Below, piece by piece: positions 1-64,000 of a stretch of 64,000 bases of DNA. The notes under the pieces were generated by a model. It saw only the letters and a list, made by a program, of their open reading frames with translations, was not told where the DNA came from and ran no database searches. Made by a program: the position numbers and the translations under genes. Source of the stretch: Clostridia bacterium (GTDB lineage: Bacteria; Bacillota; Clostridia; Oscillospirales; CAG-382); assembly GCA_017537345.1 (NCBI GenBank), contig JAFYKY010000023.1, forward strand, positions 1-64,000, given 5' to 3'. How positions within the stretch are numbered: position 1 is the first letter of the stretch; every line of letters starts with the position of its first letter.

Positions 1-216
1 ATGAACCGTGTTTCGATGATGGGCGATACTTTAAAGGACATATTCGATCATGCCGAAGATTACGATGTTTTCTGTGATTATATGGTAAACCATATTAACG
101 AATCGAGAGAAAAAATGTCTGACGTACTAAAGCTTAAAAAGAGATTTCCGCCTTTGACCTTGGAACAGCTTATGGAACTTAAAACAAAAACCTATGCTCC
201 TATAGATGCCGGGTAA
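1..216 (+). CDS. Hypothetical protein, possibly the C-terminal end of a longer gene
   Basis: The 71-residue reading frame opens exactly at base 1, so its ATG may be internal and the gene may continue upstream of the window. It is charged, with no signal peptide and no membrane segment. I do not recognise the family. It ends 26 bases before a strong hairpin terminator, which supports it being the end of a real transcription unit. Confidence 0.45.
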   Translation: MNRVSMMGDTLKDIFDHAEDYDVFCDYMVNHINESREKMSDVLKLKKRFPPLTLEQLMELKTKTYAPIDAG

Positions 217-242
217 ACCGTGCTTTGGGGCTTGATGATAAT

Positions 243-270
243 AAAACCTCCGATCTCTCGGAGGTTTTTT
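243..270. terminator. Bidirectional rho-independent terminator
   Basis: AAAACCTCCG and CGGAGGTTTT pair around a 6-base loop, with A and T runs on either side. It sits between the plus-strand gene at the left edge and the minus-strand oxidoreductase, so it can stop transcription from both. Confidence 0.85.
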
Positions 271-273
271 GTG

Positions 274-1344
274 TTATTTACCTATATGGGGATTCTGTCT
301 GTGAGCTTCTTCGATAACCGCAAGCTGTTGGCGGACCTGACACAGCTTTATATCGTGCTCTCTGCCTTCGGTAAAGAGTGCGTATATCTGGTCGTAATAG
401 GTCTGAACAGCGGCGATAAAGGGTGCCTGAGGATCGCCTTCCCAGCTTTCCTCGTGCCAGTTAAGCTTTTCGGTGCAGTATGCGGGGAAGCATTCAACCT
501 TGTCTGCGGTAAGAGGATCCTTTATAAGATGCTGATCTTCGTTTTCTTCGGGAATAAAGTATTTCCAATCAATATGAGCCATGCTTCCCTTAAGAGAACC
601 GCGGGTACCGTGGATCTTGTATGTAAAGAGAGGGTATCCGTCTGCGGAAGAGATCTCAAGGTCGATAAGAGGCTTGTTAGGTGCAGTAAGTATGAGCTTG
701 CAGTAATCCTCTGCATCGCCGAAGGTGTTGCATCTGTCCATACGGCAGAAAACTTCGGGCATACCGTCGTACATATCCATTATATTAAGCGCCTGATCAA
801 GAGGGTGAGGTCCTGTGTTTGCAAGGTTTCCACCGTTGAATTCGCGGCAGCACTGCCAGTCCCAGCGGCGTGCGTAGCCGTTGAACTGAATGCCGACCTG
901 AACCAATCTGCCCAACACGCCGGAAGCGATAACTTCCTTTACCTTTTCAAAATAATGGGCAAATCTGGACTGCTGGAATACAAGGAACACTCTGCCGTTC
1001 TTTTTTGCAATTTCGCACAACTCGTCAAACTGCTCTACTGTGGGAACGCAAGGCTTTTCGCACAGTACGTTAAAGCCGTGCTCAAGCAGATCCTTGGTGA
1101 CGGGGTAATGAAGATGGCTGGGGGTGGAGTTTATAACAAGATCAATATCGGTTCTGCCGTAAAGCTGGGTGTGGGAAGTGAATGTTTCGCATCCGTATTC
1201 CTTTGCCGCACGTACACGGCGAACATCCATAGGCTCTACAACGCCGATAACCTTAAAACGCTCGGTATCCTTTTTAAGATGCAGACCGTGAATATCTCTG
1301 CCGCTTCTGCCCTGACCGAGTATGACTACGTTTAACTGTTTCAT
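274..1344 (-). CDS. Gfo/Idh/MocA family NAD(P)-dependent oxidoreductase
   Basis: A predicted cytosolic dehydrogenase of about 356 residues. The N-terminus VVILGQGRSGRDIHGLHL is a Rossmann dinucleotide-binding fold. The family signature LCEKPC lies near residue 95, where EKP carries the lysine typical of Gfo/Idh/MocA enzymes. The C-terminal half has the expected alpha/beta substrate domain, including NGGNLANTGPHPLDQALNIM. I chose the ATG at 1344 because AAGGAG lies about 11 bases upstream; an in-frame GTG three codons earlier is too close to that site. Family members act on sugars, inositols or their derivatives, and the substrate cannot be read here. It is a single-gene unit ending at a shared terminator. 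Confidence 0.9.
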   Translation of the reverse strand: MKQLNVVILGQGRSGRDIHGLHLKKDTERFKVIGVVEPMDVRRVRAAKEYGCETFTSHTQLYGRTDIDLVINSTPSHLHYPVTKDLLEHGFNVLCEKPCVPTVEQFDELCEIAKKNGRVFLVFQQSRFAHYFEKVKEVIASGVLGRLVQVGIQFNGYARRWDWQCCREFNGGNLANTGPHPLDQALNIMDMYDGMPEVFCRMDRCNTFGDAEDYCKLILTAPNKPLIDLEISSADGYPLFTYKIHGTRGSLKGSMAHIDWKYFIPEENEDQHLIKDPLTADKVECFPAYCTEKLNWHEESWEGDPQAPFIAAVQTYYDQIYALFTEGREHDIKLCQVRQQLAVIEEAHRQNPHIGK

Positions 1345-1416
1345 ATTTATCACAACTCCTTATGTTATTAAGGAGATTATACCACAGCCGTTAAAGGTTG
1401 TAAAGAAATTTTTTCA

Positions 1417-1773
1417 TTATTTTGCCATAAGCAATCCCGTTTTTTTATCCCAGCACTGGCGGGTCACGTTTCCGTCGGTGCGGGTTGTCCCGTCAAAGAC
1501 GAAGGCTTGTATGGTTACCAGTATTTTTTCCTCCGTTTCCTCGGTGTTATACACCATAACAGCGGAAAATGGCTTAAAATCCCCTTCTTTTCTCGCTTCT
1601 GAGGCGCGGGGAAGCAGTTGCTTCGAAGCAAAAGAGTGAAACTTTTTTGCCAGATTTTCGTAAAAAGCGTTTGCGGTCTTTTTCAGCTTTCTGTTGCCGA
1701 AATCGGGGTAGGACAGGTTTATATATACCAGTTCCTCCCCTTTTTCATTTTTTAATATCTGCTTGGTTTGCAT
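1417..1773 (-). CDS. DUF4163/PdaC-like small protein at the end of the gerA operon
   Basis: This 118-residue protein has no signal peptide. The pattern (ISYP-like start, AFYENLAKKF, FKPFSAVMVY, a late WDKKTG) resembles the DUF4163 domain of PdaC and RsiV-type proteins, but the DUF3298 domain that usually follows is absent. An AGGAGG-like site precedes the ATG, and the gene starts a few bases after the membrane protein at 1778-2302, so it is probably the last gene of the germination operon. The family call rests on pattern memory only. Its function is unknown. Confidence 0.6.
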   Translation of the reverse strand: MQTKQILKNEKGEELVYINLSYPDFGNRKLKKTANAFYENLAKKFHSFASKQLLPRASEARKEGDFKPFSAVMVYNTEETEEKILVTIQAFVFDGTTRTDGNVTRQCWDKKTGLLMAK

Positions 1774-1777
1774 ATAA

Positions 1778-2302
1778 TCATTCCTCCCGAAAAGATTGTA
1801 TGCGTCTTCCCCCCTGCATTAGAACAGGAATAAGGGCGGGAAGTAATAAAGCTATCGCCTGCGTCCGTCCCAAGCCGAAGGATATGGGCAGACTTACCGC
1901 CAGCGCAATGCAAAGTCCTTTCACTCTGTCTGCGGGACACACTCCCGCCGCAAGAGGAAGCAGTAAAATAAGACCGATAAACCCATAAGGCGAGCTTTCT
2001 CCCGTATTGCCGAGGAAGGAACAAATCAGGGACAGTATTAACAGCAGGGGAAACGAATAATAAAAATTCTTTTTTATAAAGGCGGTAATAATACAGCAGA
2101 TATATATTATCAAGGTCAGCTTAACGGGCAATATGAGTCCGCAAAACCCCATCAGCAAGGGAACGGCGGCAGGCGTCAGTCTGCGCAGCGCCTTTATATT
2201 TGAAAGCAGTACCGCCAAAAGCGCAAAAACCGCGCATTCCACGGGTCCCGCCTCGGTCACTGCAATACAGGCGGCTGTCATCGCCGCGAAGGCCGCCGTC
2301 AC
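1778..2302 (-). CDS. Polytopic membrane protein overlapping gerA
   Basis: A 174-residue, very hydrophobic protein with about six membrane segments and a short basic tail. I do not recognise the family; it is not an obvious GerB-type permease, which would be about twice as long. Its GTG start overlaps the gerA stop (GTGA), a sign of translational coupling, so it is probably made together with the GerA protein and may act in the spore membrane. Its place next to gerA is the only functional clue. Confidence 0.65.
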   Translation of the reverse strand: MTAAFAAMTAACIAVTEAGPVECAVFALLAVLLSNIKALRRLTPAAVPLLMGFCGLILPVKLTLIIYICCIITAFIKKNFYYSFPLLLILSLICSFLGNTGESSPYGFIGLILLLPLAAGVCPADRVKGLCIALAVSLPISFGLGRTQAIALLLPALIPVLMQGGRRIQSFREE

Positions 2303-3651
2303 AATTTTTCCTTTCTGAACACCGTCTTACCGGGAAAAGCAATAAGATAATCCTGCATCCCTTCTTTTGAAAGAGGGGCAAGGGGTGTCATATAAGGCTT
2401 CCCGAAGCTTTCCCCGGAAGAAAGCAGACAGAATATTACGGATATTCCCGCAAGTACGCCGGGAATTCCGCAAATACAGCCCGCCGCAAGTAAAATATAC
2501 CTGGCAATAACCGATGAATACATATATACCGGTACTATGAATGCGGTTACCTCGGAAAGCGCCACCACCATCACGGTAATGGGTGCGATAAGTCCTGCGC
2601 TTACCGCGGCTTCTCCGAGTATCAGCGAGCCTACTATTCCCACCGCATCCCCCAATCTTTGGGGCATTCTCACGCCTACCTCCCGTAACAGTTCAAAGAC
2701 CGTAAGGGCGGCAAATACCTCTGCCCACAAGGGCATCGGCAGTTTTGATGAGTATTCTTCCAGGGAAACTTTTATGGCTTCGGGTAATATATGGGGAGCG
2801 TGATACCACGCGGCGCAGAAAAATGCGGGTAACAAAAGAGAAACCAGCATTGCGGTAAAACGAAGCGTCCTTATAAAGGTGGCGTAAACCGGCGAACGGT
2901 AGTAATCGTCGGAGGATTGCAAAGCCTCCGCAAAAACGTAAGGCGCAGTAAGCACGAAAGGGGAACCATCGCATATTATGGCAATTCTTCCCGCTATCAG
3001 CTTTGAGATAACCTTATCTGCCTTTTGGGAATTGCCGAACTTCGGCAGCATTCCGTTTCCGGCAATAAGCGTTTCAAGATTTCCCGAATCCGTAAGTCCG
3101 GTAATCTTTTCGCTTTGTAAGCGTTTTATTATCTTTTGCGCCATTCCTTCTTCCGCTCTGCCTTCTATCCATACCACCGCCACACGTGTGCTTGTGATAT
3201 CTCCCATGATCACGGGGACGGATTTAAGGTTTTCGGATTTTACGCACCTTCGTATCAATGCCAGATTTATTTCCCAGTCTTCGGTAAAGCCCACCTTGGG
3301 ACCCCGCACGGTTATGTCCGTATCGGGCTCGGTTACTGCCCGCTTTACGGTAGCCGCGGCGTTTGCAAGAACGATCTCGCTTTCGGTGATAAGCAACACC
3401 TGACCGTCAAGTATTGCCGCAACAGCCTCGTCCGTACTTTTCGGCTGTGTAACGGATACACCCCGCAAGATCTCTTTCAGGCTCCCTTTTCCAAAGCTTT
3501 CGGTTACAGGTGCTATCATCTCGCGGGAAATGTAGCCTCTGTCTGTCATTCCGCGAAGAAAGCAAAGAAAAAGTGTTCTTTTTCCGAAAATTATCTCTCT
3601 GGAAATAAAATCCGAACAATTTTCAAACCGCTTTTCTATTTCTGTCCGCAT
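2299..3651 (-). CDS. gerAA: GerA-family spore germination protein (A subunit)
   Basis: A 450-residue protein related to the A subunits of germinant receptors (GerAA/GerKA) and to SpoVAF. Its soluble N-terminal domain of about 250 residues contains GDITSTRVAVVWIEG. It is followed by membrane segments and conserved stretches including PMPLWAEVFAALTVFELLRE, MPQRLGDAVGIVGSLILGEA and ITVMVVALSEVTAFIVP, which are family hallmarks. In spores these proteins sit in the inner membrane. No separate GerB permease or GerC lipoprotein gene follows; two unfamiliar small genes do. That makes either an orphan A subunit or a non-canonical receptor plausible. The GTG/ATG start is preceded by a GGGAG site. Confidence 0.9.
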   Translation of the reverse strand: MRTEIEKRFENCSDFISREIIFGKRTLFLCFLRGMTDRGYISREMIAPVTESFGKGSLKEILRGVSVTQPKSTDEAVAAILDGQVLLITESEIVLANAAATVKRAVTEPDTDITVRGPKVGFTEDWEINLALIRRCVKSENLKSVPVIMGDITSTRVAVVWIEGRAEEGMAQKIIKRLQSEKITGLTDSGNLETLIAGNGMLPKFGNSQKADKVISKLIAGRIAIICDGSPFVLTAPYVFAEALQSSDDYYRSPVYATFIRTLRFTAMLVSLLLPAFFCAAWYHAPHILPEAIKVSLEEYSSKLPMPLWAEVFAALTVFELLREVGVRMPQRLGDAVGIVGSLILGEAAVSAGLIAPITVMVVALSEVTAFIVPVYMYSSVIARYILLAAGCICGIPGVLAGISVIFCLLSSGESFGKPYMTPLAPLSKEGMQDYLIAFPGKTVFRKEKL

Positions 3652-3710
3652 TTTTCACACTCCCTGTGGGTTAGTTTTCTACAAACGGGAAATTTTATAC
3701 CAAAAAGCCA

Positions 3711-3739
3711 TTGACTAAAATGTTCGGTGCGTATATAAT
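3711..3739 (+). promoter_or_regulatory. Sigma-A promoter for the DUF4358/M23 operon
   Basis: TTGACT (3711-3716) and a perfect TATAAT (3734-3739) are separated by 17 bases. The first start codon lies about 30 bases downstream of the -10 box. Confidence 0.8.
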
Positions 3740-3769
3740 TATGTTAATTAAACAATGGAGACGTGTGTA

Positions 3770-4231
3770 ATGAAAAAAATATTTTTTGTATTTCTTGCGG
3801 CAGTTCTTTTGCTGTGTTCCTGTACAAGCTCTTTTACCGTAAACGTTTCGGAGGCAGGTCCCGCTATGGCGGAGGCTACGGGCTTTGCGTGGATGGAGTA
3901 CGATAAAGACAGTATATATAACGATACCGGCATATCCGAAGATATGTACGTTGATTGCTTCTTCGCCTGGCTTCTTGAAGCAAGCGTGGGCAACTGCGCC
4001 TGCGTAATTCTTTTTGAGGCGGAGGACAGCCAAAAAGCCGGCGAGATAGAAACTTATCTCAACGCGTATCTTAACGACGTTCGTCTTACTCAGGAAAAAT
4101 ACAACGCGGATAATTACGCAATGGCTCAGGCGGCAGAGGTGGCGGTAGAACAGAATTACGTTATACTTGCCATTGCGCCCGATACTTCGGTTATCAAAGC
4201 CGCTTTCGAAAACGCAAAGGTTGCGGGATAA
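3770..4231 (+). CDS. DUF4358-like lipoprotein
   Basis: A 153-residue lipoprotein. A hydrophobic leader ends in LLLCSC, a lipobox whose Cys would be lipidated. The mature part contains VFFAW-like and CACVILFEAE segments, a stretch of the form EIETYLNAYL, and a late VILAIAPD segment that match DUF4358 proteins of Clostridia. The ATG at 3770 is preferred because GGAG at 3757-3760 precedes it; a longer frame would start inside that ribosome site. It shares an operon with the M23-like protein 12 bases downstream. The role of the family is not established. Confidence 0.75.
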   Translation: MKKIFFVFLAAVLLLCSCTSSFTVNVSEAGPAMAEATGFAWMEYDKDSIYNDTGISEDMYVDCFFAWLLEASVGNCACVILFEAEDSQKAGEIETYLNAYLNDVRLTQEKYNADNYAMAQAAEVAVEQNYVILAIAPDTSVIKAAFENAKVAG

Positions 4232-4243
4232 GGGCAGGCGGAT

Positions 4244-5860
4244 ATGAATAAACAAAACAACGGTCTTCGCGCTTTTTTCGCGGTATTGATGTGTATTCCC
4301 ATAGGGTTTATCATATATTTTGCCGTGCTTTATACAAATCATAATATTCCCGTGTCCGAGGTGGTTTCGGTTTCCGTAACCGCAGGGGACGGCAGAGTGT
4401 ATAATTATTCCGACGAGCAGACAAGAACCTTTTATCTTGACGTTTATCTGGACGCGGCGCCGGACGAAAATATCACCTCCGCGCCGGAGGGAGTTACACC
4501 CGCTCTGGTTGCCTGCGACAGAGGCGATAAGAGAATAGATTACAAGCTGTATCCTTCCGTAAAGGACGGCACGGTTATTATGCAGGATGAAAACGGATAT
4601 TTTTATTCCCTGCCTTCCGACGTGGAGCAGCACCTGCTTGTAAGAAGCGAGTTTCAGTATCTGTATGCGGGGGATCTGCTTCCCGTGTTTACCGTGGTTT
4701 CCGGTGACAGAGTGCAGGAAATAGCTCCCGTAAACTACAAATGGTCTTACAAAAAGGCAGATAATAAGTATTACGGCGATAATATCACCCTTAAATATGA
4801 AGAGGGAAGCGATCTGCGCATCTATTCCGACCGCGAAAATTCCATTTCCTTTTCCGTTCAGCCCGATACGGTCGAGCTTCGCATAAACGGTGAAAGCGTG
4901 GCTCCCGGCAGCTTTTCCTCCCTTGCTTATTCGGCAGACACTATTTTGGACGTTTCCGTAAGAGCCACCTGGGTAAACGATGGGGAAAGCAACTACGGCA
5001 CGGCAGAATACAGCTTTAAGATACTTTACGATATCCCCGCAAAGGTATATCTGTCCAATGACATTTGCGTAAGAGGCGATACCCTGCTTTTGCGCGTGGA
5101 TATGCTTACCGACGGCGAAACCGTTGAATTGGAAAGCGACCTGATCACCACCGCGCCGGAATTCGAAGTGCAAAGCGGCGTAGCCTACGCCATTCTTCCC
5201 ATTTCTCTGGAAAATCAACCCGGCACCTATGATCTTACCTTTGTTTCCGGTGAAAATACCGTAGAGCTTACTTTGGAGGTTCTGGACGGAGAATACGGAT
5301 TCGGTACGTATCATTATCCCAACGATATATTTTTACAGTACGTCGCGCAGGATAAGGTGGCAGAGCTTTCTTCCGTAATAGACAATACCGTAAGCTTCGG
5401 CGGCGCAATGTTCTTTACCTTTGACAGTCCTTTCGCGCTCCCCTGCGAAAAAGGCGTGGTTACGGAAAGCTTTGGTAAGAGTATCGTTATAAACGATGAG
5501 ACTGCTCAGGAAGCGCCCTTCAGCGGATACATTCCCGGCAACGTATATCAGGTTGCGGAGGGTACGTCCGTGGTTTCCATGCAGCGAGGCAAGGTGGTTT
5601 ACGCAGGCGAAACCGCGCTTACCGGCGGAACGGTAATTATAAGCCACGGTATGGGTATATATTCTTATTATTTCCACGTAGAGTATATCGCGGTTACCGA
5701 GGGCACCACGGTGCAAAAGGGCGCCATACTGGGTAAAGCGGGCGTCAGCGCTCTTTCTCCCGAAGGAGTCGGCAATATCGTTCACAACGCAATTTCCGTC
5801 GGCAAGGTGTTCGTAGATCCCGAACCCTTTATAGAAGGAACACTGTTCGTCGAACAATAA
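4244..5860 (+). CDS. Membrane-anchored protein with a degenerate M23 (LytM-like) C-terminal domain
   Basis: A 538-residue protein with one N-terminal membrane segment (about residues 10-30), a long beta-rich extracellular region and a C-terminal M23 fold (about 400-535). The fold is recognisable from VVTESFGKS, the GTSVVSMQRGKVVYAG turn, ISHGMGIYSYYFHVE and TTVQKGAILGKAG. The usual first zinc motif HxxxD is replaced (GYIPGNVYQV) and the usual HxH motif reads IVHNAIS, so at most one of the three zinc ligands of LytM remains. It is probably not a peptidase and may instead bind a partner, as degenerate LytM proteins such as SpoIIQ do. It is co-transcribed with the upstream lipoprotein. Confidence 0.85.
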   Translation: MNKQNNGLRAFFAVLMCIPIGFIIYFAVLYTNHNIPVSEVVSVSVTAGDGRVYNYSDEQTRTFYLDVYLDAAPDENITSAPEGVTPALVACDRGDKRIDYKLYPSVKDGTVIMQDENGYFYSLPSDVEQHLLVRSEFQYLYAGDLLPVFTVVSGDRVQEIAPVNYKWSYKKADNKYYGDNITLKYEEGSDLRIYSDRENSISFSVQPDTVELRINGESVAPGSFSSLAYSADTILDVSVRATWVNDGESNYGTAEYSFKILYDIPAKVYLSNDICVRGDTLLLRVDMLTDGETVELESDLITTAPEFEVQSGVAYAILPISLENQPGTYDLTFVSGENTVELTLEVLDGEYGFGTYHYPNDIFLQYVAQDKVAELSSVIDNTVSFGGAMFFTFDSPFALPCEKGVVTESFGKSIVINDETAQEAPFSGYIPGNVYQVAEGTSVVSMQRGKVVYAGETALTGGTVIISHGMGIYSYYFHVEYIAVTEGTTVQKGAILGKAGVSALSPEGVGNIVHNAISVGKVFVDPEPFIEGTLFVEQ

Positions 5861-5870
5861 AGTTATATTT

Positions 5871-5898
5871 AAAGCGCTCTTTTTAAGGGCGCTTTTAA
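5871..5898 (+). terminator. Rho-independent terminator
   Basis: AAAGCGC pairs with GCGCTTT and is followed by T-rich sequence, directly after the M23-like gene. Confidence 0.7.
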
Positions 5899-5907
5899 AT
5901 TTTTTAC

Positions 5908-5936
5908 TTTACAAACACAAAATATAGTGGTATAAT
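5908..5936 (+). promoter_or_regulatory. Sigma-A promoter of nrdR
   Basis: TTTACA (5908-5913), a 17-base spacer and TATAAT (5931-5936) lie about 40 bases before the nrdR start. Confidence 0.75.
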
Positions 5937-5978
5937 ATTATGTAAATTACAATATCCGAAAGGAAAAACAAAAATATT

Positions 5979-6428
5979 ATGAAATGTCCTATGTGTTCGT
6001 ATCCCGAAAGCAAGGTTATAGATTCCCGTCCCTCCGCAGACCATTCTTCCATACGCCGCCGCAGAGAGTGTGAAAAATGCCAAAAGCGTTTTACTACATA
6101 CGAAATTGTCGAAACGGTTCCTCTGGTGGTGGTAAAGCGTGATAAATCCCGTGAAACATTTGACAGAAGCAAGCTGCTTCGTTCCATTATCTCCGCCTGC
6201 GATAAACGCCACGTTTCCCGCGAGCAAATGGAAACCATTGCGGATGAGATACAGTTCACCTTGCAGAACTCTCTTCAGAACGAGGTTAATTCCACCTATA
6301 TCGGCGAGCTGGTTCTGGAAAAACTCCGCGGTATAGACGAAGTTGCGTATATCCGCTTCGCATCCGTTTACCGTTCCTTCAAGGATATTTCTCAGTTCCT
6401 TGAGGAAATTACCAACCTTAACAAATAG
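5979..6428 (+). CDS. nrdR: Transcriptional repressor NrdR
   Basis: A 149-residue protein of normal family length. The N-terminal zinc ribbon has MKCPMC, then CEKCQKRF about 30 residues later, giving the four-Cys zinc site. The ATP-cone domain follows, with VVVKRDKSRETFDRSKLLRS. The C-terminus has the expected VAYIRFASVYRSFKDI. NrdR senses (d)ATP through the cone and represses ribonucleotide reductase genes by binding NrdR boxes. No nrd genes are in the window, so it acts elsewhere on the chromosome. It has its own promoter and terminator and is monocistronic. Confidence 0.97.
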   Translation: MKCPMCSYPESKVIDSRPSADHSSIRRRRECEKCQKRFTTYEIVETVPLVVVKRDKSRETFDRSKLLRSIISACDKRHVSREQMETIADEIQFTLQNSLQNEVNSTYIGELVLEKLRGIDEVAYIRFASVYRSFKDISQFLEEITNLNK

Positions 6429-6433
6429 TTTAT

Positions 6434-6459
6434 AAAAGACCGCACGCCTGCGGTCTTTT
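6434..6459 (+). terminator. Rho-independent terminator of nrdR
   Basis: AAAAGACCGCA and TGCGGTCTTTT form a perfect 11-bp stem around a 4-base loop. Confidence 0.9.
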
Positions 6460-6497
6460 GTGCTTTTAAAAAAGTAATTTTTTTTGTAAAAAATCTC

Positions 6498-6526
6498 TTG
6501 ACAAATATTGTCGTCGGTGGTATATT
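6498..6526 (+). promoter_or_regulatory. Sigma-A promoter of the feo operon
   Basis: A perfect TTGACA (6498-6503) is followed by a 17-base spacer and TATATT (6521-6526), just ahead of feoA. Confidence 0.85.
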
Positions 6527-6535
6527 TACGTGTAG

Positions 6536-6549
6536 TTAGCATATGCTAA
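6536..6549. promoter_or_regulatory. Candidate iron-responsive operator upstream of feoA
   Basis: TTAGCATATGCTAA is a perfect 14-bp palindrome starting about 10 bases after the -10 box, so a bound repressor would block transcription initiation. The TTAG...CTAA arms resemble DtxR/IdeR-type boxes. A related inverted repeat lies between feoA and feoB. No regulator gene is adjacent, so the factor is inferred. Confidence 0.5.
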
Positions 6550-6569
6550 TAGCAAAAGGCAGGTTGAAT

Positions 6570-6782
6570 ATGAATTTAACAAAAGCACAAGAGGGTATGG
6601 AATATATCATCCGCGCCATAGAAACGGAGGACGAGGAGCTGGATAGCTTTTTGTTCACTCTGGGATGCTACAGCGGTGAAAAAATAACCGTGGTATCCCG
6701 CAGAAAGGGTACTTGCGTTATTTCCGTAAAGGATGCCCGTTATTGTATAGACAATCAGTTGGCGCAAGCAATTATTATATAA
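6570..6782 (+). CDS. feoA: Ferrous iron transport protein A
   Basis: A 70-residue SH3-like cytosolic protein of normal FeoA size. It has the glycine-containing LGCYSGEKITVVSRRKG turn and the RYCIDNQLAQAI end typical of the family, where DxxxA precedes the final strand. I use the ATG at 6570; an in-frame ATG at 6543 lies within the operator palindrome and has no ribosome site. FeoA works with FeoB in Fe(II) uptake. It leads the feo operon and is separated from feoB by a leader holding a second candidate operator. Confidence 0.9.
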   Translation: MNLTKAQEGMEYIIRAIETEDEELDSFLFTLGCYSGEKITVVSRRKGTCVISVKDARYCIDNQLAQAIII

Positions 6783-6810
6783 AAAGGCTGTATAAGCCCT
6801 TTTATTTGGC

Positions 6811-6836
6811 AGGGCGGTTAGTCCTTGCTAACTGAA
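6811..6836. promoter_or_regulatory. Second candidate operator between feoA and feoB
   Basis: GGTTAGTCCTTGCTAACTG contains the inverted repeat GTTAG(N6)CTAAC, the same TTAG/CTAA arms as the palindrome upstream of feoA. No good sigma-A promoter is seen here, so its role is uncertain. Confidence 0.35.
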
Positions 6837-6858
6837 ATTTTTGAAAGGAGAAAAAGGA

Positions 6859-8910
6859 ATGAGAATTGCATTAGCGGGAAACCCCAATTCGGGCAAGACC
6901 ACAATGTATAACGCCCTTACCGGCAGCAGCGAAAAGGTGGGAAACTGGGCAGGCGTTACGGTTGATAAAAAAGAGCATCTCGTAAAGAAAATATACTGCC
7001 CTGCAGGAATGCAGATAACGGCAGTAGACCTTCCCGGCGCTTATTCCATGTCTCCCTTTACAGCGGAGGAAAGCGTTACCAGCGTATACGTTAAAAACGA
7101 AAAGCCGGACGTTATTATAAATATTGTTGATGCAACCAATCTCAGCAGAAGCTTGTTCTTTACCACACAGCTTCTTGAATTGGGTATTCCTACCGTTGTG
7201 GCACTTAACAAAAGAGATATTAACGAAAAAAAAGAAACGGTTATAGACGCTTCCACGTTATCCGCAAAATTAGGATGTCCCGTTCTTGATACGGTTTCCA
7301 CCTCTGCCCAGGGACTTAAAGAGGTAATGGAAACAGCTGTCGGTCTGGCGGGCAAGACCCAGACCGCCCCTTACGACGGGGGTGAAATTGATCTTACGGA
7401 TAAAGCCGCAGTTACCTTGGCAGACCGCAAGAGATTTGAATTTGTCAACAAGATCGTAAGCGAGGTCGAAACCCGCAAGATCTTTACAAATGAAAGAAAC
7501 TTCGGTGATAAGATAGATAATATCATCACCAACAAGTGGCTGGGAATTCCCATTTTTGCCGTAGTTATGTGGGCTGTTTTCTGGATCTCGCAGGTAGGTC
7601 CCGGCGCATGGCTGGCAGAAGGCGTGGAGATAGGCAATACGGCTATCCCCGGCTTGGTTACATATATAGAGATGTTCGGCGAATGGGTTGGCGGACTTAT
7701 GGCAAACGCTTCTCCCCTTTTGCAGACCATAATTGTAGATGGTATCATCGGCGGCGTAGGCGCAGTTCTGGGCTTTTTGCCTTTGGTAATGGTAATGTAT
7801 TTTATGCTTGCCTTGCTGGAGGACTGCGGATATATGTCCCGTGTTTCCGTGGTGCTTGACCCTATCTTTAAAAAGGTTGGTCTTTCCGGTAAATCCGTAA
7901 TACCCTTCGTGGTGGGAACCGGCTGTGCGGTACCGGGAATTATGGCTTGCCGTACCATAAGGGACGAGCGTGAGCGCAGAGCAACCGCAATGCTTTCACC
8001 CTTTATGCCCTGCGGTGCAAAAATACCCATTATATCCCTTTTTGCAGGGGCGTTTTTCCCTGAATCAAGCTGGGTTTCTCCCGCAATGTATTTTATGGGG
8101 CTTGTCATTATATTCTTCGGCGCTCTGCTTATCAAGTGGATATCCGGCTATAAATACAAAAAGTCTTATTTCATAATAGAGCTTCCCGAATACAAATTCC
8201 CCTCTCTTTGGGGTGCGTTCAAATCCATGCTTTCCCGCGGTTGGTCGTATGTTGTCAAAGCGGGAACGGTAATTTTGGTTTGCAATGCGGTGGTTACCAT
8301 TATGGCAACATATAACTGGCGTTTCCAGATGGTAGAGCCTGCGGATTCCATTCTTGCTTCCATTGCATCGCCCTTTGCGGTAGTGCTCATTCCCTTGGGC
8401 TTCGGCGCATGGCAGTTGGCAGCCGCGGCTATTACCGGCTTTATTGCAAAAGAAGAGGTTGTTGGAACTCTTGCCGCCGTGTTTGCGGTTTCCGAAACCG
8501 TGATAAACGGAGAATTCGAACTTTTGGAGGGTAGCGCTTTTGTGGATAGTATTGCCGCTTCCGGCGTGGAATTAACGGCAGTTGCAGCCCTTGCTTATCT
8601 TATGTTCAATCTGTTCACCCCTCCTTGCTTTGCGGCTATCGGGGCAATGAATTCGGAAATAAAGAGCAGAAAATGGTTCTTTGCAGGTATCGGAATACAG
8701 CTTTCCGTTGCATACGTTTTGTCCTTTGCCGTGTATCAGGCAGGTACCTTGCTGGTTTACGGAAAAATGGGAACAGCTTTTGTATCCGGTCTTATTGCTG
8801 TGGCCTTGATAATCTTTACCGTATTCGCCTTGGGCTTAAGGTCCAATCTTAAGGTTAAAAAAGAATACGAAAGCAAAAGAAAGCTTAAAGTAAGGGAAAT
8901 AAAACAGTAA
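6859..8910 (+). CDS. feoB: Ferrous iron transporter B
   Basis: About 683 residues. The N-terminal G domain has the G1 motif GNPNSGKTT, G3 DLPGAYS, and G4 as NKRD, with the GNWAGVTVDKKE switch region typical of FeoB. The membrane part holds two gate regions, including PFVVGTGCAVPGIMACRT and SPFMPCGAKIPI with its conserved Cys. The protein moves Fe(II) into the cell across the cytoplasmic membrane. The ATG at 6859 follows AAAGGAG by 8 bases. It is followed closely by a small Cys-rich membrane gene that commonly accompanies FeoB. Confidence 0.97.
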   Translation: MRIALAGNPNSGKTTMYNALTGSSEKVGNWAGVTVDKKEHLVKKIYCPAGMQITAVDLPGAYSMSPFTAEESVTSVYVKNEKPDVIINIVDATNLSRSLFFTTQLLELGIPTVVALNKRDINEKKETVIDASTLSAKLGCPVLDTVSTSAQGLKEVMETAVGLAGKTQTAPYDGGEIDLTDKAAVTLADRKRFEFVNKIVSEVETRKIFTNERNFGDKIDNIITNKWLGIPIFAVVMWAVFWISQVGPGAWLAEGVEIGNTAIPGLVTYIEMFGEWVGGLMANASPLLQTIIVDGIIGGVGAVLGFLPLVMVMYFMLALLEDCGYMSRVSVVLDPIFKKVGLSGKSVIPFVVGTGCAVPGIMACRTIRDERERRATAMLSPFMPCGAKIPIISLFAGAFFPESSWVSPAMYFMGLVIIFFGALLIKWISGYKYKKSYFIIELPEYKFPSLWGAFKSMLSRGWSYVVKAGTVILVCNAVVTIMATYNWRFQMVEPADSILASIASPFAVVLIPLGFGAWQLAAAAITGFIAKEEVVGTLAAVFAVSETVINGEFELLEGSAFVDSIAASGVELTAVAALAYLMFNLFTPPCFAAIGAMNSEIKSRKWFFAGIGIQLSVAYVLSFAVYQAGTLLVYGKMGTAFVSGLIAVALIIFTVFALGLRSNLKVKKEYESKRKLKVREIKQ

Positions 8911-8935
8911 AAATTTTAAAAAGGAGTGCCCGAAA

Positions 8936-9106
8936 ATGTGGGTTGATATAATTGCGGGAACCGTGCTCGCATTGGTTCTGGGCGGCGCAGTGGCATATAT
9001 TGTTATTGCAAAGAAAAAAGGGAAAAAGTGTATCGGATGTCCCGAAAGCTGCGATAAATGTCCCCATTCCTGCGCAGGGTGCCAAAGCGGCACGGAAAAA
9101 GAGTAA
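8936..9106 (+). CDS. FeoB-associated Cys-rich membrane protein
   Basis: This 56-residue gene is too short for most gene callers. It has one N-terminal membrane helix (IAGTVLALVLGGAVAYIVIA), a KKKGKK stop-transfer run and a cytosolic tail with six cysteines, in the order CIGCPESC, CPHSCAGC. An AAGGAG site lies 8 bases before the ATG. Clostridial feo operons often end with such a protein, which may have a FeoC-like or metal-handling role. The position 25 bases after feoB supports that. Confidence 0.85.
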   Translation: MWVDIIAGTVLALVLGGAVAYIVIAKKKGKKCIGCPESCDKCPHSCAGCQSGTEKE

Positions 9107-9116
9107 AAAGTTTTGA

Positions 9117-9150
9117 AAATTGGCAGTAAATTTACTGCCAATTCGCTTTT
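9117..9150 (+). terminator. Terminator of the feo operon
   Basis: TTGGCAGTAA and TTACTGCCAA form a near-perfect stem, followed by a CTTTTTC stretch. Confidence 0.7.
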
Positions 9151-9156
9151 TCATAA

Positions 9157-9185
9157 TTGATATTGGGTTTTGTTTATGTTATTAT
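9157..9185 (+). promoter_or_regulatory. Sigma-A promoter
   Basis: TTGATA (9157-9162), a 17-base spacer and TATTAT (9180-9185) lie about 40 bases before the phosphatase gene. Confidence 0.65.
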
Positions 9186-9224
9186 TTATATAGAGCGTAT
9201 TTCTTTAAAACGGAGGATCAATAT

Positions 9225-9689
9225 ATGAAAAAGATAATGTTTGTATGCCTCGGAAATATCTGCCGTTCCCCTATGGCGGAATTTATTTTTAGAGATATGG
9301 TAAAGCAAAAAGGCTTGGAAAATGAATTTTTCATCGCTTCATCTGCCACAAGCACCGATGAAATTATCGGCGGTATCGGCAACCCCGTGTATCCTCCCGC
9401 AAAAAGAGAGCTTTTGTCACACGGAATTTCCTGCGAAGGGAAACGGGCGGTACAGCTTAAATGGGAGGATTACGAAAAATACGATCTGTTTGTGGGTATG
9501 GACAGCAGTAATATCCGCAATATGAATACTATCCTCAAAGGGGACAAGCATAAAAAGATCCGCAAGCTTATGGATTATACCTCCCGCCGCGGCGACGTTG
9601 CCGACCCTTGGTTTACCGAAAGGTTTGATATAGCCTACCGTGATATTTACGATGGCTGCGAAGGATTGTTAAAAGCGCTTTTAAAATAA
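9225..9689 (+). CDS. Low molecular weight protein tyrosine phosphatase
   Basis: A 154-residue cytosolic phosphatase. The catalytic loop is CLGNICRS, matching CX5RS with the nucleophilic Cys near residue 8. The general acid lies in VADPW near residue 128, where the family usually has DPYY; the Asp is kept. The ATG at 9225 follows CGGAGGATC; a longer frame that begins in the upstream terminator is not credible. Such enzymes dephosphorylate tyrosine or arginine phosphoproteins, and the substrate here is unknown. The next gene follows after 18 bases, so the two may be co-transcribed. Confidence 0.92.
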   Translation: MKKIMFVCLGNICRSPMAEFIFRDMVKQKGLENEFFIASSATSTDEIIGGIGNPVYPPAKRELLSHGISCEGKRAVQLKWEDYEKYDLFVGMDSSNIRNMNTILKGDKHKKIRKLMDYTSRRGDVADPWFTERFDIAYRDIYDGCEGLLKALLK

Positions 9690-9707
9690 ATTTTAAAGGA
9701 GACTACT

Positions 9708-10538
9708 ATGAACAGCAATCTTGTTTATTATTATTGCAACGTTTCCACCGCGTTGGCGGTGCTCAGAGAAAAAGAGATATGGATGACGGATATCCGCAAT
9801 CTTAACGACCTTAACGAGCTTACCGGCGTTTATAATATGTTTTTCGGCTTGCTTGAGGAATACGACGCAGAGCGCGGGCGCGTTCTTTCTCCTCTTTTCG
9901 ATATAGCCCGTCAACCCGGCGCAATACAGCTTTACGAGCGTCCCACAAAGGTTCATTCCTACTACGTGGCGTGCTTCAGTAAAAATCAGGATTCGGTCAG
10001 CCAGTGGGTATCATTTGCGGATGACGGACACGGTCTTGCTATCGGATTTGACGAAAATCAGCTTATCGCCGCCTCCGAAGCGGAGGGATTGGAATACCAC
10101 GCCATCTCATACGTGCGTGAGGACGATATAAAACTGCATATCCCCGAAATTTACGAAAGCCTTTTGCGTCTGGCGGATAAAAGCGGCAGAACGCTTATGG
10201 ACGTTACTATGGGCAGGCTAAAAGAAATATTCGAATCCGGCGCATACTTCAAGACCCACCATTACAGAAGCGAAAACGAAAAGCGGGTAATATACGAATA
10301 TCCCCGCACCGTAACCGACCTGCCCGATGGCTGGGAGGTAAAAAAGATAAAGGCGTATGCAAAAAAGAATATGATAAACACCTGCGTTCCTCTTGCATTT
10401 CCCGCTTCTGCAATAAAGGCTGTCATAACGGGACCGAAATACCAAAAGAACTTCAACGAGCTTGAAATGGCGCTTGAGGTTCTGGGATACAAGGTAAGCG
10501 ATATTACTATTCTCGAATCCACCAGCGGATATAGATAA
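9708..10538 (+). CDS. DUF2971 family protein
   Basis: A 276-residue soluble protein. The start (VYYYCNVSTALAVLREKEIW, then RNLNDLNE) and the central YVACFSKNQDSVSQWVSFAD followed by HGLAIGFD are the characteristic DUF2971 pattern, in which a residue set around SQW and G-x-A-x-GF is conserved. The family is widespread and sometimes linked to defence or toxin loci, but its activity is not established. It is probably in an operon with the phosphatase upstream. Confidence 0.8.
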   Translation: MNSNLVYYYCNVSTALAVLREKEIWMTDIRNLNDLNELTGVYNMFFGLLEEYDAERGRVLSPLFDIARQPGAIQLYERPTKVHSYYVACFSKNQDSVSQWVSFADDGHGLAIGFDENQLIAASEAEGLEYHAISYVREDDIKLHIPEIYESLLRLADKSGRTLMDVTMGRLKEIFESGAYFKTHHYRSENEKRVIYEYPRTVTDLPDGWEVKKIKAYAKKNMINTCVPLAFPASAIKAVITGPKYQKNFNELEMALEVLGYKVSDITILESTSGYR

Positions 10539-10639
10539 AACACCTCGAAAAATATACGTTTTCCTCTTTAAATTCTTGTTTTTTTGTGTTATACTGTTTT
10601 TTAAGTTATCGTATTTTACATTTTTAGGAGATATATATT

Positions 10640-11917
10640 ATGGCAAACATTGAAACTACCTGCGTTCAGGGCGGTTACAGACCCGGAAACGGCGAACCCA
10701 GACAGATTCCCATTATTCAAAGCACTACATTCAAATATAATACCGGCACGGATATGGGCAAGCTTTTTGACCTTGAAGCAAGCGGATATTTTTATTCCCG
10801 CCTGCAAAACCCCACCTGCGATACCGTGGCGGCAAAGATATGCGCTCTTGAGGGCGGTACGGCGGCAATGCTTACCTCCTCCGGTCAGGCGGCGTCCTTC
10901 TTTTCCGTATTCAATATTGCTCAGGCGGGAGATCACGTTGTGTCCTCCTCCAGCATATACGGCGGTACCTTTAATCTGTTTAACGTAACTATGCGCAAAA
11001 TGGGAATAGAGTTTACCTTTGTTTCTCCCGATTGCACCGACGAAGAGCTTGAAGCCGCTTTCCGTCCCAACACCAAGGCTGTGTTTGGCGAGACCGTGGC
11101 AAATCCTGCCCTTACCGTTCTGGATATAGAGAGATTTGCTAAAGCTGCTCACGCTCACGGATGCCCCCTTATTATAGACAATACCTTTGCAACTCCCGTA
11201 AACTGCCGTCCCTTTGAATGGGGCGCGGATATCGTTACTCATTCCACCACCAAGTATATGGACGGACACGGCTCCGCGGTGGGCGGCTGTATCGTTGACA
11301 GCGGTAAGTTCGATTGGACCAAGTACGCGGAAAAATTCCCCGGACTCTGCACTCCCGATGAAAGCTACCACGGTATTACTTATACAGAGCGTTTCGGTAT
11401 CGAAGGCGCATATATAACCAAAGCCACCGCACAGCTTATGCGTGACCTTGGCGCAACCCAATCTCCCCAGTCTGCATATTACCTCAATCTCGGTCTGGAG
11501 AGCCTGCACCTCCGTATGAAGCAGCATTGCAAGAATGCTCAGGCTGTTGCGGAATATCTCTCCGCCCACGAAAAGATCTCCTGGGTAAAATACTGCGGTC
11601 TTAAGGGCGATAAGGATTACGCTCTGGCACAGAAATATATGCCCAACGGTTCTTGCGGTGTTGTAAGCTTCGGAGTTAAGGGCGGTAAGTCCGCAGCAGA
11701 AAAGTTTATGGAAGCCCTTACCATCGCGGCTATCGAAACCCACGTAGCGGACGCAAGAAGCTGCTGTCTGCACCCTGCAAGCACCACTCACCGTCAGCTT
11801 TCCGATGAAGAGCTTGTGGCTTGCGGTGTTACTCCCGATCTTATCCGTCTTTCCTGCGGTATAGAGGGAACGGAGGATCTGATCGCGGATATCGCTCAGG
11901 CGCTTGAAAAAATTTAA
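10640..11917 (+). CDS. metY: O-acetylhomoserine sulfhydrylase (Cys/Met metabolism PLP enzyme)
   Basis: A 425-residue member of the Cys/Met metabolism PLP-dependent family. The PLP lysine sits in HSTTKYMDGHG near residue 211. YSRLQNPT and the cofactor-binding SSGQAA are present, and DNTFATP carries the PLP-pyridine Asp. These enzymes join O-acetylhomoserine and sulfide to give homocysteine. The next gene is metA carrying the acetyl-specific residue, which fits that substrate and the direct sulfhydrylation route. An AGGAG site precedes the ATG. No SAM riboswitch or T-box is visible in the 100 bases upstream. Confidence 0.92.
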   Translation: MANIETTCVQGGYRPGNGEPRQIPIIQSTTFKYNTGTDMGKLFDLEASGYFYSRLQNPTCDTVAAKICALEGGTAAMLTSSGQAASFFSVFNIAQAGDHVVSSSSIYGGTFNLFNVTMRKMGIEFTFVSPDCTDEELEAAFRPNTKAVFGETVANPALTVLDIERFAKAAHAHGCPLIIDNTFATPVNCRPFEWGADIVTHSTTKYMDGHGSAVGGCIVDSGKFDWTKYAEKFPGLCTPDESYHGITYTERFGIEGAYITKATAQLMRDLGATQSPQSAYYLNLGLESLHLRMKQHCKNAQAVAEYLSAHEKISWVKYCGLKGDKDYALAQKYMPNGSCGVVSFGVKGGKSAAEKFMEALTIAAIETHVADARSCCLHPASTTHRQLSDEELVACGVTPDLIRLSCGIEGTEDLIADIAQALEKI

Positions 11918-11929
11918 AGGAAGTATTTT

Positions 11930-12850
11930 ATGCCTATAAAAATACCCAACGATCTGCCTGCGGTCAAAACGCTGGCGGATGAAAATATATTTGTAATGAC
12001 AGAAACCCGCGCCATTACGCAGGATATACGTCCCTTAAAGCTTTTGGTGCTCAACCTTATGCCCACCAAAATAGAAACGGAAACACAGTTTTCCCGTCTG
12101 CTGGGCAACACCCCTTTGCAGATAGAGATGGAGCTTATCCACACCAAGACCCACCGTTCCAAAAACGTGGCGGACGAGCATCTGTTTTCCTTTTACAAAA
12201 CCTTTGACGAGGTTAAGGACCGCACCTTTGACGGTATGATAATCACCGGCGCGCCCGTGGAAAAATTGGATTTCGAGCAGGTGGACTACTGGCAGGAGCT
12301 TTGCGAAATAATGGAGTGGACAAAGACGAACGTCCACTCCACTCTCCACATTTGCTGGGGCGCGCAGGCAGGGCTTTATTATCATTACGGAATAAACAAG
12401 GTTCCTCTTGATAAAAAGCTGTTCGGGGTGTATCCTCATATAGTGGATTACAAAAATTCCATTCTCTTCCGCGGGTTTGACGATATATTTATGGCGCCTC
12501 ATTCCCGCCACACAACCGTGCCCAGAGAGAGCATAGAAGCGGTTCCCGAGCTGAAGATACTCGCTTCCTCGGAGGAAGCGGGCGTATACGCTTTAAAGAA
12601 CGAAAGCAGCAGTCAGGTTTTTGTGTTCGGCCATTCGGAATACGACCCCGAAACCTTAAAAAAAGAATACCTGCGTGATAAAAATGCGGGACTCCCCATA
12701 GAGATCCCCAAAAATTATTTCCTCGGGGATGACGATACAAAGCCTCCCGTGGTCACCTGGCGCTCCCACGCAAATCTGCTTTTCTGCAACTGGCTTAATT
12801 ATTTTGTATATCAGACCACCCCTTACGATATATCAAAGATACACAAATAA
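11930..12850 (+). CDS. metA: Homoserine O-acetyltransferase (MetA family)
   Basis: A 306-residue MetA of normal length. The nucleophile is Cys142 in HICWG, and the His235/Glu237 pair lies in FGHSEYD. Position 111 is Glu in GAPVEKLDF; in this family Glu111 goes with acetyl-CoA use and Gly111 (as in E. coli) with succinyl-CoA. So the product is most likely O-acetylhomoserine, the substrate of the MetY encoded 12 bases upstream. Together they carry homoserine to homocysteine for methionine synthesis. Confidence 0.95.
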
Positions 12851-12865
12851 AAAGGAAAATTTTTA

Positions 12866-13810
12866 ATGAAATTATTGGTTACCGGCGGCGCCGGATTTAT
12901 CGGAAGCAATTTTATATTATATGTGCTTGACCGATACCCCTGCGACCGAATAGTGTGCTTGGATAAGCTCACATACGCCGGTAACCTTTTTTATTTGGAA
13001 AAGGCAAAAAATAACCCTCGTTTTTCCTTTGTCAAAGGGGATATATGCGATAAGACTCTTGTGAAACAGCTTTTTGCAAAAGAAAAGTTCGATACAGTGG
13101 TGAATTTTGCCGCCCAATCCCACGTGGACCGTTCTATAATCTCTTCTGCGGAATTTATAAACACCAATGTGTACGGCGTTTCCGTTTTGCTGGATGCCTG
13201 CGTGGAACACGGCGTCGCCCGCTTTCACCAGATCTCCACCGACGAGGTGTACGGGCAGTCCTTAACCGATATTCCCTTTACGGAGGCTTCGCCTCTTAAC
13301 CCCTCCAACCCCTATTCCGCTTCAAAAGCGGCGGCGGATATGCTGGCGCTTTCTTATTACAAAACTCACGGACTTAACGTAACCGTAACCCGAAGCACAA
13401 ATAATTACGGGCCCCATCAGCATACGGAAAAGCTTATTCCCCGCCTTATTGCAAACGCTTATCTCGGAAAGCGCCTGCCCTTGTACGGGGACGGAAGCAA
13501 TATTCGGGATTGGCTTTACGTTACCGACCACTGCGCGGCGGTGGATACGGTACTGCGCAACGGCAAAGCGGGGGGAATATACAACGTCTGCGCCCGCAAC
13601 GAGCGCACAAATCTTGATATCGCCCGTCTGGTGTGCAGTAAAACGGGAATAGGGGAGGAAAGAATATCCTTTGTTCCCGACCGCAAGGGGCACGATAAAC
13701 GCTATTTCGTTTCGGACGAAAAAATACGAAGCGAGTTGGGCTGGCAACCCCAAACAGATTTCGAAACAGGCTTTTCGATTACCGTGGATTGGTACAAAAA
13801 TAATTTTTAA
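12866..13810 (+). CDS. rmlB: dTDP-glucose 4,6-dehydratase
   Basis: A 314-residue extended short-chain dehydrogenase. The NAD motif is GGAGFIG. The catalytic features are STDEVYG near 126-132 and YSASK near 150-154 (Tyr and Lys of the YxxxK motif). NFAAQSHVDRSI is a strong RmlB signature. It converts dTDP-glucose to dTDP-4-keto-6-deoxyglucose, the precursor of rhamnose-type sugars for surface glycans. No other rml genes are nearby, which is unusual. It is 15 bases after metA and 14 bases before the next gene, so it appears to ride in the same operon. Confidence 0.9.
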   Translation: MKLLVTGGAGFIGSNFILYVLDRYPCDRIVCLDKLTYAGNLFYLEKAKNNPRFSFVKGDICDKTLVKQLFAKEKFDTVVNFAAQSHVDRSIISSAEFINTNVYGVSVLLDACVEHGVARFHQISTDEVYGQSLTDIPFTEASPLNPSNPYSASKAAADMLALSYYKTHGLNVTVTRSTNNYGPHQHTEKLIPRLIANAYLGKRLPLYGDGSNIRDWLYVTDHCAAVDTVLRNGKAGGIYNVCARNERTNLDIARLVCSKTGIGEERISFVPDRKGHDKRYFVSDEKIRSELGWQPQTDFETGFSITVDWYKNNF

Positions 13811-13824
13811 AAGAGGAGTGTGCC

Positions 13825-14715
13825 GTGCTGTATCTTGAAAAATTTAATCTTCCCTGCCGCAGGGATGAAGACGGATATCTGCTCTCGTTTCCGTATCAGC
13901 TGGAAATGGAGTGCTATTCCCATACGGACGTATACCCCTTCAAGCTGTTTCCGGATAAGGGGCTTACCGATATTTCCTTTGCGCCCATAACCATCTTTTA
14001 CGGCGGTAACGGTTCGGGAAAATCCACCATTTTAAACGTGATCTCCGAAAAATTGGGCATACGCCATTCCTCCCGCTTCAACAATACGCCGCTTATGCGT
14101 TCTTATCTGGATATGTGCTCGTATTCCTTGGCGGCGGGGGCAAAAACGGTTCCTTCCCACAGCAGAAAGATTGTCAGCGATGACGTTTTCGATCTCCTGC
14201 TGGATGTACGCGCCCAGAACGAGGGGATCGACCGCAGAAGGGAAGAGCTTTTTGAGGAGCATTACCGTATCAACGATACGCCTATGCCCCGCTTCACCTC
14301 CCTTGCGGAGCACGATGAGTTTAAAAAATGTCTGGAGGCAAAGCGCTCCACCAAATCTGCCTACGTTTCAAAACGAATTCCCAAGGAATTAAAGGGAAGC
14401 TCCAACGGGGAAAGCGCATACGTTTACTTCACCCAAAAGATAGAGGAAAACGCCTTGTATCTTCTTGACGAGCCGGAAAACAGCTTATCTCCCAAGCTGC
14501 AAAAGGAAATGGTGTCTTTTATAGAGGATTCCGCCCGCTTTTACGGCTGTCAATTTATAATCTCCACCCATTCGCCGTTTCTTCTTGCCGTAAAGGGCGC
14601 AAGGATATACGATCTGGATTCATCCCCCGTGTGCGTAAAAAAATGGTATGAGCTGGAGAATGTCCGTGCCTATCACGATTTCTTTAAAGAAAATACCCAT
14701 TTGTTCCAAAAATAA
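13825..14715 (+). CDS. AAA family ATPase (SMC/ABC-like P-loop protein)
   Basis: A 296-residue cytosolic ATPase. Walker A is GGNGSGKST near residues 57-65. An ABC-like signature segment contains SSNGE, and Walker B is LYLLDEPENSLSP near 209-220, followed by the switch His in ISTHSPF. There is only a short insert in place of a long coiled coil. Single-gene ATPases of this type occur widely in Bacillota and their substrate is unknown. The gene starts with GTG after an AGAGGAG site and closes the metY-metA-rmlB unit before a strong terminator. Confidence 0.85.
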   Translation: MLYLEKFNLPCRRDEDGYLLSFPYQLEMECYSHTDVYPFKLFPDKGLTDISFAPITIFYGGNGSGKSTILNVISEKLGIRHSSRFNNTPLMRSYLDMCSYSLAAGAKTVPSHSRKIVSDDVFDLLLDVRAQNEGIDRRREELFEEHYRINDTPMPRFTSLAEHDEFKKCLEAKRSTKSAYVSKRIPKELKGSSNGESAYVYFTQKIEENALYLLDEPENSLSPKLQKEMVSFIEDSARFYGCQFIISTHSPFLLAVKGARIYDLDSSPVCVKKWYELENVRAYHDFFKENTHLFQK

Positions 14716-14748
14716 AAGCTTTTTGCGGTAAACGCAAAAAGCTTTTTT
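14714..14748. terminator. Bidirectional terminator
   Basis: AAAAGCTTTTTGCG and CGCAAAAAGCTTTTTT form a long stem between the AAA ATPase (plus) and the MutS-like gene (minus). Confidence 0.9.
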
Positions 14749-14760
14749 GTATGTGTCGTA

Positions 14761-16326
14761 TTATTTTTTGATATTGTTTAATATTTCGTCCTTTGTAAGA
14801 TTGTATGCTTTGGCAATATCCATAGCATAGCTTTGCCCGTAGTGTCCGCGAATTATCTTGAACGCACGTTTGTGGGAGTATTCATCAATGCGCGCACAAA
14901 GATTAACAATTTTGGATTTTCCGCCCGTGTATGAATTCTCTAAACCGCACAATTCGTGGAAGTGGGTGGTCCAAAGTCCACGTGCGCCTATGTCCGAATA
15001 CGCGGTAATAATTTCGGTAGCGATAACCACAGCTTCGGTGGAATTTGTGCTGGAAAGAGCTTCATCGAACAAAAATAAGCTGTTTTCGGTAATGTTTTTG
15101 TTTATTACCTGAATCTTTTCACATTCGTCGGATAGCCTTCCGTGTATGTAGGAACGGTCTTTTATATCTATAAAATGAACCAAAATTCCGTCAACAGCTT
15201 TAATATCCGCGTTTTTGGCGGGAAGGGGCAATCCCAAATGGAGCATTGTGTATAAAATTCCCACAGACTGGGTGTAAATGGATTTTCCGCCTTGGTTGGG
15301 TCCCGTTAAAACGTATATGCCTGCGTTTTCGTCAAAGGTAAGATCGTTTTTGACCACGCTTTTGTCTGTTTCGGAATTCAATGCCAGTATGGGATGATAA
15401 AGTCCTTCGATCTTATCATTTTCGGCAAGACTCGGCTTGCACAAAGACAACCCCTTTTCATTTAGCTCAATAAGCGTTTTCATACACGCGACAACAAATC
15501 TCCATTCGTGTATGGCGTGAGATAATACGTTAAGATTGTTTACCGCATATTTTTTTACAACTCCGGACCAAGCTTTCAGCCCCGAAGCAAACACCTTGTT
15601 TAAAGCGGAATTTGCGGATGCGCGTAATGAACTTGCTTCTTCGGCGGTCAGGCTCTTGTCAAGAGGGACGAGCGGTGCAGCGCAGACGAACCGATTGTCC
15701 TTAAAATCAAGACGCATAAGCTTGTCCATAAATTCGCCGGAAACATAGCTTTCTTCGTGTACAGATATAAGCCCCGCTTCAACCGGTTTCATTTGAGCAT
15801 TTAAATTTATGCCCACCGTAATGCTTTTAATTTCGGTAATGGTGTGTATTTGCTTATCCACTTCTTCGCAAAGGGTGTCAAACTCTTTGGTGGTGCAGAT
15901 AGGCTTTACTTTTTCCCAAAGCACCAAAAGCGCTTGGCTTTTTACTTGGTATTCGGCAAAAATGCTTTTTATTTCTTTAAGATATTCAACTCTTGTTTCA
16001 AGCTCTTTTATACTGTACAGCAGTTTTTCGTTGGAAAGCGCAGTTTCTTTTTCTTTTTGTATTTCAAAAAAGTTTTCCAACACCAAAAAACTTTTTGAAA
16101 GTCTTTCATAAAGCGCGGGCTTTTCCAACAACTCCGCAAACAGTTCCTGCCTTTGCTCCATTGTGTTTTTATCAACCGTGAAAAATTCGCACAGATCTCG
16201 TTCGGGTTCGCCGAACTTTCTTCCGTAGTTGATATTTATCAAAGTGTTGATATCCAATCTTCTGATAAAGGAAAAATCAGAAAAAGATCTCCTTGTATCG
16301 CTTTCTGCCCAGATGATGCTTTTCAT
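14761..16326 (-). CDS. MutS-like ATPase lacking the mismatch-recognition domain
   Basis: A protein of about 521 residues ending in the MutS family ATPase domain. Walker A is GPNQGGKS, Walker B is SLFLFDEALSSTNS, and the switch His lies in WTTHFHEL. The N-terminal part is mostly helical, like the MutS lever/core, and no Phe-x-Glu mismatch-binding domain is visible, so it is unlikely to start mismatch repair by itself. It resembles the stand-alone MutS-related ATPases found in Bacillota. I start it at 16326, where TAGGAGGAAA lies just upstream; the longer frame has no ribosome site. It follows a small membrane protein gene in the same operon. Confidence 0.85.
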   Translation of the reverse strand: MKSIIWAESDTRRSFSDFSFIRRLDINTLININYGRKFGEPERDLCEFFTVDKNTMEQRQELFAELLEKPALYERLSKSFLVLENFFEIQKEKETALSNEKLLYSIKELETRVEYLKEIKSIFAEYQVKSQALLVLWEKVKPICTTKEFDTLCEEVDKQIHTITEIKSITVGINLNAQMKPVEAGLISVHEESYVSGEFMDKLMRLDFKDNRFVCAAPLVPLDKSLTAEEASSLRASANSALNKVFASGLKAWSGVVKKYAVNNLNVLSHAIHEWRFVVACMKTLIELNEKGLSLCKPSLAENDKIEGLYHPILALNSETDKSVVKNDLTFDENAGIYVLTGPNQGGKSIYTQSVGILYTMLHLGLPLPAKNADIKAVDGILVHFIDIKDRSYIHGRLSDECEKIQVINKNITENSLFLFDEALSSTNSTEAVVIATEIITAYSDIGARGLWTTHFHELCGLENSYTGGKSKIVNLCARIDEYSHKRAFKIIRGHYGQSYAMDIAKAYNLTKDEILNNIKK

Positions 16327-16337
16327 AGTTTTTCCTC

Positions 16338-16655
16338 CTAAGGTATTAAATAGTACAACAGCATTTTTATTCCCGTAGAAAAGCATACCGCAACCGCAGG
16401 AAGTAAGATCAACCACGCTGTTGAGTAGCGGTATGAACGCCATATCTTACAAAAGAAATAGTAAAAGTATCCTTCTATTACCAAAAACGGTATTGTGATG
16501 ATTAATGCCAACCCGCTTGAAAGTGTAAGTAAAATGACAGCAACAACAAATAAAATCACGGCAATTCTTAAAAGCTTTTTCGTTGGCGCAATTATATAAT
16601 GTTTCTCATCGCTTGCATCGAGTATGTGCGCTGCTGCGTTTGCCAGTCTGTGCAT
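16338..16655 (-). CDS. Small membrane protein
   Basis: A 105-residue protein with two hydrophobic helices close together (about residues 30-65) and a third near the C-terminus (82-103). I do not recognise a family. AAAGGAG precedes the ATG. It is the first gene of a two-gene unit with the MutS-like ATPase, 11 bases upstream of that start. Its promoter shares a -10 box with the HAD gene on the other strand. Confidence 0.6.
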   Translation of the reverse strand: MHRLANAAAHILDASDEKHYIIAPTKKLLRIAVILFVVAVILLTLSSGLALIITIPFLVIEGYFYYFFCKIWRSYRYSTAWLILLPAVAVCFSTGIKMLLYYLIP

Positions 16656-16753
16656 TCTTACTCCTTTCTTGTAACTCCTATTTACTCACCGTTACACGCT
16701 TATTTTCCGTTTTTGCAGAGGAAACAGGTGTTTTGATATTGGCTCTGTTCATC

Positions 16754-16782
16754 TTTACAAACGTTGTTGTCTATGTTATTAT
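16754..16782 (+). promoter_or_regulatory. Sigma-A promoter for the HAD gene
   Basis: TTTACA (16754-16759), a 17-base spacer and TATTAT (16777-16782). The -10 box overlaps the -10 box of the opposing promoter by five bases. Confidence 0.7.
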
Positions 16783-16806
16783 ATAGCATATCTGAAATTT
16801 AGTCAA
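16778..16806 (-). promoter_or_regulatory. Sigma-A promoter for the small membrane protein/MutS-like operon
   Basis: On the minus strand, TTGACT (plus-strand 16801-16806) is followed by a 17-base spacer and a perfect TATAAT (16778-16783). Confidence 0.75.
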
Positions 16807-16821
16807 TAAAGGAAACGCATT

Positions 16822-17442
16822 ATGATAAAACAATATACAACCATACTTATTGATATGTACGGTGTAATTCTTGAAGAAAGCAAAGGGAATTTTTTGCCCT
16901 ACACTTACGATCATTTTCCCGAAAGTGAATACGAAAGGCTTACAACGCTTTTTCGCAAAGAAAAGCTGTTTACAAAAGCGCAGTTAGGGGAATATTCTTC
17001 GGATGCTTTTTTAAAAGCCCTTGGATTTGAAGATGCGGAATACCATATGAAAAACTATATTTCCACCCGTCTTACCCTTGATAAAGGGTTTATTCCCTTT
17101 GCGGAAAAGGCAAAAGAAAAGTATTCTCTCGTTTTGCTATCCAACGATGTGTCGGAGTGGAGCGAATATATTACCGAATTTTTCGGATTAAACAAATATT
17201 TTTCCCACAAGATCGTAAGCGGAGACATTGGCTTACGTAAGCCGGATATACGTATGTTTGATACTTGCCTTGAACGTATCGGCGCTACGGCAGCCGAATG
17301 TATTTTTGTGGATAATACCGCAAAAAATCTCGTTGCTGCAGAAGAAACGGGAATATCCTGCGTGCTGTTCGATAGGGACGGGGAGCATTTTGAAGGCGCT
17401 TCCGTGGTCAACTTTGAAGAGTTAAGTTCAATATTGCTATAA
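16822..17442 (+). CDS. HAD family hydrolase, subfamily IA
   Basis: A 206-residue haloacid dehalogenase-type protein. Motif I is LIDMYGVI (nucleophile Asp near 11; the +2 acid is Tyr, as in some epoxide-hydrolase and dehalogenase-like members). Motif II is LLSNDVS, motif III is the Lys of GLRKPDIRMF and motif IV is CIFVDNTAKN. The helical cap lies between motifs I and II. With no Asp at +2 it may not be a classical phosphatase. It is monocistronic, and the substrate is unknown. Confidence 0.88.
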   Translation: MIKQYTTILIDMYGVILEESKGNFLPYTYDHFPESEYERLTTLFRKEKLFTKAQLGEYSSDAFLKALGFEDAEYHMKNYISTRLTLDKGFIPFAEKAKEKYSLVLLSNDVSEWSEYITEFFGLNKYFSHKIVSGDIGLRKPDIRMFDTCLERIGATAAECIFVDNTAKNLVAAEETGISCVLFDRDGEHFEGASVVNFEELSSILL

Positions 17443-17474
17443 AAAAGCGCCCGAAAATTTCGGGCGCTTTTTTT
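17441..17474. terminator. Bidirectional terminator
   Basis: AAAAAAGCGCCCGAAA and TTTCGGGCGCTTTTTTT pair between the convergent HAD and AIM24 genes. Confidence 0.9.
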
Positions 17475-17483
17475 ATAGGTATT

Positions 17484-18158
17484 TTATTTACTTGAAGCTA
17501 CGTAGGGCCTTATTGCGCCGGCAACCTGCACTATGGGCATTGTCTGCAGCCACACCTTACCGGGACCGGTAAGTACGGTGTGGAACAAGCCTTCGCCGCC
17601 GAACAGCACGTTTTTAACGCCCTGAACTCTCTGTATCTCCATATGTACGCTTGATTCAAACGCCGCAACGCTGCCGGTGCTTATAACCAGCTTTTCGCCG
17701 GGGGCAAGCTCTTTTTCAGCCAGCTCGCCGTCTATTTCAAGAAAAACCGTACCGCTTCCGGAAAGCTTTTGCATAATAAATCCTTCGCCGCCGAAGAGTC
17801 CCGCACCCAGATTTTTATTGAAGTGTATAGAGAGCTGTACTCCGCTTTCGGATGCAAGGAAGCAGTTTTTCTGGGCGATAAGAGGCTTTTCGGGAGTTAT
17901 TGCAACGTCAAGTATCTTGCCGGGGAAGCTGGAGCCGAAGGTTACGGAAGCATCGCCCTGAGCGGTATAGATATTATGGAACATACTTTCACCGGTAAAC
18001 GCTTTGGAAAACATTTTTCCCACTCCGCCGCCGCTGGTTTCCATCTTCATATTGGGGGACATCCATATCATAGAGCCCTTTTCGGTTATCATTTTTTCGC
18101 CGTTTTCAAGATCGCAGGTAACGTAAGGGAACGCGCCGCCGCCGATAACGTATTTCAT
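17484..18158 (-). CDS. AIM24 / TIGR00266 family protein
   Basis: A 224-residue beta-rich protein. Glycine-rich repeats such as GGVGKMFSKAFTGESMF, then GLFGGEGFIMQKLSG and GEGLFHTVLTGPG-like segments, are diagnostic of the AIM24/TIGR00266 family. The bacterial role is unknown and no signal peptide is present. It has its own promoter, which overlaps the end of the regulator gene upstream. Confidence 0.9.
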   Translation of the reverse strand: MKYVIGGGAFPYVTCDLENGEKMITEKGSMIWMSPNMKMETSGGGVGKMFSKAFTGESMFHNIYTAQGDASVTFGSSFPGKILDVAITPEKPLIAQKNCFLASESGVQLSIHFNKNLGAGLFGGEGFIMQKLSGSGTVFLEIDGELAEKELAPGEKLVISTGSVAAFESSVHMEIQRVQGVKNVLFGGEGLFHTVLTGPGKVWLQTMPIVQVAGAIRPYVASSK

Positions 18159-18190
18159 AATAATTTCTCTCCTTTTTGTGGGTTTAATTT

Positions 18191-18219
18191 ATTATATTAC
18201 ATTATTTTTAAAATGTCTA
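18191..18219 (-). promoter_or_regulatory. Sigma-A promoter of the AIM24 gene
   Basis: On the minus strand, TAGACA (18214-18219) is followed by 17 bases and a perfect TATAAT (18191-18196). It overlaps the last codons of the ArsR-AraC gene. Confidence 0.7.
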
Positions 18220-18930
18220 CATCTTTGTTTTGCTTTGTCTGCGGAATTCGGTGGGAAGCATACCGTATTCATTCTTGAACGCCGCCGTAAATCTGCTCTG
18301 GCTGTCGTACCCCGCTTCCTTTGCCACCAGCAAAACGCTTTTATCCGTGCTTTTAAGCAGTGCCGCCGCTTTTTCCAGACGGTGCTTTTTTATATGGGAC
18401 GCAACGGAATCTCCGTATACCTCCTTGAATACCTTTTTAAGGGTAGTGGTGTTTATGTGGAATTTTTTGGAAAGAGCTTCTATGGTTATACGCTCCGAAA
18501 GATGCTCCGTAAGGTATTCGTGAACTTCGTATATTATCTCCCTGCGGGTTGCGCCGTTTTCTTCGGCTTCGGGGCAGGAGACTTCCATTACCTGCTCTAA
18601 TATTTCGTGCAGAAGCTTGCTTGCCGCCGTATCTGCGGCGCGGTAGTATACTTCTTTTCCGTCCCGTCTGCTTTCAATAAGCTTTAGTTCTTTCAAAGGA
18701 CGCAGATGGTGGGAAACCGCGGGGCTTGTCATATTTAAAAGCGCGGCAATATTTATTACGCACTCTTCTCTGTGGCAAAGAAGCCAGAATACCCGCAGAC
18801 GTGTTGTGTCCCCAAGCTGTTTAAACAGCTCGGATGCATTGTTAAAACGGGAAAGCTTGCTCAGTTCCCTGTGTATCTTAATTGCGTTTTTACTGTCCCC
18901 GTGGTTGTGGGGAAGCTTGAATTCTGCCAT
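18217..18930 (-). CDS. ArsR/SmtB-AraC fusion transcriptional regulator
   Basis: A 237-residue regulator with two DNA-binding modules. Residues 30-110 are an ArsR/SmtB winged helix (LGDTTRLRVFWLLCHREECV, then LNMTSPAVSHHLRPLKE). The ECV of that segment places a Cys in alpha-3, where SmtB-class sensors bind soft metals. Residues 125-235 are an AraC-type double HTH (ITIEALSKKFHINTTTLKKV and VAKEAGYDSQSRFTAAFK). It is divergent from an HMA protein and a P1B ATPase, so it probably controls metal export. An inverted repeat at 19027-19048 is a candidate site. The metal is not decided by sequence. Confidence 0.9.
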   Translation of the reverse strand: MAEFKLPHNHGDSKNAIKIHRELSKLSRFNNASELFKQLGDTTRLRVFWLLCHREECVINIAALLNMTSPAVSHHLRPLKELKLIESRRDGKEVYYRAADTAASKLLHEILEQVMEVSCPEAEENGATRREIIYEVHEYLTEHLSERITIEALSKKFHINTTTLKKVFKEVYGDSVASHIKKHRLEKAAALLKSTDKSVLLVAKEAGYDSQSRFTAAFKNEYGMLPTEFRRQSKTKM

Positions 18931-18987
18931 ATTTTATCCTCTTTGGAAAAGGTATTCGCCCTTTCGGAAGCAAATGTTGAAAGGGTG

Positions 18988-19016
18988 TTGAATTATTGCT
19001 TTTTCTACATTATACT
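18988..19016 (+). promoter_or_regulatory. Sigma-A promoter of the metal-export operon
   Basis: TTGAAT (18988-18993), a 17-base spacer and TATACT (19011-19016) place the transcription start near 19023, directly before the operator. Confidence 0.8.
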
Positions 19017-19026
19017 GCATTTGAAA

Positions 19027-19048
19027 CAATTAAGCAACTGTTTAATTG
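19027..19048. promoter_or_regulatory. ArsR/SmtB-type operator
   Basis: CAATTAAGCA and TGTTTAATTG are inverted repeats matching at 9 of 10 positions around a 2-base centre. The AT-rich arms and position at the start of the transcript fit an ArsR-family repressor site for the divergent ArsR-AraC regulator. Confidence 0.7.
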
Positions 19049-19075
19049 AATAAATTTAAAAAAAGGAAATATCAA

Positions 19076-19294
19076 ATGAAAAAAACCTATAATATAGAGG
19101 TAGATTGCGCAAACTGCGCAAATTTAATGGAAAAAGCGGCGGCAAACACAGAGGACGTTTTGTCCGCAAACGTAAACTTTATGCTGCTCAAAATGGAAAT
19201 AGAATTTGCCTCCGGCGCAGATGAAAAGAAGGTAATGAAATCTGTTTTAAAGGCGTGCAGACGCATTGAACCGGATTGCGAAATAGAGTTTTAA
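19076..19294 (+). CDS. Stand-alone heavy-metal-associated (HMA) domain protein
   Basis: A 72-residue ferredoxin-like HMA domain. The metal site is DCANCAN, giving CxxC near residues 10-13. The chain ends just after the domain fold. In most P1B ATPases such a domain is fused at the N-terminus; here it is a separate gene five bases ahead of the ATPase gene, so it probably hands metal to that pump. An AAAGGAA site precedes the ATG. Confidence 0.9.
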   Translation: MKKTYNIEVDCANCANLMEKAAANTEDVLSANVNFMLLKMEIEFASGADEKKVMKSVLKACRRIEPDCEIEF

Positions 19295-19298
19295 CGCC

Positions 19299-21179
19299 AT
19301 GAACAAAAAACAAAAAAAGCTTCTTTGCCGCATACTTATAACCTTTGCTTTGACGGTACTTCTTTTATTTTTGCCCATAAGCGGAATATACCGTTTTGTC
19401 TGCTATTTCGGGGTGTATCTTGTTATCGGCTTCGATATACTCCGCAAAGCGGGAAAAGGGATTTTAAACGGCAGAGTGTTCGATGAAAACTTTTTAATGT
19501 CCATAGCCACGTTAGGCGCTTTTGCTTTGGCAATATATACCAAAAGCGGGGATTATCTTGAAGCGGTGGCGGTTATGCTTTTTTATTGCACGGGGGAGCT
19601 TTTTCAAAGTCTCGCCGTGGGCAAAAGCCGTAAAAGTATTGCGGCACTTATGGATATCCGCCCCGATAAAGCCAATTTAAAAACCGATCGCGGCGTTGTT
19701 ATCGTCAGCCCCCAAGAAGTCAGGGTAGGGGATATTATACTTATCGACCCCGGTGAAAAGATACCCTTGGACGGTGTGGTTTTAAAAGGCGTGTCCTCTC
19801 TCAATACAAGTGCTCTTACGGGGGAAAGCCTCCCTCGTGACGTAGGTGAGGGGGACGAGGTCATAAGCGGCTGTGTTAATATGACTGGGGCTTTGGAGGT
19901 GCGTGTTACCAAGCCTTATGAAGAATCCACAGTTTGCAAAATACTGGAGCTGGTATCTTCCGCTTCCTCGAAAAAATCCCGTTTCGAAGCCTTTATATCC
20001 CGTTTTGCAAGAATATATACGCCTATCGTGTGCGGTTGCGCGGCGGTGCTGGCGCTTGTTCCGCCTCTGGTAAATATGCTGTTAAGTTTGCCTGCGGGCT
20101 TTGATATATGGCTGTATCGTGCTTTAACCTTTTTGGTGGTAAGCTGTCCTTGCGCTTTGGTAATAAGCGTTCCTTTAAGCTTTTTTGCAGGGTTGGGATG
20201 TGCAAGTAAAAACGGTATACTCATAAAAGGCTCAAATTATCTTGAGGCTCTTTCAAAAACCGAATATATGGTTTTTGATAAAACGGGAACTTTAACCAAA
20301 GGTGAGTTTTCGGTTGTATCAGCCGTGCCCTTGGGAGTGTCGGAAGACGAGCTTTTGCGCTTTGCCGCCCACTGCGAATGCGCGTCCTCCCATCCCATTG
20401 CCGTAAGCCTTAAAAAAGCCTACGGAAAGAATATAAACAGAGATACTGTCTGCAATATTCAAGAATTGGCGGGCAGGGGAGTTACCGCCGATGTGGACGG
20501 CGTGGCTGTAGCCGTGGGAAACTCGCTTCTTGTGGAGCTTTCGGGCGCCGAGCTTCCTTCGGATACCCCAAACGGAAACGCTGTGCACGTGGCTCTTAAC
20601 GGCAGATACGCAGGGTATCTTACGGTTTCCGATACGGTTAAGGAAAACTCAAAAAAAGCAATTTCTCTGCTTAAAAAAGCAGGTATCAAAAAAACGGTAA
20701 TGCTTACGGGCGATAACGAAACGGAAGCAAAAAGGGTTTCCGCAGCTGTTGGCACGGACGAATTCAAAGGCGGACTTTTGCCTCATCAAAAGGTAGAGGC
20801 TGTGGAAGAATATCTTTTGCAAAAATCAAAAAGAACCGTTCTCGCTTTCGTGGGGGACGGAATAAACGATGCGCCCGTCCTTTCCCGCGCCGACGTAGGT
20901 GTTGCTATGGGCGGAATGGGGTCGGATGCCGCCATAGAAGCCGCAGACGTGGTGCTTATGGATGATGATCCCTTACAGCTTGTAAACGCTGTGAAAATAT
21001 CCCGAAAATGTGTGGGAATAGTCCACGGTAACATCGTATTTTCATTGGCGGTGAAATTCGCCTGCCTTGCTTTGACCGCCTTCGGATTGTCCAACATGTG
21101 GTTTGCCATATTTGCGGACGTAGGTGTAATGATACTTGCCGTGTTTAACGCTATGCGTGCGTTCAAAATAAAGAAATAA
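19299..21179 (+). CDS. P1B-type heavy-metal translocating ATPase (Cd/Zn/Pb class)
   Basis: A 626-residue P-type ATPase. The actuator motif is LTGES, the ion-binding motif in TM6 is SCPCAL, the phosphorylation site is DKTGTLT, the nucleotide domain has SSHPIA, and the hinge is GDGINDAP. The last helix pair carries the DVG of ADVGVMILAVFNAMR, typical of Zn/Cd/Pb exporters such as ZntA and CadA. There is no N-terminal HMA domain because it is encoded separately upstream. The protein should pump soft divalent metals out of the cell, under the divergent ArsR-AraC regulator. It has almost no ribosome site of its own, so coupling to the HMA gene is likely. Confidence 0.95.
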   Translation: MNKKQKKLLCRILITFALTVLLLFLPISGIYRFVCYFGVYLVIGFDILRKAGKGILNGRVFDENFLMSIATLGAFALAIYTKSGDYLEAVAVMLFYCTGELFQSLAVGKSRKSIAALMDIRPDKANLKTDRGVVIVSPQEVRVGDIILIDPGEKIPLDGVVLKGVSSLNTSALTGESLPRDVGEGDEVISGCVNMTGALEVRVTKPYEESTVCKILELVSSASSKKSRFEAFISRFARIYTPIVCGCAAVLALVPPLVNMLLSLPAGFDIWLYRALTFLVVSCPCALVISVPLSFFAGLGCASKNGILIKGSNYLEALSKTEYMVFDKTGTLTKGEFSVVSAVPLGVSEDELLRFAAHCECASSHPIAVSLKKAYGKNINRDTVCNIQELAGRGVTADVDGVAVAVGNSLLVELSGAELPSDTPNGNAVHVALNGRYAGYLTVSDTVKENSKKAISLLKKAGIKKTVMLTGDNETEAKRVSAAVGTDEFKGGLLPHQKVEAVEEYLLQKSKRTVLAFVGDGINDAPVLSRADVGVAMGGMGSDAAIEAADVVLMDDDPLQLVNAVKISRKCVGIVHGNIVFSLAVKFACLALTAFGLSNMWFAIFADVGVMILAVFNAMRAFKIKK

Positions 21180-21180
21180 G

Positions 21181-21206
21181 AAAAAGCCATCTTTCGATGG
21201 CTTTTT
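21181..21206. terminator. Bidirectional terminator
   Basis: AAAAAGCCATC and GATGGCTTTTTG pair between the ATPase gene and the convergent membrane protein gene. Confidence 0.85.
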
Positions 21207-21212
21207 GTGTCT

Positions 21213-22094
21213 TTATTTTGCTTTTGCCGTAAGCTTTTTGACAATAAGGTGTTTTTTTGCTTTTACGTCGTTTATAAAATTCTTTCTGTCAAAGATCATA
21301 CAGATAAGGAAAGCGATCGGCGTTACAAGCACAAAGGCGGGAACTATTATCCAGAACCAGGGCCAATATTTTTCCTGCCCCGCGTACTGTCCCACGGGTA
21401 CCGTCTTAAAGATATCCGGCGTGAATATGGCGAAAAAGCTTCCGATAGCATCGTTCACTCCCGGTCCCCATATATACGATGTGTTTTTGTAGCCGATGCC
21501 GAAGAAATCGTTGGTAAGCCGCATGGGAGTATAACCCAATTCCGCCTGGAATACCTGATTAAGCATTATAAACAGCATTAACAAAAGCAATCCCGTAGGC
21601 GCAACAAGCACGCGCTTGTAGGAAAGCTTGTGGTGCTTGAACAGAACCATAAGGAGAGGCACCGTGAGCAGCATCCAGTGGTGGAAATAAAAACGGATTA
21701 TATCCAACTGTTCCGCAAGCTGGTCTATTTTCGCCATAGGCTCCTGGGGATAAAACAAGGCAATAAGACCGCTTATTACGCCTATATAAAACATATAGTC
21801 CTTTATCTTTTCGTTTTTGGAAAAGAACATAAAGGGGAACAGCGCAATATTTGCGGCGCAGATGTTTACAAACCAGCTGTCACGCAGCATTCTCGCTTCA
21901 TCTATGCTGTATGGCGGGATATATACTTTCAGGAAATGGAGCAAAAAGCCAACAACGAGTAATGCAAACAGTACGGTTTTTTGCAACTTCACACTGCGGT
22001 TTCTCAGCAGAAAATATAATCCTGCGGTGGCGCCTGCGGCAAGAATCAGCCAGAAGAAGTACCAGAAATTAAACATACTTATATACATTTTCAT
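21213..22094 (-). CDS. YwaF-like (TIGR02206) integral membrane protein
   Basis: A 293-residue protein with about seven membrane helices. The conserved polar positions of the TIGR02206/YwaF family are present, including LRDSWFVNICAANIALFPFM, FYFHHWMLLTVPLLM and a late NYxx-like region before WFWIIVPAFV. Its function is unknown. It is a single gene sharing a terminator with the metal ATPase. Confidence 0.75.
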   Translation of the reverse strand: MKMYISMFNFWYFFWLILAAGATAGLYFLLRNRSVKLQKTVLFALLVVGFLLHFLKVYIPPYSIDEARMLRDSWFVNICAANIALFPFMFFSKNEKIKDYMFYIGVISGLIALFYPQEPMAKIDQLAEQLDIIRFYFHHWMLLTVPLLMVLFKHHKLSYKRVLVAPTGLLLLMLFIMLNQVFQAELGYTPMRLTNDFFGIGYKNTSYIWGPGVNDAIGSFFAIFTPDIFKTVPVGQYAGQEKYWPWFWIIVPAFVLVTPIAFLICMIFDRKNFINDVKAKKHLIVKKLTAKAK

Positions 22095-22332
22095 CTTCCT
22101 CCATATAGGCCAATTATATACCTTTTTCCGACAGAAGTCAAGCGATTAAACAAAAGTACGGGAAAAGTGTTGGCAATAATACCTATATTCAATCCGGAAA
22201 GACGTTATTTTTCTCTGCCTTTCTTTAAAAAAACTTGTATTTTTACGCCTAAACAGGTAGAAAACTTCATATTTATATGTTATAATAAATAGGAAATATT
22301 TTTTTGCTTTTGCAAAACGAAATTGGTGGAAG

Positions 22333-23850
22333 ATGAAGCGATTATTATTCAGTAAAATAAAAGAAGCGTTGATTTCGGTGCTGCCGGTAACGCTCATAGT
22401 GGTTATTCTGAATTTTACACCCCTTATAAACGTGGGTGGGGGAGAAATGCTCATTTTCGGGGTATCCGCATTGTTTTTGATTTTGGGTATAGGCTTTTTT
22501 ACCTTGGGTGCAGACGTGGCTATGACCCCTATGGGTGAGCACGTGGGCTCGGGACTTACCAAATCCAAAAATTTAAAACTGCTTTTGATCATCTGCTTCG
22601 CTCTGGGCGTGCTTATCACCGTAGCAGAGCCGGATCTTACCGTCCTTGCGGATCAGGTGGGAAGTAAATACATAATACTTTTCGTAGGTCTGGGAGTAGG
22701 TCTGTTCTTGGTGTTGTCCATACTCAAAATTGCGCTAAAAAAAGACTTGGCAAGTATACTTATATATTTTTATATGGTGCTGTTTGCCGTGGCTTTGGTG
22801 CTGGTGGCTTCCGACCCCGAAAAGTTCGTGCTGCTGCCCTTGTCCTTTGATTCCGGCGGTGTTACCACGGGTCCCATTACCGTTCCCTTTATAATGGCTT
22901 TGGGCGTAGGTATTGCCGCGACCATAGGCGGCAGAAACGCCAGTGAAAACAGCTTCGGCTTGGTGGCGATGTGCTCGGTGGGCCCCATTCTTGCGGTACT
23001 GCTTCTGAGCATTGTAAACGGCGGTGATATTTCCGCCCCCGGCGTAGAAGATTATATGTTTGCGGAAAATATATGGGAAACGGTATTACACACCCTTTTA
23101 AAGACCACCAAGGACGTAACCGTGGCTTTGGGATTGGTTGTGGCTTTCTTCTTTATCATCAATTTTATTTTCTTAAAGCTTCCGAAGAAAAAGCTTTTCC
23201 ACATATCCGTGGGTGCCGCAATCACTTACGTGGGGCTCATAATCTTTCTTACCTCCGTTCACGTGGGATTTATGCCCATAGGCTTCAGAATGGGCGAAGA
23301 GCTTGCAAAATCATCTCCGGCGGTAATTGCCGCGGTGGGATTTGTGCTTGGTCTGGTGGTGGTTCTGGCAGAGCCTGCGGTACACGTGCTTAACAAGCAG
23401 GTAGAGGAGATCACCAACGGGACCGTTTCCAAAACCGCAATGATGCTGGCTTTGAGTATAGGCGTGGGGCTTTCTATATGCCTTTCGGTTATCCGAATAA
23501 TGTTCGGCTTTTCAATATTGTATTATCTGGTGCCCGGTTATCTCATTTCCTTGGGATTATCCTTCTTCGTGCCCAAGATATATACCGCCATCGCCTTCGA
23601 CTCGGGCGGAGTTGCCTCCGGTCCCTTGACGTCCACCTTCATTCTGCCCTTTGCCATCGGCGCCTGCTCGGCAATGAACGGTAATATTCTGTCAGATGCT
23701 TTCGGTATCGTCGCTATGGTTGCGATGACACCTCTTATTACCATTCAGCTTTTGGGCTTTACCGCCATTTCCAAAAAGCGTGTAAGTGAAAAATTGGCGA
23801 TGAAGCGTATTCTGCATGAAGATGACGACCAGATCATCCGTTTTTTATAG
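22333..23850 (+). CDS. DUF1538 family membrane protein (internally duplicated)
   Basis: A 505-residue protein with about twelve membrane helices, built from two similar halves. Each half has an acidic AEP motif (AEPDLTVLADQV near 98; AEPAVHVLNKQV near 345) and an FDSGG motif (FDSGGVTTGPITVPF near 175; FDSGGVASGPLTSTF near 420). This repeat pattern is characteristic of DUF1538 and suggests an inverted or tandem-repeat transporter. The substrate is unknown. Two PII-like proteins follow in the same operon, so transport is probably gated by an energy or nitrogen/carbon signal. Confidence 0.9.
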   Translation: MKRLLFSKIKEALISVLPVTLIVVILNFTPLINVGGGEMLIFGVSALFLILGIGFFTLGADVAMTPMGEHVGSGLTKSKNLKLLLIICFALGVLITVAEPDLTVLADQVGSKYIILFVGLGVGLFLVLSILKIALKKDLASILIYFYMVLFAVALVLVASDPEKFVLLPLSFDSGGVTTGPITVPFIMALGVGIAATIGGRNASENSFGLVAMCSVGPILAVLLLSIVNGGDISAPGVEDYMFAENIWETVLHTLLKTTKDVTVALGLVVAFFFIINFIFLKLPKKKLFHISVGAAITYVGLIIFLTSVHVGFMPIGFRMGEELAKSSPAVIAAVGFVLGLVVVLAEPAVHVLNKQVEEITNGTVSKTAMMLALSIGVGLSICLSVIRIMFGFSILYYLVPGYLISLGLSFFVPKIYTAIAFDSGGVASGPLTSTFILPFAIGACSAMNGNILSDAFGIVAMVAMTPLITIQLLGFTAISKKRVSEKLAMKRILHEDDDQIIRFL

Positions 23851-23859
23851 GAGGTAGGT

Positions 23860-24273
23860 ATGCCCGTAAGAGTAATAAAAAGAATAGCAGGGGAAAAAGA
23901 ATATAAACCCGCTTCCGTAAAAAATCAGGTTTCCAACGTGCGCAAATTAAAGCTTTTGATCACCGTGGTAGACAGAAGCAAAACCTTGTTTTACGAAGAT
24001 CTGCTGGAGCAGTTCGAGGTTAACGTCCAGATGGTCTTGTACGGAAAAGGCACGGCAAACACCCAGATGCTGGCGCTTTTGGGACTTATCGAATCGGATA
24101 AATCCGTTATTATTTCTTATATAAGAGAAGATAGGGTGAAAGATGCTCTTGACACTCTGGAGGAAAAATTCCATAAGGTAAAAAACGGTAAGGGTATCGC
24201 TTTTACCGTTTCCTTGGACAGCATTATAGGTGTATCGATGTATCGGCTTTTGAGCAACGATCAAACTATATAA
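23860..24273 (+). CDS. PII-like regulatory protein (first of two)
   Basis: A 137-residue protein. After a basic lead of about 25 residues, LKLLITVVDRSKTLFYEDLL begins a GlnB-like ferredoxin fold, with VLYGKGTA in the place of the PII B-strand/loop and a final DSIIGVSMYRLL. The T-loop is much shorter than in GlnB and lacks the modified Tyr, so it is not a uridylylated PII. AGGAGG precedes the ATG, 9 bases after the DUF1538 gene. It probably binds the transporter and regulates it. The ligand is unknown. Confidence 0.8.
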   Translation: MPVRVIKRIAGEKEYKPASVKNQVSNVRKLKLLITVVDRSKTLFYEDLLEQFEVNVQMVLYGKGTANTQMLALLGLIESDKSVIISYIREDRVKDALDTLEEKFHKVKNGKGIAFTVSLDSIIGVSMYRLLSNDQTI

Positions 24274-24290
24274 GAAGGAGAAAAGAAATA

Positions 24291-24608
24291 ATGAGCAGTG
24301 GATATAAATGTATATTGGCAATAGTAAATAACGGTTTTTCGGAAGAAGCAATGGAGGCGGCAAAAGCCTGCGGCGCGAGGGGAGGTACCGTTTTACACGG
24401 CAGAGGAACCATTTCCAAGGAAGCGGAAAAGCTTTTTAATATTACTATCCAGCCGGAAAAAGAAGTGGTTATGATCCTCGCAAGCGCTTTGCAAACAGAT
24501 GCTATCTTGAAGGGGCTGTATAACGCCATCGGCACCTCCACTCAAGCACAGGGCATAGTTTTTGCCCTCCCCGTGGATGAAACCGCCGGCTTGGATACCA
24601 AGGAATAA
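24291..24608 (+). CDS. PII-like regulatory protein (second of two)
   Basis: A 105-residue protein of PII fold. ILAIVNNGFSEEAMEAAKAC is followed by GARGGTVLHGRGT, the PII-like strand and glycine loop, and the final strand is IVFALPVDE. The T-loop is short. It differs clearly from the PII-like protein just upstream, so the pair may form a heteromer or sense different ligands. It follows the first PII gene by 17 bases with an AAGGAG site and closes the operon before a terminator. Confidence 0.85.
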   Translation: MSSGYKCILAIVNNGFSEEAMEAAKACGARGGTVLHGRGTISKEAEKLFNITIQPEKEVVMILASALQTDAILKGLYNAIGTSTQAQGIVFALPVDETAGLDTKE

Positions 24609-24620
24609 ATATTGCAAATA

Positions 24621-24652
24621 AAAAACAGAAGCATATTTGCTTCTGTTTTTTT
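24621..24652. terminator. Bidirectional terminator
   Basis: AAAAACAGAAGC and GCTTCTGTTTTTTT pair between the PII genes and the convergent pilB gene. Confidence 0.9.
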
Positions 24653-24748
24653 GATTTGTCGCTTTAAGATATGGTGTGAATTTCTGTGCTCTGCCAATAG
24701 CCAATAGTTTTTAGTAAAGTGTATCATTAATGTTGCCTTGAAACGAAC

Positions 24749-26437
24749 CTATTCGACGCTTAACGTCATCAGTTCTTGAATGCTTGTATATCCGTTAAAC
24801 ACAAGATTTCGGCAGGAATTCCACAAAGGAACCATACCGTTTTCTACACTTATTTTGCGAAGCTTCTCGGGGTCGCTTTCGGACATCACGGCAGCTCTAA
24901 TATTATCGTTCATATACATAATTTCATGTACTGCGATACGACCTTTATATCCGGTATAGTTACAGAACTGACAGCCCTGCGGTCTTGCGAAGCTGACCGG
25001 CTCGTCGATACCGAGAACACTCATTTCCTTGGCTGTGGTGCGTCCCTTCTTTTTGCAAGCGGGACACAGACGTTTAACCAGACGCTGAGCTATTACACCC
25101 ACCAGCGCATCCGCAACCAGATATTTCGGTACGCCCATATCCCCCAGACGTACGATAGCACCGGGGGCGTCGTTTGTATGCAAAGTACTGAAAACCAAAT
25201 GTCCCGTAATAGCGGAACGAACCGCTATTTGCGCCGTTTCCTCGTCACGTATCTCTCCAACCATAATAATATCGGGGTCCTGACGTAGTATGGAACGCAG
25301 AGCGGCGGCAAATGTCATATTTGCCTTGGTATTGACCTGAGTCTGGTTGATTCCCTGCATAACATATTCAACAGGGTCCTCAACGGTAACGATATTTTTC
25401 GTGCTATCGTTAGTTTCTTTAAGGAAGGAATAAAGCGTTGTGGTCTTGCCGCATCCCGTAGGGCCTGTAAGCAAAATAATACCGTGGGGCTTTGCCAGCA
25501 TTTTGTCTACAACCTTGTTTTCCTTTTCGGTGAATCCTAAATCGTCGCGGGTAAAACGGAAGGATGTTTTATCCAGAATTCGGATAACGAATTTTTCTCC
25601 GAACACGGTAGGCAGAGTGGACACACGGAAATCGAATTCCTTTCCGCCGATAACCATATTTATTCTGCCGTCCTGGGGAATTCTGCGTTCTGCAATATTA
25701 AGTCCCGCCAAAATCTTAAGACGTGCGCAGATTGCGGAATACGCTTCGATAGGAAATTCCGCACGCTGCTGAAGATCGCCGTCAATACGGTAGCGCACAC
25801 GCACGTTCTTTTCGAAGGGCTCGATATGAATATCACTGGCACGGTACGGAACAGCTTCTTTGATAATGGAATCTACCAAGCGCACCGCAGGATTGTTGAT
25901 AACGTCATCCTCTTGCACCGCCGAAACGCCTTCGCCTCTCTGTGCGGCGGCAAGCTGTTCGGATTTTTCGCTGTTCAGATCCTCAAGGGCAGAGGTAGTG
26001 GACACAACAGCCGAAACCGAATCCACGTATCTGTCGATCTGCACCGAAGGAACCAGAATATAATCAATAGGTCCGCTGAACTGAACAGCCAGCGCAGAAC
26101 GGGTATGGAAGTTCAGCGGTTTGCCGGTTGCCACCAGCAAAACTCCGTTTTTATCGTAACTTATGGGAATTATCTTGTGTTTTTTAAGGAAATCATAGGA
26201 AAACAGATCAAACAATTCTTTGTCGATCTCCAGCATATCGATTTCCACCGAAGGCATACAGTAGTATTCGCCCAAAGCTTCCAGCTCTGCGGTTTCGTTA
26301 ATAATTTCCTTTGCCAGCAAATAATCGCGCACGGGCATTTTAAGACGCTGGCATTCTTCAAGAATTGCATCGGCATCCTTACGGCGTACCAGATGCTTGT
26401 ATATATAAAATTGTAAAAGCTCGTAGTTTGTATTCAT
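24749..26437 (-). CDS. pilB: Type IV pilus assembly ATPase PilB
   Basis: A 562-residue GspE/PilB ATPase of full length. The N-terminal MshEN-like domain covers about residues 1-150. Walker A is GPTGCGKTTT, the Asp box is IVTVEDPVEY, Walker B is IIMVGEIRDEETA and the His box is HLVFSTLHTNDAP. The zinc motif comprises CPACKKKG and CQFCNYTG. It powers pilus extension at the cytoplasmic membrane. It is the last gene of the pilus operon, 55 bases after pilC. No PilT retraction ATPase is in the window. Confidence 0.96.
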   Translation of the reverse strand: MNTNYELLQFYIYKHLVRRKDADAILEECQRLKMPVRDYLLAKEIINETAELEALGEYYCMPSVEIDMLEIDKELFDLFSYDFLKKHKIIPISYDKNGVLLVATGKPLNFHTRSALAVQFSGPIDYILVPSVQIDRYVDSVSAVVSTTSALEDLNSEKSEQLAAAQRGEGVSAVQEDDVINNPAVRLVDSIIKEAVPYRASDIHIEPFEKNVRVRYRIDGDLQQRAEFPIEAYSAICARLKILAGLNIAERRIPQDGRINMVIGGKEFDFRVSTLPTVFGEKFVIRILDKTSFRFTRDDLGFTEKENKVVDKMLAKPHGIILLTGPTGCGKTTTLYSFLKETNDSTKNIVTVEDPVEYVMQGINQTQVNTKANMTFAAALRSILRQDPDIIMVGEIRDEETAQIAVRSAITGHLVFSTLHTNDAPGAIVRLGDMGVPKYLVADALVGVIAQRLVKRLCPACKKKGRTTAKEMSVLGIDEPVSFARPQGCQFCNYTGYKGRIAVHEIMYMNDNIRAAVMSESDPEKLRKISVENGMVPLWNSCRNLVFNGYTSIQELMTLSVE

Positions 26438-26492
26438 TTAAAGATTACGCATCCTTCCGAAAAACAGATTTGTCTCCTTTTGGAAAAGCATA

Positions 26493-27710
26493 TCAGATAT
26501 TAAGACTTGTCATAATATTGAGTATGGGAGAATATACGGCGATAAACAGCGTACCGATAATTCCGCCCATCAACAGTAGCATAACCGGCTGGATCTTGGA
26601 GGTGACGGAATTAAGGGAAGTTTCCACCTGATTATCAAAGAACAGGCAGGAACGCATCAACACCTCATCCAACGTGCCTGATCTTTCACCGATAGTAACC
26701 ATTTGCAGCATCATTTGAGGAAACAATTTATACGTTTCAAATGCAACGGTTATGGACATACCCTGACGAACACTTTCTGCCGCTTCGTGAAACTTTTTCT
26801 TTAAATAACGGTTGCTTATAATAACCTCTACAGAATCCAAAGCCGAGTTAAGGTCCATACCGCTGGAAAGCAGCAGACCGAAAGCGCGTGCAAAGCGCGC
26901 GGTAAATAAATTACGCTGAACGGTTCTTACAAAGGGCACGTAGGTTATCATTTTATCAAAGAAGAATGCTCCCGATTCCGTGCGCCCGATAAGGAAGATA
27001 ATAAGTCCTACCGTTATAACTCCCGCCAGCATAACCAGCCAATAGCTGAGCATAAAATCCGAAAGGTCGTACACGATCTTTGTAATACCGGTTATTTCCA
27101 CATCCATCTGCGCCATAGCTTCACGGAAAGTGGGAACGACCACCAGCATCATAAGGATAACGACGCCCACCGTCATCGCCAACAGCATCATAGGATAAGA
27201 AAGCGCGCTTTTTACCTTGGCTTTTATTGCTTTTTCGCTTTCGTAATAATCGGCAAGAGAACCGAATACCAATTCCATTTTACCGCTCAATTCGCCTACA
27301 CGGACCATGCTTCTGAAAAAGTGAGGGAATACCTTTTTATGTTTATCCAGAGCATCCGAAAGGAGCAGACCGCTTTTAACATCCTCGTAAATAACCTGCA
27401 AAAGATTGCGGAAATACGCAGAAAAATGCTGATTACGCAAAATATCCAAGCAATCCAAAATGGAAATGCCGGTGTTTTGCATTATGGAAAACTGACGGCA
27501 GAAATTGGTAAGCTCCGCAGTAGACACGGAACTGCCTACCGAAAGGGTAAAAAACGCCGAGGGCGTATCGTTGGTGTACGCCTTACAGGAGATCAAAAAC
27601 AAGCTCTGCTTGGCAAGCTGTGCCGCCAGATCGTTTTCATCGTTGGCGATAAAGGTGCCTTTGATCTTCTGTTTTTGCAGATTAACTGCCGTATATTTAA
27701 ACTTCTGCAC
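26493..27710 (-). CDS. pilC: Type IV pilus inner membrane platform protein PilC
   Basis: A 405-residue GspF/PilC protein. Two related cytosolic helical domains are separated by membrane segments. Domain one contains LTNFCRQFSIMQNTGISILD, domain two contains FTARFARAFGLLLSSGMDLN and MVTIGERSGTLDEVL. It forms the membrane platform turned by PilB during assembly. It follows the prepilin peptidase gene by 25 bases within the operon. Confidence 0.95.
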   Translation of the reverse strand: MQKFKYTAVNLQKQKIKGTFIANDENDLAAQLAKQSLFLISCKAYTNDTPSAFFTLSVGSSVSTAELTNFCRQFSIMQNTGISILDCLDILRNQHFSAYFRNLLQVIYEDVKSGLLLSDALDKHKKVFPHFFRSMVRVGELSGKMELVFGSLADYYESEKAIKAKVKSALSYPMMLLAMTVGVVILMMLVVVPTFREAMAQMDVEITGITKIVYDLSDFMLSYWLVMLAGVITVGLIIFLIGRTESGAFFFDKMITYVPFVRTVQRNLFTARFARAFGLLLSSGMDLNSALDSVEVIISNRYLKKKFHEAAESVRQGMSITVAFETYKLFPQMMLQMVTIGERSGTLDEVLMRSCLFFDNQVETSLNSVTSKIQPVMLLLMGGIIGTLFIAVYSPILNIMTSLNI

Positions 27711-27735
27711 AGCAATGCCTCCGTAAAAAAACTTT

Positions 27736-28530
27736 TTAACCTAAAATAATACCCATATACCATTCAAGAATGGGCTCGCCCGCCAAAAGGGCAATAATAA
27801 TTCCGCCTACGATAAAAGGACCGAAGGGGTATTCCGTATCCTTATCCTGCTTTTTTGCACGGTTAAGGATGACCAAAACGATACTTCCGACGACCGACCC
27901 GATAAGAACGGCAAAAATAAGCTTTTGCCAGCCCAAAAGAAGTCCTGCGGCAGCGGCAAGTTTAACATCGCCAAACCCCAAAGCTTCTCTTTTTAAAATC
28001 CAAATTGCGCCGAAGTACAGTAACGCGAAGACTCCGCCTCCAACCAAAGCACCGATAATATGGTCGGCAGGCTTGGTGTATCCGTCATAAAACATACAGA
28101 TAAGTCCGCAAACGGCTATCATAATGCTGAAGCGGTTAAAGATGATCATATGCTCCAGATCAATATAAAAAACGCATATCAAAAGAGAGCAGGCAACGGC
28201 GGAAACCACAGCGTATAAAGGACTTTCCTGCCAGAACAGAGCTACGGAAAGTAGCCAGAATGCCGTATTTGCCAATTCCACCACGGTATAACGCACCGAG
28301 ATCGGCTGTTTACACTTGCGGCATTTACCGCCCAGCGTAAGCCAGGAGATAACGGGAATGTTATCATACCATTTAAGCTTGTAATTACATGACGTGCAAT
28401 GGGAACCGGGGAAAGCAAGGCTCATTTCACGGGGGAGGCGGTATATTACTACGTTAAGAAAGCTTCCCACACACAAGCCCAGCAGACCTGCAATAACGTA
28501 TGCACAGATCAATATATATTGCTCCATCAA
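27736..28530 (-). CDS. pilD: Prepilin leader peptidase/N-methyltransferase
   Basis: A 264-residue bifunctional A24 peptidase. Two CxxC pairs (CTSCNYKLKW and CRKCKQPI) mark the cytosolic methylase-associated zinc domain. The two catalytic Asp residues are in FYIDLEH and GFGDVKL. About eight membrane helices are present. It cleaves and N-methylates the prepilins encoded upstream in this operon. SFLNVVIYRLP near the N-terminus is a strong family signature. Confidence 0.96.
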   Translation of the reverse strand: MMEQYILICAYVIAGLLGLCVGSFLNVVIYRLPREMSLAFPGSHCTSCNYKLKWYDNIPVISWLTLGGKCRKCKQPISVRYTVVELANTAFWLLSVALFWQESPLYAVVSAVACSLLICVFYIDLEHMIIFNRFSIMIAVCGLICMFYDGYTKPADHIIGALVGGGVFALLYFGAIWILKREALGFGDVKLAAAAGLLLGWQKLIFAVLIGSVVGSIVLVILNRAKKQDKDTEYPFGPFIVGGIIIALLAGEPILEWYMGIILG

Positions 28531-28547
28531 AAACTCCTAAGGTTGAT

Positions 28548-29723
28548 TCAGAAGGTGTTTGCTTCGTTGTACTTATTAAGGAAAAATCCGCCGTAAAGCT
28601 CCAGATTTGCAGAAAGCGGGCTATCCGAATCTTCGGGCATAAGAGGTGCAAAATTAAGACCCCGTCCCTCGTGCTTTTTATTTACTACGTCAAATAGGAA
28701 TCTGTATTCGGAAGGCATATTTATATATACCGTATCCAGCTTTGCCAGAGATACAGTTTCTCGATTGTTTGTAATAAGATCCAACGCCCATTTTACAAAG
28801 ATACGGAAGTTATCGTACATAAACTCTTCCTTTGTCTTGGGCACGGCGCGCTGCATAAATTTAGGCAGCTTTCTGCCGTTTTTGCTTAAAGTTCCGTCTG
28901 CGGCTATTTCGTATGTAGGTGTGCCTTCCTCGCCGTTTTCCGCTTCGGGAGCATAGTTTCCCTCCATAGTGAGCTGTTTTGCGCGTGCACGCTCTTTTGC
29001 GTTAAGCACCAAAAGCTCTCCCGCACGGTGGTCAAACAGCATATCCTCCGATGCCAAGCGGGATTTATACATCATTGAATAACCGAAGGGCAGATCGTAA
29101 TACCCCATGGTGCAACCGCGGACCACGATAGCATACCGTGTGTATTCCGCTTTTATATCCACCAGCAAAAAGGTTTCGCCCCGCAGTTTGGAGTTAAGCG
29201 CCATAGCGCCGTTTACCATAGCGTTTGAAGCAAAGGTAATTCCGGAAACAACTACGCCGTTTTGTGTAAAGGCGTTGGAAATGTTTTCCATAACGTCTCT
29301 GCGGATACCCACCAGACCGTAGGTTGCGGTCTGCTTTGTCTGCTGAACGCCGTATGTCATAAGATTAAGATCGCCGGCGTTGTTGTATATGGATTCGATC
29401 GCCAGACTGAGGGAATGCTGCATAGCCTTGCGGTGAATAACGGGGATATTTACCATATCCAGCATAAACAGACGGTCCGGCAGGATGAGTGAAGCTCTGC
29501 TGAAATCCGTTTCGGGATTTTTCTCCAATTGAGCTTTTACCGTCTTGCCGATACGGTCCAATGCTTCTGTATCAAAAGCTCTGTCCTTGTAATTCGCAAG
29601 GGATACGGAAAGATCATCTCCCGCTTCGTTTGCGGTGCAGAACTGTATGGTTTTTGAAAGGGGATCAACAGAAATTACCGAGCCCCGTATGCTTGTTTTT
29701 GATGCGCGGAAATTAATTGCCAT
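28548..29723 (-). CDS. PilM-like actin-fold pilus assembly protein
   Basis: A 391-residue soluble protein. The order of features suits a PilM-type actin fold: an N-terminal beta strand region, RASLILPDRLFMLDMVNIP near 77-95 and a second subdomain with TFLLVDIKAEYTRYAIVV near 184-201. No PilN or PilO gene follows, which differs from Gram-negative systems. An insert of low complexity (about 255-285) is rich in Glu and Gly. Its position between minor pilins and the peptidase supports a role on the cytosolic face of the pilus machine. The family assignment is by pattern and context. Confidence 0.7.
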   Translation of the reverse strand: MAINFRASKTSIRGSVISVDPLSKTIQFCTANEAGDDLSVSLANYKDRAFDTEALDRIGKTVKAQLEKNPETDFSRASLILPDRLFMLDMVNIPVIHRKAMQHSLSLAIESIYNNAGDLNLMTYGVQQTKQTATYGLVGIRRDVMENISNAFTQNGVVVSGITFASNAMVNGAMALNSKLRGETFLLVDIKAEYTRYAIVVRGCTMGYYDLPFGYSMMYKSRLASEDMLFDHRAGELLVLNAKERARAKQLTMEGNYAPEAENGEEGTPTYEIAADGTLSKNGRKLPKFMQRAVPKTKEEFMYDNFRIFVKWALDLITNNRETVSLAKLDTVYINMPSEYRFLFDVVNKKHEGRGLNFAPLMPEDSDSPLSANLELYGGFFLNKYNEANTF

Positions 29724-29774
29724 TTTTTCACGCTCCGTTTCGGTGTGATTTCGGGTTTGTTTTAAAAGCGGTGT

Positions 29775-30131
29775 TTAATAATATATCCACTGGGAAATAA
29801 CTCCGCCGCTTTTTCTTACTTCAAGCAATTTATTGCTGTCTTTATCTTTAATAATTATACTTGCGGCGGTTTGTTCAACCGTGTAATCTCCCGTATCGGC
29901 AGGAAGCTTGCCTGCCAAAGCTTTTTCTGCCAGCTCGTCCAACGCAAGACGGGTGATAACCTGCTTTTCCTCCCGCATTAAAGTGTCCTTACCGAACATA
30001 GCGGAACTGACCAAAAGTGTACTGCAGGCAAATACCGCTAATAACACCAATAGGGCAAGCTCCATTCCCATGCCTTTTCGGCTGAATAGCTTACCCTTTT
30101 TGTATTTAAATTTTAAAAATTGTTTTCTCAT
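29775..30131 (-). CDS. Minor pilin-like protein with an atypical N-terminus
   Basis: A 118-residue protein with one N-terminal helix. SRKG precedes MGMELALLVLLAVF, which looks like a prepilin cleavage site, but the acidic residue is at +4 rather than the usual Glu at +5. The C-terminal 70 residues form a small, charged domain. The end of the preceding pilin gene abuts its start. It might play a GspK- or PilX-like tip role. It could instead be a membrane protein that is not processed. Confidence 0.65.
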   Translation of the reverse strand: MRKQFLKFKYKKGKLFSRKGMGMELALLVLLAVFACSTLLVSSAMFGKDTLMREEKQVITRLALDELAEKALAGKLPADTGDYTVEQTAASIIIKDKDSNKLLEVRKSGGVISQWIYY

Positions 30132-30524
30132 TTACCCTTTTTTATAATACGTATATATAATCTCGCCGTTATAGACAACAGCGTAACTTTCGTCATCATT
30201 TTTGAAAACGGTTACGGCTTCGTTTCCTTTTTCCAGAGTAAATTCCGTTTTTTCACCGTCTTCGGTTTTGGTAAACCCTGCTTTTGTTAAAGAATTTTCA
30301 AGCAGGACTTCGTTTCCGTCTGCAAAGCGCAGACATTCTGCGGCATTCTCACAGCCGCTTAAAACCGTGTATTTATTTTCAAATGCCGTATCCGCCTTTA
30401 CGGATGCAATAAGAACAGATATAGCGGCACCGCTTACCATAACCAATACCGCCATAGCAACTATGACCTCTGTCATGGAAATGCCTTTACGGCTGTTTAT
30501 AAGCTTAAGGAGTGCTTTTTTCAT
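30132..30524 (-). CDS. Minor prepilin
   Basis: A 130-residue type IV prepilin. The leader ends NSRKG and is followed by ISMTEVIVAMAVLVMVSGA, with the methylation-site Glu at +5 and a long hydrophobic helix. The remainder is a short beta-rich pilin head. It is probably incorporated into the pilus in small amounts or helps to initiate it. The stop directly abuts the start of the next gene, suggesting coupled translation. Confidence 0.88.
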   Translation of the reverse strand: MKKALLKLINSRKGISMTEVIVAMAVLVMVSGAAISVLIASVKADTAFENKYTVLSGCENAAECLRFADGNEVLLENSLTKAGFTKTEDGEKTEFTLEKGNEAVTVFKNDDESYAVVYNGEIIYTYYKKG

Positions 30525-30527
30525 ATA

Positions 30528-31001
30528 TCAGGCACCTCCATTTTCCCCAACACGGGGGTTTATGCAAAAGGTGTGAAAAACGCTTTCTCCGCTTTCCGTG
30601 TTCTCACATTCAACACGGCAAAATACCAGAAAATCCGTGCCGTTTTCCATTACCTCAAACAGTACCGTCTTTACACATTCGGTACTTATATTTATGTTTT
30701 CTCCCTCCGGTAAACTGCCCGTAAGAGTGCCGTAAGAAAAGCTCAATTCAAATTCGCCGGCTTTCAATACCTCTTCATCGGCTGCGGTGATCTTCTCTCC
30801 CGCAAGGGCGTTCAGCCACTCCTCTGCCCCCGCTTCTATCTTTAAGCAGTCTTGCCGCATAAGGTCGTTTGCCGTGTTTGCCCGTGTGCGCTTGGTTACC
30901 AGCATAACAAAGGATACCGCCATAACGATCATTACGGAAACAAGCGCAAGAGAAACCATAATTTCTGCCAATGTCATACCCCGGCGGGATCTCATTTGCA
31001 T
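30528..31001 (-). CDS. Minor prepilin
   Basis: A 157-residue type IV prepilin. A very short leader ends SRRG, followed by MTLAEIMVSLALVSVMIVM with Glu at +5. The head domain has two Cys-containing strands (ECVKTVLFEV, FLVFCRVECENTESGE) that could form a disulfide. I start it at 31001 where AAGGAGGTGCGAAGAC directly precedes the ATG; a longer frame has no such site. It is the second gene of the pilus operon, after the major pilin and a hairpin. Confidence 0.88.
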   Translation of the reverse strand: MQMRSRRGMTLAEIMVSLALVSVMIVMAVSFVMLVTKRTRANTANDLMRQDCLKIEAGAEEWLNALAGEKITAADEEVLKAGEFELSFSYGTLTGSLPEGENINISTECVKTVLFEVMENGTDFLVFCRVECENTESGESVFHTFCINPRVGENGGA

Positions 31002-31070
31002 GTCTTCGCACCTCCTTTTTATACTTAACGGAAAATTCCATTTTCCGGCAACGCACATCACTTTGGGAAG

Positions 31071-31104
31071 AAACACCACAACACCAAACGGTGCTGTGGT
31101 GTTT
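31071..31104. promoter_or_regulatory. Intercistronic hairpin between the major pilin and minor pilin genes
   Basis: AAACACCACA and TGTGGTGTTT enclose an imperfect inner stem. On the minus strand it follows the major pilin stop by about 50 bases and lacks a strong U run. It may attenuate transcription or protect the pilin mRNA, so that the pilin is made in excess over the machine proteins. Confidence 0.5.
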
Positions 31105-31154
31105 ACTTTTTTCTAAAACTTATGTAGTTTTACGTTAGGACTTGACTGAGTTAA

Positions 31155-31556
31155 TTAGCCTTGTTCGCCTTCGCCGCCGGTTGTGCCGCCCTGAGCGGGA
31201 GTGTTAGTAACAGCCGTCCAAGCGCTTTCGGATTCTGCAGCTGCATCCCAGTAATAGCCAGTGGTAGGATCATTTTCCATAGCTACAGGAGGATTGTCGA
31301 TTTCGCCATTGGTGATCTGATAATAGTCATCATCCATCTTGATAACAATCTCATCGCTAACGTTACCGTTTTCAGCAGCCCATACAGTATATTCAGTATA
31401 CTCATTTCTAAGTTCCTGAAGAAGCTTAGCGTTGTTTGCCTTCTGGATCATGTTACCGAAGGTAGGAATAAGTACGGTTGCGAGAATTGCGATAACTGCA
31501 ATTACGATAACGAGCTCAACGATAGTAAAGCCCTTGCGGTTGTTCTTCTTGTTCAT
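31155..31556 (-). CDS. Major type IV pilin (PilA-like)
   Basis: A 133-residue prepilin. NNRKG precedes FTIVELVIVIAVIAILATVL, a model type IV pilin N-terminus with Phe at +1 and Glu at +5. The head ends with a Thr/Gly-rich tail (GGTTGGEGEQG) and has no Cys pair, as in several clostridial pilins. It is first in the operon, closest to the promoter, with a GAAGGAG ribosome site. That suggests it is the main subunit. Confidence 0.93.
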   Translation of the reverse strand: MNKKNNRKGFTIVELVIVIAVIAILATVLIPTFGNMIQKANNAKLLQELRNEYTEYTVWAAENGNVSDEIVIKMDDDYYQITNGEIDNPPVAMENDPTTGYYWDAAAESESAWTAVTNTPAQGGTTGGEGEQG

Positions 31557-31621
31557 TGAAACAAATCTCCTTCTTTATACACTTCTAATCTTTTTATACC
31601 GTTTTGTCACGATACATCTTG

Positions 31622-31650
31622 ATTATATCACAGTTTATTGTAATGCGCAA
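31622..31650 (-). promoter_or_regulatory. Sigma-A promoter of the type IV pilus operon
   Basis: On the minus strand, TTGCGC (31645-31650) is followed by a 17-base spacer and a perfect TATAAT (31622-31627), about 65 bases before the pilin start. Confidence 0.75.
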
Positions 31651-31683
31651 CATATTATCGACAAATCAATTACAAGTTTTTGA

Positions 31684-32095
<412 letters not shown>

Positions 32096-32148
32096 ATTTT
32101 ATATGGACTATCCCATAGATAACAATTGCCTAACATAAACAATAAAAG

Positions 32149-32394
32149 TTAAACTTCGTAATTTGAAAGAAACTCATCAATTACTGAATCCAATTCACAT
32201 GCTGGTGTATTATTGGTGTTGCACTTAATTGTTAATGCTTGGGCGGTACCAAGATCTCCGGTAAGGTCTGCGACGGTGCGTATTACTATAGGAGGCAGCT
32301 CGGTTATATCCAAAGCAGCAATACCGTATCTTACAAATTCCGTATCCCCGAAATAAACATTTTTAACAAGTATATATTTATGTAGTATCATCAT
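32149..32394 (-). CDS. DUF6514-like small protein
   Basis: About 81 residues. YGIAALDI in the middle, a basic/polar beta region and a final SVIDEFLSNYE match what I recall of DUF6514 proteins, which end in an acidic helix after a Cys-Asn pair (here KCNTNN). It starts within the end of the XRE gene upstream, so the two are translationally coupled. An alternative ATG lies at 32412. The function is unknown. Confidence 0.5.
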   Translation of the reverse strand: MMILHKYILVKNVYFGDTEFVRYGIAALDITELPPIVIRTVADLTGDLGTAQALTIKCNTNNTPACELDSVIDEFLSNYEV

Positions 32395-32659
32395 TTTCCA
32401 GCCAGGCTTCATCTAACTTTTTTCGCAGAATATCAAACAAATCTACTTTTTGCGCGTTATCTTCAAGAACATAGATGATATATATTATCAAAGTTACCGC
32501 ACTGCATAAAGAAAGTCCTTTTTCTATATCGGCGTATGAACGATCGTCCATCGCAAGTTTTTCTGCCATTTTCTTCTTCGTCCACTTGTTTTTAACACGA
32601 GTTTCAGATATCTGTTTGCACAAATGCTCCTTTATCACTATGTGCGCAGTTTTCCTCAT
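32378..32659 (-). CDS. XRE-like helix-turn-helix protein
   Basis: A 93-residue protein. The HTH lies in about residues 20-60 (WTKKKMAEKLAMDDRSYADI then EKGLSLCSA), matching the Cro/CI pattern. The C-terminal 30 residues are an acidic helix. It forms a pair with the DUF6514-like gene. It may be an element regulator; the target is unknown. Confidence 0.7.
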   Translation of the reverse strand: MRKTAHIVIKEHLCKQISETRVKNKWTKKKMAEKLAMDDRSYADIEKGLSLCSAVTLIIYIIYVLEDNAQKVDLFDILRKKLDEAWLENDDTT

Positions 32660-32757
32660 ATTCAGTCCTCAATTTCTGCTAGCAGACATATTTTACCATT
32701 TATTTCGGAACTGTACATGAGGTGCACCTCCGGTTTTGCTTAAGATTTTATTCTAAA

Positions 32758-32787
32758 TAAATGCCTCCCAAAATCAGGAGGCATTTA
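32758..32787 (-). terminator. Terminator of the lipoprotein operon
   Basis: TAAATGCCTCC and GGAGGCATTTA pair perfectly around an 8-base loop, just after the minus-strand lipoprotein gene. Confidence 0.8.
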
Positions 32788-32836
32788 TACGTTATGTTTT
32801 TGCAATAGATTATAATGAGAAAATTGATTTATTAAA

Positions 32837-33817
32837 CTATTGTATTACGGCGTACTCGGAATCAAAAGTATAGTAAAACCTATTGAGTATATTTTCACTG
32901 ATACTTCCGTCTTCGTATACAACATCAAACTCAAGGAAGTATTTCACAGAAAATGTGCCTATTTCCGGCATATAAATAATTTCCATAGGTAAATTAGATG
33001 GAATTTTGTAGTCAACTATGTCTACAACTTTTTTAGTGTAATATATATTGTTTTCAGCATAGTATTCTTCCATCAATTCGATTGCTGCATTCAAGTATTC
33101 TTCGTAAGTAAAATTCGGAACGTACTTCGGAGTTTTGTCAAAGTTAGTATACCAAAAAATATTTCCGCATTTATCCATCACAATTTCTATCGTTGAAACT
33201 TGTATGGAGTTGATATATTTATAAAAAACGATCGTATAATCGCCGTCGTTCTCATCTTCCTCGATTGCGACAGTATAATCGTTCAAATCAGTAATCGGTG
33301 AAAATTCATTAACGAAATTTTCTGCAACAATAATTGCTTTTTCGGAAGAGATTTCCTCTGTTTTTTCAATGTAACCTTCGCATTCATTAGGCCTGAGTAT
33401 TAAAAAAGACGTTAATTCATTGGTGATTGAGTTTACGGTTACTATATTATAATAATTTTTATAAAAAACCCTATCGTAAGGGAACTCAAACTGCTTGCTG
33501 CAATCATATGGGAGTTCAATGGAAACGCCTAATACGTTAAGGGTATAAGAAGTACCAACACGTTCTTCGTCAACAAAATCGTTTATTTTGTGATAGTAAT
33601 CCGCATTATCGGGATGAACATATCCGTACCCGAGGAGTACATTTTCGGGATCAAACTGAGGTTCGTCAATAACTGTTTCCGAGGTATTCGAAAGCGATTC
33701 TTCCGATGTAACATTGGAAATGGATTGATTGTTATCTGCGGGTGGTTCAATCATATTATTGCAACCTGCTAAAATTATTACTAATAAAAGTATTGCCAAT
33801 ATTTTGAAATGTTTCAT
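32837..33817 (-). CDS. Lipoprotein partner of the chimeric DNRLRE/caspase-like protein
   Basis: A 326-residue lipoprotein. The leader ends IILAGC, a lipobox, followed by a Ser/Glu-rich linker. The mature region (about 90-320) is acidic, rich in Tyr and beta strands, with two PepSY-like segments, one near 145-210 (ALKA-like helix AIIVAENFVNEF followed by strands). The start overlaps the stop of the upstream large gene as ATGA, so the two proteins are made together. I do not recognise a precise family. It should be anchored on the outer face of the membrane. Confidence 0.75.
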   Translation of the reverse strand: MKHFKILAILLLVIILAGCNNMIEPPADNNQSISNVTSEESLSNTSETVIDEPQFDPENVLLGYGYVHPDNADYYHKINDFVDEERVGTSYTLNVLGVSIELPYDCSKQFEFPYDRVFYKNYYNIVTVNSITNELTSFLILRPNECEGYIEKTEEISSEKAIIVAENFVNEFSPITDLNDYTVAIEEDENDGDYTIVFYKYINSIQVSTIEIVMDKCGNIFWYTNFDKTPKYVPNFTYEEYLNAAIELMEEYYAENNIYYTKKVVDIVDYKIPSNLPMEIIYMPEIGTFSVKYFLEFDVVYEDGSISENILNRFYYTFDSEYAVIQ

Positions 33818-36800
33818 TGAGATTCCTCCATGTATTCTCTAATTTTAATAGTTGCGTCTCCTGATATTTTTACTATAGTAGATGATACTCCTGATTCTGA
33901 ACATGCATATGAAACGGCATCTTCGATTGTTGAATTACAATGTGTCTCTATATTTTCTTCAACTTCAACGAATTCAGGCATAAGATATTTAAATAAAGCG
34001 TCTTGAAACTTTCCAGCTTCTTCTATACCAACTTCTGTTTTAAAACCGACAACTGTTTTAGCACCTTTCATATGTGTTATTTCCATTAGGTTGCAATCAT
34101 TATCGTAAATACTCGCTCCATTACATAGCGTATATATGACGAGATCGCAATAACCAAAATAACCATTATGTAGGGTTAAAATATCATTTTTGTTTGGCTG
34201 AGACGATGCGCCTTGGTATCCGTTGGGGAAACGTTGATCGCAAGTTATTTTTAGGTTCTCATCAATTCCAGAAACGGATATACTTGTTGATGTTCCGTGG
34301 GTTGTGATAACAAATATTTTTGAGCTTCTCATCATTTCAAAAAATGTTATGTCAAAATTTTGTCCATCTAATTCTATATAATCAGAACCCTGGGCCGTGA
34401 AATTCACATAGCGTTTATCACATGAAAGTTGCCATTCATCCATTAAATCATTAAACAGAGCTCCATTATCAAAATTAACATCATTTAATATCTTAACATA
34501 TCTTCCGCCAACTAATGGATTAGTACTACTGTAGCCGGGCAAAGGCATATCTTCACATATCACATTTACTAATAGTGTTGTTGTAGCCACGACAGTTGTT
34601 CCGTTGACCTTTGCTTCACCATATATTCCAACAGTGAATGAACCGGTAGGGTGAGCCATTTCCATTGAATCTGAATATGCGGGGTTTATTTTTATAACAC
34701 CGTCGGTGCTCACTCCTACATGCACCGGGTAAAAATCATCATACAATGAATCTACAAGTTGCGCTGTATACGTAAAAGTAGCCTCTACTACAGAATCATT
34801 GTAATGGAATTCAGGCGATATGGTATAACTTCTATCAGAATTTCGGTTACTATCATTATTTAAAGTGATTGTCCTAACAGGGAGACTGATGTAAGCAGTT
34901 TCGTCTTCGCCAGAAGTAGTTTGAGTAACCGAAAGAGTAATTTGGCAACTTATATTGGTATCGTTATATCTAGCAGTAATGATAGTTGTTCCGGGATTTT
35001 TAGCAAGAATAAGCCCAGAGGAAGAATCGATAGTTGCGATATCGGTTTTGCTGGAATTAAATGTGATCTGTCCCGTGCTTGGAACAATATTATCACCTAT
35101 CCACAAAGTTGCCTTAGCAGTATATGTTTCACCACATTCAAGCACAAGGTTACCGTGATACATACAAACCATAGGTGTGAGATCGGTGTATGTGAAAACA
35201 ACGTAAGGTTTGTTTGTGTCACTTTCCGTAGATGCAAATGTTTTTGCATATTCAGCGGAAGATAGATTTTGAGCGCGTATCATAATGCCTTTTGCAAATT
35301 CATCGGAATTAGTTTTCCAGGAATTAAAAGCTTCGGTGATATCAAAACTGTAGTATTGATTAGTGGCGCTTACAACTGTACTCCCCAACGTTGTACCTAT
35401 ATCGTGGTACCCGATGTTCAAACATGTAGCTTCTACCTCAGTCCAGTTTCCTTCACCTGCATGTTTGTGTATGAGTAGTGTGTTTTCTGTAGTGTTGGCC
35501 GAATTATTGTAAAGGTATAGCTCAACTCTGGTTACATTATAATACTGGTTTGTTACTGCGTAGTTATTTAGAATTGTTGGAAATCTGAAATACATACGTC
35601 CCGCACCCAGTTGGCTGTCGATTCCGACCTTCAAAGTAGTGGAACCGCCGTGGTAGCCCGAAGTTTCGGTAGAGTATACGGTAGCGTCCAGTATATTGGC
35701 AGCAGTTAAGTTATTGGTCATTTCAAACGTAGGATCGATAGTTACGGGATATTGAGTAGTTTCACTTGTCAAGAACGAACGGTCGGCATGTATGGTTAAA
35801 ATGTATTTGTTATCAGTTTCTATAGCTTTTAGTGTCATACAACCGGTTGCCGTATTACCTGCGGCATCATAAATGATAACATCACCAAAAGAACCGCAGA
35901 TCTCACCGGTCAAAGGGTCGGAAAGATAATATTTTCCAAAGGATTGTATAACGGAATATCCGTTTGTTGTAAGCAAAAATGAAAAACTGTCTGTGCCGGT
36001 GTATTCTTCGAGAATGATATCTTCTTTAACACCGGATAATAAGGGGGTGTATTTTACTGAAGTTTTGCTTCCGAATACACCGTAGTATGTATCGCGATCA
36101 ACGTTTAATAATTCGCAAACGCGGTTAATGCTTATTTTGCGAGAACTCCAATCTAACCATATCCGTAATACCCAATTGAGTTTTTTATGTAATAAAGCTA
36201 TATACATTACGATGGACACAAATTCGCCCACAGACATTCTTTGTGAATATATTAGATATATTGATACACAATATACAACAATAGAAGTACTAAGATTTAA
36301 CGCATATATGATTTTTTCAACTGTTATGTCAATTCTTTTCATTCGGTTACCCAATCGAATGAATTTTTGAAGTGTTTTTTCGATTTTTGATTTTATAGTG
36401 TTACCGGAACCCAATAATTTAATTTGCCAAATATGATCAAATACTTCTAGTAAAAATCCAGTGAAAAATCCATATGTTTTTTTATGTTCTTGTGAACAGG
36501 CTTCATTTTGTTTTTTAAAACATGAGGTAATCAATGCTGGAAACATTGCTGCAACGACCACAAATATCGCCATATAAATACTGTGTTTACCAATTATTAG
36601 CGTAATAACAAAACATAGTGCGAGGGAATTGGTGAAATGAAATACATTCTTTGTGATCATATGAATAAGCTGATCACAATCGTATTCTATTCTACACATC
36701 ATATCTCCAGTATTTTCGCAGAGTTTAGAATTTGCTTTGGCATGTAAAACAGCTGAGAACGCCTCCTTTTTTATATCGACTACAAAGCCGTTGTATAATT

Positions 36801-37053
36801 TCTGCCACGAATATTGATATATGAATTTGAAAACTATATTTATGGCGAGCAAAGCAATATAAGAAATTGCAACATTAGGAATTAAATCATAGCTTTTATT
36901 TATTATTATGGAATCGATAATTATTTTTATATTTCTGGGCAAAAGGAAAGAAATTACATATCCGACAACTAGACTTGCTTCGGATGTGATAAAAAATATT
37001 GTGTATTTTTTTGCGTGTTTCATTAACCAATGGACATTTCTTATTTCCTTCAT
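33814..37053 (-). CDS. Chimeric protein: ABC-exporter membrane domain fused to DNRLRE, Big2 and caspase-like domains
   Basis: A 1079-residue unbroken frame. Residues 1-320 are an ABC exporter membrane domain (six helices; ENTGDMMCRIEYDCDQ matches the TMD coupling region; RISINRVCELL-like helix at its end) with no nucleotide-binding domain after it. At about residue 320-330 the chain switches to a secreted-protein sequence (VKYTPLLSGVKEDIILEEY), then DNRLRE (about 455-625), a Big2 repeat (640-710), and a caspase-like/CHAT-type domain (850-1055) with candidate His920 in VITTHG and Cys978 in TLCNG. Base composition changes at the junction. The topology would leave the surface modules in the cytosol, so it may be a recombination product. 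GGAG precedes the ATG at 37053. Confidence 0.85.
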   Translation of the reverse strand: MKEIRNVHWLMKHAKKYTIFFITSEASLVVGYVISFLLPRNIKIIIDSIIINKSYDLIPNVAISYIALLAINIVFKFIYQYSWQKLYNGFVVDIKKEAFSAVLHAKANSKLCENTGDMMCRIEYDCDQLIHMITKNVFHFTNSLALCFVITLIIGKHSIYMAIFVVVAAMFPALITSCFKKQNEACSQEHKKTYGFFTGFLLEVFDHIWQIKLLGSGNTIKSKIEKTLQKFIRLGNRMKRIDITVEKIIYALNLSTSIVVYCVSIYLIYSQRMSVGEFVSIVMYIALLHKKLNWVLRIWLDWSSRKISINRVCELLNVDRDTYYGVFGSKTSVKYTPLLSGVKEDIILEEYTGTDSFSFLLTTNGYSVIQSFGKYYLSDPLTGEICGSFGDVIIYDAAGNTATGCMTLKAIETDNKYILTIHADRSFLTSETTQYPVTIDPTFEMTNNLTAANILDATVYSTETSGYHGGSTTLKVGIDSQLGAGRMYFRFPTILNNYAVTNQYYNVTRVELYLYNNSANTTENTLLIHKHAGEGNWTEVEATCLNIGYHDIGTTLGSTVVSATNQYYSFDITEAFNSWKTNSDEFAKGIMIRAQNLSSAEYAKTFASTESDTNKPYVVFTYTDLTPMVCMYHGNLVLECGETYTAKATLWIGDNIVPSTGQITFNSSKTDIATIDSSSGLILAKNPGTTIITARYNDTNISCQITLSVTQTTSGEDETAYISLPVRTITLNNDSNRNSDRSYTISPEFHYNDSVVEATFTYTAQLVDSLYDDFYPVHVGVSTDGVIKINPAYSDSMEMAHPTGSFTVGIYGEAKVNGTTVVATTTLLVNVICEDMPLPGYSSTNPLVGGRYVKILNDVNFDNGALFNDLMDEWQLSCDKRYVNFTAQGSDYIELDGQNFDITFFEMMRSSKIFVITTHGTSTSISVSGIDENLKITCDQRFPNGYQGASSQPNKNDILTLHNGYFGYCDLVIYTLCNGASIYDNDCNLMEITHMKGAKTVVGFKTEVGIEEAGKFQDALFKYLMPEFVEVEENIETHCNSTIEDAVSYACSESGVSSTIVKISGDATIKIREYMEESQ

Positions 37054-37389
37054 CAAAGAACTCCAACATAAAAATATTATTAGTAATAGAATAGCGTTTT
37101 TTATTAATCGTATAACAAAGAGAAAAGCAATTGTTTTTTTGCGATTTGGAAATTCGTATATCGATCAAATTATGAAATACAGTATGTATTTTTATTATCG
37201 AACTACAAAAAAGAATTGTCTTTGACGATTTGTGGCTCTTGTTTATTTTCATTAAGAACACTATCTGTGTCAAAAATGATCTGCTACTTTTTAATATTGT
37301 CGATTTTTGCAAAAGTCTATGCTATCAGCATAAAGTAAGGGCGGTTCATTATTGATAAAATAAGCAAAATAGCTTATGAGGTGTAATGT
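37054..37389. other. AT-rich intergenic region upstream of the chimeric gene
   Basis: About 335 bases, strongly AT-rich. Overlapping frames on both strands lack recognisable motifs. A short minus-strand frame (about 25 codons ending TAG near 37218) looks like the tail of some protein but has no start. A small hairpin, TATGCTATCAGCATA, lies near 37318-37332. I see no clear sigma-A promoter. Confidence 0.5.
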
Positions 37390-37761
37390 ATGAATGCTGA
37401 TGAAAAAACTAATAAGATGTCAGAGGAAGAGATAATATATTATAAAAAGTTAGGAGAAACATTGCGTGCATTGATCAAAATGAAAGGCTATACTCAGTTG
37501 GATTTTGCGTGTAGCGTTGACATTTCTTATCCGATGTTATTAAATCATCTTCAAGGTACTAGACGTATGGGTGCTTATAAGTTGTCAAAAATTTGTCGTG
37601 CTTTAGAAATAGATAACATTGACATAATCGCTTTGACTGTTCCAGATATTTTTGTTGAGGGAAAAACTGAATTATATACAGAACTTTTTGGGAAGTTAGC
37701 AAGCAGAGATGCAGAGGCCATTCGAAAGGTTATTGAATTATTAGACGAAGGCGAAATATGA
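37390..37761 (+). CDS. XRE family transcriptional regulator
   Basis: A 123-residue protein. An HTH of the Cro/CI type occupies residues 20-75 (LGETLRALIKMKGYTQLDFA, SYPMLLNHLQGTRRM). The C-terminal 40 residues form an amphipathic helix. It stands 78 bases before the sigma gene on the same strand and could belong to that cassette or be independent. It has no clear terminator of its own. Confidence 0.75.
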   Translation: MNADEKTNKMSEEEIIYYKKLGETLRALIKMKGYTQLDFACSVDISYPMLLNHLQGTRRMGAYKLSKICRALEIDNIDIIALTVPDIFVEGKTELYTELFGKLASRDAEAIRKVIELLDEGEI

Positions 37762-37805
37762 TTTCGATTTTCTGCCCTCAATAAACTAATGACATATTTT
37801 GGCAT

Positions 37806-37820
37806 ATACCTCTATAAAAA
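37806..37820. repeat. Left arm of a 15-bp inverted repeat flanking the sigma gene
   Basis: ATACCTCTATAAAAA here is the exact reverse complement of the sequence at 38406-38420. The arms lie just before and just after the sigma-like gene. They could be a regulatory site or a long-range mRNA stem. Confidence 0.85.
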
Positions 37821-37838
37821 TGTAAAGGAGTGGATTTT

Positions 37839-38393
37839 TTGTTAAAAAGATTAAGAAACGCAAGGGAACTCACTACTGCCGAGCGTGAATTTCTTGGCAA
37901 CCTGCTTGAAAAAAACAAACCGCTATTGTTGCATGTGATTAAAATCATAACTGGAAAACTTTATAATACGTTGGGCGAGGAATGTTTGAGCGAGCTACAT
38001 TGCTTGACCATTAGAAAAATAGATAAGCTAATCGCTAAAGAGAATCCTGACAGATGGTTGATTACTGCGGCTAAGTACATAGCGTTGGAACTTATGCGCA
38101 GATATAAAAATGAGCCCGATACTGTTCTAATTTGGGATGTTGCTGATCAACTTGTAATGGATGATGTTTTCGAGGAAGCGAGATACAACATTTGGATGGA
38201 GCAGCATGTATTAGATAAGCTTCCGCTAAAATTAACAAATCGTGAGAGACAGATATATAATCTGATGATTATACAAAAAATGTCTTGTGAAGATGTTGCG
38301 CGAGAATTAAATATAAGTGAAAGTACAGCGTGGAATATAAGAGCGGCTGTAGTTAAGAAAATTGAAAAAATAATAAAAAACGATCTTTTTTAA
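37839..38393 (+). CDS. Sigma-70 family (ECF-like) RNA polymerase sigma factor
   Basis: About 184 residues. Region 2-like helices (NKPLLLHVIKIITGKLYNTL, RWLITAAKYIALELMRRYK) are followed by a linker and a region 4 HTH (KLTNRERQIYNLMIIQKMS, VARELNISESTAWNIRAAV). I favour the TTG at 37839, because AAAGGAG ends 8 bases upstream; the in-frame GTG at 37830 overlaps the ribosome site itself. It is followed by a membrane protein with the features of an anti-sigma factor. The pair probably responds to a surface signal. Confidence 0.85.
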   Translation: MLKRLRNARELTTAEREFLGNLLEKNKPLLLHVIKIITGKLYNTLGEECLSELHCLTIRKIDKLIAKENPDRWLITAAKYIALELMRRYKNEPDTVLIWDVADQLVMDDVFEEARYNIWMEQHVLDKLPLKLTNRERQIYNLMIIQKMSCEDVARELNISESTAWNIRAAVVKKIEKIIKNDLF

Positions 38394-38405
38394 TAAAAAT
38401 GAAAC

Positions 38406-38420
38406 TTTTTATAGAGGTAT
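38406..38420. repeat. Right arm of the 15-bp inverted repeat flanking the sigma gene
   Basis: TTTTTATAGAGGTAT is the perfect reverse complement of 37806-37820. It lies in the gap between the sigma gene and its presumed anti-sigma gene, 40-55 bases before that start. Confidence 0.85.
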
Positions 38421-38460
38421 TCATATTTGAATATCATTAGTTATATGAGGAGGTAGTAAA

Positions 38461-39330
38461 GTGTTTGATAAAGATATTCTTGATAATCTCAAAGGTCAAG
38501 AGATTAAGGAGTTGATTGTCGCCAAAAAAATTAAATTAGAAGAGCTTGATACCTCGGCTTTGGAAAAATTATTAGATTACGAAACAGATATGCTTTGTCT
38601 TGATATGGGAGATATGGAACTTATCCACGCTTGTGCTGCTCGTTTAGACGAGCTGAACGGTCCCGTAATGACTGACGAAGAATTTTGGAGTATAATCAAA
38701 AAAGCTGAGGAACGGATGATATCCGGCGAAAAAGAAAACACTCCTGTGGATGCGCCTGTAAACGCACCCGCAAGAGTAGTAAAAAAGAGAAGAATTTGGA
38801 AGAAGGTATGGCTTGTTGCGGCTATAGTAGCTTTGCTTATATCCGCTGCAACAATGACCGCATCTGCTTTTGGATTTAATATCTTTGAATATTTTAAAGA
38901 GGTAATGGACTTATCCGTAGGAGGAAAAGTGGATAAAGGTACCGTTACTTTAATAAATCGCGGCGAAGCAAAAGAATATGATTCAATGGAAGAGTTGTTA
39001 ATAGAGGAGAATATGGATATCCTTTATCCTTCTGTGCTTCCTGAAAGTATTCGGGTCACTACTATTAAAACAAATAGTGATCCAAGTGGTGAAGACCTTA
39101 TACAAGTGTATACGAATGATAATAGCATTTATTTTGCAGTATATACCAATCGTTCATCAACCGATAGCTCATTTAAAGGTTGCGAAAAACATAATTATAA
39201 TGGTTTTACTTTCTATGTGAGAAAGGATATCAATTCTGCGTATTGCTATTATAATAATTGTTATTATTCGATAAGTGCGAATAATTATGAAAACTTATTA
39301 TTAATTATAAGAAATTTTAAGGAGAAATAA
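38461..39330 (+). CDS. Membrane-anchored anti-sigma-like protein with DUF4367-like domain
   Basis: A 289-residue protein. The cytosolic N-terminal 110 residues contain three acidic helices, then a basic KKRR stretch and one membrane helix (about 118-140: VWLVAAIVALLISAATMTAS). The extracellular C-terminal domain has DUF4367-like strands (ILYPSVLPESIRVTTI, IYFAVYTN, NGFTFYVR). This topology is that of a one-pass anti-sigma factor. It starts with GTG after AGGAGGT and follows the sigma gene by 67 bases. It should hold the sigma factor at the membrane until a signal arrives. Confidence 0.8.
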   Translation: MFDKDILDNLKGQEIKELIVAKKIKLEELDTSALEKLLDYETDMLCLDMGDMELIHACAARLDELNGPVMTDEEFWSIIKKAEERMISGEKENTPVDAPVNAPARVVKKRRIWKKVWLVAAIVALLISAATMTASAFGFNIFEYFKEVMDLSVGGKVDKGTVTLINRGEAKEYDSMEELLIEENMDILYPSVLPESIRVTTIKTNSDPSGEDLIQVYTNDNSIYFAVYTNRSSTDSSFKGCEKHNYNGFTFYVRKDINSAYCYYNNCYYSISANNYENLLLIIRNFKEK

Positions 39331-39331
39331 A

Positions 39332-39736
39332 ATGAAAAAAATAGTATCTTTCGTATTGTTCCTTGTCCTTATTTCAATGTTTTCCGTGTGTGCGATTGCA
39401 TCCGATGATGCCGACTATATATACACATACATTAATGATGGGATAGAGTATACAGTAGACTTTTCCGGATCATCCATATCCCAAGATAAACATGAACTTA
39501 TTGCTCGTAGACTCGTTGGTTTAGACAATGATGATGTTAGGACATATGGTTTAATGTGCACACTGTTTGGACATAATTACGAGGAAAGCACAATAAGCGT
39601 AGTAACTCACAAAGTATACGAATATGCGCCTAGATGCGAAGATAAGATATATGAGGTGAAAATATGTTCTCGATGTGATCATCAAGAGCAGACGCTTATG
39701 ATGACAAATTATATAGACTGCTGCCCCGAAGACTAA
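39332..39736 (+). CDS. Small secreted Cys-containing protein of the sigma/DUF4367 cassette
   Basis: A 134-residue secreted protein. A signal peptide (about residues 1-24) ends with AIA. The mature part has a conserved-looking tail: CTLFGHNYEESTISVVTHKV, then RCEDKIYEV and CSRCDHQEQT, with six or seven Cys in all. The CSRCDH part resembles a zinc ribbon. I have seen this pattern next to DUF4367 anti-sigma genes in Clostridia. It may be the exported ligand or modulator of the anti-sigma protein 1 base upstream. Confidence 0.75.
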   Translation: MKKIVSFVLFLVLISMFSVCAIASDDADYIYTYINDGIEYTVDFSGSSISQDKHELIARRLVGLDNDDVRTYGLMCTLFGHNYEESTISVVTHKVYEYAPRCEDKIYEVKICSRCDHQEQTLMMTNYIDCCPED

Positions 39737-39742
39737 AACATA

Positions 39743-40105
39743 ATGGGTAATATGCTTGACGAATTGACTTTCGGCGAGTATATTTCCGTAAAGCGACAGA
39801 GAGCAGGTCTTTCGAAAAAAGAGATGGCAAAACGCATAGTTTTATCGGCTACATATTATTCAAACATAGAAAACGGTGTACGACCTGCACCGGCAAAGAA
39901 AATACAAAAAGAAATTGTTAAAATTCTGGGGTTATCAGAGAATGAAGCATTTCATTTGTACGATCTTGCGGCAAGAACTAAAAAGCATAGGACCTTGCCT
40001 GTTGACATTTGTGAATATATTTCGAGCGATGAAAATATCAAACTGTTTTTACGAAAGGCGAAGGAAAGAAATCTTTCCGGTGTCGAACTGCTCGAATTAT
40101 TGTAA
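39743..40105 (+). CDS. XRE family helix-turn-helix protein
   Basis: A 120-residue regulator. The HTH lies in residues 9-60 (FGEYISVKRQRAGLSKKEMA, SATYYSNIENGVRPAP). The C-terminal 45 residues are helical and charged. It follows the secreted protein by 6 bases, so it is probably co-transcribed with the sigma cassette. It ends before a large palindrome. Confidence 0.8.
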   Translation: MGNMLDELTFGEYISVKRQRAGLSKKEMAKRIVLSATYYSNIENGVRPAPAKKIQKEIVKILGLSENEAFHLYDLAARTKKHRTLPVDICEYISSDENIKLFLRKAKERNLSGVELLELL

Positions 40106-40123
40106 ATACGGAAAATACACAAA

Positions 40124-40152
40124 TTGCAGGGCGTTTATTTTACGCCCTGCAA
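40124..40152. terminator. Strong palindrome after the XRE gene
   Basis: TTGCAGGGCGT and ACGCCCTGCAA form a perfect 11-bp stem. There is no U run after it on the plus strand, so it could be a weak terminator or a structural end of the cassette. Confidence 0.55.
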
Positions 40153-40235
40153 TGAGAAAGCTATTACCCGAGTATGCTTTATTTTTTCATTAAATACTAT
40201 TCATAAATGAATAGAGCGCGGAGGTGAACGGCTGA

Positions 40236-40424
40236 ATGGCGTATATGCACGACATCAGATGTCCTTGCTGCACCAGGAAGCTTATGTGTAAACGTACCGA
40301 ACAAAATGAAAGCATTTCCGTTTCGGTAGTCGCCGATCCGCAGAACCAATCACAATATGATACCGTGACTCGTTGTCCGTCTTGCAAGACGTACGTAGGT
40401 TTTACGGTTAAAGTAAATAACTGA
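40236..40424 (+). CDS. Small zinc-ribbon protein
   Basis: A 62-residue protein with two CxxC pairs, IRCPCC near the start and RCPSC near residue 49, which would bind one zinc ion. The middle is polar. GGAGGTG precedes the ATG. Mobile elements often carry such Com-like or transcription-related ribbon proteins. It is followed by a terminator. Confidence 0.7.
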   Translation: MAYMHDIRCPCCTRKLMCKRTEQNESISVSVVADPQNQSQYDTVTRCPSCKTYVGFTVKVNN

Positions 40425-40483
40425 CGTTTGTACGAGCAAACATCCCGGCAACGATAGGTATTTGAATCCTACGGATCGAGGTT

Positions 40484-40531
40484 AAATGCCGACAAATATA
40501 GCTTAACCGCTGTATTTGCCGGCATTTTTTA
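40484..40531 (+). terminator. Rho-independent terminator
   Basis: AAATGCCGACAAATA and TATTTGCCGGCATTTTTT pair almost fully around a 14-base loop, followed by a T run. Confidence 0.8.
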
Positions 40532-40693
40532 TTGCCGCTTTTTCGGTTAAGCGGAAAGCGGATAATAATGTATTCAAGTATAGCGTGGGTATCCCGCCAA
40601 GACTTTTTATCCGTGTGGCAAGCGTGTATTGCCGAATATCCTTGATTTTTATGTTTTCACCCATCCGAAAACTAAAAATTAAGGAGAAATAAA

Positions 40694-41167
40694 ATGAATT
40701 GGAACAATGAAGCCCGTTTGAGAAAATTAAAAAAAGAATTGGAAACAATACGAGAAATATTTGCCGAAGAAAAACTCCCGATAGAAGTGTATAAAGAATA
40801 TGAGAAACTATTACTGTCCCAACATAACAGCGATAGGCGTTACGCCGCACATACACAAGAATTTTTGTTAAGCAAGTTTGAGGATGAATCGGAAGACGAA
40901 TCCGAAAGTGCCTTATATAAGAAATTCGAAGCACAGCTTATCACAACAATTGAGCAATCAATACATAAATCAAGATACTGGTGGGTAGAAGAAATTGATG
41001 ATTACGAATTGGCATATAAAATCAAACAGCTTTCTACGGATGATATTGAACTCATAACTCTTTACGTCTTTGATGGGTATAACGAAAGCGAAATAGCAGA
41101 CCGTCAGGGGTGCAAAAAACAAAATATTCAGCAAAAAATTCAAAGAATTAAAAATTTTTTAAAATGA
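40694..41167 (+). CDS. Sigma-70 region 4-like HTH protein of a mobile element
   Basis: A 157-residue protein. The N-terminal half is helical and highly charged. The C-terminal part is a region 4 HTH: LSTDDIELITLYVFDGYNE then IADRQGCKKQNIQQKIQRIK. No region 2 is present, so it is not a complete sigma factor. Genes of this kind occur in integrative elements of Clostridia, probably as regulators of transfer or excision. GGAG precedes the ATG. Confidence 0.75.
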   Translation: MNWNNEARLRKLKKELETIREIFAEEKLPIEVYKEYEKLLLSQHNSDRRYAAHTQEFLLSKFEDESEDESESALYKKFEAQLITTIEQSIHKSRYWWVEEIDDYELAYKIKQLSTDDIELITLYVFDGYNESEIADRQGCKKQNIQQKIQRIKNFLK

Positions 41168-41574
41168 GTCTTGTCTTTTAGCCTTTCTCGTCGTCTACCA
41201 ATTGAGGGGATCTTTTTTCTCTCGAGTTTGGTTGACAATCAAATATACCTTCAACAGATACGTTACTGCCATTGTCATATGACAAGCAACTTTCCCAAGA
41301 CGCAGCTCCGTGTTGTGCGGAGCTGTGTCTGTTGGGAAGATTTTGGGGCAGCTCCCTGAAATAGCGAAAACAAATGGCAGCCATAATGATACTTACGTAG
41401 CCATACGGCGCGTCCGGCGGAGTACCCGGCGGTGGTGAGATTCCAATGAGAAAGTGTAGCTGTCTTTCGTCTGTTGTTGCCCTTTGCAGGGAGGTTGAGA
41501 ACAAATAATGCAAAATAAAAGAACGGCGTTTACCGCCGTTCAAATACATAAATAATAGGAGTTGAAAATTAACA
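41168..41574. other. Intergenic region with a long imperfect hairpin
   Basis: About 400 bases without a credible gene. The main structure is at 41292-41338: TTCCCAA/TTGGGAA outer arms and CAGCTCCG/CGGAGCTG inner arms enclose a 7-base loop. The region also contains a GC-rich stretch near 41408-41430. No antitoxin gene for the PemK/MazF toxin is found here. It may encode a structured RNA or be a remnant of a mobile element. Confidence 0.45.
41521..41541 (+). terminator. Hairpin upstream of the PemK/MazF gene
   Basis: GAACGGCG and CGCCGTTC pair around a 5-base loop (TTTAC), 33 bases ahead of the toxin start, with an A run upstream. It could end leftover transcription or lie in the toxin leader. 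Confidence 0.45.
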
Positions 41575-42270
41575 ATGAAAAAAGGTGAAATATATTACGC
41601 CAATCTTTTGCCGAGCATCGGCTCGGAGCAGCAGGGCACACGTCCTGTGTTGATTATCCAGAATGATGTTGGAAATGAACATAGCAATACAGTGATCGTA
41701 GCGATGATTACCGGTAAGGAAAAGAAACCATTACCGACACACGTTTTAATAAATAACATCGAGTGTAGATTGCCAGAAAATTCTGTGGTTATGCTCGAGC
41801 AGATACAAACTCTGGATAAACAACGGCTGGGCACATTTATCGGACATGTTCCTGCGTATATTATGAAAAAAATAGATGAAGCGGCACTTTGTAGTCTCGG
41901 GATCACAAGTGTCGCTCCTGTTTTTTTCAGAAACGAAATACATAAAAGAATTTTTCAAAAACAAATGAGTAAACTACAGGGCAAACCTTCAAACTTGTAT
42001 ATCGCTGCAACATATCTTTTGTGTGCCGATAAAAAATTATGGGATTATGCAAGGTACACCGTTGGCGCACAGTCTATAGATTTCAATCAGTTGGAGCATA
42101 TTTCGTTATCACCACACGGATATACGCTCTTTCGTATCGCACAAGATATCTATACCGGCACTACCCATATTAAAATAAATGAATTGTGTAATCGATATAT
42201 AGTTACCGATGATATTCTCAAACTGATTAAAACTGCTGTGCATATCGGAAGAGGGGGAACAATCAAGTAA
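41575..42270 (+). CDS. PemK/MazF-family endoribonuclease toxin with a C-terminal extension
   Basis: A 231-residue protein. Residues 1-112 are a PemK/MazF fold (MKKGEIYYANLLP, GTRPVLIIQND, NTVIVAMITGK, LGTFIGHV). The RPVLIIQND loop holds the conserved Arg and the IVAMIT strand the Thr used by MazF. Residues 115-231 are an extra domain of unknown type, roughly doubling the usual length. No antitoxin gene lies directly upstream or downstream. It may be orphan or self-controlled. AGGAG precedes the ATG. Confidence 0.85.
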   Translation: MKKGEIYYANLLPSIGSEQQGTRPVLIIQNDVGNEHSNTVIVAMITGKEKKPLPTHVLINNIECRLPENSVVMLEQIQTLDKQRLGTFIGHVPAYIMKKIDEAALCSLGITSVAPVFFRNEIHKRIFQKQMSKLQGKPSNLYIAATYLLCADKKLWDYARYTVGAQSIDFNQLEHISLSPHGYTLFRIAQDIYTGTTHIKINELCNRYIVTDDILKLIKTAVHIGRGGTIK

Positions 42271-42287
42271 TACAGCAAAGGCTATAA

Positions 42288-42475
42288 TGTAAGTCGCAAG
42301 AACGTTGCCGCCCGCGGAAACGGACACCATATTGCCGAAAATGTCGTACGTGATGGTATACGCCGTTGTGGCGGTGTTTATGCCGGAAAGCCTGCCGGAA
42401 GCATAAAGGTACGCCACACTGCTCTCGGTGGTGTCGGCAACGCCGTCCTTGTTTGCATCCGGCTAAACTAGCTTG
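42288..42475 (-). pseudogene. Rhs/WapA fragment (copy of part of the core)
   Basis: On the minus strand, about 60 codons read DANKDGVADTTESS, then AYLYASGRLSGINTATTAYT and TYDIFGNMVSVSAGGNVLAT. The second half is nearly identical, at protein and DNA level, to the beginning of the large Rhs frame at about 45074-45176. The fragment begins right after the PemK/MazF stop and then loses frame. It is a stray piece of an Rhs gene, left by recombination or gene duplication. Confidence 0.85.
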
Positions 42476-42514
42476 CATATAAAGCAGTGCTTTCGCTTAT
42501 ATGAACTGGTCGCA

Positions 42515-42551
42515 CAAAAAACAAGCAGTTGCCATAAAAGCAACTGCTTGT
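42515..42551 (-). terminator. Terminator of the Rhs/immunity unit
   Basis: ACAAGCAGTTGC and GCAACTGCTTGT form a perfect 12-bp stem. On the minus strand a T run follows (plus-strand AAAAAA at 42515-42520). Confidence 0.85.
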
Positions 42552-42625
42552 TGATCGATATTCAGAAAATTGATACGAGTCAGATTAGAAGCGTTTTGTG
42601 CTATTTGTGCGAATTTCTAAGTGCA

Positions 42626-42994
42626 TTATTTTTTTAGATAAGCAACCGATATAATTATAATTACTTCTACAGCATATAAAAGCATAATATTCCAAGATGA
42701 ATGTATGCATGAAATGCAAATACTAAACGCAAGATGCAGGGTGCAACACAGAATGACACTTAATGTACTTCGCAATTCTTTCCTCTTATCTAAGTATGAT
42801 ACAGGCACCATACAAAACATGATAACTCCAAGCACAATGGCTATTTTATTATAGTTCTTATCAGCATTGTTATTAATGATACTCGATATTATGCAATTTA
42901 CTCCTGTGAATCCGTAACTGAAGCATATGGACAATACATTTTTGTCTAAACGAGAAACACTTGAAGATTTTTTTGGTGAAGTTCGTTTTTTCAT
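42626..42994 (-). CDS. Small membrane protein, candidate immunity protein of the Rhs toxin
   Basis: A 122-residue protein. After a basic start (KKRTSPKKSSS) it has four hydrophobic helices, including IAIVLGVIMFCMVPVSYL and IMLLYAVEVIIIISVAYL. It starts 11 bases after the Rhs toxin stop, with a GTGAGGT ribosome site inside the end of that gene, and is followed by a terminator. Rhs toxins are normally followed by their immunity gene, so that role is the natural inference. A membrane immunity protein would suit a membrane-acting toxin. No sequence family is recognised. Confidence 0.6.
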   Translation of the reverse strand: MKKRTSPKKSSSVSRLDKNVLSICFSYGFTGVNCIISSIINNNADKNYNKIAIVLGVIMFCMVPVSYLDKRKELRSTLSVILCCTLHLAFSICISCIHSSWNIMLLYAVEVIIIISVAYLKK

Positions 42995-43004
42995 GGATAT
43001 AACC

Positions 43005-45176
43005 TCACGAAGCATCTGCAGTAATTAAATCATAGGTATAATTCACAGCGTTTGAGGTGAGTCCAGCGGCCACTGTGCGTACTGTTCCGATAATTACTTC
43101 TTTTTTCACATTAACGAGTTTGGATGTATACATAGCTATCTTTTTGGGTGATACAGCTGTTTTGAGTATTTGCTTTGAGGTGTTTGAAATACCTCTTAAT
43201 TTTGCTCCATCAACTCCGCGGCCACCTACAATCCCAGATATTACACCTACACCAACAGAAACGCCAAAATCAAAGGCGTTAACATCTTCTCCAGTGATTG
43301 CACAGTTTGCTAAATATGTTGCCCCGCTTAAAGCCGCGTTGGCGGCGATGGCTACGCCTATGCCAACTCCAGACGCAGCTAGAGCACCACTCAATGCAGC
43401 GCATCCATAATCAGCCCAAGTAGAAGTTGGCTTAAGTGATTCGCCAAAGCTTTTCCCGTCGATTAGATTAGTTACAACATCAGATACATATTGTGTTGCA
43501 ACTCCAACGACCGCTCCCACAATAATATGCCAAAAAGCTCCATTGTCATCTTTGCGCATAATAGGGTTATTATCGCAATAGGCAAACAGATTCTTATCGG
43601 TCATTTCAATAGGAGTCGCAGTTAAAACAATTGCTTTGTCAGCACTTATAAACCTACCAACTTCAGCATCGTAGTAACGGCTATTAAGGTAGTACAAATC
43701 GGTTTCACTATCGTAGTAGTAACCACGGTATCTGAACGGGTTGTACTGCCCCAAAGTGGATGCCATGGAACCGGTTACAGAGAGAATGTTGCCCCAAGCG
43801 TCATAGGTGTATTCAACAACAACAGCTCCGCCGGCATTACATATACGAAGAATATCGCCCTGAATGTTCTTTTGGAAATAGTAAGGCGTTCCGTTATAGT
43901 GTAAACCGGTTATACTACCGTTGGCGTCATAGACGTAGTACAGAGTATAACTGTTGTAATATGCATTATCTGTAACGGTTTCAGACAGTATTTTACTGCC
44001 GTCAAGCACATAATCGTGAGTGATGTAAGCACTTGCAACATCGTCAAACATACGCTTCTGAGTGCGTATGCCCTCAGAATTGTATTTATAGGTAATGGAG
44101 ATGCCGTTTGTGAGTGTTTGCGAGGTGAGCGTTCTTCCGTTCCAAATAAGAGAGGAAGAGTTACGCCATTTTGTAGGGTTGCCAATACTATCGTAAGTGA
44201 TCGCAGTACCATCGTAATTGGTGAGCAGATCTCCCCAAGAAGAGGTGGAATAGGTGTAATTAATAGTATCGGTAAGATTTCCGATATCACCGGTAAAAAC
44301 AAGCTTTTGGGTTATATTACCTGATTTATCGTAAGAATAGATATATATTTGGTTATTAACCGTTTCACCTACAAGCTGACCTAATGCATCATAGCTGTAA
44401 GTAGAAATCGTTGTGCCGTTTTTCTTTACGTTGGTAATATATCCAAGTGCGTTATACGTGTATTCGTAAACCTCCGCGGTTTCCACATCGGTACTGCCGC
44501 GCTTGTTTTCAAAAGTAAGCTTTGAAACAAGAGGTGTGGTATATATCTTTCCGCCTTTAGTATATGTGTAGTACTCGTACTTTTCGTATATATCCGCAAG
44601 AGTGGAAAGCGAAGAATCCTTTACGGTAAGTCTATCAAAATTATCATAAGTATAATTGATAGCAGACATAACACCGGATTCAGGCATGCTCATGCTGCTT
44701 ACGAGATTGGTGTTAGTCTTATACGAAAGCGAATACGAAAGCGTCTTGTTGCCGATCTTGATTTTAGATCCTTTCGCTCTGCCGTATTCATCATAGCTGT
44801 TTTCAACGGCAAAGATGGTGTTGCCGCTTGCATCCTTCTGGTATGCACGGATAAGACGGTCAAGAGAATCGTATTCATAAAGGTAGGTAATACCCGCTTT
44901 GCCGTCAACAGCTTTTGCAAGTCTTCCGTTGGAATCGTAAACGATAATGTAATCGTTTACACTATTGCCATTATACGTTACCTTTACCAGTCTGTCAAGA
45001 TTATCATAGGTATAATCTTCATAATCTCCGTTGCCGTAGATCATACGGGTGAGCTTTCCGTTGCCTGCTGCATAGGTGTAGGTTGCAAGAACGTTACCGC
45101 CTGCGGAAACGGATACCATATTGCCAAAAGCATCATAGGTAATGGTATACGCCGTTGTAGCAGTGTTTATACCGGA
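43005..45176 (-). pseudogene. Rhs/YD-repeat protein core with C-terminal polymorphic toxin domain, 5'-truncated
   Basis: About 724 codons of an Rhs/YD-repeat protein. Many YD units are visible (YTYDNLDRLVKVTYNGN, YEYDSLDRLIRAYQKD, YTYDAWGNILSVTG). The Rhs core ends with YYYDSETDLYYLNSRYYDAE and GRFISADKA. After MRKDDNGAFWHIIVG comes a roughly 170-residue variable C-terminus with hydrophobic helices (GVGIGVAIAANAALSGA, GVSVGVGVISGIVGG) that is probably the toxin. The frame opens near 45176 with no start codon or ribosome site; the first Met is at 45119 inside the repeats. The N-terminal part lies just upstream but in another reading frame. Confidence 0.88.
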
Positions 45177-45928
45177 AATATGCGGTGAACAACATATACA
45201 GCAGCCTTTTCATCGGGGACAACGGCAAGAGCGGTGTACTGCCACGAGGTGTTGTCGGGATTAAAAGATGCGTGGTGTTTGCTTGTGCTTCCGTCGCTGT
45301 ATCTGTCCTGTTTTTCCTTAACGATAATGTTTTCTTTTACGTTACTTCCGGAGATGATATATTCAAGGTCAGTACCGTCAAGTATATCCTTGTATATCGC
45401 ACCGGAAGAAAACTTGGTTAATGTAGTTGCAGAATCAAAAGAATCATCATCCGCAACAGTTGTTTGGGGATAAAGCTCAAGGGCTTTGGATTTATTTGCA
45501 TCGGGTAAAGACAAGCTTATCTTGTACCCGTTCATCAGTATTTTAAGTAAATTGCCGGAATTAGAGTTGTTGGCAAGCTTGATGGATATATCGGATTCTA
45601 ACGTGCCGTATCCTGCTATATCTTCGCTGTCAACAGCGTCGGAATAGGACAACGTATTATCATAATCCTGCCAATATCCGTTTTCGTCGGAGTAATGGAT
45701 AGGTTTACCGTAGTCTGCCGCAACAAAACTGCCGTCAGACATACGGAAAGTTTTACTGCTCTCTGTACGAGAGTCGATAACTTCACCGAGAACGTACACG
45801 TCCCCGTCGGAGACAGGTACTGTTTCGGACTCATTGGTCAGTAAATCGTTCAACGCTTCACTTGCTTCTGCCAAAACAGACTGCGGAATCGCACAGAAAA
45901 GCATAGCAAGGAAGAGAATCATTGCTGT
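45167..45928 (-). pseudogene. N-terminal part of an Rhs/WapA-like secreted protein, truncated at both ends
   Basis: A frame of about 250 codons. MILFLAMLFCAIPQSVLAEA is the hydrophobic core and cleavage region of a signal peptide, followed by the usual start of clostridial Rhs proteins (YVLGEVIDSRTESSKTFRMS, YGKPIHYSDENGYWQDYDNT, DLEYIISGSNVKENIIV). The ORF could begin further up at 45949, but that part overlaps a DUF6809 gene on the other strand, so the genuine n-region is lost. At the other end the frame runs out at 45167, in a different frame from the Rhs core that follows. The DNRLRE middle part is missing. Confidence 0.82.
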
Positions 45929-46189
45929 TACGGCAACATCAGTCCACACGAAAGGTACATCAAACGAGGAACGAGAGTTGACAAGATCGTCAAACTGATA
46001 TGCAAAAACGAGGAAGAACGGAATGCAGGGCTAACCGAAAAGCAAAAAGAAACCTTTGAAAAGTTCAAGGACTGCACAAGCGAATTATCCTGTATCACCG
46101 AGCGCGAGGCGTTCAGTTCGGGATTCATCCTTGCTACTCGCATAATGGTGGAAGTGATGCAAGGCTTGGAGGAGATCGAGGATATTTAA
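45929..46189 (+). pseudogene. DUF6809-like gene, 5'-truncated
   Basis: The plus-strand frame reads YGNISPHERYIKRGTRVDKI, then LTEKQKETFEKFKDCTSELS and GFILATRIMVEVM, matching my memory of DUF6809 proteins of mobile elements (GN-x-x-P-x-E, EKFKD, GF-x-LG). The first codons are absent: upstream the strand is the antisense of an Rhs signal peptide. A terminator follows. It is the 3' remainder of a gene cut at about 45928. Confidence 0.7.
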
Positions 46190-46210
46190 AGAAAATAAAA
46201 TAAGCATAAA

Positions 46211-46274
46211 AATACCCACCGGATGCGGCGGATCAATGCTGAACTTTGCCACAACATCCGGTGGATATTTTTTT
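46211..46274 (+). terminator. Terminator after the DUF6809-like remnant
   Basis: AATACCCACCGGATG and CATCCGGTGGATATT form a long stem with a 29-base loop and a T run after it. Confidence 0.75.
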
Positions 46275-46328
46275 ATTTTGGCTTTGTAGCCGTTTGTTTG
46301 ATCTGAAACGGCCTACGGGTCGATAAAA

Positions 46329-47297
46329 CTATTTCTGTTCGATTGTAGAGGGCTTTTTATAAAACGGTAGGCTTGGTTTTGCGTTCTCCCGATTCACCTT
46401 TGCGAGTTCCTCTAAGGGAATAGCGTAAAACTTTTCTTTCAGATAAGTGCCGTTCATATAGCGGATAATTTTCGCTACGTGTTCGGCGTAAGCGCCGGTC
46501 CCATCATTCTCCGCAAGGCGAATGATTTGGAAACGGTGTTTGCCGGAGGTAGTGTGAATGATCTCCCCGGCTTCGCCTTCGCCGTAAGGTGTGTAGGCAT
46601 AGGTTACCGACTGTACCTTTTTCTCTCCTTTTTCTTTTACAATCGTCATATTAGTCTGCTTCAAGGTAACGCCGTCACAGAAGCTCAAGGCGCACAGCTC
46701 CTTGGCAAACTTTTCAATCGCCGTCTTGCGTTTCTTTTCAATACTTTTTTCGCCCGAAGCACCTTGCTTTAATGCAATTTCTGCATAGGTGCTTGGCTTA
46801 AAAATACCGAAACAATCGAAACAAACGCCGAGAGAAAGAGATAATATCTGTTTATCTTTCGGAGAAATATTATCGGCGGCTTTGCGAAAATACTCACGGC
46901 AGATGCTCCGCCAAACTTCTTGAAACAGCGATACGGACGGATCTTCGATAAGCTCATCCGGGATAGCTCCCTCAACTTCTTCCTCGTCATCCTCTGTCGG
47001 TATAATGCCGATAGGATACTCGGTAGCCTTGCCGATGGCAACAAGCTCGGTGACCTTCTCCTCGGTAAAACCCGTTTCTTTTACGATGAGAGCGATACGC
47101 TCATTTGCGGAAAGCTCAAGGTTGTTATTATAAATGCCCATAACCTTCCGCAATTCATCGTATCCGTTTTCGCTTGGAACCGAGCAGGCATTTTTCACGG
47201 TACGGATATATTCGAGCCGTTTCGGCGGCACCGCCAATTTTACATACTGCAATAGCGGAATCGGATCATCCGCATCGTAGCTGAGGAATCCACGCAC
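46329..47297 (-). CDS. Sigma-like regulatory protein of a mobile element, probably 5'-truncated
   Basis: A 322-residue protein related to the sigma-like proteins of clostridial integrative elements. LLQYVKLAVPPKRLEYIRTV and NGYDELRKVMGIYNN are the region usually near residues 40-80 in such proteins. Acidic loops (TEDDEEEVEGA) follow, then a possible HTH near 160-185. The frame's first possible start is a GTG at 47297 without a good ribosome site, a stop lies two codons earlier, and the usual N-terminal strand is missing. So the gene seems cut at about 47300, where another gene fragment begins on the other strand. Confidence 0.65.
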   Translation of the reverse strand: MRGFLSYDADDPIPLLQYVKLAVPPKRLEYIRTVKNACSVPSENGYDELRKVMGIYNNNLELSANERIALIVKETGFTEEKVTELVAIGKATEYPIGIIPTEDDEEEVEGAIPDELIEDPSVSLFQEVWRSICREYFRKAADNISPKDKQILSLSLGVCFDCFGIFKPSTYAEIALKQGASGEKSIEKKRKTAIEKFAKELCALSFCDGVTLKQTNMTIVKEKGEKKVQSVTYAYTPYGEGEAGEIIHTTSGKHRFQIIRLAENDGTGAYAEHVAKIIRYMNGTYLKEKFYAIPLEELAKVNRENAKPSLPFYKKPSTIEQK

Positions 47298-47409
47298 TGA
47301 ACGCTATAAAGAACTCATCCGAGAATTTAAATACATACAGCGCAGAGAGCGCGAAAACGAACAGCGCCGATGCAAAAGAAGAATGGAAAGAGGTGAAAAA
47401 ATTGATTAA
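47287..47409 (+). pseudogene. C-terminal tail of a truncated plus-strand gene (possibly a mobilization protein)
   Basis: About 40 codons read RNPRTERYKELIREFK, YIQRRERENEQRRC, KRRMERGEKID and stop. The highly charged helix is like the end of a relaxase or other mobilization protein. The gene behind it starts at the stop, as in an operon. Its 5' part is missing because the minus-strand sigma-like gene occupies the preceding sequence. The identity cannot be settled from this tail. Confidence 0.5.
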
Positions 47410-47728
47410 GAAGAAGGTTCTAACACAAGAACAGATAGCCGAAAAGCTCGATTATCTCCGCAAACAGCGTGACGGTCTCATCATAGGTGAATACAGAAAT
47501 TATTTATATAAACTGTATATGTACCTCAAAGAGCGTTGCGCCGAAACCGAGGACGGTAGTTGTAACCCATATCCGTGGCAAATGCTCGTCGCCCTTGGCA
47601 GAGATGACCTGCACAAATCCTACCTTGGATACACCTACTGTGATGACCTCGAAGCACTTGGATATATCAAAATGCAAGGATACGGTAAAGAGAAAAAGAT
47701 TTTTATAATAAAAGAAATCGATTTTTAA
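47402..47728 (+). CDS. Hypothetical mobile-element protein
   Basis: About 108 residues, basic at the start (KKKVLTQEQIAEKLDYLRKQ), with a middle part CAETEDGSCNPYPWQMLVA and an end DLEALGYIKMQGYGKEKK. The last segment resembles a winged-helix wing. The TTG at 47402 is preferred because GAGG ends 8 bases before; a GTG at 47393 overlaps that site. It follows the truncated tail gene in an overlapping arrangement. It might be a small DNA-binding protein. It ends before a strong terminator. Confidence 0.55.
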   Translation: MIKKKVLTQEQIAEKLDYLRKQRDGLIIGEYRNYLYKLYMYLKERCAETEDGSCNPYPWQMLVALGRDDLHKSYLGYTYCDDLEALGYIKMQGYGKEKKIFIIKEIDF

Positions 47729-47746
47729 TCCCTTGACGTAACAGAA

Positions 47747-47782
47747 TGCCCCGCCGATTTTTTCGGCGGGGCAGCTATTTTT
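47747..47782 (+). terminator. Rho-independent terminator
   Basis: TGCCCCGCCGA and TCGGCGGGGCA pair perfectly around six T, followed by a T-rich stretch. Confidence 0.85.
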
Positions 47783-47798
47783 GTTTGTGTAATCAACA

Positions 47799-48710
47799 TC
47801 AGTTACTATTTTGAATTGTTTTTTCAAATTCTTCGGACAAAGACAAAACTTTGTCTAAAACACTTTTGCTAATGTAAATGTTATCTCCATGGATGAGATA
47901 ATTCCGAAATTTTCTTAGGGCGTGTAGTTCTTCATGTAAATGTGCATCTATGATTCCTATTTGTCTAAGATAATTAATACATTTAGATGCTGTTAGTCGT
48001 TCGTTGTCGTAACATTTAATATCATTATTTTTTGATACATCTATAATTAGTCTCTCTAATTTGTTATATTCCCTAATAAAATCAACGACATACTTATTAG
48101 AGAGTTCTATTAAATTATCTTTTATTTCATTACTTTCCTTAATTGCTTTATTACTTGCTTTTATGTATTTTTTAGGATCTGTTACTTTGGCCACAAAGAA
48201 TAGCACAGACACAATTGTAACAAAAGAAAAAATTAGAGCATTGCCAAAGAACAAATGAGGCAAAAAAGAATTAACGGTGCCTTCTTTTGTACTTTCGGCA
48301 ATCAAAATATTACAAACACTGAAAATAACACAAATAAAAGTTAATAATCCCGTGTAAATTAATAGCTCTCTATATTCAAGTTTAAGACCATCAACTATAT
48401 CAGATAACGTTTCATCTTTTTTCTTTTCATGATTTAATTTGTCTTCTAAAAGAACATATCCGGCTATCGTCACACTATAAAGAGTAGCACAAACTTGTGC
48501 TAATGTTGAAGAAAAATAGAAAAGTTGATTGGGGGTTATTTCTGGTCTTCTAAAAAGAAAACTTACTGTAAAAATAAGCAAAGTGATTGTTATGAAATAG
48601 AATATTCTTTTTCTTTGCGACTCTAATCCAAAAAGTTTCTTAAAATTAAGGATAAGTACCATTAACACAACGCAGATGAGTGCTGGAATAAAAAAAGCAA
48701 GATATTTCAT
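47799..48710 (-). CDS. Membrane protein with a C-terminal HEPN-like domain
   Basis: A 303-residue protein. The N-terminal half has four to five membrane helices (ALICVVLMVLILNF, FYFITITLLIFTVSFLF, LLIYTGLLTFICVIFSVC, ALIFSFVTIVSVLFFV). The cytosolic C-terminal 130 residues are helical and contain RNYLIHGD near residues 269-276, an Rx4H motif with Asn after the Arg, as in HEPN RNases. HEPN domains act in toxin and phage-defence systems. No partner nucleotidyltransferase gene is adjacent, and the plus-strand terminator downstream isolates the gene. AAGGAG precedes the ATG. The HEPN call rests on this motif alone. Confidence 0.7.
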   Translation of the reverse strand: MKYLAFFIPALICVVLMVLILNFKKLFGLESQRKRIFYFITITLLIFTVSFLFRRPEITPNQLFYFSSTLAQVCATLYSVTIAGYVLLEDKLNHEKKKDETLSDIVDGLKLEYRELLIYTGLLTFICVIFSVCNILIAESTKEGTVNSFLPHLFFGNALIFSFVTIVSVLFFVAKVTDPKKYIKASNKAIKESNEIKDNLIELSNKYVVDFIREYNKLERLIIDVSKNNDIKCYDNERLTASKCINYLRQIGIIDAHLHEELHALRKFRNYLIHGDNIYISKSVLDKVLSLSEEFEKTIQNSN

Positions 48711-48732
48711 TTGACGAACTCCTTAAAAGATT

Positions 48733-48761
48733 AAAGCCGCAAGGATTGTCCTTGCGGCTTT
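48733..48761 (-). terminator. Terminator downstream of tRNA-Ser
   Basis: AAAGCCGCAAGG and CCTTGCGGCTTT form a perfect 12-bp stem on the minus strand after the tRNA gene. Confidence 0.8.
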
Positions 48762-48783
48762 GATATCGCGGTCAAAGCCGCGT

Positions 48784-48877
48784 TGGCGGAGATGGTGGGA
48801 TTCGAACCCACGTGCCGGCTCATCACCGACAAAACGATTTCGAGTCGTTCTCGTTATGACCACTTCGATACATCTCC
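48784..48877 (-). tRNA. tRNA-Ser (anticodon CGA), CCA encoded
   Basis: On the minus strand GGAGATG starts the acceptor stem and pairs with CATCTCC, followed by G and an encoded CCA. The anticodon stem AACGA/TCGTT encloses the loop CTCGAAA, giving anticodon CGA. A long variable arm (CGGTGATGAGCCG) is typical of class II tRNA-Ser, and the T arm is GTGGGTTCGAATCCCAC. It reads UCG codons. It bounds the accessory region on its right side. Confidence 0.95.
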
Positions 48878-49525
48878 GTGTATGTTAAACTCCCGAAGGA
48901 GTGTTAACGCAAATATTCAGTTGTATTAGAATTCTCGTTAGAACTCTGGGTGATGCGGCGATGGGTAGATGCCCGAAAACCGCATGGTTAAAGGCTTTTT
49001 AGAAGATAGACTTCCGTTTAGCGAAGAAGATTTCGAGTCAGCCCCGTTATGACCACTTCGATATCTCTCCGTATTTGGTTGTGTTTGAATTTTGCACGGC
49101 TTTTGCAAGGCCGAGGGGAAAATGCATTCATCCAAAATTCAAGAAAAATGAAGCATTCGCGAGGAAATCGGAGAAAACGCGAGCTTTCGCACATTCGCGA
49201 GTGACGAGGGCGGCTACCTTTCGAGAAACACCCAAAAAACTTGCGTTTTTCGGGGGCCCCGTGTCAGCCCCGTTATGTCCGCTTGCGGTGCCCAAAATTT
49301 GTTGTTCGCCGTATGGCTCACCAAATTTTGACCGCTGCGCCCTCTTCGCCTCGCTTCATCACCCACCGGGTGCGCTACGGCTCATCGCCCACTTCGATAT
49401 CTCTCCGTATACAATTTTCGCTTGGTATATGTTAGCATAACCGGAAAGGATTTGCAAGAGTTTTTTATAAAAACCTCTTTTCTTTTTGTTTAAGGTATGG
49501 TAGAATAGCGATACCGAGGTGAAAT
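48878..49525. other. Gene-free region with tRNA-Ser 5'-half relics
   Basis: About 650 bases without a credible gene. On the minus strand, plus-strand 49029-49071 is a copy of the first half of a tRNA-Ser through the anticodon loop (GGAGAGATATCGAAGTGG, then CATAACGGGGCTGACTCGAA) but has no 3' half. A second copy is split in two: its first 18 bases at 49389-49407 and its D-arm part (CATAACGGGGCTGAC) near 49262-49276, with unrelated sequence between. The rest is GC-rich and unusual for this genome. Frames here (for example 49075-49440) look non-coding. Confidence 0.7.
49029..49071 (-). repeat. Truncated tRNA-Ser-like sequence
   Basis: It matches the 5' half of the intact tRNA-Ser (acceptor 5' strand, D arm, anticodon CGA loop) with a few changes, then diverges right after GACTCGAAATC, where the 3' anticodon strand should follow. 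It cannot fold to a full tRNA. Confidence 0.75.
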
Positions 49526-50305
49526 ATGTTGAAAGCGATAGAAGTTCTTGAAAAATTGAATTATTATTCCGGCGCGACGCTTGCTCAGACGGTAGACACC
49601 CTGAAAGCGGGCAGCGACGAAAAAGAGACTGCAAAGGTGGCGTTTTGCTTTACTGCCACGGCGGAAGTTATAAAGGCGGCAAAGGAATGGGGCGCAGACG
49701 TGCTTATTACCCACGAGCCCACCTACCACGATCATTTTGATAATTTCCGCGAAAGCGACGTTGCCAACGCCAAAAAACAGCTGTTGGAGTCTACGGGAAT
49801 GACGGTATACCGCTGGCACGATCATCCCCACGCGGCTATTCCCGATATTATCCACGCAGGATTTTTGGAAGCATCCGCTTTGAACGGCACGCTGGACGGA
49901 AGATTTTTCATACTCGATACACCTATGACATCCCGCGAAATAGCCCGTGAAATAGAGAAAAACTGCGGTATAAAGCACCCGCGCATTATCGGCGCGGCGG
50001 ACACGAAATCCAAAAAGATCGGAATGTGTCTCGGCGCTTGCGGAAATATGGTTTTTGATATTATCCGCGATACTGATTGCGAGGTTATTATCGCAGGGGA
50101 GATCTGCGAATGGCGAGAAGGATGCTACACCCGTGACGCCGCCGAATTGGGATTCAACAAATCCATTATTCTTTTGGGACATTGCGTCAGCGAGCGGGAC
50201 GGCATGAAATATCTTACGGATATCTGGAACACTATGTGCCCCGAAGTACCCGGACGGTACTTTGAAACGGGCGAGCTTTTTACTTATACGGAGGACTTAC
50301 GGTAA
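49526..50305 (+). CDS. Nif3-like dinuclear metal-centre protein
   Basis: A 259-residue Nif3/DUF34 family protein. The first metal motif is VLITHEPTYHDH (His-Glu instead of the more common HHP) and the second is LLGHCVSERDG near the C-terminus, giving the His and Glu ligands. This variant occurs in a known subgroup. The protein should form a hexameric ring with two metal ions per site. The GTP cyclohydrolase-like activity once proposed for the family is not certain. The next gene starts directly after its stop. Confidence 0.88.
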   Translation: MLKAIEVLEKLNYYSGATLAQTVDTLKAGSDEKETAKVAFCFTATAEVIKAAKEWGADVLITHEPTYHDHFDNFRESDVANAKKQLLESTGMTVYRWHDHPHAAIPDIIHAGFLEASALNGTLDGRFFILDTPMTSREIAREIEKNCGIKHPRIIGAADTKSKKIGMCLGACGNMVFDIIRDTDCEVIIAGEICEWREGCYTRDAAELGFNKSIILLGHCVSERDGMKYLTDIWNTMCPEVPGRYFETGELFTYTEDLR

Positions 50306-51766
50306 ATGAAAAAAATAACATCTTTTTGTGTTGCTTTGGTACTCACGCTTTTATGCGTACTTCCCGCTTCCGCATCTCATACGAATCCTTGTACGGGAAA
50401 CCACAGCTATACCGGTTCCGGCACACCTACAACCCCCACCGGATCGTTTTCCTTTGACCCCGATATAAAGGAATACTGGACATCGAGCGGTGAAGTTATT
50501 ACCCTCACTATGACGGTAAACGACGTGAACGCCACTGTCAAGCAGGTTGGCGGTATTATAGTTTCTTTCAAGCTTTCTTATAATTCCAATGCAGTAACGT
50601 TTATCGCTCCCGATGATGACAGCGCAGGCTACGATATGCTTGTAAAGCTTCCCGGAAGCGACAGCTCCGCCGCTAAAAAGGACTGGGAAAAAGGCACGGA
50701 GGCTGAGGCAGTCAAAGACAACAAAGGCAACGATCTTGTTAACGTTATAGCCGAATCCAACGTAGGCGTTACCAAGGGAAAGAACGATTACGCAATAACC
50801 GGCGACGGTCAGTTTACCATTCAGCTTAAGTTCAAGGTCAATTCCGGCTGGACGGGAGATATAACCTTCAAGACGGTTTCCGTAGCTATTACGGGCAACA
50901 ACAACCCTATTCCCAAGGAATATACCGGCGCAGGCTTTACCCGCAACGTAAAGAGCTATACTCAGCTTTTGGCAAATTCCTCTCTTTCCGGAGATTGGAC
51001 CACTTTGAAAGAGCCCACCTGCTCCGAAAAGGGTCTTGCCGAGCTTCGTTGCAAGATCTGTAACGAGATCGCGGGTATAAAAGAACTGCCCGTATCCGAC
51101 CACAAGCCCGGACCTCTTGTGGAAAAGGTAAAACAGACCTGCACTACCGACGGTGTGTGGGAATCCAAATGCACCGGCTGTAACAAGGTTTATGAAACCA
51201 AAACCGAAAAAGCCACCGGACACAAGGCAGGAGAATTTGTTGTAAAGACTCCCGCAACCTGCACCAAAGACGGCGTTGCCGAATCCAAGTGTACCGTATG
51301 TAACACCGTTGTGGAAACCAAGGTTATCAAGGCTACGGGACACAAAGCGGGCGAACTTAAAAAAGTAAAAGAAATGACCTGCGTTCAGGACGAGGTATGG
51401 GAATCCAGATGTACCGAATGTAATGCGGTGGTGGAAACCAAAACCGAAAAAGCTCCCGGTCACAAATACGGCGAATGGGCAGAGCATAAAGCACCCACAA
51501 TGGTAGATGAAGGCGAAGAACGCCGCGTTTGCTCCGAGTGCGATAAATACGAATCCCGCGCTATAGCAAAACTTCCCTTCGAGGGCTTGCGCGGCGACGT
51601 AGAGCGCACCGGCGAAATTGACGAAGAGGACGCTGCCGCCGTTAAGGATATGTTCCTCGGAAACAGAGAATACGACGCTATGGACCAGCTGTTTGCCGAC
51701 GGTAACGAAAACGGCAAATTGGATCTGGGCGACTACATATTCGTACTCAGACAGATGAAAAAATAA
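50306..51766 (+). CDS. Secreted protein: cohesin-like domain, zinc-ribbon repeats, dockerin-like C-terminus
   Basis: A 486-residue protein. The signal peptide ends at PASAS (about residue 23). Residues 50-215 form a beta-rich, cohesin-like domain (GGIIVSFKLSYNSNAVTF, FTIQLKFKVNSGWTG). Residues 235-420 hold four to five repeats of about 40-43 residues, each with CS/TC...C-x-x-C (EPTCSEKGLAELRCKIC; QTCTTDGVWESKCTGC; ATCTKDGVAESKCTVC). The C-terminal 60 residues resemble a type I dockerin (GDVERTGEIDEEDAAAVKDM; FADGNENGKLDLGDYIFV). It may be a cell-surface or cellulosome-like scaffold piece. Its start abuts the Nif3 stop. Confidence 0.85.
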   Translation: MKKITSFCVALVLTLLCVLPASASHTNPCTGNHSYTGSGTPTTPTGSFSFDPDIKEYWTSSGEVITLTMTVNDVNATVKQVGGIIVSFKLSYNSNAVTFIAPDDDSAGYDMLVKLPGSDSSAAKKDWEKGTEAEAVKDNKGNDLVNVIAESNVGVTKGKNDYAITGDGQFTIQLKFKVNSGWTGDITFKTVSVAITGNNNPIPKEYTGAGFTRNVKSYTQLLANSSLSGDWTTLKEPTCSEKGLAELRCKICNEIAGIKELPVSDHKPGPLVEKVKQTCTTDGVWESKCTGCNKVYETKTEKATGHKAGEFVVKTPATCTKDGVAESKCTVCNTVVETKVIKATGHKAGELKKVKEMTCVQDEVWESRCTECNAVVETKTEKAPGHKYGEWAEHKAPTMVDEGEERRVCSECDKYESRAIAKLPFEGLRGDVERTGEIDEEDAAAVKDMFLGNREYDAMDQLFADGNENGKLDLGDYIFVLRQMKK

Positions 51767-51776
51767 TAAAAATGGT

Positions 51777-51815
51777 TATACCCCGAAAGAAAAAGCTCTT
51801 TCGGGGTATATTTTG
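51777..51815 (+). terminator. Rho-independent terminator
   Basis: TATACCCCGAAAGA and TCTTTCGGGGTATA form a 14-bp stem followed by a TTTTG stretch. Confidence 0.88.
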
Positions 51816-51852
51816 TATCCCCCGTGCTAAAATATACCCGAGGTGAGATATT

Positions 51853-52518
51853 TTGACAGAAACGAACGAAAACGAGGAAAAGACCGCGCCGGAGCAGGAG
51901 AGTATAACCACGGAAAGCGGGATACACGCACTTATTATAGCGGGGCAGATAGAGGGGCATTTTTCTGCGGGCGCCCAGGCAAAAAGCACCAGATACGAGC
52001 AATGTATTCCCACGTTGGTGGCGGTAGAGGAATCCGAAAACATAGGGGGACTTTTGCTGCTTATCAACACTATCGGCGGGGACGTGGAAGCGGGTCTTGC
52101 CATTGCGGAGCTTATTGCGGGAATGAAAAAGCCCACCGTATCCATTGTGCTGGGAGGGGGACATTCCATTGGCGTTCCTCTGGCTGTAAGTGCAAAGAAA
52201 TCCTTTATCGTGCCCTCCGCTACCATGACCTTGCATCCCGTGCGTATAAACGGCTTGGTTATCGGCGTGCCCCAGACCTACAGCTATTTTGAAAAAATGC
52301 AAAACCGCATTGTGGATTTTATAGTCCGCAATTCAAGAGCCGACGGTGACGAGCTACGCAAGCTTATGTGCCGTACCGATGAGCTTACCACCGATATCGG
52401 CACCGTGCTGGAAGGAAGCGAAGCGGTAGAGAAGGGGATTATCGACTGTGTGGGCGGTTTGGGAGATGCGGTGGCTGCTCTTAAAGAAATGATGCGAAAA
52501 AACGAAAAACATCAATAA
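51853..52518 (+). CDS. ClpP-family protein (TepA-like translocation-enhancing protease)
   Basis: A 221-residue ClpP-fold protein. LLLLINTIGGDVEAGLAIAE is the strand and glycine loop, GGGHSIGVPLAVSA carries the nucleophile Ser, and TMTLHPVRI the His of the catalytic pair. The order and spacing match the TepA/YlmB-type proteins rather than canonical ClpP, which is shorter and has a propeptide. It has no signal peptide. It starts with TTG after GAGGTGAG. TepA-type proteins have been linked to secretion and sporulation in Bacillus. It is upstream of the L21 promoter and has its own unit. Confidence 0.82.
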   Translation: MTETNENEEKTAPEQESITTESGIHALIIAGQIEGHFSAGAQAKSTRYEQCIPTLVAVEESENIGGLLLLINTIGGDVEAGLAIAELIAGMKKPTVSIVLGGGHSIGVPLAVSAKKSFIVPSATMTLHPVRINGLVIGVPQTYSYFEKMQNRIVDFIVRNSRADGDELRKLMCRTDELTTDIGTVLEGSEAVEKGIIDCVGGLGDAVAALKEMMRKNEKHQ

Positions 52519-52535
52519 AAATCGCAAAAAACGTA

Positions 52536-52564
52536 TTGACAAACTCTCTTTGTTGTGTTAATAT
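52536..52564 (+). promoter_or_regulatory. Sigma-A promoter of the rplU-prp-rpmA operon
   Basis: A perfect TTGACA (52536-52541), a 17-base spacer and TAATAT (52559-52564). Confidence 0.85.
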
Positions 52565-52565
52565 A

Positions 52566-52659
52566 GCAAGTGCCGCGTGTATGGGGTTTTTGAAGTTGCG
52601 CAGTTTTTGTGCACACCTACTAAGCAGCGAGTCTAAAAAGAAAGAGAGGTGCTGCACCA
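52566..52659 (+). ncRNA. Putative L21 leader
   Basis: The roughly 95-base untranslated leader before rplU contains TGCGCAG and GTGCACAC pieces and an AGCAGCGAGTC segment in the place of the known L21 autoregulatory leader of Bacillota. I infer it from position and size rather than from a demonstrated fold. Confidence 0.55.
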
Positions 52660-52968
52660 ATGTTTGCAATAGTAGAAACAGGAGGAAAGCAGTACAAAGT
52701 CAGCGAAGGCGACGTTATCTACGTTGAAAAGCTTGACGTTAACGAAGGCGAAACCTACACCTTCGAAAAGGTATTGGCAATTTCCACCGCAGACGGCTTT
52801 GTTGCAGGAAACCCTGTTGTTTCCGCAAAGGTAGAAGCTAATGTGGTTAAGAACGGCAAGGGCAAGAAGATCCACGTACTCCGTTACAAGGCAAAGAAGA
52901 ACGAGAAGAAGCATATCGGCCACAGACAGCCTTACACCAAGCTTCAGATCACTTCCATCAACGCTTAA
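52660..52968 (+). CDS. rplU: 50S ribosomal protein L21
   Basis: A 102-residue ribosomal protein of normal length. [17 protein letters not shown] is the L21 start and [13 protein letters not shown] the typical end. It binds 23S rRNA in the large subunit. AGAGAGGTG precedes the ATG. It forms the standard operon with prp and rpmA, which overlap or directly follow. Confidence 0.98.
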
Positions 52969-52969
52969 G

Positions 52970-53308
52970 ATGATTAAAGTACAGGTAAGCTTTGCAGGTA
53001 AAGATTGCGCCCTACACATATCCGGTCATTCGGGATATGCGGAAGCGGGCAGTGATATCGTTTGCGCCGCTATCAGTTCAATGGTAATGCTCATCCTTAA
53101 TACGGTGATAGAGCGTTTTGGTTGTAAAGCGGTTATCAAAACGGACGAACGCAAGGCTGAAATTTACGCTAAGGTAGTTGATTACACACCGGAAGCGGAA
53201 GGTATCATCAAGCAATTTGCACGGGAAGCGTGGGAAATATCCCAAAGTTATCCCGAAAACGTAACGGTTATTGCCGATTTTTTGAAAGGAGAAATTCACA
53301 ATGCTTAG
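52970..53308 (+). CDS. prp: Ribosomal-processing cysteine protease Prp
   Basis: A 112-residue cysteine protease. The catalytic His is in [19 protein letters not shown] and the catalytic Cys is the Cys of the same stretch, spaced 12 residues apart, matching Prp. It cleaves the N-terminal extension of L27, encoded next. The ATG overlaps the rplU stop region and the end of the gene overlaps the rpmA start by 8 bases. Confidence 0.95.
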
Positions 53309-53588
53309 ATTGACTATACAGTTTTTTGCACATAAGAAGGGCGTTGGTTCTACCAAGAACGGCCGCGATTCCGAGTCCAAGCGTCTTGGCGCAAAGCGTG
53401 CTGACGGTCAGTTCGTAGTTGCAGGCAACATCCTCGTTCGCCAGCGCGGAACTAAGATCCATCCCGGTAACAACGTCGGCAGAGGTTCTGATGACACTCT
53501 GTTTGCTCTCGCAGACGGCGTAGTTAAGTTCGAGCCTATGGCAGGCGGCAGAAAGAAAGTAAGCGTTAACGCAGTAAACGCTGACTAA
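53301..53588 (+). CDS. rpmA: 50S ribosomal protein L27 with cleavable N-terminal extension
   Basis: A 95-residue protein. The first residues, MLRLTIQFF, form the Prp cleavage extension and the mature protein begins [15 protein letters not shown]. This extension is shared by Bacillota, and removal by Prp is needed for the L27 tail to reach the peptidyl transferase centre. The presence of prp immediately upstream agrees with it. Confidence 0.98.
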
Positions 53589-53601
53589 CTATTTGCTTTT
53601 C

Positions 53602-53644
53602 ACGGAGCTTACGGGTACTCGTGTACCCGAAGCTCCGTTTTGTT
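53602..53644 (+). terminator. Terminator of the rplU-prp-rpmA operon
   Basis: ACGGAGCTT/AAGCTCCGT and GGTAC/GTACC stems stack into a long hairpin followed by TTTTG. Confidence 0.85.
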
Positions 53645-53674
53645 TAGTTTAAGTTACAAAAAGAGGTGACGGAA

Positions 53675-54940
53675 GTGTTTATAGATAAAGTCGATATTTA
53701 CGTAAAGGCAGGTAACGGCGGCCACGGCTGTGTTTCCTTCCGCCGCGAAAAATACGTTGCAAAGGGCGGACCCGACGGCGGCGACGGCGGCAAGGGCGGG
53801 GACGTTATATTTGTTGTTGATGAGGGCGCGAACACCCTGCTTGCTTTTAAAAACAAAAGAAAATATATTGCCGAAAACGGCAAGGACGGTATGAACAAAA
53901 AGTTTTTCGGAGCTTCCGGCGCAGATCTTTATATTCCCGTTCCCAGAGGTACCGTTATCCGCGATAAAGAAACCGGCAGGATAATTAAGGATATGTCGGA
54001 CGATCAGCCTTTCGTATTCCTTAAAGGCGGCAAGGGCGGATGGGGTAATACTCATTTTGCAACCGCAACAAGACAGGTGCCTCATTTTGCAAAAAGCGGT
54101 ATCACCGGCGGGGAAGCTAACCTTACCCTTGAACTTAAAACTATTGCCGACGTAGGTCTGGCAGGATACCCCAACGTGGGTAAATCCACTTTTCTTTCCG
54201 TGGTTTCCGCAGCCCGTCCCAAAATAGCAAATTATCATTTTACTACTCTTCAGCCCAATCTGGGTGTTGTAAACAACCACGGTGATACCTTTGTTATTGC
54301 CGATATTCCCGGACTTATAGAGGGCGCGGGGGAAGGCAGAGGCTTGGGACACGACTTTTTGCGTCATATCGAGCGCTGCCGTCTTATACTCCATATATTT
54401 GATATTTCTTCTTCCGAGCGTGAAGACCCGCTGGAAGATATAAAGAGAATAAACAGCGAGCTGGAGATATTCTCTCCCGAGCTGGCAACACGTCCCCAGA
54501 TACTCGCCGCAAACAAGTGCGACGTAGGCTATGATGAGGAAGTGCTTGAAAAAATAAAAGAATACGCAAGCGAACAGGGATATTCGCTGTATCTTATCTC
54601 CGCTGCCACCCGCGAGGGCGTGCAGGCGCTTTTGAACGGTATAAGCGCCGCATTGCGTGAGCTTCCTCCTGTTAAGGTGTACGAAGCTGACGAAGTGCCG
54701 GAGGAGATCGCTCCCGAAGGACGAACCACCGAGGTTACCAAGGACGGCGACGTTTTTGTGGTTACGGGCGAGTGGCTTAAAAAGGTTTGCGGCAGCGTTA
54801 ATTTTGAAGATTACGAATCTCTTGCGTACTTCCAGCGCGTGCTTCGCAACGGCGGAGTTATAGACGCTTTGGAAAAAGCGGGCGTGCAGGAAGGCGATAC
54901 CGTGGATATTTACGGTATTGAATTTGATTTCGTATATTAA
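53675..54940 (+). CDS. obg: GTPase Obg (CgtA)
   Basis: About 421 residues. The glycine-rich Obg domain opens with VDIYVKAGNGGHGCVSF and GGPDGGDGGKGG. The G domain has G1 GYPNVGKST, G3 DIPGLIEGA and G4 NKCD. The C-terminal OCT domain is present. Obg acts in 50S assembly and stress responses. I choose GTG at 53675, because GAGG lies 8 bases ahead and family members start with MFxDK; an earlier GTG at 53666 overlaps that ribosome site. It ends in a 4-base overlap with the convergent S1 gene. Confidence 0.95.
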   Translation: MFIDKVDIYVKAGNGGHGCVSFRREKYVAKGGPDGGDGGKGGDVIFVVDEGANTLLAFKNKRKYIAENGKDGMNKKFFGASGADLYIPVPRGTVIRDKETGRIIKDMSDDQPFVFLKGGKGGWGNTHFATATRQVPHFAKSGITGGEANLTLELKTIADVGLAGYPNVGKSTFLSVVSAARPKIANYHFTTLQPNLGVVNNHGDTFVIADIPGLIEGAGEGRGLGHDFLRHIERCRLILHIFDISSSEREDPLEDIKRINSELEIFSPELATRPQILAANKCDVGYDEEVLEKIKEYASEQGYSLYLISAATREGVQALLNGISAALRELPPVKVYEADEVPEEIAPEGRTTEVTKDGDVFVVTGEWLKKVCGSVNFEDYESLAYFQRVLRNGGVIDALEKAGVQEGDTVDIYGIEFDFVY

Positions 54941-55863
54941 AATACGGTTTCTATGGTCTTTTCACAGGCCAAAGGAGAGTATATCCATCTGTCTATGTGG
55001 CAGATATCGGGATATTCGTAACGGCTTTCCGTTTTGGATATCTCACCCAGATCCACTATTACCAGTTTTATCTTCATTCGTTCGGGAATTATGCTTTTAA
55101 TATATACGGCGGCATACATTCCCGGCGAAACGCCTTCACGGTATTCCGCAAGACCCGCAAGATTGGGCGTAAGCTCAACGAAGATGCCGTAGTTTTCCAC
55201 GCTTCTTATAATACCTGCGGCAGTCTGACCAACGGAAAAATTGCGGGCGTTTTCTTCCCAGGTGCCCAAAAGCTCTCTGTGGGTAAGCGAAACGTACCCG
55301 TTTTCATCCACACCGCTTCGTACCACAGCCTTTATGCGCTGTCCGATATGAAATCTGTCGGAAGGGTGGGATATTCGTGAAACTGACATACAGTCTATGG
55401 ACATCAGGGATATTATTCCGCAGCCGATGTCCACAAATCCGCCGTAGCTTTCAAAATGGGTTATCTTTGCGTCTATAATATCGCCGGGAATAAGCTTTTC
55501 CACGTGCTGTGTCATACATTCCTCCTGCGCCAGCCTTCTGGACAGAAGTACACGGCTTTTACCGTCGGGCAGGGGAACGATATCCGTTACCATAAAGCAT
55601 ATAGGCTTTCCCACGCGGGATAAAACGGCAATATCCTTTACTTTGCCGCATCTGGAATAACCGCACTCGCTTTTGGGAATTATACCCATACAAAATCCCA
55701 GATCCACGTAAAGATCCATATTTTCATCGCACAGCACGCATCGCGCTTCAAGTATTATTTTTTCCGCAAGCGCCCGTGCCAAGGTTTCATAGTTTTTAAG
55801 TAATGCAAGGTTACGAGGTGTGTTTAACAGCATACCCTCGGGTAAATATTCGTTTCGCTTCAT
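54937..55863 (-). CDS. S1 RNA-binding domain protein
   Basis: A 308-residue cytosolic protein with several OB-type segments. The clearest S1 domains are at about 123-200 (PGDIIDAKITHFESYGGFVD, GYVSLTHREL after a linker) and 205-260 (VGQTAAGIIRSVENYGIFVE). The N-terminal 100 residues form another, divergent one (LYVDLGFCMGIIPKSECGY). Clostridial genomes often have such a short S1-like protein instead of full ribosomal S1. It may assist translation or RNA turnover. Its 3' end overlaps obg tail-to-tail. Confidence 0.88.
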   Translation of the reverse strand: MKRNEYLPEGMLLNTPRNLALLKNYETLARALAEKIILEARCVLCDENMDLYVDLGFCMGIIPKSECGYSRCGKVKDIAVLSRVGKPICFMVTDIVPLPDGKSRVLLSRRLAQEECMTQHVEKLIPGDIIDAKITHFESYGGFVDIGCGIISLMSIDCMSVSRISHPSDRFHIGQRIKAVVRSGVDENGYVSLTHRELLGTWEENARNFSVGQTAAGIIRSVENYGIFVELTPNLAGLAEYREGVSPGMYAAVYIKSIIPERMKIKLVIVDLGEISKTESRYEYPDICHIDRWIYSPLACEKTIETVF

Positions 55864-55939
55864 TGTTTGTTAAATTCCTTTCGGTTTTTATATTTACATT
55901 TTATGAAGCGGAAAATACATATATTCGGAGGAAAATAAA

Positions 55940-57004
55940 TTGATTGAAAAGCTTAAGGATATAGAACGTAAATTCAACGAGATCGAAGAAAAGCTTTCCG
56001 ATCCCGAAATTATCTCCAATATGGAGGAATATAAAAAATATACCAAGGAATACAAAAACCTTTCTCCCGTGGTAGAAAAATACCGCGAATACGCTTCTTA
56101 TCAAAGAGATAAAGAGGATGGGGAAGAAGTCCTTGCCGAAGGCGACGAGGATATGCGGGAGCTGGCGGAGGAACAGATAAAGATCGCCAAGGAAAGTATG
56201 GAAGTTTGCTTTGAGGAACTGCGTATACTTCTCCTGCCCAAGGACCCCAACGACGATAAAAACGTTATTATCGAAATACGCGGCGGTGCAGGCGGTGACG
56301 AAGCGGCGCTCTTTGCAGGCAACCTTTACCGTATGTACAATATGTACGCAGAGCAGGCAGGCTTTAAGTGCGAGCTTCTTTACGTCAACGAAACTGAGCT
56401 TGGCGGTATGAAGGAGGTTTCCTTTACCGTAAGCGGCGAGGGCGCGTATTCCAGATTTAAGTTTGAATCCGGCGTTCACCGCGTTCAGCGCGTGCCCGAT
56501 ACCGAATCTCAGGGCAGAATTCAGACCTCCACCGCAACCGTAGCCGTGCTTCCCGAGGTTGAGGAATGCGATTTCGAGCTTAATATGGACGAGCTTGAAA
56601 TAACCACCCACCGTTCCGCAGGCGCAGGCGGACAGCACGTAAACAAAACGGAAAGCGCTATCCGCATAATCCACAAGCCCACCGGCACCGTGGTTGACTG
56701 TCAGGACGAAAGAAGCCAGGGCAAAAACAAGGAAAAGGCTTTAAAGGTAATGAAGAGCCGCCTTGCGGATATGGAAAAACGCAAGAGAGAGTCTGCACTT
56801 GCTTCCGAAAGAAGAAGTCAGGTAGGTACCGGCGACCGAAGCGAGCGTATACGTACCTATAACTTCCCTCAGGGCAGAGTTACCGACCACCGTATAGGTC
56901 TTACCCTCTATTCGCTGGAAAACTTTATGAACGGCAGAATAGACGAAATGATAGACGCCCTTATTACCGCAGACAGAGCGGAAAAACTGAAAGCTGAAAT
57001 TTAA
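55940..57004 (+). CDS. prfA: Peptide chain release factor 1
   Basis: A 354-residue class I release factor. The catalytic GGQ is in [31 protein letters not shown] and TATVAVLPE are RF1 signatures, so this is RF1 and not RF2. It releases the finished protein at UAA and UAG. The start is TTG, with CGGAGG 8 bases upstream. Confidence 0.97.
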
Positions 57005-57005
57005 T

Positions 57006-57036
57006 AAAAACGGAGAGCAATCACGCTCTCCGTTTT
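57006..57036. terminator. Bidirectional terminator
   Basis: AAAACGGAGAGC and GCTCTCCGTTTT pair between prfA and the convergent DUF975 gene. Confidence 0.9.
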
Positions 57037-57039
57037 GCA

Positions 57040-57771
57040 TTATTCGGTTATTTCTTCGGGGCTTTCTTCGATTTTTGCGGGGAATAATTCTCTGTAAAAG
57101 CTTGCAAGCGCCGCGTTCTGGTAGGGGGTAAGCCATATAGATCCGATACCCAAAGAAAGTATGGTAAGCAATATCCAGCCGATAAAGCTGAACTGCAGGC
57201 AGAAAAGCCGCCAGCGGTTGCCGTACATCATTTCTCTTGACATTTTAAGCGCTTCTTTTCCCGAAACGCAAGGGTTATCCGCAAGGATAAAGGGCACCAA
57301 TGCGTAGTTATAGGAAACAATTATTCCCGGAACTATAAACAGCATATAGCCAACGGTCTGAAACAGAAAACGCAGTAAATATGCGATAATGATCGCTTTT
57401 GCCTTGCGGAACTGGGAAAACAGATCCTTAAACGCGGGAATATCGTAATCCACCATCTTAAGATTAAAGGAGCAATATCCGGCTTGAATTATGCTCGAAA
57501 ACATTCCGTAGGCGCCTGCGATCAGATATGCGCCGATAAATACAACGGCAAACAGCGCAAGAGCAATCAAAACAAACTTAACAGCTTCCTCGTTGCTCAT
57601 ATTAACGCTTTCGGTTTCGAAAGAGGTGGGAAAAGAAAAACTAAAGCCTCCGCCTCCGCCTCCGCCTATTATTGCGGTGGCGACCAGTCCCGCGCCGATA
57701 GCAACACCCCAGCTTCCGCTCAAGGCGGCACGGGCGGCGGCGCGGTGTTCTTTCGCACTCATTTTAAACAT
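57040..57771 (-). CDS. DUF975 family membrane protein
   Basis: About 243 residues. The N-terminus reads SAKEHRAAARAALSGSWGVA, the DUF975 start, with a glycine-rich loop afterwards. Four to five membrane helices follow, with the conserved DLFSQFRKAK and SREMMYGNRWRLFCLQFSFI. The role is unknown. I use the ATG at 57771, which has AAAGGGG upstream; the longer frame lacks a ribosome site. It follows the discoidin-like gene by about 15 bases. Confidence 0.88.
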   Translation of the reverse strand: MFKMSAKEHRAAARAALSGSWGVAIGAGLVATAIIGGGGGGGFSFSFPTSFETESVNMSNEEAVKFVLIALALFAVVFIGAYLIAGAYGMFSSIIQAGYCSFNLKMVDYDIPAFKDLFSQFRKAKAIIIAYLLRFLFQTVGYMLFIVPGIIVSYNYALVPFILADNPCVSGKEALKMSREMMYGNRWRLFCLQFSFIGWILLTILSLGIGSIWLTPYQNAALASFYRELFPAKIEESPEEITE

Positions 57772-57784
57772 ATTTTCAGCCCCT

Positions 57785-58543
57785 TTATTTTTTCTTGGTT
57801 CTGTAAATGATGGCGGCAATAAGAGCGGCTATAGATACTGCGGCTCCGGTCAGATATATCCAATCGGTATCGGGCTGCGCTGTATCGGAATTATCGGTTG
57901 CGGGCTTTGAGGTTTGGGGAGTCTGTACAGACTGTTCGCCGCCGTCTTCGGATCCTTCGGTTTTTTCCGTGTCGTCAATATCCCCTGCAAACGCTTGAAG
58001 CTCGTCTATAAAGATCCAGTTGGTGTTGTGTACGAAATTGAAGGTTATGTATCTTACTTCCGCGTTTATCTGTACGATGGATTTAATAACCTCGCCGTCA
58101 ACGGGTTGGTCTACCTCGAATTCCCCGTATATGGGCTCGGACCAGCTTTCACCGTCGGCAGAAACCGTAACGTATACGTCGCCGGGAAGGGAAATACCCG
58201 CAGAGTTCAGATTACTGCAGGATGCAACAGCTTCGGTAATGGGGAAAACTTTGCCCAGATCCAGTTCAACGGTGGATACCCCTCCGTTTCCTCCGGTAAA
58301 TTCGGAGGTGACGTTAAGTCCCACGAATTCGGTATCGGAATAACTTGCAGACTGGGCAAAAACGTTGTTTGTAAGAGAATCGCCGTTTTCATCGGGATAA
58401 TAGGTCTTTCCGTCGCCATCGGTATAAATACCGTTTACGGTATAAGACGCGCCGATCGCCACGTTTTCGGTTTCAGCGGATGCGTAAACCGAAAATGCTG
58501 AGATAAGTATAAGGGTAAGAACGAGAGCACAAAGCTTTTTCAT
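57785..58543 (-). CDS. Surface protein with discoidin-like (F5/8 type C) domain and C-terminal anchor
   Basis: A 252-residue protein. A signal peptide ends at VYASA. Residues 30-185 form a beta-sandwich of discoidin type (NVAIGASYTVNG, VSTVELDLGKVFPITEAVAS, VRYITFNFVHNTNWIFIDEL). A Thr/Pro/Asp-rich linker (about 190-220) leads to a membrane helix and a KKK tail, so it is anchored in the cell membrane. It should bind a sugar or cell-wall polymer. GGAG precedes the ATG at 58543. It shares an operon with the glucosaminidase upstream and the DUF975 gene downstream. Confidence 0.82.
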   Translation of the reverse strand: MKKLCALVLTLILISAFSVYASAETENVAIGASYTVNGIYTDGDGKTYYPDENGDSLTNNVFAQSASYSDTEFVGLNVTSEFTGGNGGVSTVELDLGKVFPITEAVASCSNLNSAGISLPGDVYVTVSADGESWSEPIYGEFEVDQPVDGEVIKSIVQINAEVRYITFNFVHNTNWIFIDELQAFAGDIDDTEKTEGSEDGGEQSVQTPQTSKPATDNSDTAQPDTDWIYLTGAAVSIAALIAAIIYRTKKK

Positions 58544-58557
58544 ATCAATTCTCCTTT

Positions 58558-61551
58558 TCATTCTGTTGCGTTTTGTGTATAGATGTTAAATATTCCAAGG
58601 AAATGTCTTCTCACCATAAGGTAATCCGTTGCGGTGACCGACGGCATACCCGAAACGCGTGCTGCTTCAAACTGGATATCGGTATATTCCATTGTCATCA
58701 TAACTATACGGCGGGTAATAAGATAATCGGTAGCGGTAATAGTTCCGCTTCCGTCGCAATCGCCCAAAACGATAACGGTTGCTTCCTGAATAATATTTCC
58801 GTCCCTGTCTTTAAGAGAAACCACGGTGCCAGTGCCTGCGTAGGTTTCGTTTGAAGCGGTGATGCTTATATACTGCGCTTCGTTTTCAAACATATCCAAA
58901 AGTTCCTCGGCTGTTGTCATTTCCTTTACGCTGAGAATATATCCTTCGGAAACGGATATGCCCTCCTTTGGCAACAGATTCTGGGGCAGAGGAGGTTCGG
59001 GCTTGGGAAGCACGTTCAGCACAAATACCGCCGTTTTTCCTCCCGCATATACCGTTATTACGGTGTTACCCTCCGCAAGGGCGGTTATCACACCGTTTTC
59101 GTCCACAGATGCAATACTGCTGTTGGATACGGTAAAGGTTACCTCCACATCCTCGGGGTCTACCGTCCAAACAAGTGTAAAGGTCTCCTCTTCGGTTATG
59201 GTGGCGTGGTCGGTTTCCAGCGCCAGTGAAGAAGCGTATTTGCCCAGCACCTTGACCCATTCCGCAGAAACGTATCCGCCGGCTTCGGTTCCGTCAGAAA
59301 GCGTACCGTAAACCGCGTACCAGCCGTTCTGCTCTTCGCCGTATACCGTAATTTCCGTGCCGTTGGCAAACTTGCCTATTGCCGTAAAATCTGTTCCGGG
59401 GCCTTCTCTCAGATTAAGAGTTCCACCTTTTGTTTCGATTTTTCCAATATATTTTGTGCCTGTAAATCCGCTTTCCGTAACGGTAACGTTAAGGGTTGCG
59501 GTAATATCGCCCGCTTTTGCGGTAATAACCGCCGTTCCTTCCGCCACAGCCGCAACCACGCCGTTTTCGCTTACTGCCGCTATTGAAGTATCCGAGCTTT
59601 CAAAGGTTACCGTGCTTTCGGAGGGGCTTACCGTCCAGGAAAGATTAAGTGTATCGCCTACGGTAAGTATTGAATCCGAGGTGTTGAACACAAGGCTTTC
59701 TACCTGCTCGTTGCTTATCTTTACGTAATTGCCGTGAACGTATCCTTCCAGTCCTTCACAGCGTCCCGAAGTTACCAAAACGCTGTACCAGTTGTTGGGG
59801 GTGGGGTCGCCGTAGATTACCAGAGTATCGTCCTGCATCAGAAATCCTTGGGAAAGATAGGACGTATCCGGTCCCTGACGGAGATTGACCAGATTTGCGG
59901 TTACCGTTCCGTCATATTTTATACCCGTGTATACCAGCTTCATTACCGTTACCGCGCAGGATGCGGTAAATTCGCCTACCGTTGCGGTTATGGTACATTC
60001 GCCCTCGCCCATAGCGGTTACTTTTCCTCTTACCACTTTAGCAACGAGATCGTTGGAGGAGGACCATTTCACCTCAGGCTCCGTAGCGTCTTCGGGTGTT
60101 ACCGCAGGGATAAGGGTGTGGGTATCGCCTATATTAAGGGATAATTCAGTCTGATTAAGCGCAATTCCTTCAACGGGAACGTATACGCCGGGGGTTACCG
60201 TTACCTTTACCGAAGTATACACACCGTCTGTGGAAACGGCGTATACCGTACATTCTCCTTCGCCCACGCCGGTTATTTTTCCTGCGTTGACCTTTGCCAC
60301 TGCGGGATTATCGGATACCCATCTTATTGTAGTGGAGGAGGCGGTTTTTTCTTCTTCCGTAAGAGGCGAGGCGGTTACTTTAACAGAGGTATACTGCGCA
60401 AGGCTTACCTCGGGCTGATCTACCGTAACGGAAACCGCATCCTTAAGGCTTGTGTAATTAATATTCTGACCGAAGCTTATTCCACCGGAAAGCACGTAGC
60501 CTGTCTTTACCACAACGTCGGTTCCCGTAAGTACCTTTGCTCTTACCTTCATCCAGCCCGTTCCGTTTTCATCCGTAAACTTTTCGCCTATACCGATGAT
60601 ACAATGACGGGCGGGCAGGGTTCCGTATCGCTCGCTTTCCTTGCTCGCTTCCGCGTATATGGGAATATCGCCGGAGCAAACGTATTCGGCGTAAGATACC
60701 TCGGGGTCATAGGTGGCAATATAACAGCAGGCGTGCCAGCCGGTAGAGCTGGTTACGGTTATCATACATTCGCCGTCGGAAACGGGGGTAATAAGTCCCG
60801 TTTCGTCAATGGTTGCCACTTCGGGATCGTTTGATGTATATGTAAGGGTATCCTCCGCGCCGAAGGGCTGTACAACCGTAACGGGCAGCTGCCACTGTTC
60901 GTTGAGGGGGAGATACTTACGTGTTTTTGTAACGACGACTATCTGGTCTTCGGGATAATTCATTACGTCGTATTGGGTAAGGTTATATACTTCAATACAG
61001 TTTATTATCTTTTTCGTATATTCCATATCCGAAGCGTATCCGTCTTCGATAATATTCCAGGCGGCGGCAACGTAATCGTACTCGTAGGGAATATCGTCAT
61101 AACGGGAAGAGCCGGTAAGCAAAGCGCTGTGGTCTGCAAGGGATTCATACCAGGTAGAATAAGCTCTCCATATTCTTTGTACGTTGGAAGATACGTATTC
61201 GGCTGTATTTGAAGTTACGTAGGCGGCGTAGGAGGGGTATACGATACCCTTATTCCCGTCGTAAACCATTCCGGTCCAGGAAGAATAGGCTTTAATACCG
61301 AACAGGTTTTTCGCCATTTTCGCCATAGTGGACGTTCCCCAGCCGGCTTCCAGTATGGATTGAGCAACGGTAAGGGAAGCAAGCACGCCGCTGGTAAGCA
61401 TATCCTCTGTGGCGGCGGCGCCTATGACCTCCATATATTCTTGCTGAGACGCGGTAAGCGCTTGGGATCTTATATTAAGTCTTCCAATACTTGCGGCGGT
61501 AAGGGCAAGGCAAAGGAAAAGGCATATAAATTGTTTAAAACGTCTTGTCAT
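58558..61551 (-). CDS. Secreted glucosaminidase with Big2, SH3 and dockerin-like modules
   Basis: A 997-residue secreted protein. After the signal peptide (about 1-30) residues 35-205 form a GH73-type N-acetylglucosaminidase; SILEAGWGTSTM carries the likely catalytic Glu and LFGIKAY is a family signature. Big2 repeats lie near 215-280, 370-450, 455-535, 625-695 and 770-850. SH3-like domains lie between them (near 290-360, 540-620 and 700-765). The C-terminal 60 residues are a two-repeat dockerin (GDCDGSGTITATDYLITRR; GMPSVTATDYLMVRRHFLG). It should cut peptidoglycan glycan strands at the cell surface. The ATG at 61551 follows CGGAGGT. Confidence 0.92.
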   Translation of the reverse strand: MTRRFKQFICLFLCLALTAASIGRLNIRSQALTASQQEYMEVIGAAATEDMLTSGVLASLTVAQSILEAGWGTSTMAKMAKNLFGIKAYSSWTGMVYDGNKGIVYPSYAAYVTSNTAEYVSSNVQRIWRAYSTWYESLADHSALLTGSSRYDDIPYEYDYVAAAWNIIEDGYASDMEYTKKIINCIEVYNLTQYDVMNYPEDQIVVVTKTRKYLPLNEQWQLPVTVVQPFGAEDTLTYTSNDPEVATIDETGLITPVSDGECMITVTSSTGWHACCYIATYDPEVSYAEYVCSGDIPIYAEASKESERYGTLPARHCIIGIGEKFTDENGTGWMKVRAKVLTGTDVVVKTGYVLSGGISFGQNINYTSLKDAVSVTVDQPEVSLAQYTSVKVTASPLTEEEKTASSTTIRWVSDNPAVAKVNAGKITGVGEGECTVYAVSTDGVYTSVKVTVTPGVYVPVEGIALNQTELSLNIGDTHTLIPAVTPEDATEPEVKWSSSNDLVAKVVRGKVTAMGEGECTITATVGEFTASCAVTVMKLVYTGIKYDGTVTANLVNLRQGPDTSYLSQGFLMQDDTLVIYGDPTPNNWYSVLVTSGRCEGLEGYVHGNYVKISNEQVESLVFNTSDSILTVGDTLNLSWTVSPSESTVTFESSDTSIAAVSENGVVAAVAEGTAVITAKAGDITATLNVTVTESGFTGTKYIGKIETKGGTLNLREGPGTDFTAIGKFANGTEITVYGEEQNGWYAVYGTLSDGTEAGGYVSAEWVKVLGKYASSLALETDHATITEEETFTLVWTVDPEDVEVTFTVSNSSIASVDENGVITALAEGNTVITVYAGGKTAVFVLNVLPKPEPPLPQNLLPKEGISVSEGYILSVKEMTTAEELLDMFENEAQYISITASNETYAGTGTVVSLKDRDGNIIQEATVIVLGDCDGSGTITATDYLITRRIVMMTMEYTDIQFEAARVSGMPSVTATDYLMVRRHFLGIFNIYTQNATE

Positions 61552-61590
61552 TTTTAAACCTCCGAAAGTTTGGGACAATATCACAAATAC

Positions 61591-61619
61591 ATTATATACA
61601 TTTACATAATGTTTGTCAA
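61591..61619 (-). promoter_or_regulatory. Sigma-A promoter of the glucosaminidase operon
   Basis: On the minus strand TTGACA (61614-61619) is followed by a 17-base spacer and a perfect TATAAT (61591-61596), about 40 bases before the start. Confidence 0.88.
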
Positions 61620-61680
61620 TAACAGACACATAAAAAAAGCCGAAGAGGGGTATCCTCTTCGGCAGGTAATATATGGTAAT

Positions 61681-62295
61681 TTACTGTTTTCCTATTATCT
61701 TTACGTTTTCGGGCTGTGCTTCGGTCTGTTCGCATACTATCTCGAGTATTATTGCGGTTTCCGCCGCATTGAGTCCGCCGCTTTCAACAATAACCGTACA
61801 GTTCTTTCCGGAAACTATGGCAACGCATTCTTTAAATCCCTTTGCTTTTACAAGGGTTTCTATGTTTGCTTCCGCGTTCATATCCTCAACTATACGGGCG
61901 ATGGCGTTCAAAGCGTCTTCCTTTGTGTCGGGCAAAGCGTCGGGATTGTTTGCAAGCTGGTTAAGCACCTCCATGGATTCATCTCTGGTCTGTTCGCGGT
62001 TAAGAATGGCAGATGCAAAGAAATCATCTCCGTTTTGGGTGGCATCCGCATTTTCTTCGCCGTTTTCGTTTTCATCGCCGTCTGCCAGCGTGCCGTCCGC
62101 CAGCACGGCGTTACCCAGTGTTTTGTTGCTTTCGTTGCCCACCGTGTTTGCATCTCCGGGGGAGGAAATAATGCTCGATACTACCACAGCCGCCACTACC
62201 AGAGCCAGACATCCCGCTATAACGAAATTCTTTGTGTTAAGCAGTTTTTTCCATTCATATTCTTTCATTTTTTTCCAAAGGGTAAATTCTTTCAT
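61681..62295 (-). CDS. spoIIIAH: Stage III sporulation protein AH
   Basis: A 204-residue protein. A membrane helix at about 24-45 (FVIAGCLALVVAAVVVSSII) is followed by an acidic linker and a ring-building domain (NREQTRDESMEVLNQLANNP, KGFKECVAIVSGKNCTVIV). SpoIIIAH is the mother-cell half of the feeding-tube channel that links to SpoIIQ of the forespore. It is the last gene of the spoIIIA operon in this window, 36 bases after spoIIIAG. It ends near the glucosaminidase promoter region. Confidence 0.93.
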   Translation of the reverse strand: MKEFTLWKKMKEYEWKKLLNTKNFVIAGCLALVVAAVVVSSIISSPGDANTVGNESNKTLGNAVLADGTLADGDENENGEENADATQNGDDFFASAILNREQTRDESMEVLNQLANNPDALPDTKEDALNAIARIVEDMNAEANIETLVKAKGFKECVAIVSGKNCTVIVESGGLNAAETAIILEIVCEQTEAQPENVKIIGKQ

Positions 62296-62331
62296 TGTTG
62301 CCTCCGTTAATGTATGTATTAAAATTTTTGT

Positions 62332-62775
62332 TTAGCTTTGCACGGATATTCTGTTGGATGAAATTCCGTATACCGCCTGCAAAAGCCGTACTATTTTGTA
62401 TTCGGTCTCTGCGGAAACATTTTTTGCCACCACGGCAATCCCGCAGACCGCAGGGGGCGTTTCGGAAATAATTACGGGGGATCCCTCTCCGTCCAGAAAA
62501 TATTTTTTATCCGCTTTGCTGGAAAGCAGCGTGCCCGAATTATCGTAAGCGCGGTCGAGGGTCTGGTCGGATGCGTACAGATATTCGTAACCGCTTTCAA
62601 GAGTTATCATCACCTTGCAATCGGAAACCCCTTCAAGCTCCTTTATAAGCTTTCTCGTTTGCTCTTCAAGCCGCAGACGGTATTCTTCCGAATCGGGAAA
62701 CTCTGTGTTTTTTGTTTTTTCCCCGCTTTCGGGCCACAGCATAAGCAAGGCTCCTGCCAGCAAAGCGAGAAACAA
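62332..62775 (-). CDS. spoIIIAG: Stage III sporulation protein AG
   Basis: A 147-residue protein. A short membrane helix (FLALLAGALLMLWP) is followed by a ring-building domain (KLIKELEGVSDCKVMITLES, IAVVAKNVSAETEYKIVRLL). It forms a large ring in the mother-cell membrane around the forespore. A TTG start at 62775 fits an AAAGGAG site 8 bases upstream. The frame is open further up, so a longer N-terminus with an unusual start is possible. Confidence 0.88.
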   Translation of the reverse strand: MFLALLAGALLMLWPESGEKTKNTEFPDSEEYRLRLEEQTRKLIKELEGVSDCKVMITLESGYEYLYASDQTLDRAYDNSGTLLSSKADKKYFLDGEGSPVIISETPPAVCGIAVVAKNVSAETEYKIVRLLQAVYGISSNRISVQS

Positions 62776-62821
62776 AAGCCATACTCCTTTAATTTTAAAA
62801 AGTCTTGAAAGCAGATTTTCT

Positions 62822-63253
62822 TTATCCGTCGGATATCACCTCGGCATATTCTCCAAGCAGCTCTTTTGCTTTGATAAGGTCTTGCTCCTTTACGCAAACG
62901 GTTATATTTCCGATCACCGTTTCCGTATCATTCACAGTTATTTCTATGCTCACGTCGCCGCAAATTATTCCTTCCTCCAAAAGATATGAGCATATATATT
63001 CTTTTATGCTTTGTTTTGTTTTTTCTTCCACGTATTTGTTTCCGTCGGGCAGGGAAACCGTTTGCGAGATCTCACTCTGCCCCCGCGCTTCAAAGCTTTC
63101 AAATATCTGCTTTACGGGCACCACCGTAACGTATACGCATATAATTCCGCAAAGCAGCCGTATATGCTTTTCTCCCACGCCGCCGGATGCCAGCAGATTT
63201 ATTATTCCCCCGGCAAGAGAAACTGTAAATATAATAAACACCCATTCCTTCAT
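62822..63253 (-). CDS. spoIIIAF: Stage III sporulation protein AF
   Basis: A 143-residue protein. Two N-terminal helices (VFIIFTVSLAGGIINLLA, HIRLLCGIICVYVTVVPV) are followed by a ring-building-like domain with YICSYLLEEGIIC near residue 85. It belongs to the SpoIIIA-SpoIIQ channel complex. The ATG at 63253 has CAGGAGC upstream and overlaps the end of spoIIIAE. Confidence 0.9.
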   Translation of the reverse strand: MKEWVFIIFTVSLAGGIINLLASGGVGEKHIRLLCGIICVYVTVVPVKQIFESFEARGQSEISQTVSLPDGNKYVEEKTKQSIKEYICSYLLEEGIICGDVSIEITVNDTETVIGNITVCVKEQDLIKAKELLGEYAEVISDG

Positions 63254-64000
63254 ACTCTTGCTCCTGCGCATACGAACACGGTTATCGCCAGTAATCCCAC
63301 CAGAGAAGCCCCCAGCATTACTGCAAGCAAAACGCCTAAGATCCCGTTAATATCGTATAAAAGGTGGGCTTCCTTTTCGCATCCCAGCATTTTCGCGCTT
63401 GATGCGCAAAACAGTATTCCCAATTTATACATTACCACCACGAAAACGGGCGGTACGACTATTGTAAGCAAGGCGGATATACCGCCCAGACCGATTACGG
63501 ATTTTGCCTTTGCCACTGCGGAAAGCACGGTGCGGGATGCTTCGCCCACCATATTTCCGATAACGGGTATAAACACGCCGGATGCAAACCGTACCGTTCT
63601 CGAAGCGTATGAATCTCCCGCGGCGGATATTACGGTCTGTACCGAAACCGCAAAGCCCAGCACGGAAAACACAAAAGCGGTAAGGGATGCGGAAAGGTTT
63701 TTTATTCCGTTTGCAATAGGCTGTACAGACCCGCATCCCGGTATGGCGGCGGTAAGAGAAAGAATAAGGCATATATTCACAAGAGGAGTAAGCACCGTGT
63801 TGCAGATAACGGTTATTACGGTGCAAAACAGATCGATAGACGTAGCAGATGCCGCCGCCGCGCCTGCGCTTCCTCCGTAAATGTACATAGTTGTCATTAC
63901 GGGAAGCAGACTTAACAGATATTGGGAAAACCTTAAAGTCGCCTGCTTTACAAAGATGGTTACTCCGTTTACGGCAGAAAAAGCGGCGGCGGATAACGCC
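63250..64000 (-). CDS. spoIIIAE: Stage III sporulation protein AE, partial
   Basis: The C-terminal 250 residues of SpoIIIAE. The frame runs off the right edge of the window, so the N-terminus is missing. Several membrane helices are present (TVITVICNTVLTPLVNICLI, LLTIVVPPVFVVVMYKLGIL) with conserved segments GDSYASRTVRFASGVFIPVI and EASRTVLSAVAKAKSVIGLG. It is a membrane component of the SpoIIIA complex. It overlaps spoIIIAF by 4 bases (ATGA). The rest of the operon (AA-AD) should lie to the right. Confidence 0.93.
   Translation of the reverse strand, partial: ALSAAAFSAVNGVTIFVKQATLRFSQYLLSLLPVMTTMYIYGGSAGAAAASATSIDLFCTVITVICNTVLTPLVNICLILSLTAAIPGCGSVQPIANGIKNLSASLTAFVFSVLGFAVSVQTVISAAGDSYASRTVRFASGVFIPVIGNMVGEASRTVLSAVAKAKSVIGLGGISALLTIVVPPVFVVVMYKLGILFCASSAKMLGCEKEAHLLYDINGILGVLLAVMLGASLVGLLAITVFVCAGARV

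What the first reader, a model, noticed from the sequence alone, without database searches (positions are those of the whole stretch)
33814..37053. In-frame chimera of an ABC-exporter membrane domain with DNRLRE, Big2 and caspase-like domains
The first 320 residues are an ABC exporter membrane domain that stops where its nucleotide-binding domain should begin. The chain then continues without a stop into a surface-protein sequence: the pre-DNRLRE segment of Rhs/WapA-like proteins, DNRLRE, Big2 and a caspase-like C-terminus with His920 and Cys978 candidates. AT content is much higher before nucleotide 36,060-36,095 than after it. The topology would put surface modules in the cytosol. It could be a recent recombination joining two genes, a misassembly, or a real new fusion that couples a membrane scaffold to a cytosolic protease.
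Basis: partly seen in the sequence, partly recalled or inferred. Interest (0 to 1): 0.75.

Follow-up and report, generated by a model that had tools for sequence, protein, structure and literature searches.

The report
One-off fusion of two broken genes
In this gut-type Clostridia genome the front half of a membrane pump gene is joined in frame to the back half of a secreted, toxin-like surface protein carrying a caspase-like enzyme; every related genome keeps the two as separate complete genes, so this is most likely a single-genome accident, although the caspase-like half belongs to a real and little-described two-gene family.

Summary
The join lies at about 36,085-36,105. It cuts the ABC protein at its linker to the ATPase domain and cuts the surface protein inside its constant N-terminal domain, removing the signal peptide. 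All nine complete ABC relatives continue into an ATPase domain; all 14 surface relatives have the N-terminal domain instead; none is fused. In a congeneric species the flanks (32,789 | 37,298) are adjacent with 110 bp between them, so lipoprotein plus chimera form one 4.5-kb insert at a variable site and a join of two unrelated contigs is unlikely. Best reading: a local deletion or recombination fused two genes in one lineage and left a non-exported effector. A local assembly collapse is not excluded. The ordinary part is the more interesting one: surface proteins with this caspase-like domain nearly always precede a cognate membrane-anchored partner, resembling an effector-immunity or peptidase-inhibitor pair.

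The parts
32790..37297 (.). Insert absent from congeneric genome G002, where the two flanks are joined with 110 bp between them; it holds exactly the lipoprotein gene and the chimera
32837..33817 (-). Lipoprotein gene (326 aa, weak DUF4901/YcdB-like match, lipobox), overlapping the chimera's stop by 4 bp; conserved partner of the caspase-like domain
33814..37053 (-). Chimeric open reading frame, 1,079 aa
37061..37064 (-). GGAG ribosome-binding site 7 nt before the ATG
   Evidence: read from the sequence
36100..37053 (-). ABC exporter membrane-domain half (residues 1-318), ending where the linker to the ATPase domain begins in relatives
36085..36105 (-). Junction between ABC part and surface part (about residues 317-322)
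35692..36090 (-). Second half of the constant pre-DNRLRE domain; its first half and the signal peptide are missing
35191..35697 (-). DNRLRE / CBM96 domain
34954..35079 (-). Weak Big_2 match (below Pfam cut-off)
33850..34515 (-). C-terminal caspase-like (clan CD, CHAT-like) domain
34297..34299 (-).
34123..34125 (-).

Best explanation
The gene is a single-lineage, in-frame fusion made by a deletion or illegitimate recombination inside a variable insert. The donor genes were (i) a half-size ABC exporter, of a kind whose relative in another Clostridia genome lies in a radical-SAM peptide-type cluster, and (ii) a secreted polymorphic-toxin-like protein (signal peptide, constant pre-DNRLRE/DNRLRE region, variable C-terminal enzyme, here a caspase-like peptidase) with its cognate lipoprotein gene downstream. 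The join removed the exporter's ATPase domain and the effector's signal peptide and first domain half. If translated, the product would be a membrane stub of about six helices with the effector domains on the cytosolic side: unable to pump and unable to be exported, so probably non-functional. The downstream lipoprotein may still be made from the same transcript. Shown: frame, domains, breakpoint, absence of the fusion elsewhere, conserved partner gene, empty site, clan CD fold. Inferred: deletion as the event, loss of function, and the effector-immunity (or peptidase-inhibitor) role of the intact pair.
For: Surface homologues: 14 of 14 have the constant N-domain upstream of the position matching residue ~318, 13 with a signal-peptide-like start in the same frame, none an ABC domain. 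ABC relatives at 34-40% identity: all 9 complete ones run on into Walker A within about 50 residues; none has surface or lipoprotein genes in the fetched flanks. No leftover half in the own genome: the N-terminal half query finds only the C4 paralogue, the junction stretch itself and weak unrelated matches, and the ABC-ATPase matches show no obvious orphan that could be the missing domain. G002 joins the flanks directly. The caspase family and its partner gene occur widely without the ABC part.
Against: The frame is fully intact over 1,079 codons with a good ribosome-binding site and both active-site residues, which decay would erode unless the event is recent. No intermediate locus with both intact genes side by side was found, so the deletion is inferred. 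Without reads a local assembly collapse gives the same sequence.
Confidence: 0.65

Rival explanations
1. The junction is an assembly artefact: a local collapse or a join between two strains that carry different inserts at the same site.
For: The genome is a draft in 25 contigs and probably metagenome-assembled (inferred); the fusion is seen once; both partners are abruptly cut; composition shifts near the join.
Against: Flanks of the insert are true neighbours in G002, so a join of two unrelated places is unlikely; no shared word longer than 14 nt at the junction in any sequence held (limited to fetched loci); the frame is kept; the own genome shows no detached N-terminal half and no obvious orphan ATPase domain.
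Confidence: 0.22
2. A functional new protein: the ABC membrane half anchors a cytosolic caspase-like peptidase, perhaps as a self-directed or defence protease.
For: Intact frame and start site, His/Cys pair, retained partner gene.
Against: Unique to one genome; the junction lies inside a conserved domain, so a half-domain would be exposed; relatives of the effector half are built for export; the partner lipoprotein works outside the membrane by its own signal.
Confidence: 0.07
3. The fusion was made elsewhere and imported whole as a cassette into this site.
For: Insert boundaries are clean; the left flank is 96% and the right flank 80% identical to G002, which suggests exchange in this region.
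Against: No other genome searched, plasmid or species contig carries it; no transposase or integrase was seen in the insert.
Confidence: 0.06

Closest known systems
WapA/Rhs-type polymorphic toxins of Gram-positive bacteria (DNRLRE domain in Streptococcus suis WapA-CT1, PMC12704120)
   Same: Relatives of the surface half have a signal-peptide-like start, a constant N-region with DNRLRE, variable C-terminal enzymes and a downstream partner gene
   Different: No Rhs repeats; the enzymes are mostly peptidases; this copy lacks the signal peptide and half of the constant domain
Tox-Caspase of polymorphic toxin systems (Zhang et al. 2012, PMC3482391)
   Same: Caspase fold with H and C, at the C-terminal end
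   Different: The partners listed for it there (Imm36, Imm57) are not described as lipoproteins; the only lipoprotein immunity family in that survey is Imm65, tied to Tox-JAB-1
CHAT peptidases (SAVED-CHAT 8tl0, TPR-CHAT/Craspase), separase and gingipain (clan CD)
   Same: Fold and His/Cys signature
   Different: About 9-15% identity; secreted effector context instead of CRISPR or defence complexes
ABC exporters such as the one in G172:C10 (cluster with a second ABC exporter, an AMP-binding enzyme and a radical-SAM protein)
   Same: Membrane domain, 34-40% identity
   Different: No ATPase domain here

Membership tests
ABC exporter (half transporter) | Six-helix ABC membrane domain | tested here: met
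   PF00664 E 4e-26; helix count from hydropathy was rough, with 6 windows of which some overlap
ABC exporter (half transporter) | ATP-binding domain with Walker A and LSGGQ in the same chain or next to it | tested here: not met
   Absent from the chain; on contig C23 only two sub-cut-off PF00005 matches
DNRLRE/WapA-like polymorphic toxin | DNRLRE domain after a constant N-domain | tested here: inconclusive
   DNRLRE met; only the second half of the constant domain is present
DNRLRE/WapA-like polymorphic toxin | Signal peptide for export | tested here: not met
   Replaced by the ABC domain; signal-peptide-like starts (by eye) in 13 of 14 relatives
DNRLRE/WapA-like polymorphic toxin | Variable C-terminal enzyme domains on a constant front | tested here: met
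   Relatives end in M23, C39, DUF6345, caspase-like or HExxH-type domains
DNRLRE/WapA-like polymorphic toxin | Cognate immunity gene that neutralises the toxin | not testable with these tools
   A cognate downstream gene exists; neutralisation needs an experiment
Clan CD (caspase-like) peptidase | Caspase fold with His-Gly and Cys at the ends of core strands | tested here: met
Clan CD (caspase-like) peptidase | Peptidase activity | not testable with these tools
   Needs a biochemical assay

The most novel reading that the evidence does not exclude
The fusion is expressed and functional: a membrane-anchored cytosolic caspase-like protease made by grafting a toxin-like protein's enzyme onto a pump's membrane half, with the former partner lipoprotein kept alongside, i.e. 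a secreted effector turned into an intracellular one.
Probability: 0.05. Interest if true: 0.75.

Novelty: new member of a known kind. Interest (0 to 1): 0.3.

Why it matters
As a fusion it is most likely an accident and a warning against reading domain chimeras in draft genomes as new functions. The useful by-product is a widespread pair in Clostridia: a secreted protein ending in a CHAT/caspase-like peptidase and a downstream membrane-anchored protein that tracks the peptidase type. If the pair is an effector and its immunity factor, it would add a lipoprotein-guarded caspase class to polymorphic toxins.

Tried and rejected
Search for the fusion in 60 relatives: none. Close-relative scan of 84,980 species genomes with the ABC half alone: nothing; with a three-sequence alignment: ten relatives at 34-40% identity (plus one distant), none fused. 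Search for leftover halves (N-terminal half, orphan ATPase domain) in the own genome: none found. Repeats flanking the insert or junction: nothing convincing; the 19-nt inverted pair 33776/37070 is AT-rich and one arm lies inside the lipoprotein gene, so it was not taken as an element end. Plasmid search: only separate DNRLRE or RHS proteins. The first fold with 4 sequences was poor (pLDDT 47) and was replaced by a 28-sequence run. Promoter scan: fewer sites than in shuffles, uninformative.

Full report
Observation. The frame described is present on the minus strand: ATG at 37053, a GGAG seven bases upstream, and the stop at 33814-33816; 1,079 codons. Pfam and NCBIfam find an ABC exporter membrane domain (E 4e-26), DNRLRE/CBM96 and a sub-threshold Big_2, and no ATPase domain. 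GC is 30.3% in the ABC part and 37.9% in the surface part; the best change point (LLR 9.7, 100 shuffles at most 8.3) has an interval of codons 261-377 that includes the junction but does not pin it.

The junction. Surface homologues begin to match at residues 313-326, most of them 316-322; a paralogue on contig C4 of the same genome matches from residue 318 at 67% over 36 residues. The ABC side matches relatives up to the linker before the ATPase domain. The break is therefore at about 36,085-36,105. It falls between two ABC domains, but inside the constant pre-DNRLRE domain of the surface protein.

What the two halves are elsewhere. All 14 surface homologues examined carry the missing first half of that domain, 13 of them with a signal-peptide-like start in the same frame (the frame of the fourteenth, L069, starts within the domain), and none has an ABC domain. 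Their C-terminal ends vary: M23, C39, DUF6345, HExxH-containing, nuclease-like or caspase-like ends (by eye). Among ABC relatives from 84,980 species genomes, ten match at 34-40% identity; the nine complete ones continue into an ATPase domain and none has the surface or lipoprotein genes within the fetched flanks. One lies in a cluster with a second ABC exporter, an AMP-binding enzyme and a radical-SAM protein, as expected for a peptide product (domains read by eye).

The caspase-like end. A profile from relatives finds the domain in 30 of 384 genomes of the order. In a 28-sequence alignment His919 and Cys977 are at least 90% conserved; one relative (L098) has lost the Cys. Twelve members match Pfam CHAT, three C25 and one C14. 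The profile matches solved CHAT proteins. The AlphaFold model (pLDDT 75, pTM 0.78) gives 24 Foldseek hits at E <= 0.001, all from CHAT/Craspase, separase or gingipain entries or from DdvA, itself listed as a CHAT domain protein.

The partner gene. The gene after the chimera (32837-33817, overlapping by 4 bp) is a lipoprotein. Of the caspase-group loci with profile score above 60, 20 have a gene of 190-370 aa (one cut by the locus end) starting within 120 bp of the stop; 17 have a lipobox by a simple pattern (one of these, L120, is doubtful on inspection) and the other three an N-terminal hydrophobic segment. These partners match one another in 35 pairs by BLAST and never match the partners of ten relatives from the DNRLRE set with other C-terminal ends; a profile does give two weak cross matches (E 6e-8 and 2e-5), so remote kinship is possible. 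This is the pattern of an effector with its cognate immunity protein, or of a peptidase with a dedicated inhibitor or maturation factor. Lipoprotein immunity was noted as exceptional in the polymorphic-toxin survey (PMC3482391), which also lists C-terminal caspase-like toxins.

Is the junction real? In congeneric G002 the left flank (32141-32789, 96% identity) and right flank (37298-38819, 80%) lie 110 bp apart, so lipoprotein and chimera form one insert, starting directly after a terminator-like hairpin. A join of two unrelated contigs would not put neighbouring flanks on both sides. No word longer than 14 nt is shared between the junction and any other sequence held, and neither missing half was found elsewhere in the genome. 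A local collapse or a mixture of strains with different inserts at this site remains possible.

Mechanism. Most likely an ABC exporter gene and an effector-lipoprotein pair once stood in the same orientation in this variable insert, and a deletion removed the exporter's 3' half, anything between, and the effector's 5' part, by chance in frame. The predicted product would keep the effector domains in the cytosol behind an inactive membrane stub. It is probably without function; the lipoprotein gene could still be expressed from the same transcript. The deletion, the loss of function and the role of the partner are inferences.

Verdict. Real sequence feature, correct domain reading, ordinary cause. 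The interest lies in the caspase-like effector and lipoprotein pair rather than in the fusion.

Noticed in passing
window 32837-33817 and L058, L059, L095-L100, L113-L122: Secreted proteins ending in a CHAT/caspase-like domain are followed by a membrane-anchored partner gene, mostly a lipoprotein, in nearly all loci examined; partners track the C-terminal domain type.
   Followed up: partly
L098 (G426:C96), caspase-like domain: The catalytic Cys position reads Glu/Gln while His-Gly is kept: a possible inactive member.
   Followed up: no
L005 4242-7772 (own genome, contig C4): DNRLRE/Big2/ricin-like surface protein with a nuclease-like C-terminus (VEVKNY motif, by eye) and a small gene 31 bp downstream.
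   Followed up: no
own genome C22:22763-22933: Fragment of a second caspase-like domain with an in-frame stop, probably a degraded copy.
   Followed up: no
window 31155-31556: Pilin-like gene only 54% identical to congener G003 while neighbouring pilus genes are 74-96% identical; synteny with G003 ends at 31,697.
   Followed up: no
window 43005-45949: RHS-repeat gene fragment and a following gene with separate, shuffled matches in G003 contig C22: another variable toxin-like locus.
   Followed up: no
window 32141-32789 versus 37298-38819: The two flanks of the insert differ strongly in identity to the same G002 contig (96% and 80%), suggesting exchange at this site.
   Followed up: no
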